From Rhizophlyctis rosea (Eukaryota > Chytridiomycota > Chytridiomycetes > Rhizophlyctidales > Rhizophlyctidaceae), in contig JADGJC010000188.1 in the NCBI GenBank assembly GCA_027596075.1, positions 1 to 64,000 on the forward strand: a DNA stretch of 64,000 nt, in the 5' to 3' direction. Shown piece by piece: positions 1 to 64,000 of this stretch. The position numbers and the translations under genes are program-made. How positions within the stretch are numbered: position 1 is the first letter of the stretch; each line of letters starts with the position of its first letter. Under the pieces are notes generated by a model, which saw only the letters and a program-made list of their open reading frames with translations, was not told where the DNA came from and did not search any database.

Positions 1-486
1 CTTTCAAGTCACAATGGAACGGATGTTAGCGTGGTGGTGGGCCATATATAAGCCACAAGTTGGCGCCCTACGTGGGGCCCCCGGACGTCTCCATTCTCAA
101 TACCCCAAACCTCACCAATCACAAAGAAACCAAAAAACACTGATGCATACGTGAAGAAATTGGACGTCCCGCGCCCTGTGCAGTGATATTATTATTGTGC
201 AAAATTATGTGCTATACTTGTGTCCCGCTACGCTAGAAACTTTGGTACAAGAAGAGGAAAAGAAGGCCCAGACCCACTAAAAAACAAGCATGCAATCATG
301 TCCAAAGACACGAGTGGGTGGGAGTCGAAAAAAGGGAAGGGGGAATATGAAGATAATTGATGAACGCGACGCTTTGCGCCGCCCTTTCCGAGACCCTTGC
401 CACCCTTCCACGACCGGTCATTGCTGAAGTTGTTTGTGGTGTGGTGGTAGAGTAGAGGTAGGGAGAGAGGGAGGATGGAAAGACGA
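1..486. other. No gene seen; 3' flank of the H1-tail gene
   Basis: I see no coding structure here. The open frames over this stretch are antisense or 3'-UTR readings of the minus-strand gene that ends at 487. Confidence 0.5.
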
Positions 487-2316
487 TTAGGCGGTGGAGC
501 TGGCAGCCGCCTTCTTGGTTGTGGTCTTCTTGGCGGCACCCGTGGCTTTCTTCGCGGCAGTAGCCTTGGCAGTCTTTGGCGCGGCGGTGGTACTCTTCTT
601 GGTTGCGGTCTTCTTGGCGGCACCCGTGGCCTTCTTCGCAGCAGTAGCCTTGGCAGTCTTTGGCGCGGCGGTGGTACTCTTCTTGGTGGTGGTCTTCTTC
701 GTGGCGGCCTGGATGCAAGCAACAGTTTAGGAGAAAAGTTAGCAAATCGACTCGGGAACTCCGCGAACAACCCCAGTCTCAACCCAAACATCCAAGATAA
801 TCACCTTCTTGGCAACAGTCGTCTTGGCGGGCGCCTTGGCGGTGGTGGCCTTCTTGGTCGTGCTGGTCTGTTGTACAAAACAGAATGTCATTATTAGTGT
901 CTGTTATATCATCAACAACCCTCCGCCATCCAACTTCATTAAACAAACGACACATACCTTCTTGGCGGTAGCCTTTTTGCGAGCGGCCTTGGTCTCAACT
1001 TCAGTGGGCTCAGCTTCCGGCTTCTGAGGGAGTTTGCCAGTTTGAGTGCGAGTGCGAGGACGGTTGGCCTGCCAAGAGCATATAGGTCAATTTGTCGTTC
1101 GGAAAATCCAAAGCAATAACCAGATGACAGGTATGTGCAATATGTACCTGTCGCGCCCGCATCGTCCAATAAGTTGGGCCCACGGTCAGTCTGACGAAGA
1201 CTGGTTCCGGTTGGAAGGGTTGAGCGGGTTGGTGTGTCGGAGTTGGGGACTGGACGGCGTCGGTAGGAGATGGGCCTTCGTTGAATCCGAACAGCTCAAA
1301 GTAGTCAACTGCCTCGTCATCCCCACTGATGATGAAAGATAGTTGGAAACAAGGAAGAGAACGGCATTAATATACATGAGATTGACATGCAGATGAGATA
1401 AGACAGGAGTGTAATGAATCCCAGAAACACAAATCATTCCTCGAAGACCTCAAATCGAACGTCACCACCAACAACGCCACATCAAAAAGATGAAGGAAAA
1501 TAGGAGCATATGCACTCACCTCCTTCCGGCAATCCATCCCCGGGGGGATGTACCATGCCTCCGGGAAGGGGTGCAATACGCTTTCCTACCGCTGTGTAGA
1601 GGGGACTTCACTGATAAACCCTTGCGTATTTGCCAAATATATATCTTCAATGACCTCCGTCCAGATATAACGGAAGCGCAACATCCATCAATTGCCCCTG
1701 CACTCCGATCCCACGATGGTCTTCTTGAGGGGAGGGAGAGACTCACCTGTCATCGGCGACATCCTGCACATCCGCGCCCCCGACCCCAACCACAAAGACA
1801 CCCTCGTTCAACAAGTGCCCAGTCGGCACCTCCGCTCGTTGCACAAATTCCATAATGGGGGCAGTCGCTCCGTCCACACGGACGATGTATGCTCTGAGCG
1901 GCTCATACGACGGGAAGGTGCGCGAGGCGTGGATTTGGCAAGTACTGCCCTGGCGTTCAACAACATTGCTGATGAAGTGGCCGATGCGGTGATCTTTTAT
2001 ATTGCGGTAGGAGAGGAGGGCCAGCGAGACGCTTTCCTGTGAGAGCCCAAGCAACTATCAGACAACTTTGAAGAGATTATTACACAGTGTCCATGGAGAA
2101 TTACCTGTTCGCTGTATTCTCGAAGCTGGCTTCGTCCCTGGAAATGCTTCAGGAACCTCTTCCGCTCTGTTGACGGTAAGAGCGTGGGTGAGTTGTATGC
2201 TTTGACTAGAATGCCCAGTGAAAGGCACGCAGGCTGATCAGGAGTTGCGTCACATGCACGCGTGAGTACATACCCTCGTCGTACTGGATTTTCAGTGTCT
2301 GATAAGTTGGTGGCAT
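487..2316 (-). CDS. Unknown protein with a histone H1-like Lys/Ala/Thr tail
   Basis: Eight exons in consistent phase: 2316-2274, 2166-2105, 2036-1747, 1591-1520, 1325-1148, 1068-958, 867-805, 708-487, giving about 346 residues. The start is MPPTYQTL in a good context (CACAATGCC). The first 140 residues form an acidic/hydrophobic domain I do not recognise. A Pro-rich linker follows, and the last ~130 residues are almost only K, A, T, S and P with AAKK and TTKK blocks, as in the C-terminal tail of histone H1. The tail contains a perfect-length 28-residue tandem duplication. There is no winged-helix globular H1 domain, so this is not a canonical linker histone. Inference: a nuclear, DNA- or chromatin-associated protein. 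The 1591-1520 exon is the least certain; it was chosen because only that acceptor keeps phase. Confidence 0.65.
531..698 (-). repeat. 84-bp (28-codon) tandem duplication in the H1-like tail
   Basis: Two units, 531-614 and 615-698, differ by only a few bases. Each encodes a K/A/T-rich 28-residue block containing TAAPKTAKATAAKKATGAA. The period is a multiple of three, so the frame is kept, which fits expansion under coding constraint. Confidence 0.85.
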
Positions 2317-2805
2317 TGTGGCGGGGGTGGGAGAGGTAAGAAGGGGTATATGTGAGAAAGCGTATGGTATATAGTAAGTATACAAAGGCAGTGTAAGATA
2401 TAGAGTCGGTATGTTCTCTCGATGAGGTCTTGATAATCTTTTAAATGGTGAGGGTGTGATAGAGTGTCATGAGTGAGTGAGTGGGTGGTGAGAGGGGTCA
2501 TTTATGACATTCAACATTGCAACAACATTTCTATCCCGTGACTTCCAGGTTGTCCGACATAATGGACTCAAGTGGCGTGTGCCGCAGCGCGTATCACTGA
2601 TGGCATTACTGATTTTATCAAGCCACATCCGAATGCCGTGAAGGACTCGAGGAGGTCAACTTCGCTTTCTCTCTCGCACCTCTCTCGCTCGCTTCTCTCT
2701 CGCTTCTTCATTGCTCAACCAACTCATTCGCTACGACCTTGCCACCTGTTCATCGAATTGGTATGATCATTGATGATTGAAGCTGTGTTTTCCTTGCCAG
2801 GTATA
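2317..2805. other. Upstream region of the H1-tail gene; pyrimidine-rich tract
   Basis: No convincing gene. Bases 2660-2715 on the plus strand are a CTCT/TCGC-rich pyrimidine tract. A splice-like pair (GGTATGATC near 2761, TTCCTTGCCAG ending 2805) precedes the plus-strand membrane-like reading frame described next, so a first exon of that gene may lie here. Confidence 0.4.
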
Positions 2806-3466
2806 GTATCCTGCTTGGTTATCCACGAAAACTCTGTGGCAGTGGATTGATTAGACTGTCCACAGTTATCGTTCAAATTGACAGTTGTATCGGCAATGGG
2901 CATCGAATCAGTACGGTAGCCTTTCTCACTATGACAACTCCACCACTATACCTTTTCTACGTTTCTTTCTTTTTTTGCTCGAATCTGGAAGGTATGTCGA
3001 GTAGCTCTAGGTGCAGTTCTTTTCCATGCACTGACAGCCGCCGACGTTTCCCATTCTCAGCAACTGAATGCGGTAGACGTCTCGATACAACGTAGAGCTT
3101 TCCACTGGAACGGAACATTGCGACAAGGGCTTTTGCTTATTAGTGTAGTTTTGGGGACTTTGGGGGCCAGTGCGGAGATCCTCGAGTGCAAACGGTGAGT
3201 TTCGGCGTGGTATCACACTCCAAGCTTCAAAGAATGCGCCGACGAACAACCTACTAAATTCAGATATTCTCTTTCCATCCAGCACTCATAAGGATTCTCC
3301 TTCGGAAAGGGAAGCTGTGGTTGCTGCTTATCGAATTATGCACCGCGGCCTTCGGGCTGTTCAAGTTCCATGCACCTATTTGGGCAGGACGGTGCCATAT
3401 TGAAACTGACGGGCACCAGCAGTTCTTCCTGGTTTCACTCAACGAGAGTGGAATCGGCCACTTGTT
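2806..3466 (+). pseudogene. Possible decayed multi-pass membrane protein gene
   Basis: From 2806 the plus strand is open for about 60 codons and ends in a strongly hydrophobic run (LYLFYVSFFF). At a run of seven T (2970-2976) the hydrophobic reading moves to another frame, which continues with ARIWKVCRVALGAVLFHAL, a second segment GLLLISVVLGTLGASA, and a GTGAGT donor at 3191. A further hydrophobic exon (LWLLLIELCTAAFGLF) follows from about 3260 but does not match that donor in phase, and its frame stops at 3467. The alternation of long hydrophobic and charged stretches looks like coding sequence that no longer reads through. It could be a pseudogene, an assembly error at the T run, or a real gene whose splicing I could not solve. 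Family unknown. Confidence 0.3.
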
Positions 3467-3564
3467 CTAAAACTTTTTCGGGTGGTCTTTCCTTTTGGGG
3501 TTTGTGTTATTTCTGCGGGGCACCAAGGACTTGGGCAACGGCGTTAGTATGCTGTTGCTTTGGT

Positions 3565-4180
3565 CTAGGGGGTGAAGCGGAAATAATCCGGCGGCACTGG
3601 GGCTGCCTATAGGGTAAGCAGCTTCACATTTCCTCTTTGTCTTGCAGATCGTCACATACTAACCATCCCTTCCATCCAGCATCAGGATAGTAAGTAGTGT
3701 TGCGCATCGTCATAATCGCACTGTCGATAACAAGCCGCGCCGCGCGGAAGGCAAAGATTGGGAAGGGTAAATGTACTAGGCTAGTCATACAAGAGCGAAG
3801 CGGATTGACAGGGTCCGTGAGTGTGGAGAGACGGGATAGTACAAGGGCTCGGATCGTTTGCGGAGCGGAGACGGGGACACGCTGTGGGATAGTTGTAGGG
3901 ATGGCAGTCGCGCATCCCAAATCTTAGGGTAGTGAGGAACGCGGACCAGGTCATTGGCGGTTGGAGCTAGTGATGCTGGATGGCTAGATAGACTGGGGTG
4001 GAGGAAAGGTTGGTCGTCGTTGACGCCGCGGATAGCAACAAGAGCCGTTGGCGACGGTGGGTTCTCATCACGGATGCGCAACACTCCAGGGGGTTAGATG
4101 GCGGGGAGCGGAGACACACCACGCACACACACACATCACACACATACATACCAAGAACACCCTCTACGCGGGTGCAACAT
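3565..4180 (-). CDS. Unidentified protein; 3' exons clear, 5' end uncertain
   Basis: The last two exons are convincing: 3881-3660 (74 codons) and 3606-3565 (14 codons with TAG), joined by a 53-nt intron with GTATGT donor, GCTTAC-like branch and CTATAG acceptor. They encode a mostly hydrophobic segment (LPFPIFAFRAARLVIDSAIM) and end in YFRFTP. The C-terminus keeps frame across the intron. Upstream, a different frame (about 4080-3890) also looks coding and contains VPHYPKIWDARLP, but I found no clean donor joining it to 3881. A possible first exon starting MLLLMLHPRR near 4190 ends at a GTATGT donor. I do not recognise the family. Confidence 0.45.
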
Positions 4181-4286
4181 CAACAGCAACATACGAGAAC
4201 AAAGGTATACACCGATTTCCGTTACTAACTACCTTGCACTAGATTTTTTTTTTTTTTGGCTCTGGTTGGTCATATAAGGACTGGCT

Positions 4287-4364
4287 GGCTCCGGTCCCTT
4301 GGGGGATCGCATTGGTGTTGGAGATGCACCGATGTGAGGAGGGTTCGAATCCCTTCCGGGGTCA
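4287..4364 (+). other. tRNA-like element (pol III B-box), identity unresolved
   Basis: The segment has an acceptor-like pair GGCTCCGG/CCGGGGTC (8 bp with wobbles), a T-arm GAGGG-TTCGAAT-CCCTT with a perfect B-box core (GGTTCGAATCC), and an 8-bp internal stem CATTGGTG/CACCGATG. The internal loop of nine bases gives no standard anticodon with U33, and the D-arm is abnormal. It is either a degenerate tRNA, a tRNA-derived repeat (SINE-like), or an intron-bearing tRNA I could not fold. No T-run terminator follows directly. Confidence 0.3.
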
Positions 4365-4596
4365 TATTGTGTTATGTGGTTGCGAGTTGCGGAATAGAAT
4401 GTGTTGAAACCTTCATCAATCACTGGCAAAGAATGGTTTGAGAAGTGCAAATGATTATGTCTCATTGTGGATCGCTACCACGCGTGGTAGGACGACTACG
4501 AAACGTCCTCAATACCCCATCTTGCACTTTACATAGTGATATGACGCACATACACGGACGGTTGCTCTGTATTGATATGTTTCTACATAACGATCA

Positions 4597-5953
4597 TCAC
4601 TCGCCATCCAAATCACTCTCGTCACTCCCTCTCGTGTAGTAAGGATCAACCACAATATCCAACACAGTCCGGATCCCATAACCCTCATTCACGTCCAACA
4701 AATCCCGCCAATCCAATGCGTACAACATCTCCACCCCACCGTTATATTTGATTCCAAATTTCCAACATCTATCTGTATACCCATATCCCGCAACGCTAAA
4801 TAAACTTCATCATCCGATATATCTTCCACCACTACCGATGCGGGACGGTATTCCGGAAATGCCTTCCATCGCATTGCATCCCCAGAATCAATCAAGCGCC
4901 GATTGCTCGCGCCCGCAACCAAATCAATGTTGAGGTATTTGTCTACCACGTACATGCCCCATCGTTGTCCCAGTTAGGTATTGCCACCTCCTCCCCTACC
5001 CGCCCACGAATGTACTCAACAACTTCCCAACTCCCCGGCGTGATATCCTCATGCGAGAACCCCGCTCCCCACAACCAGTCCATCACTAAGCTAGAACGCA
5101 CAATCGGTTTGTGCTTCTCCAAAATCCAAACAAAGTCGTCTCAGTTCAGATCAATCCCTTCCCACATGCTGGTGATGAAGTGTGGACTTTCCATCGCTAA
5201 AGCTAAACAGATAAACGCCCTCCAAGTCCCTATCTTCCTATCCCAGTCGTCGTCGTCCCACCCATACGGCGGCCTATAGTCTTTCGCGATCTGCGCGGGG
5301 CCCAAATCATCCCACAACCGCCGCAGACTACCTCCATCCAGCGTCACCATGGCCCACTCTATGAAATTTACCGCCGGCCCAGCTACCATGTACCGATGTA
5401 CCGTCCGTCCCCAATCAGTAGGGAGACCCCACGACTCACACCCCGCCAGAGCCTTTTCACAACTCTCCCGTACGATGCCTTTTTCCAACGCCCAAGATAC
5501 CACACCAGGATGAGGATTACAAACCACCGCACCTAGCCACCCTCCCTGGAAGCTGACTTTCCACTCGTGATACGGGAACCGCTTCCACGCCATCTCCCAA
5601 AATTGAGAGGACCAATCACTCAAATGCACTACATCTTCCAACGAGCAATAAGCAAGTACCAAGTGCACACACCCGATAGAGAAATGGAATTGTCCCCTCC
5701 GTGCGATTTCAAGTGCGGTAGCATACATTCCCATCCTTGATGCAGTTTCAAGATCGTGGTAGTGAACGGGTACACGATGGTGGTGGAGGATCCAGGTTAT
5801 GTTGGCTTGGGTGCCGTCCGTGAGGGCGTTGCGGAGGGTTTGCCATTTAGTTTCGTGGCGGAGGAGGGGGGTTTGGAGGTATCGGAGGTTGTGTATTATG
5901 GTGGGATGGCAGTGGTATGTTATTTGGTCTAGAATTTCTTGTGGGAGGTGCAT
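4597..5953 (-). pseudogene. Broken F-box-like / degenerate-repeat protein gene
   Basis: The first 270 codons (5953-5141) start MHLPQEILDQI, an F-box-like opening, and contain repeats of the type SWALEKGIVRESCEKALAG. An in-frame TGA lies at 5141-5143. The same frame stays open after it (VWILEKHKPIVRSSL) to about 4965. There it shifts by one base into YVVDKYLNIDL, and at about 4765 it shifts again into FGIKYNGGVEMLYALDWRDLL, ending with TGA at 4597-4599. Both shifts fit single-base deletions, and neither has splice signals. Read through, the product would be about 450 residues. One nonsense and two frameshift lesions make this a pseudogene unless the assembly is wrong. It probably belongs to the same broad repeat class as the ankyrin-like gene at 27.5 kb, which is inference. 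Confidence 0.65.
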
Positions 5954-7261
5954 TGATATGTTTTCTTTATGTAAGTTTTGTGGATGGGTGGTAGGTTTGG
6001 ATTGTTGGGAGTTGTTTAGAGGAGCAAGTGGGAAAACACTTCATGGGCGAACGAACTTCGCCCACAGTTACACAACACTTGCACATCCGTGATTGCAAAG
6101 AGCAGACATGCCGGATGGAGTGAGTAGCCCACCGAGAGTTGTTGGGCCTTGTCTTTTCGGCATGTGATGCGACATTGTGGTGCTCACAGTTCAGGCAATA
6201 GCTGGCGTTCTTGCGTTTTGCTCACGAGCTGTGTGAAGAGTGCCATTCGTTCCAGTCATTCCTTCCCACTCTTCCCAGTTCCGACCGTCATTTCATGGGG
6301 AACAACACACGCGCAATTGGAAAGTCGCTTTTGGAATGGTGCATCGTATACTTTTAGTACTGGGGTCGAAATGCGACCTTCATCTTCTATGAGGATTTAT
6401 AATTTTGATGAAGTGAACATGAAAGTGTGAAAGCCAGAAAGGTAAAGCGAGATCAATCGGGGTCCTCTGATGTAACCATATATGGTAGTGCGCAGCAAGT
6501 GGTGGGCGCGTCTTGGGGATGTCTGAGTGTGTCACACGAGTGGTGTCATCGGCGCATCCCGGAGCCTCCTGAAATTGTTCCGAAACACAACAACCAATGC
6601 GGCCTCGTCCTCCAATTTGGGACTGGCTTCCCTTCACCCAACATCGCATTCCCTTCATGAATTCCCACGAGATCGTTCCTCCATCCTGCACCCCGTCTTT
6701 CTGTGTCCTCCGCTCAAAACGGCCTTGTTCGACGGAGCAGCATTTGGAAGGGCTGGGAACGGGGTGGGCGAATCTTCCACGGCCCGCTCCGTGAAGCCGT
6801 CGTCATGCAACAAGGCAGGGCAATGGTATGCGCGGCTTCCTTGTGTTCGATACACTTTTCTTGGTGGGAAGAAGGAGGGATGTTACAAATCCTCCCCCCA
6901 AGACTCTGACATTCGTCACTGGCCAGCACGATGCCAGGACGCCCCACCACTAGCTCAAATCATATGGTGTGCAGTTCTCGGAGTCTCCATACTTGTTTCA
7001 TTCAACCTTGCGGCGAGCTTTGGCCTTCATGACAAAAACCCACCTGACTTCCATACGGAGACAATGTGTCGTCGCACCAGTTTGCTCACATCATCTGCAC
7101 CAATGTTCCCAACGAATTGGACCATCTCATCCATGGACATCAAGAAGGTTTTATACTTCAACAGAGGCAACCTCCCTCGTTCCGCCCATTGCTCGCCATC
7201 TGCCAGACCACCTCATAACATTCACAAAGAACCTTATTCAACAAAGGCAGCAGATTGAACA
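5954..7261. other. Intergenic; upstream of the MFS transporter gene
   Basis: No supported gene. A 243-codon plus-strand frame at 6527-7258 is open, but its product has no recognisable domain and ends four bases before the MFS start codon. I treat it as promoter/5'-UTR sequence, not as a gene. Confidence 0.4.
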
Positions 7262-9334
7262 ATGGTAGACGCATACGACGAGCAACCTTCCGAGGTAGAA
7301 TTGAGCTTGAGGCGATGGCTGGACCTTCGGTTGCTGCCGTGGGCTGTTGTTGGGTATTTCGTTAACGGTCTGGACCGTAACAACTTGCCCAATGCTGCTG
7401 TGACGGGGATGTTGGGTATGTTTTGTAACGGGTGGACTTGGCGTTTTTTAGAATGTCATGTTGAGTGTTGAATATTCGTTCACAGAGGAACTCGGCATGG
7501 TCGACCAAAAGGGAGCTGGATATCAATGGGTATGTTTTCAATCGAAGATGAGAGAGCTGCGTATGCAGCATTGGTCGTAATTGACAGTTTCTATTCGCAC
7601 AACGAAACAGGCCCAAACATTCTTCTTCATTTCCTACGTCGCTTTCCAAGTCCCCGCCAACATGATCACACCCCACGTCCGTCCCAGCATCATGTTACCA
7701 GCCTGTGTCCTGGTATGGGGAACCATCGCCGCACTCATGTCCCTAACCCACACCGAGAAACAAATGTGGGGCGCTCGGTTCGCCCTCGGTATCGCCGAAG
7801 CTGTACGTACATCGCCTTACCATTGACCCAGCCTTCACGCAAATTCCATGCCAATAACCCTCACTCCTTCCCCCAACAGGCCTTCTACCCCGGCATGATC
7901 TACCTCTTCGGAAGTTGGTACACAAAACGCGAGCTGGCTCTCCGCGTCACCATCTTTGCTGCAGGTTCCTACGTCGGCAGTGCATGCAGTGGTCTCCTAT
8001 CCGGTGCCATTGCTCAACATCTTAATGGTGCTCATGGTATTTCTGGATGGCGCTGGATGTTCATCGTGGAGGGGATCATCTCCGTTATTATTGCTATTCC
8101 CGGGTTCTTCCTGATTCCTGATTACCCGGTCAACACTAAGAAGTACGTATTTCTTGGATATTATTGTTTCATGAATTCGTGACGGGGTTGAGAGACAGTA
8201 CGGTTTGACACATCCCAATTTTCCTAGCATCTCCGAAGAACACCGTCAACTTGCCCTCCGCCGTTTGGAAGCTCAAGGAAACCGTACTCAGTACACTGGA
8301 TACTCTTGGGCTATGTAAGTAATCTTACCACCTAACTCGACATCATCAGGCAAGCACCAACCCACTCATCCCACTATCCCACAGCCTCCGCAACTTGCTC
8401 ACAACCCCCTACTTCTTCCTCGTCGTCATCGGTTTTGGAGTCTGCCAGTTCCTGCCCGGCATGATCAACAACTTTGTCATCGCCCTCAAAGCTATGGGAT
8501 GGGATCCTGCTATTGGTATGTAAAATCACCGTCTCTCAATCCCCTCCTTTTGACTCCATACTCCCCCACCCCAACCCTCACCCGTACCCATCAAATCACA
8601 CAGCCAACTACATGACTGTCCCCGTCTACCTCTTCGGAGCCGTCAGTGTCCCCATCCTCGGCTACTCATCCGACAGATTCCGTGACCGTTTCCTGCACTG
8701 TCTCTTTGGCGCACTGTTTGCGCTCGTCTGTTACATTCTCCTCGTAGCCGTCAACAGCGCCAACACTCCTACGGGCTTGTTGTTCGCGATGGTGTACTGC
8801 TTGTCTCCCATGCAGGGTCTTTCTCCGGTAGGTTTTATTACCCTTTCAAAGAGAGACCCCAAACGTGAGGTTGTTCATTCCTTAACTGATTGTTCAAACT
8901 GTTACAGATCATTATGACCTGGAACAACGAACTCTGGCGTGTCGACAACCAAACGCGTGCCCTCGCCATCGCCCTCGTAAACGCCATCGGAAACCTCGCT
9001 CCCAACTTTGCGAACACCGCCATCTGGTTACCGGGAGATGCTCCCCGTTACTGTAAGTTTCTTCAAGTCCCCCTCCCTACTCCCACAAATCCCATCCCTA
9101 TGACGTGCACTAACCCATTTGATGCAACCCCCAGACCTCGGCAAAGTCTCAGTCCTAGGCCTCCTCATCGCTCTCGTCGTCGTTGTCGGTATTCTCGGGT
9201 TCCTTGAGAAGCGCGCCTTCATGTTGCCAACGGATAAGGATGGTGCGAACGCGAATGAGAATTTGGAGGATCGGTTGCCCTCTGATCATAAAGTGGCGAT
9301 TGTGGAGAAGATGCCCCACGGAAACGTGGCGTAG
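7262..9334 (+). CDS. MFS transporter, anion:cation symporter family (pantothenate/nicotinate type)
   Basis: Nine exons in phase: 7262-7415, 7486-7529, 7611-7802, 7880-8142, 8228-8314, 8385-8515, 8604-8827, 8908-9052, 9135-9334, giving 479 residues, the usual size. The sequence follows the fungal Dal5/Tna1/Fen2 (ACS) family: LDRNNLPNAA in the first transmembrane segment, YVAFQVPANMI, GIAEAAFYPGMIYLFGSWY and GWRWMFIVEG, then the cytosolic loop with HRQLALRRLEAQG and a second half of membrane segments. The role would be proton-coupled uptake of a small organic anion such as pantothenate, nicotinate or allantoate at the plasma membrane; the substrate cannot be read from the sequence. The GH1 gene lies downstream on the same strand. 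The start MVDAYDEQPSEVELSLRR gives a normal cytosolic N-terminus. Confidence 0.9.
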
Positions 9335-10094
9335 ATTCGCGACGTAGCTGGTGGGGGGAGGGATATGATGTACCGTTGGATACGTTAAAGGGACGTATAG
9401 TTTCTATGTGAATGCGATGAATGTTTTGGTTTTTTACCCCGGAAGCATGTTTGTAAGTATTGTAGATTAGAGTCGGGCGGGATTCCCGCCTTTCCATGTT
9501 GGCATTTCCTCCCACTTCGCAGGTCGGGTGGGAGGTGTGTTTGGCTGGGGAAGGGTGTGTGTCGTTCTACTTTTCTTTACGATGTGTTTAATAAAAACGT
9601 TTACGTCAAGTTATATGCATTGATGATCTTTGGTAGAGTAGGTTTGGTGTTGATGCAACATTTTGTTGACCACAGACAAATCATTTCGAGATGTTGGATG
9701 TAATTCATATATGATAATTTATCATAAGATTTGCGTTGCTCCTTTGGAACCGTTTATTGAGGAATGGCTTCGACGCGATCCGTCAAGGTGATCATTACCT
9801 TCAAGCCTCTCACCTCCTTTCAGCTTCTAATTCCCTTCATTTACTTTGTGGGAGTCAATCAGGAATCATTCCTGTCAATCCCCCTGCCGGTTGTACCACA
9901 CCAGGTCGCGTTTTTGGTAGCGTCTAGACTTATACCGGCTGGAGGCTTTTCCTTCCCCTCGAGCTCCGTCAGCCCTCCGTCCGTCAGAACGCGTCTGTCA
10001 TGTCCTATAAAAAGATCCGCGGGCCCCTCGTGGAACTCTTGCGCTGGGTGTCCCAAAGTTCCCAACGTGCCTTAACCAATACCCGTCCAAATCC
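9335..10094. other. Intergenic between the MFS and GH1 genes
   Basis: It holds the 3' flank of the MFS gene and the promoter of the GH1 gene. I see no coding sequence. Confidence 0.5.
10006..10013 (+). promoter_or_regulatory. TATA-box-like element upstream of GH1
   Basis: TATAAAAA lies about 80 bases before the GH1 start codon, a usual distance for a fungal TATA box. Confidence 0.45.
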
Positions 10095-12425
10095 ATGATG
10101 AAGTTGATGACAACAATCTTCCTGCTCGCCTTGACGGCCTGCAATGTCTTGGCCAAACCCTCCTCGGTTCAATTTTGGGGGTTGGGAACATGTAAGAGCC
10201 TTTTCAAGCGGGCCCTTTCCATCATTCATCCCTCACCCTTTCTCATCCAATCATTACATTCTACACATCAACACAGCGGGATACCAAAGCGAAGGCGCGG
10301 TGAAAACCGATGGTCGCGGACAATCTGTTTGGGACAGTACGTAAACGTGCCATCATGCTTCACCAATAGTAATTCGCCGCAATCAAAGGATCAAAGTCAT
10401 CAACTCACCACCTCCCCTCTCCAAAGCATTCATCCACAATGACCCCTCCCGCATCGCCAACAACGCCAACGCCGACATCGCAGCCGACGAATACCACCGC
10501 TACACCGCTGATCTCAACTACCTGAAGCAACTCAACTGCACCATGTACAGATTCTCCATCGCTTGGCCGAGGATATTCCCCTCCGGCAGGGGAACCGTTA
10601 ACCAAGCTGGTGTGGACTACTACAACAAGTTCATCAACGCTATCATTCAGAATGGAGCCACACCCCTTGCGACGTTGTATCATTGGGATCATCCGCAGGC
10701 CCTGGAGGATCAGTATGGGGGGTGGTTGGATCGGAGGATGGTTGATGTGAGTTAAAACGATTTTCTAGCGCTTTTTTGACAATTCGTTTGTTTACTTTCA
10801 GCCACGCCAACCTAAATCCCCACCATACAGGACTTCGAAGCCTACGCAGCAAAAGCCTTCTCCCTCTTTGGCGACCGCGTAAAATACTGGTTGACAATCA
10901 ACGAACCTTCATCCTACTGTCCCAAATCGTACGGTGACAACTACCTAGCTCCCGGCGTGAAGAAGGGAATCAAAGCCACCTATACCTGCGGCCATAACGT
11001 TATCCTCGCACATGCTGCAGCGGCGAGGAAGTTGAGATCGCTGTACCCGGGGAGCAAGATTAGTTTGCCGTTGGTTGGGGACTGGGGTGAGCCGGCGAGT
11101 AGTTCTTCTGCAGGTAGGAGGGGTTATGTGTTTGATGACGTCTCTGCATATGGTATCGTGGCTAAGCTTGGAACTGTAGATCAAGCTGCAAGCATTTCCT
11201 CGCTTGTGGGCGGCCACGGATGGTTCGCGGACCCATTGACAAGAGGCGACTACCCTGCTGCCATGAAAAACGACAAGACCATTGGACCCAACCTCCCTGT
11301 TTTCAACACCACCGAAAAAGCTGCTGTCAAGGGAACGATTGACTTTTTCGGGTAAGATCTGGGGCTTTACTGCATTTGCAAAATGAGTCTCCTCATATAA
11401 ATTTCCAACCTCAAGTGTAAACTACTACGGCGCAACCTGGGCCTACGCCTCCTCATCCTCCCCACTCGGCTTCACCTCCTCTTATAAAAACCCCTATACC
11501 GGCGCATACATTGGCACCCAAGCTGGCTCATCCTGGCTCTACGTCTATCCTTCCGGTCTACGCAAGATGCTGAAATGGATCCACACAACATACCCATCTC
11601 TTGATGTGTGGGTGACGGAAAACGGTGTCAGTGTGCCCGGTGAGGGAACGATGACGACCGCTCAGGCGATCAAAGATACCTTCAGAGTGAATTATTTTAA
11701 GGATCATTTGAAGGAGGTTGAAAATGCTGTTGGGGATGGCGTGCCCGTTAAGGCGTATCTGGCTTGGACGCTTTTGGATAACTTTGAGTGGTACGTGGTC
11801 TCAACAGATTATTTGAATGACAGGGTAGATGGATCGCTGCTTTAACATTGACCTGATGCGACTTCCACACCATTAGGCGAGATGGCTACAGCATCCGATT
11901 CGGTATCGTTCGCGTAGACTATTCCTCTTCCAGCTTGACACGCACCTTGAAAGATTCTGGGAGATACCTCGCCCAATACTTTGGTGGTGTCGCCCCTGCT
12001 GGTGGCTCTTCATCTGGTGGCACCAAAGGCGATTGGGATTTCTGCACGTGAGTGCTTTCTTGTTTAGGCTCTATCCAATCATTCACATAACCTATGCACC
12101 TCCGCATGTCAAATCCTATCCAGCACAAATGCCGAATGCACCAACGCATGCTGCAGCAAGGAATACAGCAACGACGGCAAATACAAATGTACCCCTGGTG
12201 GACGCACTTGTACCGGTACCGGATCTTCTGGGTCTGGCACCACGGGTGACTGGGGCTTTTGTACGTAAGTACTATCTGATCACGTGCTCCTGCATCCTGC
12301 TATTGACGATTGACACATTCCTTCTCATCAGCAAAAGCTCTGAATGTGCAAACAAATGCTGCAGCAAGGAGTATAGCGATGACGGGAAACTGAAGTGCAC
12401 GCCGGGCGGAAAAACATGCGTTTAG
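10095..12425 (+). CDS. Secreted GH1 beta-glucosidase with two C-terminal Cys-rich modules
   Basis: Eight exons in phase: 10095-10191, 10277-10336, 10427-10746, 10831-11351, 11416-11790, 11877-12047, 12124-12264, 12332-12425, giving 592 residues. A signal peptide (MMKLMTTIFLLALTACNVLA) leads into a complete GH1 barrel: SGYQSEGAVKTDGRGQSVWD, FSIAWPRIFP, acid/base Glu184 in TINEP, nucleophile Glu401 in VTENG, and LLDNFEW. It should hydrolyse terminal beta-glucosyl residues of cello-oligosaccharides outside the cell. After a Gly/Ser linker come two modules of about 45 residues with the pattern C-T-x3-EC-x3-CCSKEYS-x-DGK-x-KCTPGG-x-x-C. These may be substrate-binding or wall/complex-anchoring modules; I cannot name the family. 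Each is split from its neighbour at the same phase-2 position. Confidence 0.93.
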
Positions 12426-12607
12426 ACGATCTTCTTTAGTATTTCGACTCTGCTAGCTCTTGGTGATGTTCCCTTGACGTGAATTTTGATGTTGGTAGAG
12501 GACAGTAGACGAATGACATAGAGAACAGTCAATTTGACGTAGGATTTCATTGGTCAATGAAATGCGTATTTGTGGGGTAACTGAGCCGTGACATTGGCAA
12601 ATTGAAT

Positions 12608-15600
12608 CTACATGTCCTGTTGTCTACACATATCGGCGTAAATCCCATTGAGTGCAACCAGTTGCTGATGATTCCCATATTCAACAATCTGACCCTCGGT
12701 AACCACGGCAATGAAGTCCACGTTCTTGATTGTTGATAACCTGGTAAGCAAGGACCCTGCGTGTAAGCAGCAAGAATCAATGAATAACGGGGACCATGGC
12801 AACCTTACCGGTGAGCAATGGTGACTGTCGTCCTTCCCATCGCCGCTTTGTCAATGGCCTTCTGTACTTCAACCTCACTAGCAGAGTCCAAAGCACTGGT
12901 CGCCTCATCCAGTAGCAACAGCTTTGGTTTTCGGATCAAAGCACGGGCAATAGCTATGCGTTGCTTTTGTCCTCCGGACAAGTGACCTCCCTTTGCACCA
13001 ACTTTAGTGTCATAGCCTTGAGGCAATTTAGCAACAAAGTCGTGGACGTCGGCTTGCTTGGCGGCCTCAATAATATTGTCCAGAGTAACAGGGTTCTCGG
13101 ATCCCCACGCGATGTTGTCAGCTATGGTCATGTCGAAGAGAATGGGTTCCTGGCACCGACAAATTTAAAAGTTTTAAAAAACCTTTGCATGCTGCTGTCT
13201 CAGTTGGCCCATGTCATACCTGTCCGACTAACGCCTGATGTGGACGCAACCCGTTCAACAAATGGTAGTCGCGAATCGGAACGTTGTTGATCGACGCTTC
13301 ACCCCCACTGGCATCGTACCATCGTTGCAACAGACCAATTACGGTGGACTTCCCGCAGCCAGACGGACCGACCTGTGATAGTCGTTGAAATAACTCCAAT
13401 CTCCAGGATGCATCATTACTCAGTGTCATGTTCGTACCAATGCAAGAGAAGTATTCTCGACCCCCTCCAACGAAAATTGCCCTCGGAAAGTAGGCTCAGT
13501 TGCGGTAGGATATTGAAAGATCAAATCTTTGAACCTGAAGCCAGCATGGAATTCCGGTGCGATATGACCGTCTTTCTCTGGATCGATAGCTGTTTGACGG
13601 TCTAGGAGCAGGAAGGCCTGGAGCAAGACGAAGCTTCAATGAGGCTTTCCATACTTTATCTGCACAACGCTCCCTACCGTTCTTGCTGCAAACTTCCCTT
13701 TCGAGAAGCTATGTGTTGCAGCGGCCGAATTTGCCATTGATATCATGGTTGTCATCATGCACAAGGAGGTTGAAATGACCTGCAAAGGATGGTGCAGTGA
13801 ATACATTAAGATACCTGGCATTCATCACTTTGTCACAAACCATAAGGCGACTTACCCCTTTGGTATCTACTTTCCCATGTTGCGTCAGCATGCTACCAGC
13901 GAAGAATCCCACTGCCAATGTCAACATCGCGGCAGTTCCCTGAAGCGCATCTGCAAACGTATCCACAAACGCATTCCTCTTCGTCAACGCATACGGCTTT
14001 GCCAAGAAGGCGTCGTACCGCTCCACCGCAAAGCCCTCTCGCTGCAACGCCTTCAAAGTCTTTACATCCCGGATAGACTCGTTTGCAACAGACGTGGACT
14101 GCTCGAGCGCTTCTTTACTTGCTTCCGCAAATTTCGAATTGGACGTGGCTTGCCAGTAGGTTGCAAACAGTATCAATGGCGCTGGAATCAGGAGGACGCC
14201 CACCATGGTAGTAGAAAACGCGGCTGAGATCATGATCCCTCCCAAGGCCGTCATGCCCAGTTCGGCTATTGAGCCCCATACGTCGGTGATGATATGTGAT
14301 ACTCCAGCAACAGCACCCAATTTGTAGCAGAGCACACCGACCGCGTTCGATTTAGTGTCGAAGAAGCCCATTTCTTGTGAGAGCAGGTTACGAAACACTA
14401 GTGATCGGAGACGCATGGTGCATCGAGCGTCCACTTTGCCGAATGATGCAACTTTGCCCCATCTGGTGAACAACGCCAAGAAGGCCATAACCACTATGTG
14501 CTCATACTGCATCAGTGACATTTGCGAGCGGGGGTGAAGCTCAAAATTACAACTCTTACAAAAAACTCACCCATCACCAAGATGTAAAAATTCGCATTTT
14601 CCTTTGTCGCTATTTTGCTTAAAGTCAATCCAGTGACGACAGCAAACCCTGGCATCACCTAGACCAGACAATACGTCAGAAAAAAGTTCCACAGCGAAGG
14701 AATATGTATATTCTGCACATACAAGTCCACCAATCAACGCGGCGATTGTTCCGTTGACGATGTGACATGTGTCTGGCCTCATCAACCCCAGAACCCTTCT
14801 CACAATTTTGCCACCCGCATTCGTCGTTTCCTGCTTATGCCGCAACTTCTCTTCCTTCAGCCTCAATCTCGTCTGCTTGGCAATAACATCCGGTGAATCC
14901 ATCCGGATAATGGGTCCCATCAACATCTTCCGAACTTCCTCGTTTGCCTCGTACCCACTTCCTTCTTGCATCTCCGCCCCTTTTCCTTGCACCGGAGAAT
15001 CCTCGCCTTGCTTCCCTTCCGTTGCCGCGACCGATAGCTTCTGCTTGTCAACAAGCTGCGTATATACCCCATTCCTTGCATACAACTCGTCATGATTTCC
15101 TTGCTCAATCACTTCCCCTCTTTGCATGACATAGATCACATCAGCATTCCTGACGGTCGACAACCGATGGGCAATCACAATAGTCGTTCGTCCCTTGGAA
15201 GCTGCGTCTAAAGCCTTCTGCACTAATCTTTCCGACTTTGTATCCAAAGCTGAAGTCGCTTCATCTAACAAGAGTATCTTAGGATCCTTGATCAATGCAC
15301 GTGCGATAGCGATGCGTTGCTTCTGACCACCGGATAACATGCCCGGCGTGACGGGTGTGTCGTATCCGAGAGGGAACTTGGTCACAAAGTCGTGGCAGGC
15401 GGCCATTTTGCAGACGGAGATGAACTGAGCGGGAGGAATGTCAGTGTTTGGTGGGAGACCTAGTAGGATGTTCTGCTTAATTGTAAGAGCAAAAAGGACG
15501 GGTTCCTGTCTGTAAATGCCAAGACTTAGAACAGTTTACCATATAGCATTGTTACAGCTGTCCTTACCCGACCACACCAATGGCCCTTCTCAGGTCTCCA

Positions 15601-17332
15601 AAATCAATCTTCCTAATCTCCGTCCCATCAACATACACACTCCCCGCAGCAGGTTCATAAAACCTCTGCAACAATGCAATCGTCGTCGATTTGCCGGACC
15701 CCGACCCTCCAACAAAAGCTACAGTCTGCCCAGCTTTGATCTCGGCTGACATACTGTTCAGCACTTGGATGTTTGATCGGGCAGGGTAACTGAAGAACAC
15801 TCTGTCAAATCTGATGTTGCCTTCAATTTTGGTTGCTTGGGCCATTTCCGGGCCACTATCGGTGCTGTCGCCGCGGCCTGTCGTCGTCCCGGGGTTCGAA
15901 ACGGTATGATATATGTTGCGAGCAGATGCCTGAGCTGCTGCGATTGTTGACAGAAGCTCCGGGAAATCCATCAACGATAAGGCGGCGATCATCATTGCCA
16001 GTACTGCGACCTACAAACGGCACTCGATATCAATGCTTGAGGATGGTGAATGCATAAGACCCCAGCAACACTTACCGCAGCCCAACTTCCCTGGATCGTC
16101 CCATCCCTCACCCATTTGATTCCCAACCAAAATGCAAACGCAAAAATCAAGAAAATAACACACATGAATAGTCCCATGGCAAAACCCGACCAAATCCCCT
16201 TGCGACTATCCGTGTGGCACACTTCTTCCAACTTCTCTTTGTATAGTCCGGCGAACCGCTTTTGGAATGTAAATGCATACACAGTGCGGATGCCCGCTAA
16301 CGCTTGCTCAGCTACAGTCGTAGCTTGTGCAAATTGGTCTCCGCTGCGTTGGGTGGTGATGGCTTCAATTCGCACGATGAAGTAGCCTGCGCCTATCAGA
16401 AGGGGCATCAGGGCGAGGCTATGCGCAGTATTTAAGCAGTGAGCTCCCCGAATGACTAATGCGTACGAATGCGTTGCTGGTTGTGGTACCTACTTACACC
16501 ACCAGGGTGAGCTTCCAAGTATGATAGAATGCGATTCCCAAACTGGTGACGAGGGCCATGATTGCGGATAGCAAAGCTCCAGTGTTTTCACCGAGGCCGT
16601 TCTTCACTCGCGCGATGTCGCTTGTCAGGCGAGTGATGGGTGATTCGTCTTGGTTCTGGGAAATATGAGGTTATCGATTGGGGTATAAAGTGGCGCCCAA
16701 GAGTGGAATAGGTCCATACCGTATCAAACCATGTCATGTCTTGATTCAAGGTTCGCTCCAAATACAACAGGCTGATTCTCTATCATGATGCTCAGTTAGA
16801 ATCTCCTCGCGGCAGCAGGTGAAGGGAGGACGATGACACACCTTAGCCTGTCGTTCAGCCGTCAACACCCATAAAGATCTGCTGATGTACGTGACCACGA
16901 ACGTTATGGCCGCCAGGGAAGCAAAAGCTTTCGCACAATAACCCAACACTGTACTCGCTGACTCCTTCGACTTGAACACTTGGCCGAACAACGCCACCGA
17001 TACGGGATTGACAAGACCTTTACACAAACTGGCAAAGACTGCCAGGCTGCAGCAAGATGATGTCATTCGTAAACGCGTCAATATGATTTTGAAGTCCAAT
17101 ATTGTAATGGCGCCACATACATCAACATGCATACATCATTTCTGTCAGCGTATCGCCATAATCCAAAAAGCGAGACCGCAGCGGGAGCACGCCGTTTGTG
17201 CTCTAAAAGTGGAGGAGCTTCTTCGTCACCAATGGGGTCAACATCATTGACTTCGTTCACCGTTTCAGGAGCTGGGTAGATTTTAGACGTAGGCATATCC
17301 AGTGTGTAGTCGATGATTGCTGGATCTTCCAT
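12608..17332 (-). CDS. Full-length ABCB (MDR/P-glycoprotein-type) transporter
   Basis: Exons, 5' to 3': 17332-17121, 17046-16842, 16779-16720, 16655-16498, 16418-16076, 16010-15568, 15509 to ~14690, ~14640-14578, 14506-13856, 13779-13678, 13617-13438, 13372-13220, 13149-12809, 12740-12608. The order is TMD-NBD-TMD-NBD. NBD1 has [17 protein letters not shown] and [15 protein letters not shown]2 has [17 protein letters not shown] and [12 protein letters not shown]. Both have the H-loop IAHRLST. It should export hydrophobic compounds or peptides across the plasma or a vacuolar membrane. NBD1 lacks a few residues before the signature ([15 protein letters not shown]). The splice at ~14690/14640 in the seventh/eighth transmembrane region could not be placed with canonical signals, and the donor at 14578 (GTGATG) is weak. 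If those do not splice, the gene is damaged there. The 3' end is convergent with GH1, 182 bp apart. Confidence 0.88.
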
Positions 17333-19203
17333 GGTTAGGAGTTGAACGACGGTGAAGGTAAGGAACGTCAAGCTCCAGAGTCTGGGTCTAACTAAGGCTT
17401 TTATCTACCCGGCATTGCACGCGTGCATTCTTCATATGGTCCTTGTTTGTTTTCGGATCCGGAGGGAAATAAGGGTTCGTGATCGGAGGATGCAGTCCAG
17501 ATGTAACGGACTTTCGCACGTGTCGGAGCCGCCCAACACAAAATATGTTTTCCACATTGCACGCAAGGACTCTGATCAAACCTTCGTATTGATTAGGGCG
17601 TCCCTTTGTGCGTGTGAATGCCCAATCTCCATTCTCCGAGAGGAATGATTCTAACCTTCCATACGGAGCTGTGCCATCAATAGGATTTGAGGACCCGTGG
17701 CTCAGCCAGGACAGTGCCACCAAGAGGCTGTTCAAGAAGAAAGAATCGCGATCAATTTAGCGGCATTAAACACCGATGAACCACAATCAACCTTGAGGAT
17801 ACAGTAATGATGGGTCTGAGAATACCAACTGATCGTCATCTGATTGATTAATCCTCTTGTTGAATGCAGATCGCCAAAAAGAGAAAGAAGGCTGTGGAAC
17901 TTGTGGAGCACGGAGCAATGCCTTTTCCAAAAGGTGGACTGAAATGCATGCACATTAAACCACTCACGCCTGTGGGATCTTTTATATCGAATGTCCAAGT
18001 GCGTTCATCAAGTTTTCAATTCGGGTATGTTGCTTCAGTGGACTTTGCCACACAATGAACAAAACATGAGTAATATGTGCCCATTTGCCAAATATACTTC
18101 CATAGCATTAAAACATTGCAAGAGGTTGTTCATCGTGGGATGAGATTGAGGAAGAGCAGCAAGCAGCACGGCAATCCCTTGATCGTGTGCGGAATGGGCA
18201 AGGGTTACATTCAATGCACGTCTGAGAGGACAAAAAGGATTAGACCTCAAATCCCATGGAACAAAGGCTGCAAGGTGGCCTTGGCCTACAACAATTTCCC
18301 TTCACAACCTTTTGGTCGATGAGACACCACCATCGCAGAACAGAGCTCAAAACCTTGCAGTCAAAACGAGGGCAATTGAGGGTAGAGGCTCACCAAGGCG
18401 GCATGAAACTCTGGGAGTCAGTGGCGGCAGTTCGAACCCTCCCTCCTCGGCGCGCTTGAAACATGTGCGTCAATGTCCTTTCCTCCTTTAATTTCCATTC
18501 AATCGTAAAGACCATGACCAGTATTGCGTATCCGTCTGTCCTAGTTGCCAGCTGCACACCTCCGGTTCGGCTTTCCCCAAGTCTGTCAACATTCACTCGA
18601 CATCGGCAAGTGTTGATCAATATCACAAGGAATGCAGTCCATTCCTTTGAGTTCAAGTCGGTTCAGATTGATGGCCCTTGACTCGAGTAGGAGTATGGCC
18701 GTGATGCTCCATCCATCACTTTTTTCAGCAAGTTCTGGTGTAAGGCACGAACACCCAAAACCCAAGCACTTGAAACGATACACCGACAAAAACATACGCG
18801 AGTGTCCCGGCTTGTCTCATAAGCTGTTCCATTGCTTCCTGTGCAAATCGTTGGCGCTCGATGGAGAAGATATCCATTTTTCCCTGTTTCTTGATCGAAA
18901 TCAAACTGTGCAAGCTCTCACACACGCCAACATCGAACACTCAGCCCCAATTACGGGCATGCCCATTGGTGTTGCACAATCTCGCGCGGCAGCACAAAAA
19001 CAAAATTGAAGCATATTGGATCGTTATGGTGGCAGTGATGAGTCACCGATGAATGCCACTGCACAGCAGGAGGTATTTCGGTGCGATGACACCCGCAAGA
19101 AGACATGCTATTTACGTATTAATCCTAATCCAAAAACTACATACAACCTATATAAAACATATGTACAGAGAACGCCCTACGTTTATCCCAACAACCCAAC
19201 TCA
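17333..19203. other. Gene-poor tract; no gene assigned
   Basis: Only short open frames in conflicting phases. The minus strand at 18940-18725 has a short helical/hydrophobic stretch starting MDIFSIERQRFAQEAMEQL and a GTATGT donor-like site at 18801, but I could not build a spliced gene from it. Confidence 0.4.
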
Positions 19204-21475
19204 TTAACCACGCAGCCACCAAGAAACACTACCACCCAAGCTCCTCCCCCTCCCCACGCCGTCCCCCCACAACCCACGGCCGCGCCGCCCGCGGCGCCGC
19301 GGGGCCCGCGGCCGCGGGGCGGGCGGGCGGCGCCCGGCGGGGCCGCGCCCGGAGCGGGGGGAGAAGGAGNNNNNNNNNNCCCCTGCCCCTCCTCCTCCCA
19401 CACCACCCCTCCCACCCCTCCCCACCCCCTCCATAGCCCTCTCCACATACCCCGCCCCAAACCAATAAGCAACCCCAGCAGCGACGATCCAGAAGAGAGT
19501 CCAAAGTGATATGGTTGCATATTCGGCGTGGTGAGCGATGATTGCGCTGCCGGCAACGGCACCCGCATACAAACACCTATAAAGCCCAAACGCCGCCGCC
19601 GTCTCTCCACCAGGACTATAACTCTGACTCAACGCAAAATTAATCACATTCGTCGCTATACAATCCAACATCCCTCCCAACCCCCCAGCAATGACAAGCG
19701 GAACGACACTCTCCACCCCCGCGGCGCGACAAACCGCCAAAAGAAAATGTTCAAAACACCCTACGAGGACGGTACCGATGATTAAGGGACGGTATCCGTA
19801 CCGGTCGAAAATGCGGCCGTTGATGAGGGCGAAGAGACAATTTATGGAGCCGTAGGAGAGGAAGACCATGCTTACGCGGGTGGAGCGTTCTGTTCCTTCT
19901 CCCGGTAAAAGTGACGGAATAGTGCCGTACGCAAACGACCCCGCCGAACCCTGATGCAAAATATACGGTACCAATACTAGCGTTTCCCACCGAGCTGCCA
20001 CAGAAACCATGCCTTTTAATTCCTCCCACAGTGACGGTGCCGCGACTTCCGGTTGCAAAGAAGGCGAAAGGGGCGGATCTAGACCGTCGTCGGAGTAGTC
20101 GTCTTCGTCGGTTGCGGGGGGTGGTGGGACGTCGTTGGATGTCATTGGGTCGGCGAAGGCGAGGATGAGGGATCCGGCGGCTGCGATGAGGGTCATTAGG
20201 CGGATGACGAGGGATGTGCCGCCGTTGCGGAGGAGGATGATTAGGGCGATGATGTTGCCGAGGACGCCGTTGACGTTTGCTATGGAGAAGAAGAGGCCGG
20301 TGAAGTAGCCTGGTGGTTCGCGGGATGGGTGCAAGGTTATGCGATAGGTATCGGGATTGTGTTGCGCAAGCCACTCAAAACGATTGATGGTGTAAGCGCA
20401 TACCTGTGAGATGTCCTCCAGCCTTCTTACTAACTCGACTCATCCAAACACCTTGGTTGATCCAAAGGCAGCCCATCCCAAATCCCACCATCATTGAGCA
20501 AATGATCAATAAAGGGGCCTGTAAAGTGCCATTAGTAACGCGTCCTTCCAATGTAAATAAACAAACCCAGTCAACCCACCAATCCAGACCCTAGTGCAGC
20601 GATGAACGTTACGATAGTAACAGATCCACCCACCATCCCCCACTTTGCTCCAACTTTCCTTCCCACACGCGGAGCGGCGAGCGATCCAAAGGCGAACGAC
20701 GCGTAGTTGGCGGACATGGCGTATAATCCGATGTCAGGAAAGAGTGTTGTCAAGAAAGCTTGTCCGACGTTGCTGTTGTGTCATGTGGAAATGTGGTGTG
20801 AGTTGAAGTAGACACATCATCCAAGTGAAGAGCATATACACCCGACCCTCCACCTCCAACCAGGTTCCGCATCACACACAGCCAACCAACTCCCCCTTTC
20901 CTGCCAGCATACTGTGCGCTTCGCGCATTTGTGCCAGCTTTGCTGGCGATCCGTTCGCTGAAGCTCACTCACTGAGATTCGAATTTACGAAAAAGGATGT
21001 GCGCTGCGCGCACTTGTGCCAGCTTCGCTGGCAATCGGTTCGCTGTCGCTCACACACCACAAAAACAAAATCAAACTTACAAAGCAGTGAAGATCAAAGC
21101 GAATCCACAACCGAGCCAACAAGTCTTTACGGACAACCTCCATACGGCCTTTCTGGCCATATCCAAACGTTCCTGTTCTGCTTCGTCTATTGGCACGCCT
21201 CCACCCATATCACCACTACCGAGACCACCAACATAAAGCCCCTCCTCTATCCGGTCGTCATCCTCGTCGTCGTTTGGCAGTAGTTCAAGTACTGGTCCCT
21301 TTCGCGTGGGATACCTAACCAATGACAAACCGAGCTCTGCAAGTGTTGGCGGGTTGAGGAGTGCGGCTGAATAGGGAGGAGGAGTAGTTTGTTGTTGTGA
21401 GGTTGTTGTTGTTGGTACTTCTTCTTGGGCTGTGCCTGCGAACGGCCCAAGGGCCACTACGCTTGTTGGGTGCAT
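19204..21475 (-). CDS. UNC93-like MFS membrane protein (C-terminus lost at assembly gap)
   Basis: Exons 21475-21081, 20772-20580, 20518-20404 and 20309 to at least ~19430, all in phase. The N-terminal ~110 residues are a cytosolic, Pro/Thr- and acid-rich segment. The membrane part matches the UNC93/DUF895 branch of the MFS: FALIFTAF-NVGQAFLTTLFP, YASFAFGSLAAPRVGRKVGAKW, GCLWINQGVWMS, GYFTGLFFSIANVNGVLGN, then an acidic loop and a second half with RIFDRYGYRPLIIG. In animals and yeasts relatives are linked to ion channel regulation or are orphan transporters, so the function here is unknown. The frame runs into a GC-extreme stretch and ten N at 19370-19379, so residues after GAGYVERAMEGV are not reliable and the stated end is only where that frame stops. 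The first intron (20773-21080, 308 nt) carries two copies of the hairpin element. Confidence 0.82.
19261..19379. other. GC-extreme block next to a 10-N assembly gap
   Basis: Bases 19275-19369 are almost only G and C, unlike anything else in the window, and end at ten N (19370-19379). The block breaks the C-terminal coding sequence of the UNC93-like gene. It is most likely an assembly artefact or collapsed low-complexity sequence. Confidence 0.8.
20913..21053 (-). repeat. Two copies of a 56-nt hairpin-rich intron element
   Basis: Copies at 20998-21053 and 20913-20968 are identical at 49 of 56 positions by eye. In the sense of the host (minus-strand) transcript each unit begins GTGAGC and contains CAGCGAA-type and GCGC-GAA-GCGC-type mini-hairpins, including CCAGCGAAGCTGG. 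Both lie inside the first intron of the UNC93-like gene. The same unit occurs in the alpha-arrestin intron at 58142-58197. Confidence 0.85.
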
Positions 21476-22019
21476 TTTTTGTGTGAGCGGACAGTACGCC
21501 TGGGCTGGGTGGAGTGGTGGGTAGTGAGGTTGAAATAGTGTGACCTGCTTTGACTAGTGCGAGCCTTTGGCTGTGACCAGTCTCAGCAAGTGTATTGTAT
21601 TAATACAGTTTAGGTATGACCAGGGTATTGTTAGTTGTGATCATCTATCGGATCGAGTCGGGGGTGTGAGAAGATTGGGATGGAGCAGCGAAACGTGAGT
21701 GCTGTATTTGAGACGGCAAGTCTCTGTGGGGCCTGGCACCAGGCCTTGGCACCAGCCACAAGGGGCCAAGCCGATGACGGCATTCACCAAATTCACACCA
21801 AATTCACCAGTTTCACTGGCAGAAGGTTTTGCTTTTTGTTCCATCAATATGCAAATGTCAAACTGGAGCACCGTTCAATAAAATCGTCCTATGCTTTACC
21901 GAACTCCCTACTTACGTAGAAGTCACATTTACGAGCGCGGTCCACTTTCTCACGACTATTGCCTACTTTGCCCGCCGTAACGAGCTTTGACCACTGCCTG
22001 CCAAGATTGCAAATTTAGT
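21476..22019. other. Upstream region of the UNC93-like gene
   Basis: No gene recognised. Contains a short repeat of the type GCACCAGGCCTTGGCACCAG (21737-21756) and AT-richer promoter-like sequence. Confidence 0.4.
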
Positions 22020-22728
22020 ATGCTTCTCCTACCCCTCGAAATCGTGACGGAATGCCTCCTGTACATCTCCCCAACAACCCGCTTTTCATCTAGGCGTCAT
22101 CCTTGCCGTAGCATATAAGTAAATATCCCGACCTCCGAGATGCCGTCATTCCACTCCTATTCAACACCTCAATGGACGCGGCCTCCCGTAAAGGCCAAAT
22201 CGAGCTCCTTATCTGGTGGCTAACGTGGCACCGAAAAAACCCGACACACCGCACCCTTGACCACCTCTATATAGACAACTCCATGGACAATGTCAGCGAA
22301 GAAGGACACGTTCGTGCCCTACAGTGGTGGAAAGACTCCGGACTACCCCTGAAATACTCAACCAAAGCCGTCAACAAGGCCTCCCGCTACGGGCATACCG
22401 CGCCGTCCTCCAATGGTGGAAGGACTCTGGTCTGGAAATGAAGTACACCATCATTGCAATGGACCGCGCAGCTTCACCCGCAGTCCTTTCCTGGTGGTTG
22501 GAAAGTGGTTTGCCTCTGCATTACACTAAATGGGCCATGAGACGGGCCTCTGCCGAGGGTCGTATTGATTTGCTGGACTAGTGGAAGAATAGTGGGCTGG
22601 AATTGAAGCTGCATCCTGCTGCCATTGGCCTAGCCCATTGGAACAACAGACTCGAGGTCAGCAAGTGGTGGAGAAGGAGCGGGCTGGTGGATGTGGACCA
22701 ATTGGTGGTGGAGACTCCAGATACATGA
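22020..22728 (+). pseudogene. Ankyrin-like repeat pseudogene, relative of the 27.5-kb gene
   Basis: It begins MLLLPLEIVTECLLYI, matching the LPLELIDACILFL opening of the intact gene at 27519, then loses frame between about 22085 and 22110. From 22130 the repeats are recognisable (QIELLIWWLTWHRK, HVRALQWWKDSGLPLKYS). A +1 shift at about 22400 moves the repeats to another frame (AVLQWWKDSGLEMKY). There a TAG at 22579-22581 replaces the second Trp of LLDWWK, after which repeat-like sequence (WKNSGLELK, VSKWWRRSGL) runs on to a TGA at about 22728. At least three lesions make it non-functional. Read through, it would hold about five or six repeats. Confidence 0.75.
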
Positions 22729-22754
22729 AAGTGCTCAATCGGGCACAACGGCAC

Positions 22755-22926
22755 GGTCAGGAGCATATGGGAATGCGGGTGATTTTGTAGAAGTTGAGGA
22801 GTAGAGGTTTCGCTGGTACTGTGGGCATGACGGGCGGTCAGCAGCCTATGGGAACCGGGATAATTATGTAGAAGTTTAGGTGTAGAGGTCTCGCTGGTGG
22901 TGTGGGGATGACAGACGGTCAGCAGC
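22755..22926. repeat. 81-bp tandem repeat just 3' of the ankyrin-like pseudogene
   Basis: Units at 22755-22835 and 22836-22916, each starting GGTCAG(C/G)AGC, plus the start of a third. The copies differ by scattered substitutions and keep length. The period is a multiple of three, but no coding role is evident. Confidence 0.7.
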
Positions 22927-25900
22927 GTGGGCCACATGGTATCAATAGATTAGATCTTTGGGCTATTCCTTCATTGGCAAGTTGTGTGTTGTTAGCTTGC
23001 ACTCAGTGACGGAATGGGCCGGCCAAATGCAATGTGGTGAGATGGGAATATTCCTGCTTATCGTGATAGAAGATAACTAGGGCTATGCTTGAGCGAGTTG
23101 CTTTCAAAAATCAAACAACACTGGTAGAGGTACAGACTTTGTAAGGTAAAGTTTTACATATTTTTCAGCGGTCCCAGCGCAGTGGCCCTTGACACCGAAA
23201 ATCGGAGTCACCACATGAAACCCACCAAATCTGATCCTTTCCTTCTTTTTTTCCGAGAATGGCCATTGCCAAGTTCGCAAATACACTACATACACATGGC
23301 CTTGGCGCCTATTACATCATGATGCATGTCTCCTCGGCCCGATTTGCTTTCAAAGTCTCAGATAAAAGCAAAGGGCGTTCGTTTGCAAGAGACCCACTCA
23401 TTGGAATGCTCGCAGATGCCCAGTGTTGGAAGAGCACTCATACTCATCGAGGAATGCCACGTAGCCCGATTTTTTTTGCATGAGTAATGGTTATATGGAC
23501 TATCGCTCACCCATCAATTTGGTGTTCACTGTCCCCCGATGCTTTTCAGTCCTTCCCTCCGACGCTCCGACACATCTACCTGCTCGAGACGCTCGACAGC
23601 AAAAAAATCCTGCCGTCATGAGCCTGAAGTGACCTTGATTCCTTTTTGTGACGGTATCACTTTTGATTAATGGTTGAGCAACATACATGCTGCGTTAATG
23701 CCGATGGTATCCGATTTCGGCTTGAGAGCAGAAAAGGCAATACGAAAACTAACATTCCATATGGATGATGACAAGGTGGACACCAACCCTGGATCACGCT
23801 GTTTCCATTCTTGTGAATAAGAGAGTTGTACAAACGCTCTCGGCATGTCATAGGGCTGTGTTTGACCTGGAACATCACATTCGAAACCCCGGCCAACAAG
23901 AGGCAGAGCATAAAACTTGCTCGCATTTCAAGTTGCTCGCAATTCAAGTTGGAGGGGCGGCTCCGAGAATAGTATTGGGTGGACGATTCGTGTGTATTCG
24001 CATTGAATATCCAATCAAATCGGACGACGCTGCTTCTTTTTGCGTTTGCGGATGATCTTTGTTTGATTTTCGGTTATGTCTTGGTTGGTACATCAAAAGA
24101 GATGGCAAAAATGAAGCACCGCTTTCCAGGAGCTAGTAATAGCCCACCTGGAGCTTGAATTCCAGTGCAAGTACTGCACCATAAAACATCATTCTCGCAG
24201 CTACTATAGAAATGCCTATCCCTTCAAGCCTTGCGAAAGAAGGTTCGAATGGAGTTTCAAGAGAAACCGAATTGCAAGGAACATCTCGATTCTAATGCAC
24301 ACTTTGTGAATACCGCATTTTGGATAAAAAAAGGGGCTTCGACGATATGGGACGCACTACGCTGGACATCTCATCCTTGGACAGTGCATGGTGTGCATGG
24401 TGTACTTGCTCAACAATGATTAATTGACGAAGAATCAGAGAACGCCGTGGGTGGCCCCAGGAGTATAAAGATATGGTTCGTCTGGAGGAGAACCACCACA
24501 TTTGAACTATTCAGTATGGTTGATGAGTTTCGTCACAAAAAAAAGACATTCATTGGTTGCCCATGTATTTGAGGACTCGTCCGAGAGGATCAAGTTCCTT
24601 GTCAACTTGCAATCTCCCCCGGGACCACGCCGGATTCCCAACCGGCGCAGTCCGTTCTGAAAAGACGAGAGGAGTCATCCATCGCTTGCGAGATAACGCA
24701 GCTCAGAAAATCATCAATTCTACTCAGCGACATCATTGGTAGTATTTGGTGCTGTGGGAATCCGACGCGCTCAATTCCCTGACTTTTTGCACCAACTCGG
24801 AAAGGATGCAAACATCAGATGTCTCTCGTTCAACAAGTAAGCTGCAGCATCTCGTGGAAATAGAGCTTCAAGTTCAGAATGCAGATGTGTTGGATACGCC
24901 AGTCCAGAGTAGATTGGAAAGGAAGGCAATCAGGCGATAAGTTTGTTTCTCCATTCACTGAGATTGACAGCGCCTTCACTCCATCACGGTGCGAAAAAGT
25001 TCTGCACAAAGAAAAAGAGATAACATTTATCAACACTCCCTCGAGGTTTTGGGCGGTGTGCCCAACATTTGAAGGTCGAGGTGCAAGGTATCCATTAAAC
25101 TGTCAGTTCCAGGACTTCCGTCAGATCCGATTGAGGGGTAGAACTCGCCGATCCGCGACATGAACTCGCTGGTTTTCAGGTGATCCTCACCAGAAAAGAA
25201 GTCAGCAACGCCATGTGTTGCGGAGACTGAAAAGGACATTTTACAGCATGTCATAACGCCTGGTAAATCCATCCTTCGGACCGGGGCACATCTCTGGAAA
25301 GCGAACGCGAAATTGCAAACAAACCAGCACCTTGCAGCAAAGGTCTAGTTCATCAGGAGGCCGCTGCACTGGAAAGAACATTTCATGAGAAAATAAACGA
25401 ATGAATTCGTCAGCCAACCTTTCCGACGACTCCACTTCCTTGTCACACCATCTAACATGATCTTTAGTTACTAGATCGATATTCTTCCCAATGAAGAAAC
25501 CAAACAACGGAACGTTTTTCATTGAGTTTCGATGTCGACTTGCGCCAGATCAAGGATGACCGTATTACAAATCATGATATCATAAGTGAAACGCATTACT
25601 ATGAACATACTTGTCCTGATTTGCCATGTCAGGAAGGCCGTCATGAGGTGCATAGGTACAAAGCCACTCGATGTTTTTTTTCAGGTCGATGCTGCGGAAC
25701 GCGTCAATTTATCGGTGGAGCGATCAAGCTCTTGTGACGAGAATTTGGACCGTAGGGGCTTGGCCGGTAGATGGCCAAGAAAGGCATCGCACGTAACACG
25801 ACTATGATTCTCCGAACCTCCGATACGTCAAAGTTGGAAAACGATGTTGCCCGCCCTTCGCTCCTTCAAGGGCAAGCACCAAATGAAGCCTTGAGGCTCC

Positions 25901-26026
25901 TTTTGTGGAACGGCATCTGCGCAAACAATCCTGCCGTTGCAAGATCGTGAGGTTCATAAAAGATGCATCCATTTTCAATCCCCGCTATTGCCAGTTCACC
26001 GAAACCCTCTGCACAACCCGTCGATC
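22927..26026. other. Gene-poor tract of 3.1 kb
   Basis: No gene could be assembled. The best hint is on the minus strand at 25522-25241 and 25160-25045, where two open segments (with SERLADEFIRLFSHEM and EFMSRIGEFYPSIG) are separated by a CCTTTTCAG acceptor-like site and end in frame conflicts. This could be a short-exon gene of unknown family or a decayed one. Confidence 0.35.
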
Positions 26027-27130
26027 ATGCATCTCGCAAAAGCTCTCTTGACGGCAGCCGCCCTCATCGCACCCTTCGCGGCGGCGGCTCCCACAGCTCA
26101 CAGCTTGTCCTCCTTCCACCATGTAGTCGCAATCGGCGATTCGCTCTCCGACAACGGAAACCTGTTTGCGCAAACGAACGGCTCGTTCCCTCCGCCGTTG
26201 CTCTACTGGAACGGCCGTTTCTCCAATGGCCCTGTGTGGGTTGAATACTTCACCGAGGCGCTGGGCAAACGGGTTACGCTCCATGACTTTGCTTTCGGTG
26301 CTGCTACTGCGGATAATACAACTATGAGCGTGAGTTAGTGGAGCTCCCAGAGAGCCCGTGCACATTCTGACATTATGTCCCCATCCGATTCTCCTTGATT
26401 TTAGGCATACAACGGTCTGGTCCCTGTGCCAGGTATTCCGGGTGGTGCCCAACAAGTGGACGTGGTCGTCAAGAACAAAAAATTGACAAGAGATGCGCAC
26501 AGAACTATCGTAACCTTCTGGATCGGCGCCAACAGTATGTTGCGTTCATCTTTTCATTCGCAACAACAACTCGCATCTAACCACTTCCCGTGCATCAGAC
26601 TACCTCAATGCCGCCCGCCTCAAGCAGACTCCAGACGTCCAAGGCGTAGCATTCACCAGTCTCACCCTCCTCCGCAAACTCCGTGCGGCCGGTTTCGAAA
26701 CTTACATCCTGCCGACACTCCCATCCCGAACCTTTGCCGCATACAACGTTGCCCTCAAGCAAGTCATTGCCGACTTCAAATCTTCCTGTTGCAGCACTTG
26801 CACCATCGTCACTGTCGATCTGGATGCTGCTATGGCGACTCTGCCAGCTTTGGGGATCACCGAGTTCGCGCAGGGGTGTGTTAACACTACTGTTGTGCCG
26901 CCTACTAGATGTCCCAAGGATCAGGAGGGGAAGTATGCTATTTGGGATGGGATTCATCCTACTACCAAGGTGGGTGTTCTGCACAATCATAAACCAATTG
27001 TCTTCGTATGTGCGACCTTCCGTTGAGCAACTCTCGCTTTCGTCGCGAATAGGCCCACCAAGTATTGGCAGATGTCGCCTTGGCGGATTTGAAGACTGCT
27101 TTGAAGCAATCTAAAAAGCCGCATCATTGA
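26027..27130 (+). CDS. Secreted SGNH/GDSL esterase (CE16 acetylesterase-like)
   Basis: Four exons in phase: 26027-26329, 26405-26534, 26599-26969, 27053-27130, giving 293 residues. A signal peptide (MHLAKALLTAAALIAPFAAA) is followed by block I GDSLSDNGN with nucleophile Ser39, GRFSNGPVWVEYF, a Gly-containing block II, block III FWIGANN, and the catalytic Asp/His pair in WDGIHPTTKAHQ. This set matches fungal GDSL esterases of the CE16 type, which remove acetyl groups from hemicellulose oligomers; the substrate here is inferred. I started at 26027, not at an upstream in-frame Met, because this Met opens the signal peptide. Confidence 0.9.
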
Positions 27131-27518
27131 TCGCGTTGATCGCGAGCGTTGTTTTGAAAGACTAGCACCTTCTTGTACCTGAGCTTTAGACTGTGCTGTG
27201 CACTATCAAGATCCAAAACTAGAAGTAATAGATAAATGTGATGAGGGTTGAACGAGCTGCCAGTCCGCTCTATGTCACCAAATTGGTTGATATTATCACC
27301 ATGAGAAGTATGAGATATTTGATCCCACAATATGACGGTTGGAAACCACGAAACGCTTGTGAAGTTGTGCAATGTGAACTGGCTCCGACATGTGACTGTG
27401 CATTGGTGGATGACACTTGTGCAACCATGGGCGAGTTCATGTCACATTTTCAATAAATAGACCCCTCATCTCATCATTGGCTGGCCTTCCTTTTTCACGA
27501 AACAGCGTAAAAATCACC
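27131..27518. other. Intergenic; promoter of the ankyrin-like gene
   Basis: No gene. An AT-rich CAATAAATA stretch at about 27451 lies 65-70 bases before the next start codon and could serve as a TATA-type element. Confidence 0.4.
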
Positions 27519-29252
27519 ATGGCTCATTCCTTCCTCATCCCTGCCATCGAGGCACTATCTGTATCTTCGCCAATCATCCCGCCATCACCTCAACAACACG
27601 ATACCCCGCCATTAATAACCGCGAAAGACCCACCCAGTTTGCCTCTAGAGCTCATCGACGCATGCATCCTCTTTCTTCCAGATAAGAAGCATCGATATCG
27701 CACAGCCGTCGCCCTCGGCAGGACTACCTTAAGCCTTTCCATCCTCTTCTCCCATTTCCAATGCGGCGTCCTCCATGCGTGCGCCCAAGGACGCATCGAT
27801 GTCCTTTCCGCTTGGCTCACCTCCCGCACCACCGCCAAATTCCTAAACCAGCACTACAAAGATAGGGCTTTGCAACTTGCCAGCGAGAATGGTCACATCA
27901 AGGTTCTGGACTGGTGGGTCAAATCGGGGCTCATGCCGCCATTGAAACAGACGCATCGGAGTATGGATCTTGCTAACAGCAACGGACATGTGGCCGTCTT
28001 GGAGTGGTGGCGCAACAACTGCACTGTTCACAATCTGCCTCTGCTTTACTCGACGAGATCGATGGATAATGCGAGTGCGCATGGTCATTTGGAGGTTTTG
28101 GAATGGTGGCGAGAGAGCGGGTTGCCGTTGCGGTATAGTAGAAACAGTATGGACTTGGCAAGCCAAAACGGGCATCTCGGCGTTCTAGATTGGTGGGCTC
28201 ACGGTCCGTTTCAACCACGGTTCTCCCGGAAGAGTGTTGTTTTTGCTTCAGCGTCAGGTCGGGTGGATGTGCTGGATTGGTGGATGGCGAGCGGGTTGGT
28301 GGATAACTTGTGGTACGAAGGGCTGGACGGTAACGACAAAGGTCCCTTTCGATCCTCTCCTCTGGACCTCGCAAGCGTAAATGGTCACCTTTCAGTTTTG
28401 GATTGGTGGGCTCGTCATACGCGCCTTGCCCGCATCGGTTTCACCACGGTCGCCATGGATTCCGCTCCCTCCTTTGAAGTACTGGATTGGTGGATATCCC
28501 ACTTAGAGCCCAATTGGTCTATTCAACTGTCCATGCCGCAACTTGGCATCAACACATCCGGCCTCACTCCATCCTTCCCCTCGCCTGGTCCAATCCTATA
28601 CACCCATGATGCTATCGACACCGCCAGCGCCAACGGAAAAATTGAGATCCTAGAATGGTGGCTCGAATCAAACCTCCCACTAAAATACACCTCTGCCGCC
28701 GTAGACGCTGCCAGTGCAAACGGCCATACCCACATCCTAGAATGGTGGCTCAATTCCAACCTTCCTCTCAAGTACACGCACGCCGCCATAGACGCCGCAA
28801 GTGCCAACGGCCATATCCACGTTCTTGAATGGTGGGCTCAAAGCGGGGTAGAAATGCGTTGTTCCCGCTGGCAAGAAACCTTTCACAATCGGTTTCCCCG
28901 AAGTCGCTACAGTGTATCAGACAGCGCTCCACCGTGGTGCGCTATCCTTCCTCTTGAGCTTGCAACGGAGCATAATCACTTACACGTCCTTGAATGGTGG
29001 GTCCAAAAGGATTCTGAAGGGTTTTGGAAAGAGGGCATTGGGATACACAAGATGGCGGAATCGGGGTGGAAGCAGTCTAAGCGGGCGCCGGAAGAAGCGA
29101 AGGAGTGGTGGGAGCGGAAGGGACTTGTGATGACGTGGAAACCAGACAGTTTTCATTATTGTGAGGAGTGTCGTAGGTACACTTGTGGGAGTCAATGTGA
29201 TTACTCTTACGAGTACATTTCCGGAGTTATTCGCGATGGGCGCAAGGAGTGA
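27519..29252 (+). CDS. Ankyrin-like repeat protein with Trp-Trp core repeats
   Basis: A single exon of 577 residues. The start CACCATGG was chosen over an upstream in-frame Met for its Kozak fit. After an F-box-like N-terminal segment (LPLELIDACILFLPDKK) come about a dozen degenerate ankyrin-like repeats of 30-40 residues with the pattern MDxAS-x-NGHLxVLEWWxxSGLPLKYS. Such repeats are abundant in chytrid genomes as lineage-specific families and probably bind proteins. The last ~50 residues contain CEECRRYTCGSQC, a possible small metal-binding tail. Together with the F-box-like start this suggests a substrate adaptor of an SCF-type ubiquitin ligase, which is inference. A broken relative lies at 22.0-22.7 kb. 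Confidence 0.88.
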   Translation: MAHSFLIPAIEALSVSSPIIPPSPQQHDTPPLITAKDPPSLPLELIDACILFLPDKKHRYRTAVALGRTTLSLSILFSHFQCGVLHACAQGRIDVLSAWLTSRTTAKFLNQHYKDRALQLASENGHIKVLDWWVKSGLMPPLKQTHRSMDLANSNGHVAVLEWWRNNCTVHNLPLLYSTRSMDNASAHGHLEVLEWWRESGLPLRYSRNSMDLASQNGHLGVLDWWAHGPFQPRFSRKSVVFASASGRVDVLDWWMASGLVDNLWYEGLDGNDKGPFRSSPLDLASVNGHLSVLDWWARHTRLARIGFTTVAMDSAPSFEVLDWWISHLEPNWSIQLSMPQLGINTSGLTPSFPSPGPILYTHDAIDTASANGKIEILEWWLESNLPLKYTSAAVDAASANGHTHILEWWLNSNLPLKYTHAAIDAASANGHIHVLEWWAQSGVEMRCSRWQETFHNRFPRSRYSVSDSAPPWCAILPLELATEHNHLHVLEWWVQKDSEGFWKEGIGIHKMAESGWKQSKRAPEEAKEWWERKGLVMTWKPDSFHYCEECRRYTCGSQCDYSYEYISGVIRDGRKE

Positions 29253-29435
29253 AAAAGCTGCCGCATGTGTCGGTACATAAGCGTGGAGGGGATCGAATAC
29301 TGGGAGGCTTGGATATTTGATAAAAAAAAATGGAATAGCTCATGATACAGATACATCCTGCTCTCGCTATATACAAATGGTTGCCCACCAACAACGCTCT
29401 CCATTACTTCTATTTCAAAGGACTCATAACTACCA

Positions 29436-30146
29436 CTAGAACCTAATCTGAAACTTGAAGGCATCCAACCTCTCCGTCACATACTGAAGCATGCCACCAA
29501 ATGTACTCAACCCATCCCCACATTTGCCAGACTCAATATGCTGGCTGAGCCCACTCAGCGTCCTGAAACTCTTCTGCCCACCCCCAACTTCCTCCGGACA
29601 GCGGTATACCGGCAGGTCATGGTAAGCTGAGTCGAGATGCTGCTGTAAAGCGTTAGCACTGCCAAACTGAGCAGTAGCAGGAGGACAGAGGTGACAGGTG
29701 TGTCTGGGAAGTTCGATGACATCTTGTCCGGCGGTGGGAAGTGACGACGGCAGTGCTTTGGTTGTAGGAGAAGGTGCGAGACGAGGAGGGATGGTAGTGA
29801 CGCCAGGGAGAAGGAGGCGTTGCTCGGTGTCCGCTTTCAAAACGAATTGAAGGATTTTGGCGCGGTTGAGTTTGAGTTTCCTAGCACAACGTCCGTCACT
29901 TTCAAGGTGCATTAGCAAGGCGGAGGGACCGTTGGGAAAGGATTTGTGACATCGGAAACATTTCAAGTTTGGTGTCAAGGGATTGTGGAAGGTGGAGTTG
30001 AGGTGTTGTTGGAGATTGTGTTCATTCAGGAAGTTTCGGCCACATGGGATGCAACGGAATTCGCTGTGCATTGGGGAGTTGAGGACGTGTTGACGCCGGG
30101 CTTCGACCTTTACAAACGTCTTGTTGCAGAGTTCGCAGTATGACAT
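29436..30146 (-). CDS. C2H2-type zinc-finger protein
   Basis: Single exon, 236 residues, start MSYCELCNKTF. Fingers in order: CELC..H..H (residues ~4-26), CIPC..H..H (~32-54), CFRC with H and a final Cys (CCHC-type), CHLC..H..H with an enlarged first loop (CHLCPPATAQFGSANALQQH), and a degenerate CPEE..H..C finger. A charged linker lies between fingers three and four. The H-x5-H spacing of several fingers (QQHLNSTFH, QQHLDSAYH) resembles RNA-binding or U1C/matrin-like C2H2 fingers. The role is probably nucleic-acid binding; the target is unknown. The gene is convergent with the ankyrin-like gene, 183 bp apart. Confidence 0.85.
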   Translation of the reverse strand: MSYCELCNKTFVKVEARRQHVLNSPMHSEFRCIPCGRNFLNEHNLQQHLNSTFHNPLTPNLKCFRCHKSFPNGPSALLMHLESDGRCARKLKLNRAKILQFVLKADTEQRLLLPGVTTIPPRLAPSPTTKALPSSLPTAGQDVIELPRHTCHLCPPATAQFGSANALQQHLDSAYHDLPVYRCPEEVGGGQKSFRTLSGLSQHIESGKCGDGLSTFGGMLQYVTERLDAFKFQIRF

Positions 30147-30189
30147 TCTGACTATTTGTTCAAGAAGTTCTGACTATTTGTTCAAGAAG
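30146..30189. repeat. 22-bp direct repeat in the 5' UTR of the zinc-finger gene
   Basis: Two perfect adjacent copies of TTCTGACTATTTGTTCAAGA plus AG (30146-30167, 30168-30189) abut the start codon, so the leader of the minus-strand transcript is duplicated. Confidence 0.85.
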
Positions 30190-32545
30190 TTGTAAGTTGC
30201 TTCGGTATGAGGTTTTGGAGCCGAAGATGAAGTTGGGAGCTCTTGGGCATTGGGGAGAGCTGGGTGAGCTCATTGGATTTATGAACTCTTCCCAATCATT
30301 TGCCTCCACAAGCGAAAGCTGGAGAGATCAGGTTTGTGGACATTCTCGCGACACTTCCAGGACGAAAGGCTTGGGATCCCCTGAAGCTTGCATCACGACA
30401 GAGTGAAACAATCATTTCATATCGGAGGTATCGGTGGTGTTCGTGGGAAATTGCAAAGTCTTCCACTTCTTCCCGCGAGCTGGTGATGACTGAGCGCAAA
30501 TACAAGAGCTTACGAGGTACCTTTCCTGCTGCTTTCACGTGATGGCATTCCATCTTCTGGTGCTGTCGTACCTGTTCTCAGTACTCAGGTGATATTGCCT
30601 CGAGCGTGCTTACAGAGGGATGCGCGCCGTTGGGTACTCGCATGGAGGACACATATCACGACATGCAGCATTAGACTTGAAAAGGGTTTTGCAATCATAA
30701 AAGAGACGTGCTGTAGCTCGATGACATCCAAGCCGATGAGAAGGTATACATTGCCATGGCCAGATCTCCTCTTCGTCCTCAAGTTCATGGCGCAAAAAGT
30801 AATACCTTGTATATCGAAAGGCGAAGACTCGGACTCTGAAAGGAAGACAACACAACCAAGTCCTCCCAAGATGTTTGCTCACCACATGACAACATCCCAC
30901 CACGACGACTGTCCCAGGCCCTCTGAAGCCCAGAATAGCGCCTTATCCCATCTCATACTTCAGGTCATGTATCGCCATGCAAATGGACCACTGATCCGTT
31001 CTACACTGCACGCTGTTTCCAACCGGTGCCAAAAAGTGGATCCCATCCTCAATAATGTCATTTTTTGCCCAGGCAGTCATTCCCCCCATTTCTCCAACTC
31101 TTTCGGTGCAGAGAGGGTGAGAACTGCACCGCTCGATAGCACGGCCATACGCAACGGCAAAGGAGGGGGACACTCTTCATACACCTTCGAAGGTCATACC
31201 GATCCGGCATGCTGATTGTAGCAAAAGGAATGGTGTTCCGGGACTTGATCAACATCAGGAAGCTGGAAGTTCGAACTCAGCATTCGGCAACCTGATTTGG
31301 GAGAGATCAACATTTGGATGGACCTCACGAATTTGACAAGTTGATGAAAGCAACGAGGAAGACGATCAATACAATCTCAACAACCGGCGACGGGAGCGAC
31401 GGGAAGTATGGGTAATGCAGTGGTTTCGCGCAGGAGTAGGAAGTATCCATCCACGAGTAACAGAACTCAATAGGCGGCCCATAACTTTCTTGAAGAAAGA
31501 AAAAAGATGCGAACATACCAACGTTCTAAGGAACCCCGCGTCGGCTGGAGTGGAGGTCCCTGGTGCTATTTAGCATGTCGATCGAATGTTGGGTCCAGTC
31601 ACCTTCATGCAATCCAAACTTTCATGTTGGACAATCCTTCGATTTGGAACAAAAAGAAGACTTCACAACCTCGCAGTGTCGGTTAGGTTGCCAACAAGAC
31701 TGATATCTCACCTTGGCAGTCGAGCTCAAAGTTCGGGGAAGAAATGAAACTCGCGTTTGTTACGACGACACATTCGATTGCCAATTCAGAAAGGGGAAGG
31801 CATACTACCTTCGCCGGCTTTCGTCAATTCAATGGTGGGTTCTCCCGTGCACAGAGCAAAAAATGATGCACAAAGATTCGGGCTTCGGAAACACGAAGAA
31901 ATCCGAAAGGTTTATTGTCGCGTCTTGAGATGATAGTCCATACCGGTAAGGACCATTGCAGTTCACAAACTCCAATTGCCAAGCGAACTCACCTGGGTAT
32001 TCGACCTCCCCAATCCCCTGCAATTCAGAACCGTGCCAACAACTTGAAGTTTCCGCCACCTATTTGGAGTGAAATCAAAAGTACCGTGATCTAAACGTTT
32101 TTCTCGTCGGATTGACTTTTTGCTTGGAAGTGCTGCCTTCGGGAAGACAAGACAAAAAAATCGACTATCTTGGAGAGAGGACGATTGCACCTAGCCCATC
32201 CGACGGCGTAGCAATACAAACCCATAAGGGGTGGCGTTCTTCGCATTGTTGGTGTCATGCCTCCATTATCCCACAGCTCCACCCCCAACCCACCTCACTT
32301 TCAATGCACACTGAAAAAAAACGGGGGTAAAGACCCGCGACTAATTGAAAGTGACAGCACCAGAGGCCATCAACCCGGAATATATTGCGCAGAATACTAT
32401 ACAAAAGATATCGCAAATGAATAATCGGAAACCCCTTCCGGAGTCTCCACTAACAAAAAAGGGAGAAAAAATACAACAATCTAAATAACCCCTACATCAA
32501 AACACAAACATATACAACCCTCCCAATCCTAATCAATCAAAAAAT
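30190..32545. other. Gene-poor tract of 2.4 kb
   Basis: No supported gene. A 208-codon plus-strand frame (30589-31215) and overlapping minus-strand open segments (e.g. 31173-30943, containing AWAKNDIIEDGIHFLAPVG) conflict with one another. I could not join any of them by splice sites into a convincing protein. Confidence 0.35.
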
Positions 32546-35194
32546 CTACAAAACCAAAACCCCCATCACACCCACCAACCCCGCAAGCACCCCAACCCAA
32601 ACTCCCGCCTTAACACCAACCGCCGCACTAGCACTCCCCGTCTTCCCATCCGCACTCTTCGGCGTCGCCGTCGCACTCGGGCTCGCACTAGGACTAACCT
32701 TCGGCAACCGACACACATCACTCACGTTCCCACTCTGCGTCGGAAGCGCCTTTGCCAGCGTCTGCAAGTTCGCATCGCTGTGTTCTACGGCCCCAGAACA
32801 GGGGTTGAAGAGAGAGTACGTGGGAGGAGCTCCCGGAGCAGAGTCGAGGTAGATGAAGAAGATGTAGCGTTGACCGGCGGCGAGGGTCGTGGCATTGCAG
32901 CCTTGGGTTTGGTTGGCGGTCGGGAGGGTGAGGGTGATGATTTCGGTTGGGACTGCGGGGGCGGTGGCGTTGTTGTTTGGGGCGGTGCCGTTGGTGGGCG
33001 CGCCGGGGAGGGTGGTGTTTTGAGGTGCGCCGTTGGGACCGGTTGGGGGTGCGCCGTTGGGGCCGGTAGGAGGGGTTTGGCCGGGGGGGCCTTGGGTGGG
33101 GGGGAATGGGGCGTTGGGGTCCTGACCTTGAGGAGGAGCCTGACCTTGCGGGCCACCTTGAGTGGGATCAAAAGTGGGGGCTTGGCCTTGTGGGCCGCCT
33201 TGGGTGGGGTCGAAGGTGGGAGCTTGGCCTTGAGGGTCGGTGGGAGGCCCAGTAGGAGGACCGGTGGGCGGGCCAGTTTGAGCTTGACGTTTCCAGAATC
33301 CAGCTACGGGAGGCTGTTGGGGGGGCCCTTGTTGTTGTTGCGGAGGACCTTGTTGTTGTTGTTGACCAGCTGTGAGATGAAGTATGTTGGTCAGCAATCT
33401 ACGTATTGCTATCAACAAATTTCATTCCGAGACACTTACGAATGAACTGCTGGAATTCGGGAGGAACTTGCTGCTGCCAGCCGGGAGGCAACTGGCTAGG
33501 ATCGAACGTCGCGGGATTGAAGCCGGGTGGGAGTTGACCTTGAGGACCGCCCTGAGGAGCTCCCGGCACAGTGTTAAAGGTGTTGGGGGCGGGGCCGTTT
33601 TGACCGGTGGGATCGAATTGGTTGGGATCGAATTGACTGGTCGGCACGCCACCAGCACCAGTAGGAGCACCACCAGCACCAGTGGGAGGTCCGCCAGCAC
33701 CGGTAGGAGGAGCACCACCGGCAGTGGGATCGCCACCAGTAGGGCCAGTAGGAGGACCGCCGGCACCCGTGGGAGGAGCTCCAGAGCCAGTAGGAGCGCC
33801 GGTAGTAGGGTCAACGGCACCCGTAGGGGGACCGGTGGGAGGAGCACCGCCAGGACCCGTTTGAGGACCACCCGTTGGTGCACCACCAGTAGGCGCACCA
33901 GTTGTGGGTGCACCAGTCGTGGGCGGCGCAGTCGGGTCAAATGCCGCAAGCGTCCCGTTGTACGTACACAAAACATTGACAACAGCCGTCGGAGGCGGCG
34001 CCGTAACTCCGGGCGGGAGACTGGCAGCGGGAATGGCGGGGGTCACGCCGACGACTTCACCGTAGATGGAGATGGCGCATTTGGCGTAGCAAGCAATGTC
34101 TTTGCCGCAGTCTCGGCAGTTTGCAGGGGTTGATGGCGTGTCTGTTTGCGTATGGAGATTTATCTGGTGAGTACTTTCTGTCTGTCTCAAGAGATTGCCC
34201 CCTCTCCCTTTCCACCCTCCAATTAACCATTGATGCCAGACGATCAAAGCCGCCCAACCACATTCGAGCTTGAATTCTCCCAACTTGACACAATCACTGG
34301 CTCGCTTCGCTCGCAAGCAAACTCAGCATTCGCCACTAATTTGCACCTCGCCTCGCTCGGAAATTCGCTTCGCTCAAAAACCAGCTCCGCTGATAAACTA
34401 GCTCCGCCCACTCCCCACAAAAACTATACCGCAACAAACAACACTGCCAACACAGCAATCCACATCCCATTATAGCACAACTCACGAATACTCACCACCA
34501 TCAGCAGCGGCAATCCTGATATTCTGATTCTTGGCACCGGCCACCCTCACAGGCTGAGCGGCATAAAAGTAATGAGCGGAAGGCCTGAAGGGTTGCCATT
34601 GGCGGTTGTTGCTAGCGGCAGCGGGAGCAGCAGGTTGTTGAGAGTGCAAGCTAGCTCTCGCATTACTGAGGAAAGCCTCAAAGTTGTGGTTGTTTGATTG
34701 AGGGGCGAATGATTGTTGGTGTTGAGCGTGATTTTGTTTGTAGTATGGGTAGTAGTTTTGTTGTTGGTGTGCTTCTTCGGGGTGGATCCGTTGGTGAGCG
34801 ATGGATGCTTGGGCTGTTTTGACAGTTGGGAGGATGTCAGGTCAGTTACGGTTTCAACAAACTTAGTGGGGGATATTGTTTACATCACCGCCCAGATCAG
34901 TGACCCGTCCTTACAGCACGATTGATGGATTGTTCAGAAAATTGATGGGACGCGTGTGAATCGCGGTTATCAATCCACATTCCCAAAACCCCTTGCTATG
35001 GCGGAGATTGAATCCTCCCCCTCTTGTCCAAACTCTTCTAAAGGTCGACGCCCCCGCCAAGTGTGCATCCCCGTAACAGTCCCATATACTAACTATACAC
35101 GCCTGCAACTAAGAATATACATCCCAAGTTAAAACCACGGATACACACCTGCACCCATACCAGCCAACAGGAAGAATGCAGATGCGAACTTCAT
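32546..35194 (-). CDS. Secreted GPI-anchored Pro/Thr/Gly/Gln-rich surface protein
   Basis: Exons 35194-35149, 34813-34496, 34141-33440, 33369-32546 in phase, giving 629 residues. Signal peptide MKFASAFFLLAGMGA, a His/Gln-rich segment, a small Cys-rich region (NCRDCGKDIACYAKCAISIY with a later Cys in VLCTYNG), then a long low-complexity stalk of PTG/GAP and DPTQGGPQGQ tandem repeats. A second globular Cys pair follows near CNATTLAAGQRYIFFIYLDS. The C-terminus is Ser/Ala-rich and ends in a hydrophobic tail (VWVGVLAGLVGVMGVLVL), the classic GPI signal. It should be a covalently attached or membrane-bound cell-surface protein, perhaps an adhesin or wall spacer. The second intron is unusually long (34142-34495, 354 nt) and holds hairpin-like GCGAAGC repeats. 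Confidence 0.85.
34281..34400 (-). repeat. GCGAAGC hairpin-core array inside a long intron
   Basis: In the sense of the minus-strand transcript the intron contains CAGCGGAGCTGG, GAGCGAAGCGAA, GAGCGAGGCGAGG and GCGAGCGAAGCGAGCC. These share the GAA-loop core of the 56-nt elements at 21 kb and 58 kb but do not form the full unit. Confidence 0.6.
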
Positions 35195-37210
35195 GCTGAC
35201 GAAATGACGACGGTGAAAACGATAGGCGGTGGTATCCCGATATTCGCACACTAACGGTTATGTGCGAGTAGACGTGTGGATATTACAGATTGTTACTACA
35301 CCAGATGTGACTCTGTTAGTATGTTTCAAAGGGTATTGTGTGAGAGAATCTCGGGGTTTCTAGTTGGAGGCTGAGGTTATAAAGAAAGGTTGAATGCCGT
35401 TTGCACACAGCATTTGTGGCCTGCTGGTTGATACACTTTGGCTTGGGAGGCTGTGTAACAGAGGAGGAGCGTATTCACAGGGTGTCAATTCGTGTTACGC
35501 GATGGTGGCTTGGAACTATGAGCCATTTGAATGAAGGAAAATCGAGAAGGGCCATTCCCATATGAGGCAAGTATTGGATGAGCACCTCCTACGGTTCTTA
35601 TCCAGATGGCTTTGCTGTGCACCACCACCGACAAAGGATCCGAATCTCAACCCTGCACACAAAAACGCAACACCAGCGGCTGTGCAAACCGACTGCAATG
35701 GTCTGGATGTGCACCTTGTGTGACATACACCGGTGTACATTCTACACACGTTTGGCTCCGCCCGAAAAGCTGGCCATCGACAACGGAGCTTCTGTGACCC
35801 GGTGGCTTGTGTGTGCAAAACGCTCAGCCCTGAAGGACCCTCGCGCGCATTGGGGTTCATTGCCATTACACCAATATGCAGCGAGCTTCTTAGAGTGGTT
35901 TCCAGGTTCCGGCTAGTTACTGGATGTACAGTATCATTGACCTTCATGACCGTACTATCGTTCGTCCGGCTCTCATTGCTCTGCCGACCGACAACTGAAG
36001 CCGTCACACCTTGGTGAACCCCACGCCCGATTGAATCAAGATGCATGTGCGCATCACTGACCTTATGACTGATACATTACACGCGCCGCTTGGGTCTGAC
36101 GAGAATTGAGAAGTTCAAGAGTTTCATTCGCACGGCAGACACTACACCAAACCAGTGTCAAATGTCGAATTTAGATGTTTTTGAGAACCTCAATGGCAGT
36201 CAGTGGGACAGCCCGTTCACTCCGCAAATTTATGAAGGCTGGCGCATGCTCTTTTTTTCTCTCTTCGTATATCTGGAGGTTCATTTCATATGTGGTTAAC
36301 ATCGCCAACATTGGTTGATATTGGCAAGCTATCAGCCTTCCACAAGTTTTACATCATGACTCGCTCAATCCAAGCCTGAACTTGAATGCGACTCTTTTCC
36401 CAACTGAACAAACGAGGGAAGATTGGACGACCCCTCAGGGCGATGGTATGAACCAATTCACGGAGCCAGCCGTGCTCAGGTATTCCTTCAGGTACAGTTC
36501 TGCACCTTTGTGAAGTGCTTGTATGAATCCCCTATTCAGCATATCATGTCTGAAGGCAGTACCATCGCTTCCTATTTGTAGTCTGGCGCCCCTTCCTTTG
36601 TTGTATGATTTGCATCCAAAGATCACTTCCCATCTGGTCAATGAACCTTCACGTATGCACCCGTTATGTCAACAGCGACGAACTTAGGTGTATGGACTGT
36701 CTTCTACGAATAGTAAGGCAAGCCTCAAAATGAACCTTACATGTGAATCTTTGTGTCCATGACCAACATGGCACACAAAACCAGCACTACATGATGAAAG
36801 CCCTCACCAAATAGTTGCCACACTTTGCGCCCACACCCATCGTGCCCTGTTGTGTTCAGCGTTTCATAATTCATAGACATCAACTGGGCCCGTCCCATGC
36901 TCGGACATCAACTCGATCACTCGCTGCTCCTCCCTGTCAGAGTCGGTGCCGCTCCGTGGTGCCGCTCCGTCCCTTTGTTGACCCACCCTTTGCTATGTCA
37001 CCTTCGCCTTTCTCCAACCGGCCAGAAACTCCCGATGGCCTCCATGCACTCTTCCTCCATTCGGCCCGGCCAAGGTGATGAGATTTCTCAGTAGTTGCGG
37101 CATAATACTCTACACTAATATACAAACTAAGCTTCTCCTATACTATCCCGTCCTCATCTTCGTTGTAATTCCACCACCGCCAAGGAAATTTCTCCAGGGC
37201 CTCCGTGACG
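35195..37210. other. Intergenic, 2 kb
   Basis: Promoter side of the GPI-protein gene and 3' side of the TIR-NB-ARC gene. A 176-codon minus-strand frame (36046-35516) has no recognisable feature. I assign nothing. Confidence 0.4.
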
Positions 37211-40200
37211 TCACTGACCGTTGGATGCTCTACCATCCTTCCACCAACCGAAGAGGAATCCCAATACCGCATACGTCCCATCCCAAAACCGCTCCTTCCG
37301 TCGAATCCGGTTCAAAGTCCTATCCACTTGCGACACTTCCGGATGATCCGCCCCAAAGTGCACCCTCAGAATCTCCCGTGCCTCAACCAAATACGCTTTC
37401 GCCGCCGCCCAGTCCCCTTCCTGCTCAGAAACGAGGCCCAGCTCGCCGACCGTACGGGCGCTCTTCAGATGGCTGCGCGTGGGGTAAAGCTCGACCTCAA
37501 TCTCCCGACACTTGGTAAGAAACTCTTTGGCGGCCTGCAGATCACCTCTTGAGCGAGCAACAACTCCATAGGAGAGGAGATAATGATGGACGATCGGGTG
37601 ATAGGGAGTACCGTATGTGGTGGTAAGGAGGTAAAGTTTTTGGGAGAAGGAGAGTGGACGTTTGACAAAGAGGTCGAAAATTGAAATCGAGTTCGAGCTC
37701 GCCATCCCGCATTGCACATTGGGAGAGTCACAAGGGTTGTGCGGCTTAGGCAGCTTCGCGGGAAGTGCCTCCACGAATTCTCGAAGGTAATTTTCAGCCG
37801 ATTGAAGATTTCCCCGCAGCCTAGCTATGTCACCAAGCGTAAGGTAGTCAACCGCTATGAGCTTGTAATCTTTCATTGTGAGGTCAATTTCCAAAGCTTC
37901 CTTTATGTAAGTCTCCGCCGCGTCCATGTCACCTTCCCCTGCCGCGATTCTAGCTAGGAACCTTAACGGTGAGGCAACATCCGGATGATTTCGCTTGCCG
38001 TAGACTATCCTTTGAGTTTTCAGTGCTGCGATCAAGTAGGTCTTGGCGACATCGTTCTGTCCCTTCATCATAGATATCCGGCCGAGGTATTCCACTGTCA
38101 ATGCGACTTCGGCGTGATTGCGGGATCCCAATCGAATGGTTTGCAGTTCCAGGGCCATTTCGCAGAGTTGTTCAGCGGATTCGAAGTTGCTCTGGGTATA
38201 CATGTCCTTGCACAATGAGTATGCTACGTCCGATGCTGGTTTGAAAGCTGTCTTTTCGGATGTTCTTCTTAGCAATGCAACGGCTGTGACCACATGCTTG
38301 ACGAGCATCCTCCTAATGCTGCTGTCTTCCACCGACTCTTTGCCCATGCCTCTGACGTACTTGTCCAATGCATGGACAGCCCGCCTCACCCAGAACCCAC
38401 TGATTTCGCCATCAAATACGCTTCCGCCATATGGTTCCAAAAACTGATTTGCGAGTAGTTGGTATAAGGAATGGATGGACACCGTCTTCGGTTGGAGCCG
38501 TATGAGGGAGGAGGATTGTAAGGAGCTTAGGGCGGAGTCGAGAAGGTCGGGTGCCCTAGAAGCATCAATTGACACCGCGAGTAGGCTTTTGGGAATATTT
38601 TCCGGAGCAAAACATGACGCGACGCCAAGAATATTTCTGCATGATTGCACAGATCAGAATCAAAAGCTGGAGCGGCGACCCAGTGCTTGTCTCAATGAAG
38701 CTTACATTGCAGCTCTCCCCACCTCGCCCTCCCTCTGCAATTGGGCCACGTTGAGGTGAAATGCACCAGCCAGTGACGAGCGATATTTGCTGGCTTTGCT
38801 GACGTAAGCTAACGATGCATTGCGGAATTGGGGCAGGTAATATTTGAGGCCGCCTATACGTTTTTCAATGGCATAAGAAGCCACCTGCTCAACGGCAAGC
38901 GGATATCCGTCCAGCAGATCTAGCAACGTGTCGAGGGCCTTGCGCTCATCTGTATCGTTGCTGACAATGTCCTTCCACTCCGGTTTCCGAGCAAAGAGAT
39001 ATGACTCGGTGACTGTACGTGACCAAGGCTCCAACTCAATCGACCGTGTTGCCCCAAACCACTCCCCCACGGTGTTGTCCCGAGACGTGATCACGACATG
39101 CCCGGCAAACTTCCTAGCAGCCCCAAAGAGTTCCTCCAAAACCCGCTGATCATCCGCATTGTCTATGACTAACAAGTAGCCTGGTGTTGCGCCCAGCCAG
39201 TCAAACAGCGCCTTGCGTACTCTCTCTCTATCAGCCTGCGGCCCATCAACAAAGCTGGGCATGATTCCCAATGTCTCCACAGCCATTTCAATGGACTGGT
39301 CCGCAGCTTGCGCATCCACACACGACAACCACAATACATAAGCATAGGAATCCGCATTCAAACTGGCGTATGTGGTTGCGATGCTGCTTTTCCCCATGCC
39401 ACTGGGTCCCACGATGAGCGCCTTGCTGCCCTCCGCGAGCGTAGCCGTGATTTGAGCGAGGGTGGCATTGCGTCCGAATAGTTGCATTGGAAAATGAGGA
39501 ATAAGGGCCGTCTTCGCGACTGAGCTGATTGACACTGAGTGTCAGAAACAAAGATATTTCCTTTTCGGTTAGCGACGTACAGGCATAGAAATGATATTCG
39601 CATCGCATTCTTTGACTCACCCAAGTTTAGTCGCAAATCTGGCGTGGACTGCAAATGCACAGCGGGCACCTCCGTGCTCATTCCCACGCCATCCCACTCC
39701 ATCTTGAATGTAAAACCCAGCGAACTTCCTTTTGAAAGAAGGAATGGCCCCAGGAAAGGGAAAGTGCAGCCGATCAGGAGTACGAGGAGCGGAATAGTGA
39801 CATCTGGTCGTGGCGTTGGTATTGATGTCGGGTGGCGTGGAAGGGTTTTTGGAAAAAAGCGGGTGTAAGCGTCCAGCACTTCATCAACTACACTACGCAG
39901 ATCGTTGGGATCCAGGTGCTGGCCTTGCATCCGGAAGAGTTTGTTCATTGTTGCCGCAACTGGTAAACCGGACGCCCTATGCGCCAGATCGGGCTGGTCG
40001 TCAAACATTCCGAACGGTCTGCATTTGGTCAAAATCTTCCCGCTGTGGTCCAACGTCCCAACAAAGATGGGCAGCAGCTTCGATGTTGTCCTTTGATGCC
40101 TCCTCAAACCCTCCTCTATTTCCAGGAGCACGTTGTCCTGTAGCCCATTCGCCAGGTTCTTTTTCATGGTAGCCAGAGAGTCGTCGCTTATAAAGTAGAG

Positions 40201-40443
40201 GATGAGGTCTGAGTTGCGCAAGCCGTTGATGAAGCCCTCTTCCCAATCTTCGGCAAGCACGAGACAGTGCTTGTCAAAAAATGCAGGGAAAGTGCCTGGC
40301 CATCTTTGGGAGGCGGCGCTTTCGAGGGCTGCATGGAAGGACTCGACAAGTTTAGCATCGGGAGTTACTCGATAGGATAAAAAGATCCGATGATGCGTCG
40401 CATGGTGCATTCGACACGTCCAATTTACGTTGATCCTGATCAT
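37211..40443 (-). CDS. TIR / transmembrane / NB-ARC / TPR receptor-like protein (NLR-like STAND protein)
   Basis: Three exons in phase: 40443-39621, 39534-38706, 38636-37211, giving 1025 residues. Residues ~17-150 are a TIR domain: IFLSYR at the first strand, a DLILYFISDDSL strand, and LLEIEEGL, where Glu108 sits at the position of the catalytic Glu of NAD-cleaving TIR domains. A hydrophobic segment at ~216-237 could span a membrane. The NB-ARC ATPase follows: P-loop GPSGMGKSS (317-325), Walker B LLVIDNADD (~395-403), VVITSRD and the GLPL-like GYPLAVEQ. The C-terminal half holds about seven tetratricopeptide-like repeats (GDMDAAETYIKEALEI, GDLQAAKEFLTKCREIEVE, GDWAAAKAYLVEAREILR). By family knowledge this is a signal-sensing STAND NTPase: the TPRs sense a ligand, NB-ARC oligomerises, and TIR signals, possibly by NAD+ cleavage. 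The ligand and cell role are unknown; immunity or self/non-self recognition is inference. Confidence 0.92.
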
Positions 40444-41850
40444 GATATCACGCGAATACGACGGGGTCTATCGATAATTCTTCGGAGGGACTTCTATGCC
40501 GGTATCACGGTCAGGTCGACGATTAGCATATCTTCACCAAAACAAGATGCCTACTGTGAATCTCTATGGGGTTTGAAGCTGGCGTAGTCTGTACTCGCCC
40601 ATTGGTACGGTTAGGTTGATGTCGCAAAACGAATTCTATGCATGTTCGCGCTCGAATGGAAGTAGGAGAATGGAAGTACGAAGACGATGGAGCAGAAGAG
40701 AGGCTCCTTAGGGCAGCCTTACGGGGAACAAAACTGGGTGTTCAGCGTCTCCACCAATGTCACACAAACCTCCCTCCAGAGTCTAGGCGCTCACCGAAGC
40801 CTTGAAGACACCGCCATGTCTGCATGTTTCTCACGCAAAGTCCAGACAATTGACAAGGGACATTCTTTAGACTATGCATTAGGCCATCGAGCATGAAATG
40901 AAACTTTACTGCACAGACTTTTCTGCACAAAAGGAAGGTCAGAATGCATGAAATTGTCATCCTTATTCTTCTGAAGACAAGGGACTGAGCAGTCATACTG
41001 ATGATACACCATGACGGAAGGAAAGACAGTTGCGCTTTTTCGGATAGGCAATAAGAGCGAGGCAATGGCGCTGACAATGCTGGTCGAATGCATACAGGTC
41101 CCTGGAAAAACTTAAGGTACTCTTCCAGTCACTAAGCCCGTGGCACAGTGATCTTATACGTCCACAACTACCTTAACTTCTTCCAGGGACCTGTGCAACT
41201 ACCTCGCGTCGTCTGCGCCACGGGTCGTTGTAAAAGCCACATGAGTTGTGTGGACGCCATAAGTGGCCCTCTTTCAAAGATTCCAGAGGCCATGAGCGTG
41301 TCCAAATACCAGCAGCGATCGCAACACTATAAGGTCATTTGAAGATATGACCTGTTCAAAACACTTTGTTCCATGCGGGCTTTCGAGGGCACCATCCTCA
41401 ACAGCGTAAGTCATTCCTGTCGCCTCAGCATCCATCCAACACGGCCAGTTGATGCCCGTGGACGACTTGGACGGCAGATGACGACTCAATGATACGGATC
41501 AGTTTGAAAGGTGTAGGATAATCAGCAAGTAGCATAGCAGAGAGGCTTAAAAAATCTCCGCATTGCCGATGCTAAAGTGCGCCAGCGACCCATGATACAC
41601 GAGATGCACAGATAACAATAATCTGGCTCGCACCTGATTAGGGGCGTTACAAAGCTCCACATCATCCTCCTTGTCCCTCCACAATCATCAACCACTCTCC
41701 CAAGCGCTCCGCAAGCACTAAAAGTCCAAACGCAAACCCAAATCAACAACAAAGAACACGTCACCTCGTGATTATGTACAAACTGGACCATTACGAAATA
41801 TTCAAAGGCGCAGCGAAACGTGACAGTTATGAAATACTCGTATGTGGACC
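40444..41850. other. Intergenic, 1.4 kb
   Basis: Upstream region of the TIR-NB-ARC gene and 3' flank of the E2 gene (both minus strand). An 11-base inverted repeat is visible around 41097-41190 (CAGGTCCCTGG and CCAGGGACCTG). No gene is supported. Confidence 0.4.
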
Positions 41851-43021
41851 TTACGCCACATTGCCCATCAGGATCTCTTCCACAGCCCTCTCCTCGTTTC
41901 CGTCCGCTTTTCTGAGGGCCCGCGCTACTAGTCGCCTATCGAAACCCATTTCGCATATGCGTGATATTGCTTGAGGATCTAAGCCTGATTGAGACGGAAG
42001 ATTCATGATCAATATATACTTTCTTCAATGGTCATCCTGTGTCGCTGAAACCCGCGCATGAATCCAAGGCAAGCCTGCCACATCAACTCACCTATCTCCT
42101 CAGGAGGGATTTTCGGCACCTCCGGCGCCGTCCTTCCGCCCCCACCCCCACTTCGCCCCCCACCTCCAGCACCAGCCGGTGCTCCAGCATATATATTTGC
42201 CCATTGCCGGGCGGTTTGATCAAATCCGGGACGATCCGTCATGTAATGTCGAGCGACTTCCGCGTCTTGCGGGTCGTTGGGAACGGGGTCGCAGAGGAGG
42301 GATTGGAGGGATATGAGCTGGGTAGGACATATGCGGATAGCAAAGATTGTATGCTTATGAGCCATGGTCTGCGGCACAATGGTCAATAATGAGCACTCAC
42401 CGCAGTTTTTAGGGTGAGGACTGGTGACCATTGATCTTTCAGGATATCAAGGCATATTGCTTAAAATGAGCGACACAGCGTCAGATTTCGGGGAAGAAGA
42501 CGATCATTTGGACGCGGTGTACCTCCAGTTTGTGATGAAACATTGGGGTGATATACGCGGGTGTCAAATTTCATCTGTAAAGATGCGAGACCGGATAAGC
42601 ACTACGCCAGTTCCTGCGGCGCAACAGCACTACCTTCGGTGGCCGGAAAGGGTACTCGTCTGGTAGTTGTATGTCAATGATGAACTGACCGCCTGCATGG
42701 ATTAGGAGCCCTACTCTATACATGACTTGCACCGCTTGGACTTGTCCTAGTTTACCTTCATACGGTGTTCCTTCAGGCCCAACAAGGAAGCCCTTCAGGT
42801 GAACTGCAGGAAGACGTCAAAATTCGTTGAGGTGCATCTTTCGCAAGAGAGACCTCGCTTACGTACAAAGACTATCGTTCACTAGTTCCACGTTAACTAG
42901 CGCGTCCTGCATTAGCAAGCATTGTCAGACCCGTTTCTCAAGCTTGAAGGTGAGCCAACGTCCCAACCTTGTCAGACTGGCACTGTCGAATTTCCCTTTC
43001 TACTCTTCGAACGTCGGGCAT
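41851..43021 (-). CDS. Ubiquitin-conjugating enzyme E2, UBC1/UBE2K class with C-terminal UBA
   Basis: Eight short exons in phase: 43021-42968, 42906-42867, 42803-42756, 42692-42634, 42574-42523, 42459-42401, 42317-42092, 41984-41851, giving 223 residues, close to yeast Ubc1 and human UBE2K. The UBC fold shows [22 protein letters not shown], the HPN motif (76-78) and catalytic Cys87 in [13 protein letters not shown] Gly-rich insert ([14 protein letters not shown]) links to a UBA domain ([19 protein letters not shown]) that should bind ubiquitin. It charges ubiquitin from E1 and extends chains, typically Lys48-linked in this class, with various E3 ligases. The first intron lies after codon 18 ([18 protein letters not shown]). 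Confidence 0.95.
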
Positions 43022-43736
43022 GGCGTACTACGTGGCAAGCTGAGAGTGAGCTCTGTTCGGTAGTCTGGGAACGTTACAAACACTAGCAAACGTCGAGGGA
43101 GATCTATGTGGTATGGTTGCTGCGGAACAAATTACAATGGAGGAGAGGCCGAAGCTTGACCCGCAACCAGGCTGGGGCCACAGGTGAGCATCATGATGAC
43201 TCATGCATCACCACCAGCACTGGCAGCCCTTTAAACTCCTCAACCGCATTTCAGGGTCCTTTGTGGTCCACATTATCGCCCCCATGATATCTTCAAGTGT
43301 TTTGACACCTGGCACGTCAATAAGTTTCAAAAGACCAAATGAAACATACTAAACATGTGAACTGAGTGTTATTTCAAAGGTTCTGCTACTCGATGTCAAA
43401 CAAAGGAACGGAGCGCCAAATCTGCTTAAAAAGATACACTCCTTCAGCATCGAGAAGGCGATTGTCACAGTCGGGCCACACTTACATGAACCATGAACCT
43501 ATGGCAACAGAAATGACGTCTTGACATATACTTTGCTATCATTTTGGACAGGGGTAATTCGTGCTGTTGGATGATGTCAATTCATGAGTAGTTCGTGGCC
43601 ATAACAACGCTTCTCGAACCAAAAGCTGACTGGGCACAAGTTGTGCATGTACGAGATCTTCAAAGAACATGAAAAAGTCGAAAAGGACGAAGCAGCAAAA
43701 GAGCACGGAACTGAAAAGCAATTGTGCAATTTTCAG
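43022..43736. other. Upstream region of the E2 gene
   Basis: No gene or RNA recognised between the E2 start and the tRNA-Thr gene. Confidence 0.4.
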
Positions 43737-43809
43737 TGCCTTCTGTGAGAATCGAACTCACGACCTTCTGCTTACTAGGCAGACGCTCTGCCAACTGAGC
43801 CAAGAAGGC
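43737..43809 (-). tRNA. tRNA-Thr (anticodon AGU), no intron
   Basis: 73 nt on the minus strand with a perfect 7-bp acceptor stem GCCTTCT/AGAAGGC, discriminator A, D-arm GGCTCAGTTGGCAGAGC, anticodon stem TCTGC/GCAGA with loop CTAGTAA (anticodon AGT), variable AGGTC, and T-arm GTGAG-TTCGATT-CTCAC. All invariant positions checked are present, and A34 would be read as inosine. Two tRNA-like half copies lie just beyond its 5' end on the other strand. Confidence 0.95.
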
Positions 43810-43877
43810 GGTTATTTTGAAGTATAGTATGTTATATATATAACTATTCAATTACGGAAAGCTGAGAGAGTCATTGT

Positions 43878-43972
43878 TGTGCCAGTTGGGAGAGCGTCTG
43901 TCTTGTTGTACAGGCCCAATAATCAGACCTACCAGCGCTCTTGGCTCAGTTGGTGGAGCGTCTGTCTAGTCA
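43878..43972 (+). pseudogene. Two tRNA 5'-half fragments
   Basis: Bases 43937-43972 repeat the 5' half of tRNA-Thr (TTGGCTCAGTTGG..GAGCGTCTG.CTAGT) with a few changes and stop at the anticodon loop. Bases 43878-43915 (CAGTTGGGAGAGCGTCTGTC and on) are a more diverged half. No T-arm or acceptor 3' half follows either, so both are fragments. They lie in opposite orientation to the intact gene. Confidence 0.7.
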
Positions 43973-45745
43973 ATACATTAGTCCCTCTCCGATGTTGATG
44001 ACTTCATGAATCTTTCCAGCTTTCACAAACACTAGACCATTAGGTTGCAGCACCGGAATCTCGCGTGTTGCGCTAGAGATACCCCCTTGAACGGACAAGC
44101 ACCAAACGTTCTTCCCACCAACAAAACCCTACCACGTACACTACTCTGTCAAACTCAAGGTTGGCCCGTTCTGCTTAAACGCAGGTCTGAACAAGTGCAA
44201 TATAAGACCCCACCTGCTGAAGAGACCTACATTTTGCCTAGACAACGCTGAATTTCGTCTTCAGTAAGTGGTGTCTCGCCCTGCGGCCGGCCTGTTACGC
44301 TTCTGCTTGAGGTTTGTTGCTGATCATCACCGATGGAAGTTATTTTGACCCCCGTGTTGCTTGAAGGAGAAGGGAAAGAGCTCGGTGTGCAGAACAAACA
44401 ATGGGAAGCCCGGGCGCCTGCTGGTGCACATGACTTCAACCTATGGAAGTGCATTTGATGATGCTGGTGGTCTGATCAGCGACTTATGTCAAATGTCAAA
44501 ATCTGTGAGGAACAATCCGATACCGTATGAGGCAAGTGCAAGTTCAAATACAATGATGTCCACCCCTGAAAACCAGAAGACGGTACACCAAACGATTTTT
44601 TGTGACAATGTCCGAAGTGGGATTGTAATTTTCAAATAGTAGCTGCCAGAGTTATCGACAGGTGGATTGGGATTCGATATATTGATGACGGATGAGATTT
44701 GCGTTGCTGGATATCTCCTAACCCAAATCTGAAGTACGGAGAGCCGGTAGAAGTGTGTCCAATGGAGGTGCAGCAGAGGTGAGGTGGCAGAATGACCCAC
44801 ATGGGGATCGAACCCAAGGATGGGCCAGATAAAAAGCGAGTAATTCATCTCTGGAAAGAGAGAAAAGCAGCACTGCTCTGCCGTGGTCTGAAACAGCAAA
44901 ACACTCACCTTGACGACCCTTCCCAACCAAAGACAAAGTAGCACATCCTAATCGGGCCACAGAGGAATATCCGACATCACCTCGAATCGCCCACTCCTTA
45001 GGAGCAAGTCAAAAAGAAGTTGAGGAGCACGCCTATGAACCTGCGGGGGACTAGTCTGCTGCCATGTCCTTTCAGAAGCATGACAAGCCCGTTCTCACGC
45101 ACGCTCTACCCTGCCACAAAAAGGACAGGTGTAGAGATCCGTGCGCGTACGTAGCCGCCACCTGCGCTTTGGTTAGATATGTGCTATGTGAGGGTTTGAA
45201 CCTGTTGAGTGAGAAATGGGCGAAACGGTGAATTCGAACGAACGGGAAGAGGAAAACGTTGGCACTGACCTCTTGCACTTTTGGAACTATTTCGAAGTCA
45301 AGAGTAACCCTTCCAATAACTCTGCGCCCAAGTGCGAGCGTGTTTGCTTGTTTGAAATCGAGGATATCATTTACCAGAAGCGTCGACAAGAAAGGTATTT
45401 TTGGTTTCGAAAAATCAAAATGCGAGCTGGACGTGGTGGATGAGTGGATGAGTCATCAAACGCGTCAGCTCTTTGAGTCGTTTGATCATGTTGCATTCTT
45501 GTTCTGCCCCAACTTTTGACAGCAGTGTTGTGCATCGTCAGATTGAATCTATTGCTTGAAGACAGGTGAGCAAGGTAGGTAGGCAGGTGCCCTCGGAAAG
45601 GGAGCTGACTGGCTATAAAAGATTGGTAGCTGGGGAAACAAACTAGTAGGCGTGACTGCTTTGAACTCAACTCCCACGTCTCTTTGGACCATTCCACGCC
45701 AAAGGTCCCTTCATGTAACAATATCTCATACTTCACACTAGCACA
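43973..45745. other. Gene-poor tract of 1.8 kb
   Basis: Minus-strand frames of 100-150 codons overlap in conflicting phases (e.g. 44944-44489). An isolated B-box-like TGGGTTCGATCC is present on the minus strand near 44812. I assign no gene. Confidence 0.4.
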
Positions 45746-46468
45746 ATGTTGAACATTGGCATACTCCTGTTTCCCGACTGGGAAATTTTGGACGTGATGG
45801 GTGAGCAACGTCTCTTCTGATTAGTTTCCGGAAGCTCTCACTGACAGAAAGATCTGCAAACCCCTCCCACAGGCCCTCTCCAACTCCTCAACTCCAACCT
45901 CCTCAAACCGCACCTGACCCTCCACCTCCTCGCCGAAACCCTCACCCCAGTCCCGTTCTGCTCAAAAGCCTTTTCCCCCTCCACCTCTCCCTCCCTAACC
46001 CCAACCCGCACTCTAACTTCCCACCCACCCCTTGACGTCCTCCTCGTCCCAGGCGGTCTGGGCACCCGCACCCAAATCCACAATCAAACCCTCCTATCCT
46101 ACATTGCCTCCTTCCCCACCACCTCACCAAAAACCCAAATTCTCTCAGTCTGCACCGGCTCCCTCCTCCTGGCCCGCGCCGGCGTCCTCCTCAACAAGCG
46201 TGCCACAACCAATAAGATGCGCTTTGGCGAAATAATGGAGCTGGTGAAGGAGTGTGAGGGGATTACGTGGGTGAAGCAGGCTAGGTGGGTCAAGGATGGG
46301 AATGTGGTAACTGCTTCGGGTGTTGCCGCGGGAATGGATATGACGGTTGCGATGATCAAGGAATGGGTCGGTGAGGAGTTGGGAACGAGGGCAGCGCAGG
46401 AGATCGAGTATGAGCCGCATACGGATTCTGAGTGGGATCCGTTTTCTAAGGTGCATGGGTTGGTGTGA
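45746..46468 (+). CDS. DJ-1/PfpI family protein
   Basis: Two exons, 45746-45800 and 45873-46468, giving 216 residues in phase. It has the glutamine-amidotransferase-like fold of DJ-1/PfpI: ILLFPDWEILD with Glu13 and the nucleophile elbow SVCTGS with Cys112, which normally interact. After RAGVLLNKRATTN comes GNVVTASGVAAGMDMTV, typical of the isonitrile hydratase/ThiJ-like branch. Members act as hydratases, glyoxalases or stress-response factors; the reaction here cannot be told. It is probably cytosolic, with no signal peptide. The second exon has a Ser/Thr/Pro-rich insertion before LDVLLVPGG. Confidence 0.9.
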
Positions 46469-48670
46469 TATTCAAACTCGGAACTGATGTTCCTTATAGT
46501 GGTGTGAATTGTAAAATTGGTTTGTACATTCTAGTTAATGATAATAATGAAGACATGGTGCTGGCATCCTCAATTGAATCGAATTGACAACTCGTCAGAT
46601 AAACAGGTTGCGATGCTGGGTGCAAGTTCATGCATGAAGCTTGAAGACTTTTTTGCTCTTGACGATTGCAGGTATGAGATTGTTGGAACAAGGCCCAACT
46701 TCCGTTGGATAATGACATGCAGCCGTGTCTCTCATGCAGTAGTAGCACAAAGTTTACTCAAGACACTCTTGATTTGATGGCTATCTGCATTTGCACATAC
46801 TCCCACTCTTTGCACATACTACAGTTGCTACGGACGAAATCTTCCGCATTGCCTCTGCCAGAAATTCCATAATCTCGTTGAAAGCATTGACAAAAAGGAA
46901 TTGGGAGTCAAACGGAAGGAACCGCACAAGTGCAATTATGGTACGAATCAAGGGTGAACAATTCCCCCCTTTTTCGGCTCATGGGGATAGATCTCACCCT
47001 CGTTATCATCGACAGAACCTGAGGGGAAGTAGGTTTCTGACTTCCTTCCGTTCGCTAATTGCGAAACCCAGGTGGAACGAGAAGACAGCTTCAAATCATG
47101 CACATGCAGTTGAGCCCCTGGGGAACTCATCGAGGTGATTTACCTTTTTGCACGTCCGAGTTGTTGGTGCCGAGATTTTATTCGCCATCAAATGTGATGA
47201 AGCAGTGGACAAGACAGCAATCGTGACTTGATTCATTCATTTCCCTTGAAACAGCTTGGGGAGAATTTTCTTCGGGGAAGCCTACGTCATAGTTGGCAGT
47301 ATCGAATTTTACTATATCATGAGCAGGGATACGTATGACATCGAGGAGAAATGCTTTTGAAACGGAAAGGAAATACAATAGGATGCGCATGTACATTTCG
47401 AAAGCCAAGTGGGACGAAGGCAAATGCCTGAGCATCCGATTCTTGATCCTCTGATAATCACTTTTTTTTCCCTTCTTGCCAGGTGCAATACCCGATTTCT
47501 GCCAATATGGGGGTTCCTCAAAAAAATACGCGCCCTCTACAATATTTTTGTGTGTGAGAAGGCTCATCCAGCATCCCCCATGCCTTGAGGTGCAATCCGA
47601 ACGTCGCTGTTCGTCGCCGAATAATGTCCTTCCTTGGGTACACTTCCTTTTGTTCACCGCAAATGTCGCCGATTCTTGCGACCCCTTTCCTGTATTGCTC
47701 AACGGACTCAATCACTTCACCAAGATTTGCAAATGAGAACTGCAAAAGCCTGTTACTCGCAAGAAGAAAACAAAGGCGCAATGCAAAGTGCCTGAAGATG
47801 CCGATGTGCCTGACGACTGCCAACCTTTACACCTGTAGGGTGATAATATGGCTCGTATAAACCCAATTGCAAACACAATAGCGCCACCCTTCGATCATCA
47901 CTTCGACATAGATTTCAATGATCTCTTGCCATTGTGATCTTTGTGTCTATGAATGAGAGGACATGTAGCAAGGGTGTCCAACTCAAAAAGACTTCATCCA
48001 GCCACCATACAATGCTATACATCAACACCTCATCCTAAAAAGGAAGGTCAATGCCTAAGTCGACCAAATTGTGCAAATGTAAAGTCTTATCACATACCAT
48101 GAGTTCTCGAGGCAATTTGTTTGTCGAAGCATACTAAGCCCTTGATGACCCATCCTCACGTCTAGACACGTCTAGACATGCCTTGTACGCCTTTCGTCAT
48201 AAACATGACCGGATAAGTTGCCAATTGTACCAGCTCTATTGCTGTCAACGGGCTTCATGTCGTAATAGGGCATTTTTCTCTTTCAGATCGTGTGACTCTT
48301 TTTTGCTGACCCTTGCAGGATGGAGATGCAATGATGAAAAGTTGAAATTGTGGATTGGAGGCCTACCAAAAAGAAGATCTCCACATTCACAGCTCTCCAT
48401 GTACAATTGAGTACGAAACAGCCGCTCGCACCCATACATGCCCTGCCAACAGCCGCAGAAAGCTGCTGCTACATGACCAGCTTCCAATAAGTGACGACTC
48501 GAGAAAGTTGCACGCTTCGTCCCGACGACACCCTGTCCAAGACCTCCCCTCATGACGTCCGGTCTTCTCCTTTCTGAGTCCCAAGTAGGATTGAGTTACC
48601 CAGTCACATATTCGCAACTTGTACGCCCCCAGCAACCTCCCACCCATCACTTTGCATGCACTTTGGCTCT
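46469..48670. other. Gene-poor tract with unexplained minus-strand open frames
   Basis: The minus strand holds a 177-codon frame (47711-47178, containing HLAFEMYMRILLYFLSVSKA). It overlaps a second open frame (47823-47518, containing ANLGEVIESVEQYRKGVARI) and is followed by a third (47130-46948). Their order and direction suggest one gene, but the joins are frame changes without splice signals and codon use is AT-richer than in the confirmed genes. It could be a decayed gene. I recognise no family. Confidence 0.3.
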
Positions 48671-49552
48671 TCAACTCAACTGATACCCTTCTTTCCAAAG
48701 CCCCGGCATCCAGCAATGCTTGCAATCTACATAACTATGCCGTGCAATCCTGCCCCAAACCCAGTCGTACCCCGCAGTCACATCAGTCCCATCCTTGTCA
48801 GCTCTGATACCCTGTCCACTATCATTTACAATCTTGAACTACTCACTATCCTGTGCCCGTGGTTGCCGAATTGTGAGATCAAACCCCTTCCCCATACACT
48901 GCTCCATCTCTCGTACATCTCTAAATCCCTCATATACTAATACCCCGCCCCACGAGTCTGGTCTGCCATACCAAGCAGCTTCCTGGACCGCCAACTCCCA
49001 ATCATTGTGCAGATAGAATGATCTGCTCGGACCAAAATCTTGAGTAACTTCTTGAGGTATGCGGTGTATCCCCGAGGTGAGGATATAGTTGAGATGGGTC
49101 ATGGGGCCACCATGATAGAGAAGAGGGCGATCCGGGAAGTGCCCTTCTACAAACTCCCCAATCATACCGGCATCTTTTGCTTCCCGCCACTCGTACTTCT
49201 CGGTGGGAGTGGCTTCCCTCTTTGGAAATGCTCTCATGACGTCAACCTTCAGAAAGTCGGTTGCGGTCATGCGCTCCATGACCTCTGGACAACGTAACTG
49301 GTAATACTGCATGAGACGTGCGAGGACTTTGGAGCCGAAGAAGAGGAGCAAATGGTAGGGCCAGGTGGGGGCGTTGGGATATGTGGTCAACAACTCAATC
49401 AGAATAACTGTGCTCTCCGAGTGTTTAGCGCATCAGGATTGTTTTTGAAATGATCTTGCCCATGTCGGTGGAGAAGTCGAAGCGCACGAGGTGGAAAGGC
49501 ATACAAGTAGTTGCCCAAGGTCAGGGCCTTGTCCAAAGGGTCGAATGGCAGC
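48671..49552 (-). pseudogene. Disrupted ADP-ribosyltransferase-fold-like gene (DUF3990-like)
   Basis: The frame from about 49420 to 48842 has the layout of ART-fold domains of the DUF3990 type: LLYHGGPMTHLNYILTSGI, then DFGPSRSFYLHNDWELAVQ, then GGVLVYEGF. A TAG at 48839-48841 interrupts it. The same frame continues with coding-like sequence (GYDWVWGRIARHSYV) to a TGA at 48671. Upstream, a different frame (about 49552-49430, containing LGNYLYAFPPRALRLLH) looks like its N-terminal part and is joined only by a frame change. So there are at least two lesions, and the gene is presumed inactive. Family placement rests on motif spacing alone. ART-fold proteins modify proteins or nucleic acids with ADP-ribose; activity here is not supported. 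Confidence 0.5.
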
Positions 49553-50921
49553 ATTGGAGGGGAAGGGGTGGGATAGGAGCTCTGTATGGCACGAAGAACG
49601 GTGATGGTCTGCGCTTCATGTTGAGTGGAGAACGGGGGATGGGCCGTGACCGACGCGGAGGGAATATGCCTGTTAGCTTGCTAGAACGTGGCATGGTGAA
49701 GGTGCTGGCCGAATGAGGTGGAAGAGTTGAAGAGAGCAGGGTGACAGGAGAGAAGGGGATCTGCCCGCACCTTCGGTAAGGCGACGATCTTGGCCGTCTG
49801 GACGTCTGGACGCGTGTTGCTGGCTTTGCTGGGCCACAGCGGGCGCAGAGACTGGGGCGCGATTCTTGCCACTGGCTGCCAGTGGCTCCTCCTCCTGCGT
49901 GTGAAAATCGCGTTTCACCAAATGCGGTTCATTCACGCAATCACCATTTTGTTCATCGATCAACCCATCTCCGGGCAAATGAGGCAGATGCTCCGAAGGC
50001 GACCAGCCGGGCAGCGATGATATGAAATGTGAAAATGGGCGGTGACGTATCACATGTACAAGCCCAAACGCCCAACCCGAAGGCAAAGCACCTTGCATGC
50101 ATATATTTGTGCATGATGCTGGGGGATCCGTTGCATGAGGTGCATATGGGGGTTGAGACGCACATGATGATGTTGGGTGATACCATGGGAAGAGAATTGG
50201 GTGAAACTGGGTCATTTTGTTCGTCAGTTTCTTGTTGTCATTTTTTGGGGACGGGAAAGTCGGGGAAGAAGGGGATGGAGGGGACACTGATTCATTGCCC
50301 ATAAGATTTTGGGATAGATAGGTAAGGAAGGGGGTGAGGAGTAAAAAATCTTTTCGAAGCATTCGCGAGTGCTTGACCCAGTGCAGCGAGTCGTCCTACA
50401 GGTCCCGTCAAGTTGGTGGAGAGTTTTAGCTCAGCCACTCCACTTCTTCACGTCAACCCCATTCTCCATGCCGAAAGCTGTCAAAGTCGTGCTATTACCG
50501 CTGGGTGCTGCACACCTCCGAATGCTGGGTCTGCTGGGTCCTCAATAAAGAAGGACCCTGCCATCTGTCATTCTGATAGACCCCGTAACGTTTATCCAGC
50601 ACCGAGGAACAAACCGCCAGAGTTTGCCCACCGTCCAAAAGCTACACATGATATGCACGTCACGATAATGCCCGAAACACCCGTTGACTTGACATGAGAA
50701 CATCATCTCAGTATCCACGGCGCATCCCATTCCCACGCAGTTGTAGATTGGTCAGCATATTGTTGTTTCGGCGGTGCTCCACCGAGGTTTTGGAAAATTC
50801 ATCTTGTGGAAGCTGACATAAATATTCCCCAGACACATCACGTTGCACCCTCTCCCACTCCCTGACGCGGCAGTCTTCCATACACAATCCGGACCTGCAG
50901 ATCCTGTCATTCATTATCATC
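49553..50921. other. Intergenic, 1.4 kb
   Basis: A 229-codon minus-strand frame (50362-49673) is rich in Pro and Ser and shows no domain or splice structure. I assign no gene. A CATAAATATT stretch near 50818 may be a TATA element for the next gene. Confidence 0.35.
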
Positions 50922-51728
50922 ATGCCCGTCCATCAACGCTCATCCCACCCTCCAATGCCTACCATACCTGAAGCAACGCCCCAATGGCCAGACCTGTCGA
51001 ACGTCATCTCTCAATTTCCCGACCCGCCAAACCACATCCCACCAACCAAAAACCATTCGCCATACGCCAGACATGCGTACAGGTTGCGCTCAGTATCTTC
51101 TTCATCTATTCTCTCAGCGGGAATGGCTGCAGTCGACAATCCACAACCCATCAAAAAGTCACATTCAAGGAGCTTATCCCGTTCCACGCGATCCTTGCGA
51201 AGCGCTAGTACCACGTCACTGGCGTCAACCTTGAACTCATCTTCCAGCTCCTTGAATCATTCTCTAACCTCCCCGTCATCCGACGCCATCGACATTCGAA
51301 CCCCTTACACCATCCGCTCTCAAAAGTCCTCTACATCCCTCCCATCGTTCAGAAACTTCAGCCTAACATCCTGGGCACGAAGACGATCAAAACCAGATCC
51401 CTCGCCACCTCCCCATCATGCACCACCGGACTCCACATCGCCGCCGCCCTACTCCCGCAACCACTCAGAAACCCTCCCACCAGCCTCTGTTGCACCGCAT
51501 CCCATTCCCATACCACACCAACGACCACCGTCTGCACACCCGCTCTCATCTCCGCATCCACAATTCAACCACTTATCACACGCTTTACATTCCAAATCCA
51601 TGCCCAGTCTCTTGTTAAAGCCCGAAAAGGGGGAGAATCACGTCGTGGTTGCGTTTGTCGGGGACGAGTTTCCGGCTGTGACAAAGTCTTCTAGGAAGGG
51701 ATCGAGGTGGATTCAGGGGGCGTTTTAG
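50922..51728 (+). CDS. Ser/Pro-rich protein of unknown function
   Basis: Single exon, 268 residues, start MPVHQRSSHPPMP. Low-complexity and mostly disordered: many Ser, Pro and His, Arg-Ser pairs (KSHSRSLSRSTRSLRSAS) that are likely kinase sites, and a structured-looking last 30 residues (HVVVAFVGDEFPAVTKSSRK). No domain is recognised. Likely a regulatory or scaffold protein. It shares composition, but no clear alignment, with the Ser-rich protein at 53.8 kb. Confidence 0.65.
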   Translation: MPVHQRSSHPPMPTIPEATPQWPDLSNVISQFPDPPNHIPPTKNHSPYARHAYRLRSVSSSSILSAGMAAVDNPQPIKKSHSRSLSRSTRSLRSASTTSLASTLNSSSSSLNHSLTSPSSDAIDIRTPYTIRSQKSSTSLPSFRNFSLTSWARRRSKPDPSPPPHHAPPDSTSPPPYSRNHSETLPPASVAPHPIPIPHQRPPSAHPLSSPHPQFNHLSHALHSKSMPSLLLKPEKGENHVVVAFVGDEFPAVTKSSRKGSRWIQGAF

Positions 51729-53828
51729 TAAAGTCGGGCCAGGGAGAGGAACTTTGTGACTTCTCGCAGGTCGAGAGATGGAAGTTCCTTCTTCGTGTTG
51801 GTTGAGGGTTTGAACACGTCTCCCTCACTCCGGACGCCATTGAAATTGTTTGCCTGTCACCTCCACCACGTCCAGGAGGCACCAAAGACATAATGTATAT
51901 ATAGTGTTCCCTCTCCCCGCGCCCGCCAGTTCATTCATGTAATATGCAATTGTTTGTACAATATATCGGTTTTACCTTAAAACGTGAATCTCGGTAACCA
52001 TGGAAATGAGCTGAAATTTGTGTCGGACGATAGCAAATGATTTGGGGAAGGACTCAATGGTGATACATTACAATCGAGTCGCTTCTTCTGAGATCTCCCT
52101 TGATGGACGTGGAAATCGGGCACAACCCGAAAATGAAGACAGTTTTGATGAATCAATCAAGAACACCCTCCGAGAAGGAAGTCTACCGCTTCTATGATAG
52201 TGCAACCATAACGTTAGTTGATCGACGGACTAGCGGTTTCATTCTGAATGAGATGTCGCCCCCCCTCGTTATTGAAGAATCTTACTATTTGACGCCGAGG
52301 TCGTTAGGACGTGTTATATGCACAATGACTAGGCCTACGCAAAATCTGGACGAAGCTCAGGTATTTGAGCAGAGTTGCAATTCTTTTCCCATCCGATGGA
52401 CTCCGTTGGCCGTATCCTCAAGAATGATAATCATGCGGCCACATACCCTTTGTGACCAATTCCGGGGACAAAGGAGACAAAGAAAGTCCGTGCTAGTAGA
52501 CACCCCAGGGTGCGTCACTTGTGTCTGGCTGGCATCCGTAAGTTCCGTAGGACCCCATGACGCGTCTCAGGGTCCGCAAAACTCCGTGCACTTGTTTACG
52601 GTCACTCAATGCAATGCCGCCAAAGACCCTCAAAAATCCCATGTCCCAGCCCGCCCAAACAAACAAAAAACCGAGGTCGGGAAGACCGTACTAGAAGGTC
52701 GTGATTGTCTTTCCCCGAAGAGTCATCGGACGGTTACACGATCGGTGGATGTCATCTGCTGCGTTGCTTGGAGTGCGGGGTGCATGGACTGCCAGTCTGG
52801 AACCGAAAGCGCCTGTTAGTGGGATCCCTACAGGAAAGGTTGAGGGTTTGCCTTCTCCTACTCCGTGGACCCAGAACCCGAGATTCCTCACCTGGCGCAT
52901 TACACCTTACACCATGATGATCTCCGCCCATCGAAGGCATCAGAAGCACCCATACTCCACCCACCCCTTACGGAGCCTTCGGAGGCGCCCTCCTCCACCG
53001 CATTATCAAAGGTAAAACCCCCCTTCTCCCATAATGTTCCATACGATCACCATCACCGGTCATCAGACCAGACACAGCCAAAACAATAATAATTCCCGCC
53101 ACCGGTCATCACGAACAAGGAGAAGGTTTTTGAATCGGAGATGTTATGGTATGGGTGGGAACCGGAATAAATCGTGATGCATGAGATGGTCGATTGCCTT
53201 AAATGGATCTCGATACGTCGGGATGATGTGAGCGGTCCCATTCGCTCTGGTCAATGGCGGAGGTTGCCCGAATATGATTATTGAACCCGACGGTCCAGAT
53301 GGATGATTACGTTACTCCGGTACTGGCGGCGCTCTCGGTGCCCCAGTCATCAATACACGGAGGGTCGAGGGGTAGAAAATTAAGACTACGGTCGAGGCCC
53401 CTTCTTTTACCCACCGGAACTCGTCAACGTTTTCTTCACCCGAATGCGCGCAAAAGGTCTTTTTTACACTCGAAAAGAGGGAGTCCATAACCCTGATTAA
53501 GACCCTCTATCGGCCCTTAGCCTCCGATTCCGCGAGCACCGTTGGGAGTATTACAAAATACCCCCATGGGTTTTTTGGTTGATCGTTGAAGATCGCCAAT
53601 ACCAATAACCCTTTTGAGTAGTTCCCACCGTGGTAGAAGTGACGTTGGGGAGACAAGACGGATAAAAGCATCGTTGGTCTCGCGTAACCCCTTCGACATC
53701 GGTAGCTTGCAGCTGTAAACGTTCTCCAACAAACGCATAATTTAAACGGAATAAACCCACGTAGCATATATATTGTACATATCGTAGGCGTAGAGCATCC
53801 TCGTCATCACAGAAATAGATCCACTTCC
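51729..53828. other. Intergenic, 2.1 kb, with possible unresolved exons
   Basis: A 239-codon plus-strand frame (52100-52819) has no recognisable domain. At 52930-53010 the plus strand carries a coding-like exon (TPYGAFGGALLHRIIK) ending at a GGTAAAACC donor-like site, but I found no partner exon. No gene is assigned. Confidence 0.3.
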
Positions 53829-54644
53829 ATGAGCACTTATCTAGCCCCAATGACTCGCCGTAACGACCTCGCGCTCCACCAACTGGCTGCCGCACTACGT
53901 GGTGAAGCTCCATCCGGACGATCTTCCTCCTCCTCCACCACCACCGCCAGCACATCATCATCCACCTCTCCCACACTCAAAACCCTCAAGCACAAAAGCA
54001 CCACATCATCATCATCCCCCAGATGTCCAACAGAAAGCGGAACCACCACCGGATACGCCGGCGCCCTCCTCATGATGACAGCAACCGGCACCCGCGCCCG
54101 AAGTCGAAGTCACGACAGTCAAGACATCGCAACAACAATCCCACGAAGAACATTCCGTCAAAACCTCCATCGTACCCGATCACTTTCCACTTCATCGTCT
54201 TCGTCACCTTACATCACATCACCACTCTCCACAGGCGCAACCGCCACCACGTCATCATCAACACCAACTACCACACCACAATCCGCATTACCCTTCCAAC
54301 ACCCCCACATCCTAACCCACTCCACATCCGCCCCACACTCCCCAACACCCTCCCTCCGCCGCACAATAAACTCACCCTCCTCAGCACCCGAATCCCGTCG
54401 CGTCTCATTCGGGGACATAACAGTCATCAGCTTCCGAAAAGGCGAGGCGCCGTCCTCCCCTGCTGGGTCTGTTGTTAGTTTAACTGTGGGGGAGGGTGTT
54501 GCGGCTGCGGCCGGGCGAGGGGAGGAGGCAGGTGAGGGGGAGTTTGAGAGTGAGGAGGAGGGTGGGGAGGGGTGCGAGGAGGGGGAGGGTGAGAGGGGAC
54601 GGAGGGGGTTGAGGGGGTTGTTGGCGTTTATTGGGAGGGGGTGA
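53829..54644 (+). CDS. Ser/Thr-rich protein with an RVSF (PP1-docking type) motif
   Basis: Single exon, 271 residues. Ser/Thr tracts fill the first two thirds. At residues 190-194 RRVSF followed by GDITVISF fits the RVxF motif by which regulatory subunits dock to protein phosphatase 1. The C-terminal ~50 residues are acidic (repeated EEGGEG) and end with a basic/hydrophobic LRGLLAFIGRG. Function unknown; a PP1-binding regulatory protein is a reasonable inference. Confidence 0.65.
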   Translation: MSTYLAPMTRRNDLALHQLAAALRGEAPSGRSSSSSTTTASTSSSTSPTLKTLKHKSTTSSSSPRCPTESGTTTGYAGALLMMTATGTRARSRSHDSQDIATTIPRRTFRQNLHRTRSLSTSSSSSPYITSPLSTGATATTSSSTPTTTPQSALPFQHPHILTHSTSAPHSPTPSLRRTINSPSSAPESRRVSFGDITVISFRKGEAPSSPAGSVVSLTVGEGVAAAAGRGEEAGEGEFESEEEGGEGCEEGEGERGRRGLRGLLAFIGRG

Positions 54645-55759
54645 TAGAGTATGTGAATGATGCCATAGGTGATTCAGATGTATCTATACAGAAAAGATCA
54701 AAAAAACAAAAATACAGTTCTACCAGTGCGGTGAATTTCGTCAAATCGTCAGGTTCCTTCATGTGTGTGTGTTTCCTTTTTTGTGTCGTAGAAAACGTAT
54801 GAGTGTTACATTTGAAGGATGATGCATTGTCGGATGAACAAGAATAATGGCTTCGAAGGGAAGGAAAGTAACAGGTGGCATAATCAGAAGGGGAATGAGG
54901 ATTCAAAAGTTGCTGCTATGTCCGATCCTGCAAAGGTAAATGGCGCTGATGAAAACTCAAGCCTGCTGCGGTCGTCTGTTCATGCTAACGTATTTCTGCT
55001 CCTTTTCATGACCCCAAACCCCCATACCTACTCTCGTTCCATCATCATGTGTCGTCGTTGATTCGTCATAAAGTCGGAATGAAGGAGGACACCCACTGTT
55101 GAAACCCTTATGTGCAAAGGCATCCCTCTTCTTCAGGTTCTTTGGTTTCCACAGAATGAACACATATCGTTGGGCCATCATCGGAGGGTTGTTGGCAGGC
55201 TTTTCCAAAGTCTCCGAGAAGCCGGATACACGTTTTTGGTGCACGGATTGGTCATGATGGAGGAGCTTTCGGCGATAAATGGGCGGTAAAATGACGGTTC
55301 CTTTCGACGAGTGCCCCTTGCCCTCTTCTCTTGGATGCGCCTTGCATGAATCTCATTTAGCATACTCCACACCCCAAGTGTTGGGGGTCGGCCAGCCCAC
55401 GCACAGCAACGCACTTCTGAGTGACAACTTCCGCTTTCCAGTCCATCCACTGTCTTCTAACAAATTGCAATTTGCGGCACAAAGTCCACACTTTCCAGCC
55501 CGTCCCAAAGTGACGAAATCAACTGATGGAAAGCAATAGGAAAGAGGAAAAGCAACGCCCAGGGAAAACCAAAGGCAAGATGTGCCTCAGGTTCCCTATC
55601 CCTCTGATGTTCTCGATGATCAACCAGCCAACAATTAATATCGGACTTCGCCGACACGGCCACATGAGCATGAGACAATCATCATTCACCACCATCATGA
55701 ACCGCCATGCATCATGAAAGCACTTTTATATTGTGGTCATCTCCAAATCGCAACAAGAA
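54645..55759. other. Intergenic, 1.1 kb
   Basis: Convergent 3' flanks of the Ser-rich gene and the cyclophilin gene. No gene recognised. Confidence 0.45.
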
Positions 55760-56981
55760 TTATAGCGCATTCTCCGCGATGGGATTAGCATGTATCGTCA
55801 CACTCCGTATCCGCACTTCCTGAATCGGTCTGCTCTTCTCGTCCACGGGCACCTTTTCCAGCGAGTCGAGGGTTTCCCAGCCGTCTATTACTCTGAGGGT
55901 GGGCAACGAGAAGAGGAGAATTTAGATGGCAATTGTTAGATGGCAATCGAAAGATGGTGGATAACAAGCAAAATGAAACAGGGCTACGCACTTCCCGAAG
56001 ACGGTGTATTTTGAATCTAGATGGGGCTGTTTTGCGTATGTAATGAAGAATTGGGATAGGTTTGTGTCGGGGCCTTTGTTGGCCATTGAGAGGATGCCGC
56101 GGGTGTTGTGCTGGTTGCAAATGTCATGAATTTGTTGCTGGGAACGTACGACGAGGAGACAAAATAACTACCTTCAGAGTAGCTTTGATCTCATCTTCAA
56201 ACTTTCGACCCCATATTGACGTGCCTCCTTTTCCTGTTCCTAAAATGGTGCGATTAAGCTTGTTAGGTGAAAAGTGATGGTTTGATTGTAATGACCACCC
56301 TGTTGACCGCACTCAAGGGCATTGAATTATCCGCAAAGCACATGGCCTTCCCCGCGCAAGGCCTTCCCATCCATCCGCTACCCCTCCTATACTCTCCTTC
56401 TCTCCAACACTTTCCAGGTTTTCGTAATCATCCCGCAAATGCTTGTCTCCCGCCCCTGTTGCCCGCAGTCTCTCGATCAAACTGCTTGACGCCCTGATGA
56501 TATTTACCCGTTGGGTCACCAGTTTGCACCATGAATCCTTTGATGTTTCTAGTTACAAGAGCAGCATAAGCTTTATTAGTAAGACGGATGTCTGTCTGAC
56601 CTGTATTCGATGTACAAAGATACACACCTATGAAATAAACAGTTGTTGTAGTAGTTACTTGCGCATAATGCCAGGAAGTTCTACGTCAAGCACAACGCAA
56701 AACAAATATTAGCAGCCGTACTTTGTGAGCACAGTGTGCATGAGTCAAGTGGAGGGCCAAAGTCGTAGGAAGTCTTTGAAAATGGACACGAACCTCTGCT
56801 GCTTTGGGAACCGCTGTGGATTGAAAGTGTGGGATCAGCACGTTGTTGTAGTGAGAGGCTCGGATCGTCCGGCGGAACTATCCGATCACGATTGTGGTGA
56901 AACCCTGCCATCGCACAGCATACCTTCACAAAATACTTCCACTTTGATATCGCCCAGATCTGTATGAAGAGTGACCGACAT
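55760..56981 (-). CDS. PPIL3-type cyclophilin (peptidyl-prolyl cis-trans isomerase)
   Basis: Seven exons in phase: 56981-56924, 56813-56794, 56680-56628, 56548-56508, 56239-56172, 56110-55992, 55892-55760, giving 163 residues, close to human PPIL3 (161). Shared features include [79 protein letters not shown] and [15 protein letters not shown]. The catalytic Arg (LFHR) and the QFF motif are present. This class is nuclear and found with spliceosomes. It catalyses proline isomerisation and may remodel splicing factors. One exon is only 20 nt long. The 5' end faces the alpha-arrestin gene, with an 801-bp shared upstream region. Confidence 0.95.
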
Positions 56982-57782
56982 TGCTTGTGCGGGGTATAGT
57001 TGTTTAGTTTGTTTGAACAATGGGTGGGAGTGATCAGGGGGGCCAAGAGTGCGCAGCCTGAGGGTATAGGTATGTAACAGGAGTGAGAGGGTTCTTCCCA
57101 GGCCGTGTGGTTGCAATAGAGTGTATTTATCAGTTGTGGGGGCTGACTACTACTACCCCCCATCCACAGTACCCTGTCGATGCAAGTGACCAGTTCCAGG
57201 TTTCGACTACCGGTAAGTGTAAAATGCGCAGCAGACTGCAGTTCAATTCCCACCGCTGACCAGTGCTCCACTTACCAGCATAGTGTGTCACACCAACGTG
57301 ACACGGTGTCACACCAACGTGACACGGGGTCATACATGGGACCTCGCCTGTGCCACGGGGGCTTGGCTTGCTTGTCATATATACATGTTGGACTGATGCC
57401 ATGACCGCCATGATGGATGATGGCATTGTCACTCGTCGACGGTGGGTTGACGGCAGCTTGCACTTGCATGATGGCACTGGCACTGGCACTTGCTACTCAA
57501 CCACCTACAACACAGACGACACAGAGAGGTGTGCGCTAGGTGGGTAGGTGGCCACATATTGGAGACTGGATACTGCAGGTGGGTGGGGGGAAGGGGGGGA
57601 AGGGTGGGTAGAAGGACTCACTCGCGCCTGTGAAGGGGAGGGGCCTACAACGACACGTCCCATATATACTCGAAAACGCACGGCGAAAACATATCACATA
57701 GTGCTTCTCACTGCCCTCGCATCACTCCTTCCCAATATCACAGAACTCTCCTCACATACACTCAGACCACCACCTCGAGGCA
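56982..57782. other. Shared divergent promoter region (cyclophilin / alpha-arrestin)
   Basis: No gene. Contains the duplicated palindrome at 57285-57326, other GTGTCA/TGACAC motifs and a CATATATAC stretch near 57659. Confidence 0.5.
57285..57326. repeat. Duplicated 21-bp palindrome in the divergent promoter
   Basis: Two perfect adjacent copies of GTGTCACACCAACGTGACAC plus G (57285-57305, 57306-57326). Within each, GTGTCAC pairs with GTGACAC around a 6-base centre. The symmetry and tandem spacing of two helical turns suggest a binding site for a dimeric regulator. Confidence 0.8.
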
Positions 57783-60700
57783 ATGGCTCCCATATTATCA
57801 ATACACCCTCTCCCGGACACCGACTCGCTACTCTCCGGGTTCTATCCCATAGAACAGTGTTCTGTAAGAGGACTGGTCAGAATACAACATGATCCACATA
57901 GAGCTTTGCCTATTGCTTCCCTCGTTATTACTCTCAAAGCAACAACGTGGACTCTCTTTCCCGCGAGACCTGGTGAGTTGGAAGGGGCAGCGTGGCTGAA
58001 TGGACAAGTGCGCGAAGCGCACAATTTGGTGATGGGAGATTGTGATTTGAGTTGATGGGTTATTTGGCGCGAAGCGCCTATATGTGAGTGTTAGCGAAGC
58101 TGGCACTATTGCGTGCGGCGCATAATATGGTTGACCTGTGCATGAGCGTCAGCGAACATATCGCCAACGAAGTGGGCACGAGTGCGCGTAGCGCATAATA
58201 TATTCCTAAGCAGTGAGCGTAAACACAACAAATGCGTGAACAGATTAGATGTAATGTCGCAAGGCATTGCGTAGCATCCTCCTGGCTTGCATCAAAAGAA
58301 CACAAACACATAAGACAACACGGTTCATCACAGCTCACTAACATCCCAGGGTGGCTTGCCGTAGATTCGTTCGACACGGCACGGCGAGAAACGGCGCACC
58401 TGAACCTCACCTTTCCTCTCCTCCCGGGACCCGAAACCTTCCCCTCTGGCACAGCCCTTATCGAAATCCCATTCGACATTCCCATCCCCGAACCCGACCC
58501 ACCCAGCGCACCCACACCCGGCTCAGGCCCTTCTAACCACCTCCTCCCACCCTCCATCGCCGTCGTCGGCCGCGCCATGACCGACACATACGAAGGCCAC
58601 GTCCAATATCAACTCATCGCCGAACTCATCGAACAACCCTCCATCTTCTTCCCCATCCGCCCCTCCCCTCGCCGCACAACCCTCTCCCTCCACCCCTTCC
58701 GCGTCTACGACCCAAAACTCCTGCCCGGATTGCTCCATCCAGATATCAGAAGATGGCGCTCAGCACCCGGCGCAACACCAGTAGAATACGACATCGAAGT
58801 CGGGTCGATCGTCATGGGGCCTTCGGACCCGCTAAGATTCGCATACCGTATCGCGGTGGCGGCCGATGCAGCACGGAAGGGCGTCCGGCTAAAAAAAGTC
58901 ACCCTGGTGTTGCGGGAACACCATACGGTTGGTGAACAACGATGTCATGAAGGTCTGATAGAACGTAAAGGTGTCCGCGTCCGCGGGGTTGTGGAAGTCC
59001 TCCGATGGGAACAAGCCGAATTACCACCAGAACAAGAAGAAGGCAGCATGGAACTCCGCGAGCTTCGACCGCGGGGTAAGGCCGGGTTATCGGAACGCGG
59101 GAGCGCGTGGGGCGGGATGGACACCATCTCTTCTGCTCCTCCTGCACCGTTGCCCCGTCCTGGTGGTGGAGGTGGCGGAGGTGACGGTTTGTACGTCGAA
59201 AGCGAAATCACGCTCCGATTACCCTCCGTAGGCGGATTCTCACCCACCACACCACGCATGACGACCCGCTCCACCCTCCCACCACCCAACGAGCCCCTCC
59301 CCGCCCTCGTCGAAATCCGACACACGCTACAAGTAACGATCGAGTTTGCCTCAGGGGCGGATAAGCTCGTCATGGAGAGTGCGTGTGTGCTCAGTGCGGT
59401 GGGGAGGGAGGATTGCAACAAGGTTCTTGATGAGAGTCCGGCGTTGGTGCCGAGTTTGGAGTATGATAAGGTTGTTGGTGGGGAGGTGTGGGTTCCGGAG
59501 TATAGGAGGGTGGATGAGTGGATGGAGGGGTGGCCGGAGTTGGAGGAGGGGGATTTGGAGGCTATTAGGGTTGCGGTTGAGGAGGAGGTTAGGGAGAGGA
59601 GGGAGAGGGAGGAGAGGGAGAAGAGGGATAAGGCGCTTGGGGAGTGGGTTGGGGCTGGGGTGGTGGCGGGTGGTGGGGAAGACGTGACGCTGGGGAGTGG
59701 GAATGGAGAAATGGGGGAAGGTGAAGGCAATGGGGATGCTACGGCTGGGGAGACAGAAGGTGTTGATGGGGGAGAAGGAGGGGAGGAGGAGGGTGAGGGT
59801 ACTGCGGGTGACGAGGACGGAAACGCATCAGGAAACACCAGTACGAGGAGAATACGCAGTCCGTCGTATGAGAGTAGTTCTTTTGCTAGTGCGGTTAGGC
59901 GGCGGAGTGAGTCGTATGTCAGTAGTGGGTTGCCGGATACGGAGAAGGGGACGCCTGTGGCGGATGGGGTTGGGGATGATGGGTTGCGTGATGAGGGCGA
60001 TACCGCGGTGGAGGGTGGAGAGGGTGGTACGGATGATGGAAGGGAAAGTGAAGGGGACGGAGAGACGGGTGGGAGACCGGTAGATGAAGTACGAGATGGA
60101 TTACCACATGCACCGGCGTTGTTGTCTGTTGATAGGGGGGATAGTGTTATTCGGGATTATGAGGTTGTGACACATGGTGGGCATATTGATGGTGAGGGGG
60201 TGGAAGGTGGGGATGGGGGTGGAGCGACGAGGGATGAGGGTGGAGTGGATGGTGATGTTGATGGTAATGGTAGTAATAATTCTACGGGTGCGATTCGACC
60301 GAAAATCATCGCGTCGAGCGAGGGCGCGATTCTGACGTATAGTGGAGGGGGACCTAGCCGGCGGAAAGGGGATGGGGATGGAGAAGGTGAAGGAGATTCG
60401 GTGGGCGTTGTTGCCGTTGCGGCTGAGGAAGGCAGTGGTGGTGGTGGTGGGGCGGTCGGGGTCAACGGTTTGGGAGGAGACGGCGTACCATCTCTGCCGG
60501 CGAACGGGGTTGTCGAACATGACGCTGACGGAGCCGATGGGAGGAGAGGAAGAAATAGATCAGATAGCCGTAATAGGTCTTCCTCCTCATCGTCATCTTC
60601 GTCATCATCGTCATCATCATCTTTGTCGAACCGATCGTTCAGTAGTGAGTCGGAGGGTCGGAGAAGGGATGAGGTGCTTAGCAGAAGGGTCAATGATGAT

Positions 60701-60823
60701 GATGATGAAGGTGTTGATGTGGAGGGTATGAAAGGATTTGAGGGGCCGGTGGAAGCGGGTGGTGGGATGAAGATGGTGGATGGGGGTATACCGGAGGATG
60801 GGCCACCTGAGTATGAGCCGTGA
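57783..60823 (+). CDS. Alpha-arrestin (arrestin-N-like, LDB19-like) with C-terminal PPEY
   Basis: Two exons, 57783-57972 and 58350-60823, giving 887 residues in phase. The first ~400 residues read as an arrestin fold: SGFYPIEQCSVRGLVRI, ASLVITLKATTWTLF, HLNLTFPLLPG, HVQYQLIAEL, DIEVGSIVMGP, VTLVLREHH and a later ALVEIRHTLQVTIEF strand, close to the fungal LDB19 branch. The last ~350 residues are a Gly/Asp/Glu-rich disordered region with a Ser tract. The protein ends GPPEYEP; PPEY (882-885) fits the PPxY motif that recruits Rsp5/NEDD4 ubiquitin ligases by WW domains. The role would be an adaptor for ubiquitin-dependent endocytosis of plasma-membrane transporters. The single intron is 377 nt, far longer than most here, and consists largely of the hairpin element. 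Confidence 0.88.
57973..58197 (+). repeat. Array of the 56-nt hairpin element inside the alpha-arrestin intron
   Basis: A full unit at 58142-58197 matches the 21-kb unit at 46 of 56 positions, with no gap, in the sense orientation of this gene. A shortened unit (58084-58124) lacks about 15 bases of the middle. The 5' end of the intron (57973-58023) begins GTGAG, the splice donor itself, and ends with the unit's AAGTGCGCGAAGCGCACA, so the intron seems to start with a diverged unit. A separate GGCGCGAAGCGCC hairpin is at 58066-58078. Confidence 0.8.
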
Positions 60824-61394
60824 TGTGGGTGTGGAGGGCGTGATTGGGTGCTTTTTTGATGTAGTGGAGGTTCCTCCGCCTCTTTTGTTTTCTGTTTTTT
60901 GTTTTTGTTTCTGTGATATATCATGTATGTTTTACTGTACAGCGCCCCGGTTCTTTCCGCACTTTTTCCAAGAGAGATCAAAGAGAAATATGATGAGTTT
61001 GTTTGTTTCTCGTCTGATGTTCTTCTACTTGTTCGGTTGTGATAAGGGATTCATGCTCAGCCCCAAGAACCCCGTTTCGCGATAACGGACGAAGTCACTA
61101 AAATAGTGATCACCTGGCGAAGAAGAACGTCTGCCACACCCCTCGGCATTGATCAACTTGTTTGAGCTTTGTGGAACACACGATCCGCTTCCTCTGTTGA
61201 ACAAAAGTGATTTTTACTTATGGATAAGCTACCTAAATGCAACTCAGAGACAACCCCTTCCCATCTGGTATAAATATCTAACCTCATCAACGTCTGCCTA
61301 CGTGATTACCTTTGTCCAACCGTATCAAACCCTCTCATCTGTACTGATGGTCTATATATGAACCTAATGGAGCATCAACCATGATACCGCAAAT
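60824..61394. other. Intergenic between convergent alpha-arrestin and CE4 genes
   Basis: 3' flanks only; T-rich stretches at 60890-60910. No gene recognised. Confidence 0.5.
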
Positions 61395-63278
61395 CTAAGC
61401 CAACCCAGCAGCCAACCCAATCAACCCGGCCGCTGCGGCCATGTACATTCCCGCTTCGTTCTTCCTACCGGGCGAGTCGTGGGGCTCGTGCGTGGTCGTA
61501 GCAGCGGACTGGTCAGCCGATTGGTGAGATGTTGAGGTGGATGTACTGCCTGCCGTAGTCGCACCACTGCTTGTGGTGGAAACCGTAGTTGTGGGGGCGG
61601 CGGGTGTTGTGGTTGTTGCAGATCCACTTCCTGCGGTCGTGGTGCTGCCACTACCGCCTGAGGGAGGGTTGCTGGCACCTTGGTAGATTTGGAGACCGGT
61701 GCATTTGCCAACGCCCGTGACGGTGAGGGGAAACGTTCCTGCGGCGCGGGCTTCTTGGATTGCGTTTAGGATTGCGATGCCGACGCCGGTGGTGAAGGGG
61801 GAGACTGAAATGAAACAGCGGTGAGATCAATATGGTTGGTGTTGACTCGCCCCAAAGTCTGATTCGTGGAGGGCTGACTATTTCACTTACTGTCATGCTC
61901 GAGACTGATGAACCCGGCTTGGGCGGCAAAGTAGTCCTTCTTCACAGTGGCTAGAATTTGTTGCCCGACCTTGTCGGTGGTAGCACCGTCAGCCTAGGAA
62001 GGTTCGGAGTTCATATATTAGCTGATAGTCTATGATAGTTGCAACCCACAACCACCAAAACTCCCCGCGACCACCAGTTGAACTCACATCAGTCGTATCA
62101 CGGCTAGGAGTGGTAGTCCAAATCACAGAACGGTACCCAAGTGCCGTAAGAATTGCGCGCACACGGTCGCTGTGGCAAATCAGTCAGCAACCGTCTCTGC
62201 CGCCAGACAATCATCAATGCGAAAGATTTCATAAAAACAAATACTCACTCAATGTCTCCATAAGGCGGTCTGAACAAAGCCGGAACAACACCGGTGGCCT
62301 TGTAGATGATTGCCTCAGTGTACTTGATTTCGGCCACAACCTGCTCATTCGTCAAACTTGTAAGCGGATGGTGGGTCCAGGTATGACTCGCAATCTGCAT
62401 GATGCCGAATCATATAAAAATTAATCAATATTTCAGAGCACACATCAACATATTGCTCGCACCTCGTGGCCCGCATCGTACGCTGCTTTGACGTCCGCAG
62501 GGAACTGAACTACATTGGATCCCACGCAAAAGAACGTAGCGCTAACTCCTGTGTTCTTCAGAGCAGTAAGGAGGGCTGAGGTGTCGTTCTTGCCATTGTT
62601 GGAGATGGGACCGTCGTCGTAGGTTATGCCCCAGGTGTTGGCGGCGGGACAGACGGAAATGTCTGCTTTCCAGTTGGCCGAGTCGGTGCTGCGGACGCAG
62701 AGATTGTAGGGCCAGTAGCAGTTCGCTTCCGCTGAGTTGTGAGCATTGTGTGAGCGCTATCTGATGGCAGTGAAAAGTATTGTAGAGATATATCACACTT
62801 ACCGTAGGCATTGGTGTAGGTGGTTGTGGATCCCTGAGTGGTCATGATCATCAGACACACGCACGACACAATGCAAATGGAAATGATGGGCTCATGCATG
62901 TGTATCACGTACCGATTTATAGGTGGTAGGTGGAATGGCGAGAACATCAGCTGAAACTTTAGCTTTAACGTATGCCACTGCCCTGAATGACCAATCTCAT
63001 TTTCAGCTTCCCAATGGCAGGATATGTGAGAGGGAGTGTTTCATACATACTGTGTAACTAAGGGATCTTGAAGGAACGAGCCAGAAATCATCACACTTTC
63101 ATCAATGCTAGGATAAGCTGCAGATGGAAGCGTGTGATGTAACGACCGAAGAACGACTTCGTATGAAGGACAATGGGAGGATTTCCTTACCTGCAGGCTG
63201 CTGAGGTGGGACATTGAGCGTTTGCCCCACCACGAGCGACAAAGACAGCGACAACACTGCACTACGAAGCAGCGTCAT
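61395..63278 (-). CDS. GPI-anchored polysaccharide (chitin) deacetylase, CE4 family
   Basis: Nine exons in phase: 63278-63191, 63117-63051, 62982-62913, 62833-62803, 62731-62463, 62394-62249, 62169-62088, 61993-61891, 61804-61395, giving 421 residues. After a signal peptide (MTLLRSAVLSLSLSLVVGQ) comes the NodB domain: ITYDDGP with Asp124/Asp125 (catalytic base and metal ligand), SHTWTHH with metal ligands His179 and His183, and RPPYGD (217-222). The C-terminus is a Thr/Ser/Ala-rich stalk ending in a hydrophobic tail (MAAAAGLIGLAAGLA) that fits a GPI signal. It should deacetylate chitin or a related N-acetylglucosamine polymer at the cell surface, giving chitosan. Fungal wall CE4 enzymes share this layout. 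Confidence 0.93.
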
Positions 63279-64000
63279 GATGGAAGAAATGCGTGAAAGG
63301 TAACAATATGCGCCGGGTGGATGCAGGTAGAAAATAACGATGTGATATAACCCCAAGCGCGAAATGGAATTTTGTGTATGGTTGTGGGAAACAACGTTCT
63401 ATTTTCCAACCTCTGTTGTTTAACAATGCCTCCGACTGCTACCCGTGGCGTTCATTCTGATCAGGGATTACGGGCTTTGAGGATCGGTAAGCTTTTGGCC
63501 ACTGATGCGTGAACGAAGCGATTGAAGATCCAAATCTAGAAGAGGAATTGCGCCTGTTTTCCACATATGGACCCTGAAAAACAGAATCATTGGAGCAACA
63601 CAATGTCACCAAGATCGGTTTAATGAGCACATACCAGATCCGGATACATGATGATTTGACCTGCATTGGGCGTTATCGAAATGCCAAGCCACGAATAATG
63701 TTGACAAATAGCGCGATCACAATCTTTCTTCACTCCGTCATTCCGTCTGGTGGCACAAGATGATGGTGTCCAAATGTGTTGGTTCCACCGGTGGGGAACC
63801 AGCTGCACCGGATTTTTATCCGTGAATCCACCGCCCCTTGGCGGAGTGGCGGCTGTCTGGGACCTTGTTCACCATCCAGCCAACAAGGCACCTGCACGCT
63901 CGGATATTGTTCAGATGGGCCCTTGACACTTCACACAGAAATGCTTTATTTTGTTCAATACTAACGCCGATAAAGCATGAATGAAAAAGATAGGGAATGC
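63279..64000. other. Window edge; possible 3' part of a minus-strand gene
   Basis: On the minus strand an open segment (ending IIMYPDL near 63633) meets a GTATGTGC donor, a CTGTTTTTCAG acceptor at about 63573, and a last open segment starting GPYVENRRNSSS that stops at 63439. The join keeps frame, but I recognise no family and the 5' part would lie partly outside the window. Confidence 0.3.

Follow-up and report, generated by a model that had tools for sequence, protein, structure and literature searches.

The minus strand of the window, as we call the whole 64-kb stretch of DNA analyzed here, carries a gene (37211..40443) that an earlier note had read as one NLR-like receptor of three exons, with a TIR domain, a membrane segment, an NB-ARC ATPase and a TPR array. 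The locus raises the question whether these parts belong to a single gene, whether the TIR domain is of the kind that cleaves NAD+, and whether such a receptor stands alone in the genome.

Gene model and domain order

Splice enumeration and translation yield a protein of 1025 aa from three exons, with both intron positions predicted from the sequence alone. Exon 1 (39621..40443) runs in an open frame from the ATG at 40443, or from an alternative ATG at 40410, to a GTGAGT donor and encodes the TIR domain, a conserved linker and a hydrophobic insert. Intron 1 (39535..39620, 86 bases) reads GTGAGT...CTAAC...CTCAG, in which CTAAC resembles a branch motif, and separates this part from exon 2 (38706..39534) with the NB-ARC ATPase. 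Downstream of intron 2 (38637..38705, 69 bases; GTAAGC...ATGCAG), exon 3 (37211..38636) completes the nucleotide-binding module, including an MHD-like IHSL, and adds the TPR array and the stop codon.

Pfam matches were obtained for all three domain types of the NLR-like architecture, and splice enumeration, translation and Pfam comparison bear out the coordinates, the glutamate at position 108 (Glu108) and the motifs given in the earlier note. NB-ARC (residues 314-516) scores 29.9 bits against a cut-off of 23.5, TPR_12 scores 71.1 bits (cut-off 30.1) and TPR_10 49.2 bits, with TPR stretches spanning residues ~695-984. None of ARM, SAM, LRR or HET is among the 24 Pfam families that match the window protein at E <= 1, and DUF7779 leaves only a trace (E 0.067).

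The genome (44.1 Mb, 634 contigs) has only one other NB-ARC match among the matches listed, on contig C10, with TIR_2 upstream. Once spliced, this paralog is a 966-residue TIR-NB-ARC-TPR protein, 53-56% identical to the window protein in the TIR and 36% in the NB-ARC; its introns were placed by eye and then checked by translation, a strict intron search having yielded no model. A P-loop, IDNAD, ITSR, GYPLA and, at the MHD place, IHSL are common to both proteins. We take the NB-ARC motifs of the window protein to be the P-loop, Walker B, GLPL-like and MHD-like motifs. A two-row NB-ARC profile matches the wheat-type CNL9/Sr35 resistosome chains (E 4e-5).

Elsewhere in the window, the plus strand encodes an ankyrin-repeat protein of 612 aa with many ..LEWW repeats (27414-29252), and the minus strand has adjoining ORFs with ABC transporter membrane and ATPase domains (13709-15535) and a tRNA gene (43737-43809).

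TIR domain, hydrophobic insert and NB-ARC relatives

The TIR_2 match (40051..40386, residues 20-131) reaches 30.0 bits for exon 1 alone, against a cut-off of 28, and 27.2 bits, slightly below that cut-off, in the whole-protein scan; an AlphaFold2 model has a mean pLDDT of 64.5 and a pTM of 0.63. Glu108 (codon 40120..40122), in the context DNVLLEIEEGL, is unchanged in all 19 aligned TIR rows of the window subfamily, an alignment that omits L094, whose motif region contains an intron, and the short L030 and L033, although the subfamily HMM matched them. The best solved relative of the 19-row profile is SARM1 (E 6e-6), and the profile alignment places Glu108 opposite the catalytic Glu642 of SARM1, in keeping with the predicted NADase position that the earlier note had assigned to this residue. 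SARM1 was reached only with the 19-row profile; PDB searches with exon 1 alone or with a two-row TIR alignment gave chance matches only. The distance from the loop Ser to the Glu is 20 residues in SARM1 (counted by hand), as in 17 of the 19 fungal rows (Thr instead of Ser in L085), and 22 residues in the window and C10 TIRs.

The foremost alternative is that the TIR is non-catalytic or differently catalytic, serving as an adaptor through TIR-TIR contacts or making a nucleotide signal without bulk loss of NAD+. The available part of one source describes some TIRs that lack the Glu or NAD+ hydrolysis, and some for which association alone matters (PMC9153377). Moreover, the Trp-Val before the Glu motif of SARM1 is replaced in the fungal rows by Asn and then mostly Met or Val, and no downstream partner was identified. 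Nevertheless, a residue that is invariant across the subfamily and pairs with Glu642 argues for catalysis, and we consider a non-catalytic or differently catalytic TIR rather unlikely.

Exon 1 of the window copy encodes, at its 3' end, ~60 extra residues that carry a hydrophobic, transmembrane-like stretch (39733..39795, ~residues 217-237), which is not conserved. Its Kyte-Doolittle mean over 19 residues peaks at 2.14, and its central part contains Pro and Gly. The best splice model retains the segment, the frame staying open through 69 codons before the best donor (GTGAGT at 39620), and the donors of in-frame alternatives without it are weak. The insert has a codon score of -0.022, which is above the 5% point for coding windows (-0.064) and thus within the coding range, yet 21% of the 798 windows presumed to be non-coding score at least as high. 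The C10 paralog is devoid of the insert and has a maximum hydrophobicity of 1.58 anywhere in the protein, and the peaks in five TIR-NACHT linkers that were measured are <= 1.35. The membrane segment postulated in the earlier note is therefore doubtful as a design of the family, although the hydrophobic stretch as such is present; we regard it as a local and unproven feature of the window copy, and as the weak part of the original observation. A membrane-anchored variant, in which the stretch would form a re-entrant hairpin or a single span and the receptor would guard an organelle or the plasma membrane, draws on the hydrophobicity and the long open frame, but must contend with these comparisons and codon scores and, in the case of a single span, with a TIR and an NB-ARC on opposite sides of the membrane. 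We deem it unlikely.

Outside this genome, the relatives of the NB-ARC among 202 candidates are 31 bacterial or archaeal loci with 24-33% identity, and 15 plasmid records also contain relatives, five of them named FxsT. Such a distribution might suggest a STAND protein without a function in immunity or death, as in the case of those bacterial NB-ARC/TPR proteins whose roles are different or unknown. However, recognition receptors are a better fit for a protein whose N-terminal TIR retains the Glu and for a genome with a multigene TIR-NACHT repertoire (see below). Of the five bacterial relatives compared with Pfam, three carry TIR_2 as well (L054, L057 and L059, which were picked for their TIR-like N termini, and not L052 and L053). 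A non-immune role thus appears improbable. In the Bacteroidales protein L059, TIR_2, NB-ARC and TPR all exceed their cut-offs; in L054 (Acidobacteria) TIR_2 and NB-ARC do so, with TPR below, and L057 (Methylococcaceae) has TIR_2 and TPR, with NB-ARC absent from the best 25 matches listed. The NB-ARC of L059, and similarly of L054 and L057, is 29-30% identical to that of the window protein. In the genomes of these three bacteria, the window TIR profile has no match at E <= 0.01, and the three proteins carry the DUF7779 that is barely traceable in the window protein.

No relative of the window TIR was found in prokaryote contigs (73 pattern candidates) or viral contigs (40 candidates) with narrow patterns, in plasmids and phages with tblastn, or in sets of 8 and 386 prokaryote genomes scanned with the TIR alignment. 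This absence is weak evidence, because the pattern scans were narrow and the genome scans had no positive control.

That two genes, one for the TIR and one for NB-ARC-TPR, were falsely joined at 39534-39621 is very improbable: the joint does fall in a predicted intron, but the splice signals are strong, the frame is unbroken, and the C10 paralog has the same domain order and intron place, its second intron lying, like intron 1 of the window gene, directly before the common KTAL[IL]PH start of the NB-ARC module. Together with a linker of ~40 residues after the TIR that both proteins share (ASGL...TM..LF..QG..LDP...VVD.VLD), the order and intron place also make a chance row of ORFs very unlikely, and the reading as a single gene of three exons is upheld.

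TIR-associated NACHT and NB-ARC loci across the genome

The premise of the earlier note that TIR domains are rare in fungi fails for this fungus, with at least 23 TIR_2 matches in the genome, at least 20 of them over the cut-off, and at least 29 matches at E <= 1 (itself included) when the window TIR is used as query. For 26 of the 29 NPHP3_N/NACHT matches listed, the 3 kb upstream contain a TIR match in the same orientation; as the C135 locus was counted twice, this corresponds to 25 of 28 loci, compared to ~0.05 expected from a simple estimate. The upstream distance is below 1 kb at all of these loci except C285 (2.2 kb). TIR_2 matches at C149 and C135 are under the cut-off, yet were counted, and a half TIR_2 match at C103, also under the cut-off (26.4 bits, E 1e-5) and in one ORF with NACHT and TPR, would raise the number to 26 of 28. 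As both NB-ARC loci also have an upstream TIR, the total is 28 of 30 NACHT/NB-ARC loci including the sub-threshold C103. Only C30 and C157:82616 have no TIR match among the 28 NACHT loci. These counts are of six-frame matches rather than gene models, and several contain internal stops (introns or decay).

Several TIRs that are weak against the window query (E up to 0.17) score E <= 4e-13 when the subfamily HMM is applied to the loci examined, and the C173 TIR was found only with this HMM (E 1.7e-7). By the same model, the window TIR subtype is present at 18 of the 28 TIR-bearing loci (16 NACHT, 2 NB-ARC); the other 10 are of TIR_2 type only, and the label SARM1-like covers the 18 only. By eye, WD40-like repeats follow the NACHT in C75, C375 and C491. 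HET domains have at least 34 matches in the genome; none of those listed is closer than 3 kb to any of the 30 NACHT/NB-ARC loci, and contig C99 is absent from them.

Two further loci differ in organization. At C157:81116-84469 (L045), a NACHT-like ORF lacks a TIR match and, close to the N terminus, matches DUF4062 weakly. The strongest TIR_2 match (71.8 bits) lies inside a 713-aa ORF on the minus strand of C57 (79500-86000, L012), a contig that has no NACHT or NB-ARC among the matches listed, indicating a different TIR architecture.

Matches to exons of IFT57 at one locus and at least 15 Fungal_trans matches in the genome suggest that its owner is a flagellated fungus. The older TIR model, PF01582, has zero matches anywhere in this genome. 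Since it recognizes none of these TIRs, surveys using PF01582 alone could have missed them; a source from 2010 states, in the part available, that no PF01582 TIR occurs in the fungi studied (PMC2939053).

Proposed function and relation to known systems

It is likely, in our view, that the window gene encodes a fungal STAND receptor with an NLR-like TIR-NB-ARC-TPR architecture that acts through a switch, NAD+ cleavage by Glu108 and cell death. The TPR array would be the sensor or regulatory end and the NB-ARC a nucleotide-controlled switch. Activation would lead to oligomerization and bring the TIR domains together, which via Glu108 may then cleave NAD+ or make a nucleotide signal, resulting in regulated cell death or growth arrest. 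Judged from its sequence, the protein is probably a NADase-type cell-death receptor, for which we infer NADase activity, oligomerization, a ligand, cell death, and an immune or allorecognition role.

The TIR profile and the position of the catalytic Glu are shared with the NAD+ hydrolases SARM1 and TIR-1, but the window protein has NB-ARC and TPR and lacks the ARM and SAM domains of the ARM-SAM-SAM-TIR architecture of SARM1. Plant TNLs (RPP1, Roq1, RUN1) are similar in their TIR and NB-ARC switch, whereas the window protein has TPR and not LRR. The same domain order is found in the TNPs of land plants (TIR-NBARC-TPR, formerly XTNX) and in bacterial and fungal TIR-NB-TPR proteins, according to the accessible portion of the source, which also reports that death caused by a maize TNP depends on Glu and P-loop (PMC9806590). 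The P-loop, Walker B and TIR Glu of TNPs also occur in the window protein, a likeness that was drawn by description only; in contrast to TNPs, the window TIR is nearest to SARM1 among solved structures, and the window copy, unlike C10, has a hydrophobic insert. HET-NACHT-WD40 (HNWD) and SesB-like/NB-ARC/TPR NLRs of Dikarya, as described in excerpts of a survey (PMC4986451), likewise combine a STAND module with C-terminal repeats and an N-terminal effector; in the window protein the N terminus is TIR_2 and not HET (PF06985).

The TIR-NB-TPR architecture is not new, since the available parts of two sources already mention TIR-NB-TPR proteins of fungi and TIR-NLRs of chytrids (PMC9806590; PMC9815663), the latter, from 2022, having one sentence on TIR in NLRs of Chytridiomycota. 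Within the text at hand, the 2014 survey reports no NLR matches in chytrids (PMC4986451), and another work mentions a small group of fungal TIR NLRs (PMC10197012); further background is found in parts of PMC12881547, PMC7075850 and PMC7282519. Titles and the beginnings of abstracts of the papers listed gave no description of a TIR-NLR repertoire in a flagellated fungus, though a 2020 book chapter is cited for chytrid TIR NLRs.

The TIR-based repertoire is of more interest than the single window gene. We tentatively suggest that the NLR-like repertoire of this fungus may be built almost wholly on bona fide TIRs where NLRs of higher fungi have HET, with 18 of 28 being SARM1-like and retaining the NADase Glu. 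The ~28 TIR-associated NACHT/NB-ARC loci offer a defined set in which to test for killing by fungal NLRs through NAD+ cleavage, and they bear on whether HET replaced TIR on fungal NLRs and on the origin of SARM1-like TIRs. If the suggestion is true, an early fungal lineage would use NAD+ cleavage by TIR domains as its principal NLR effector route.
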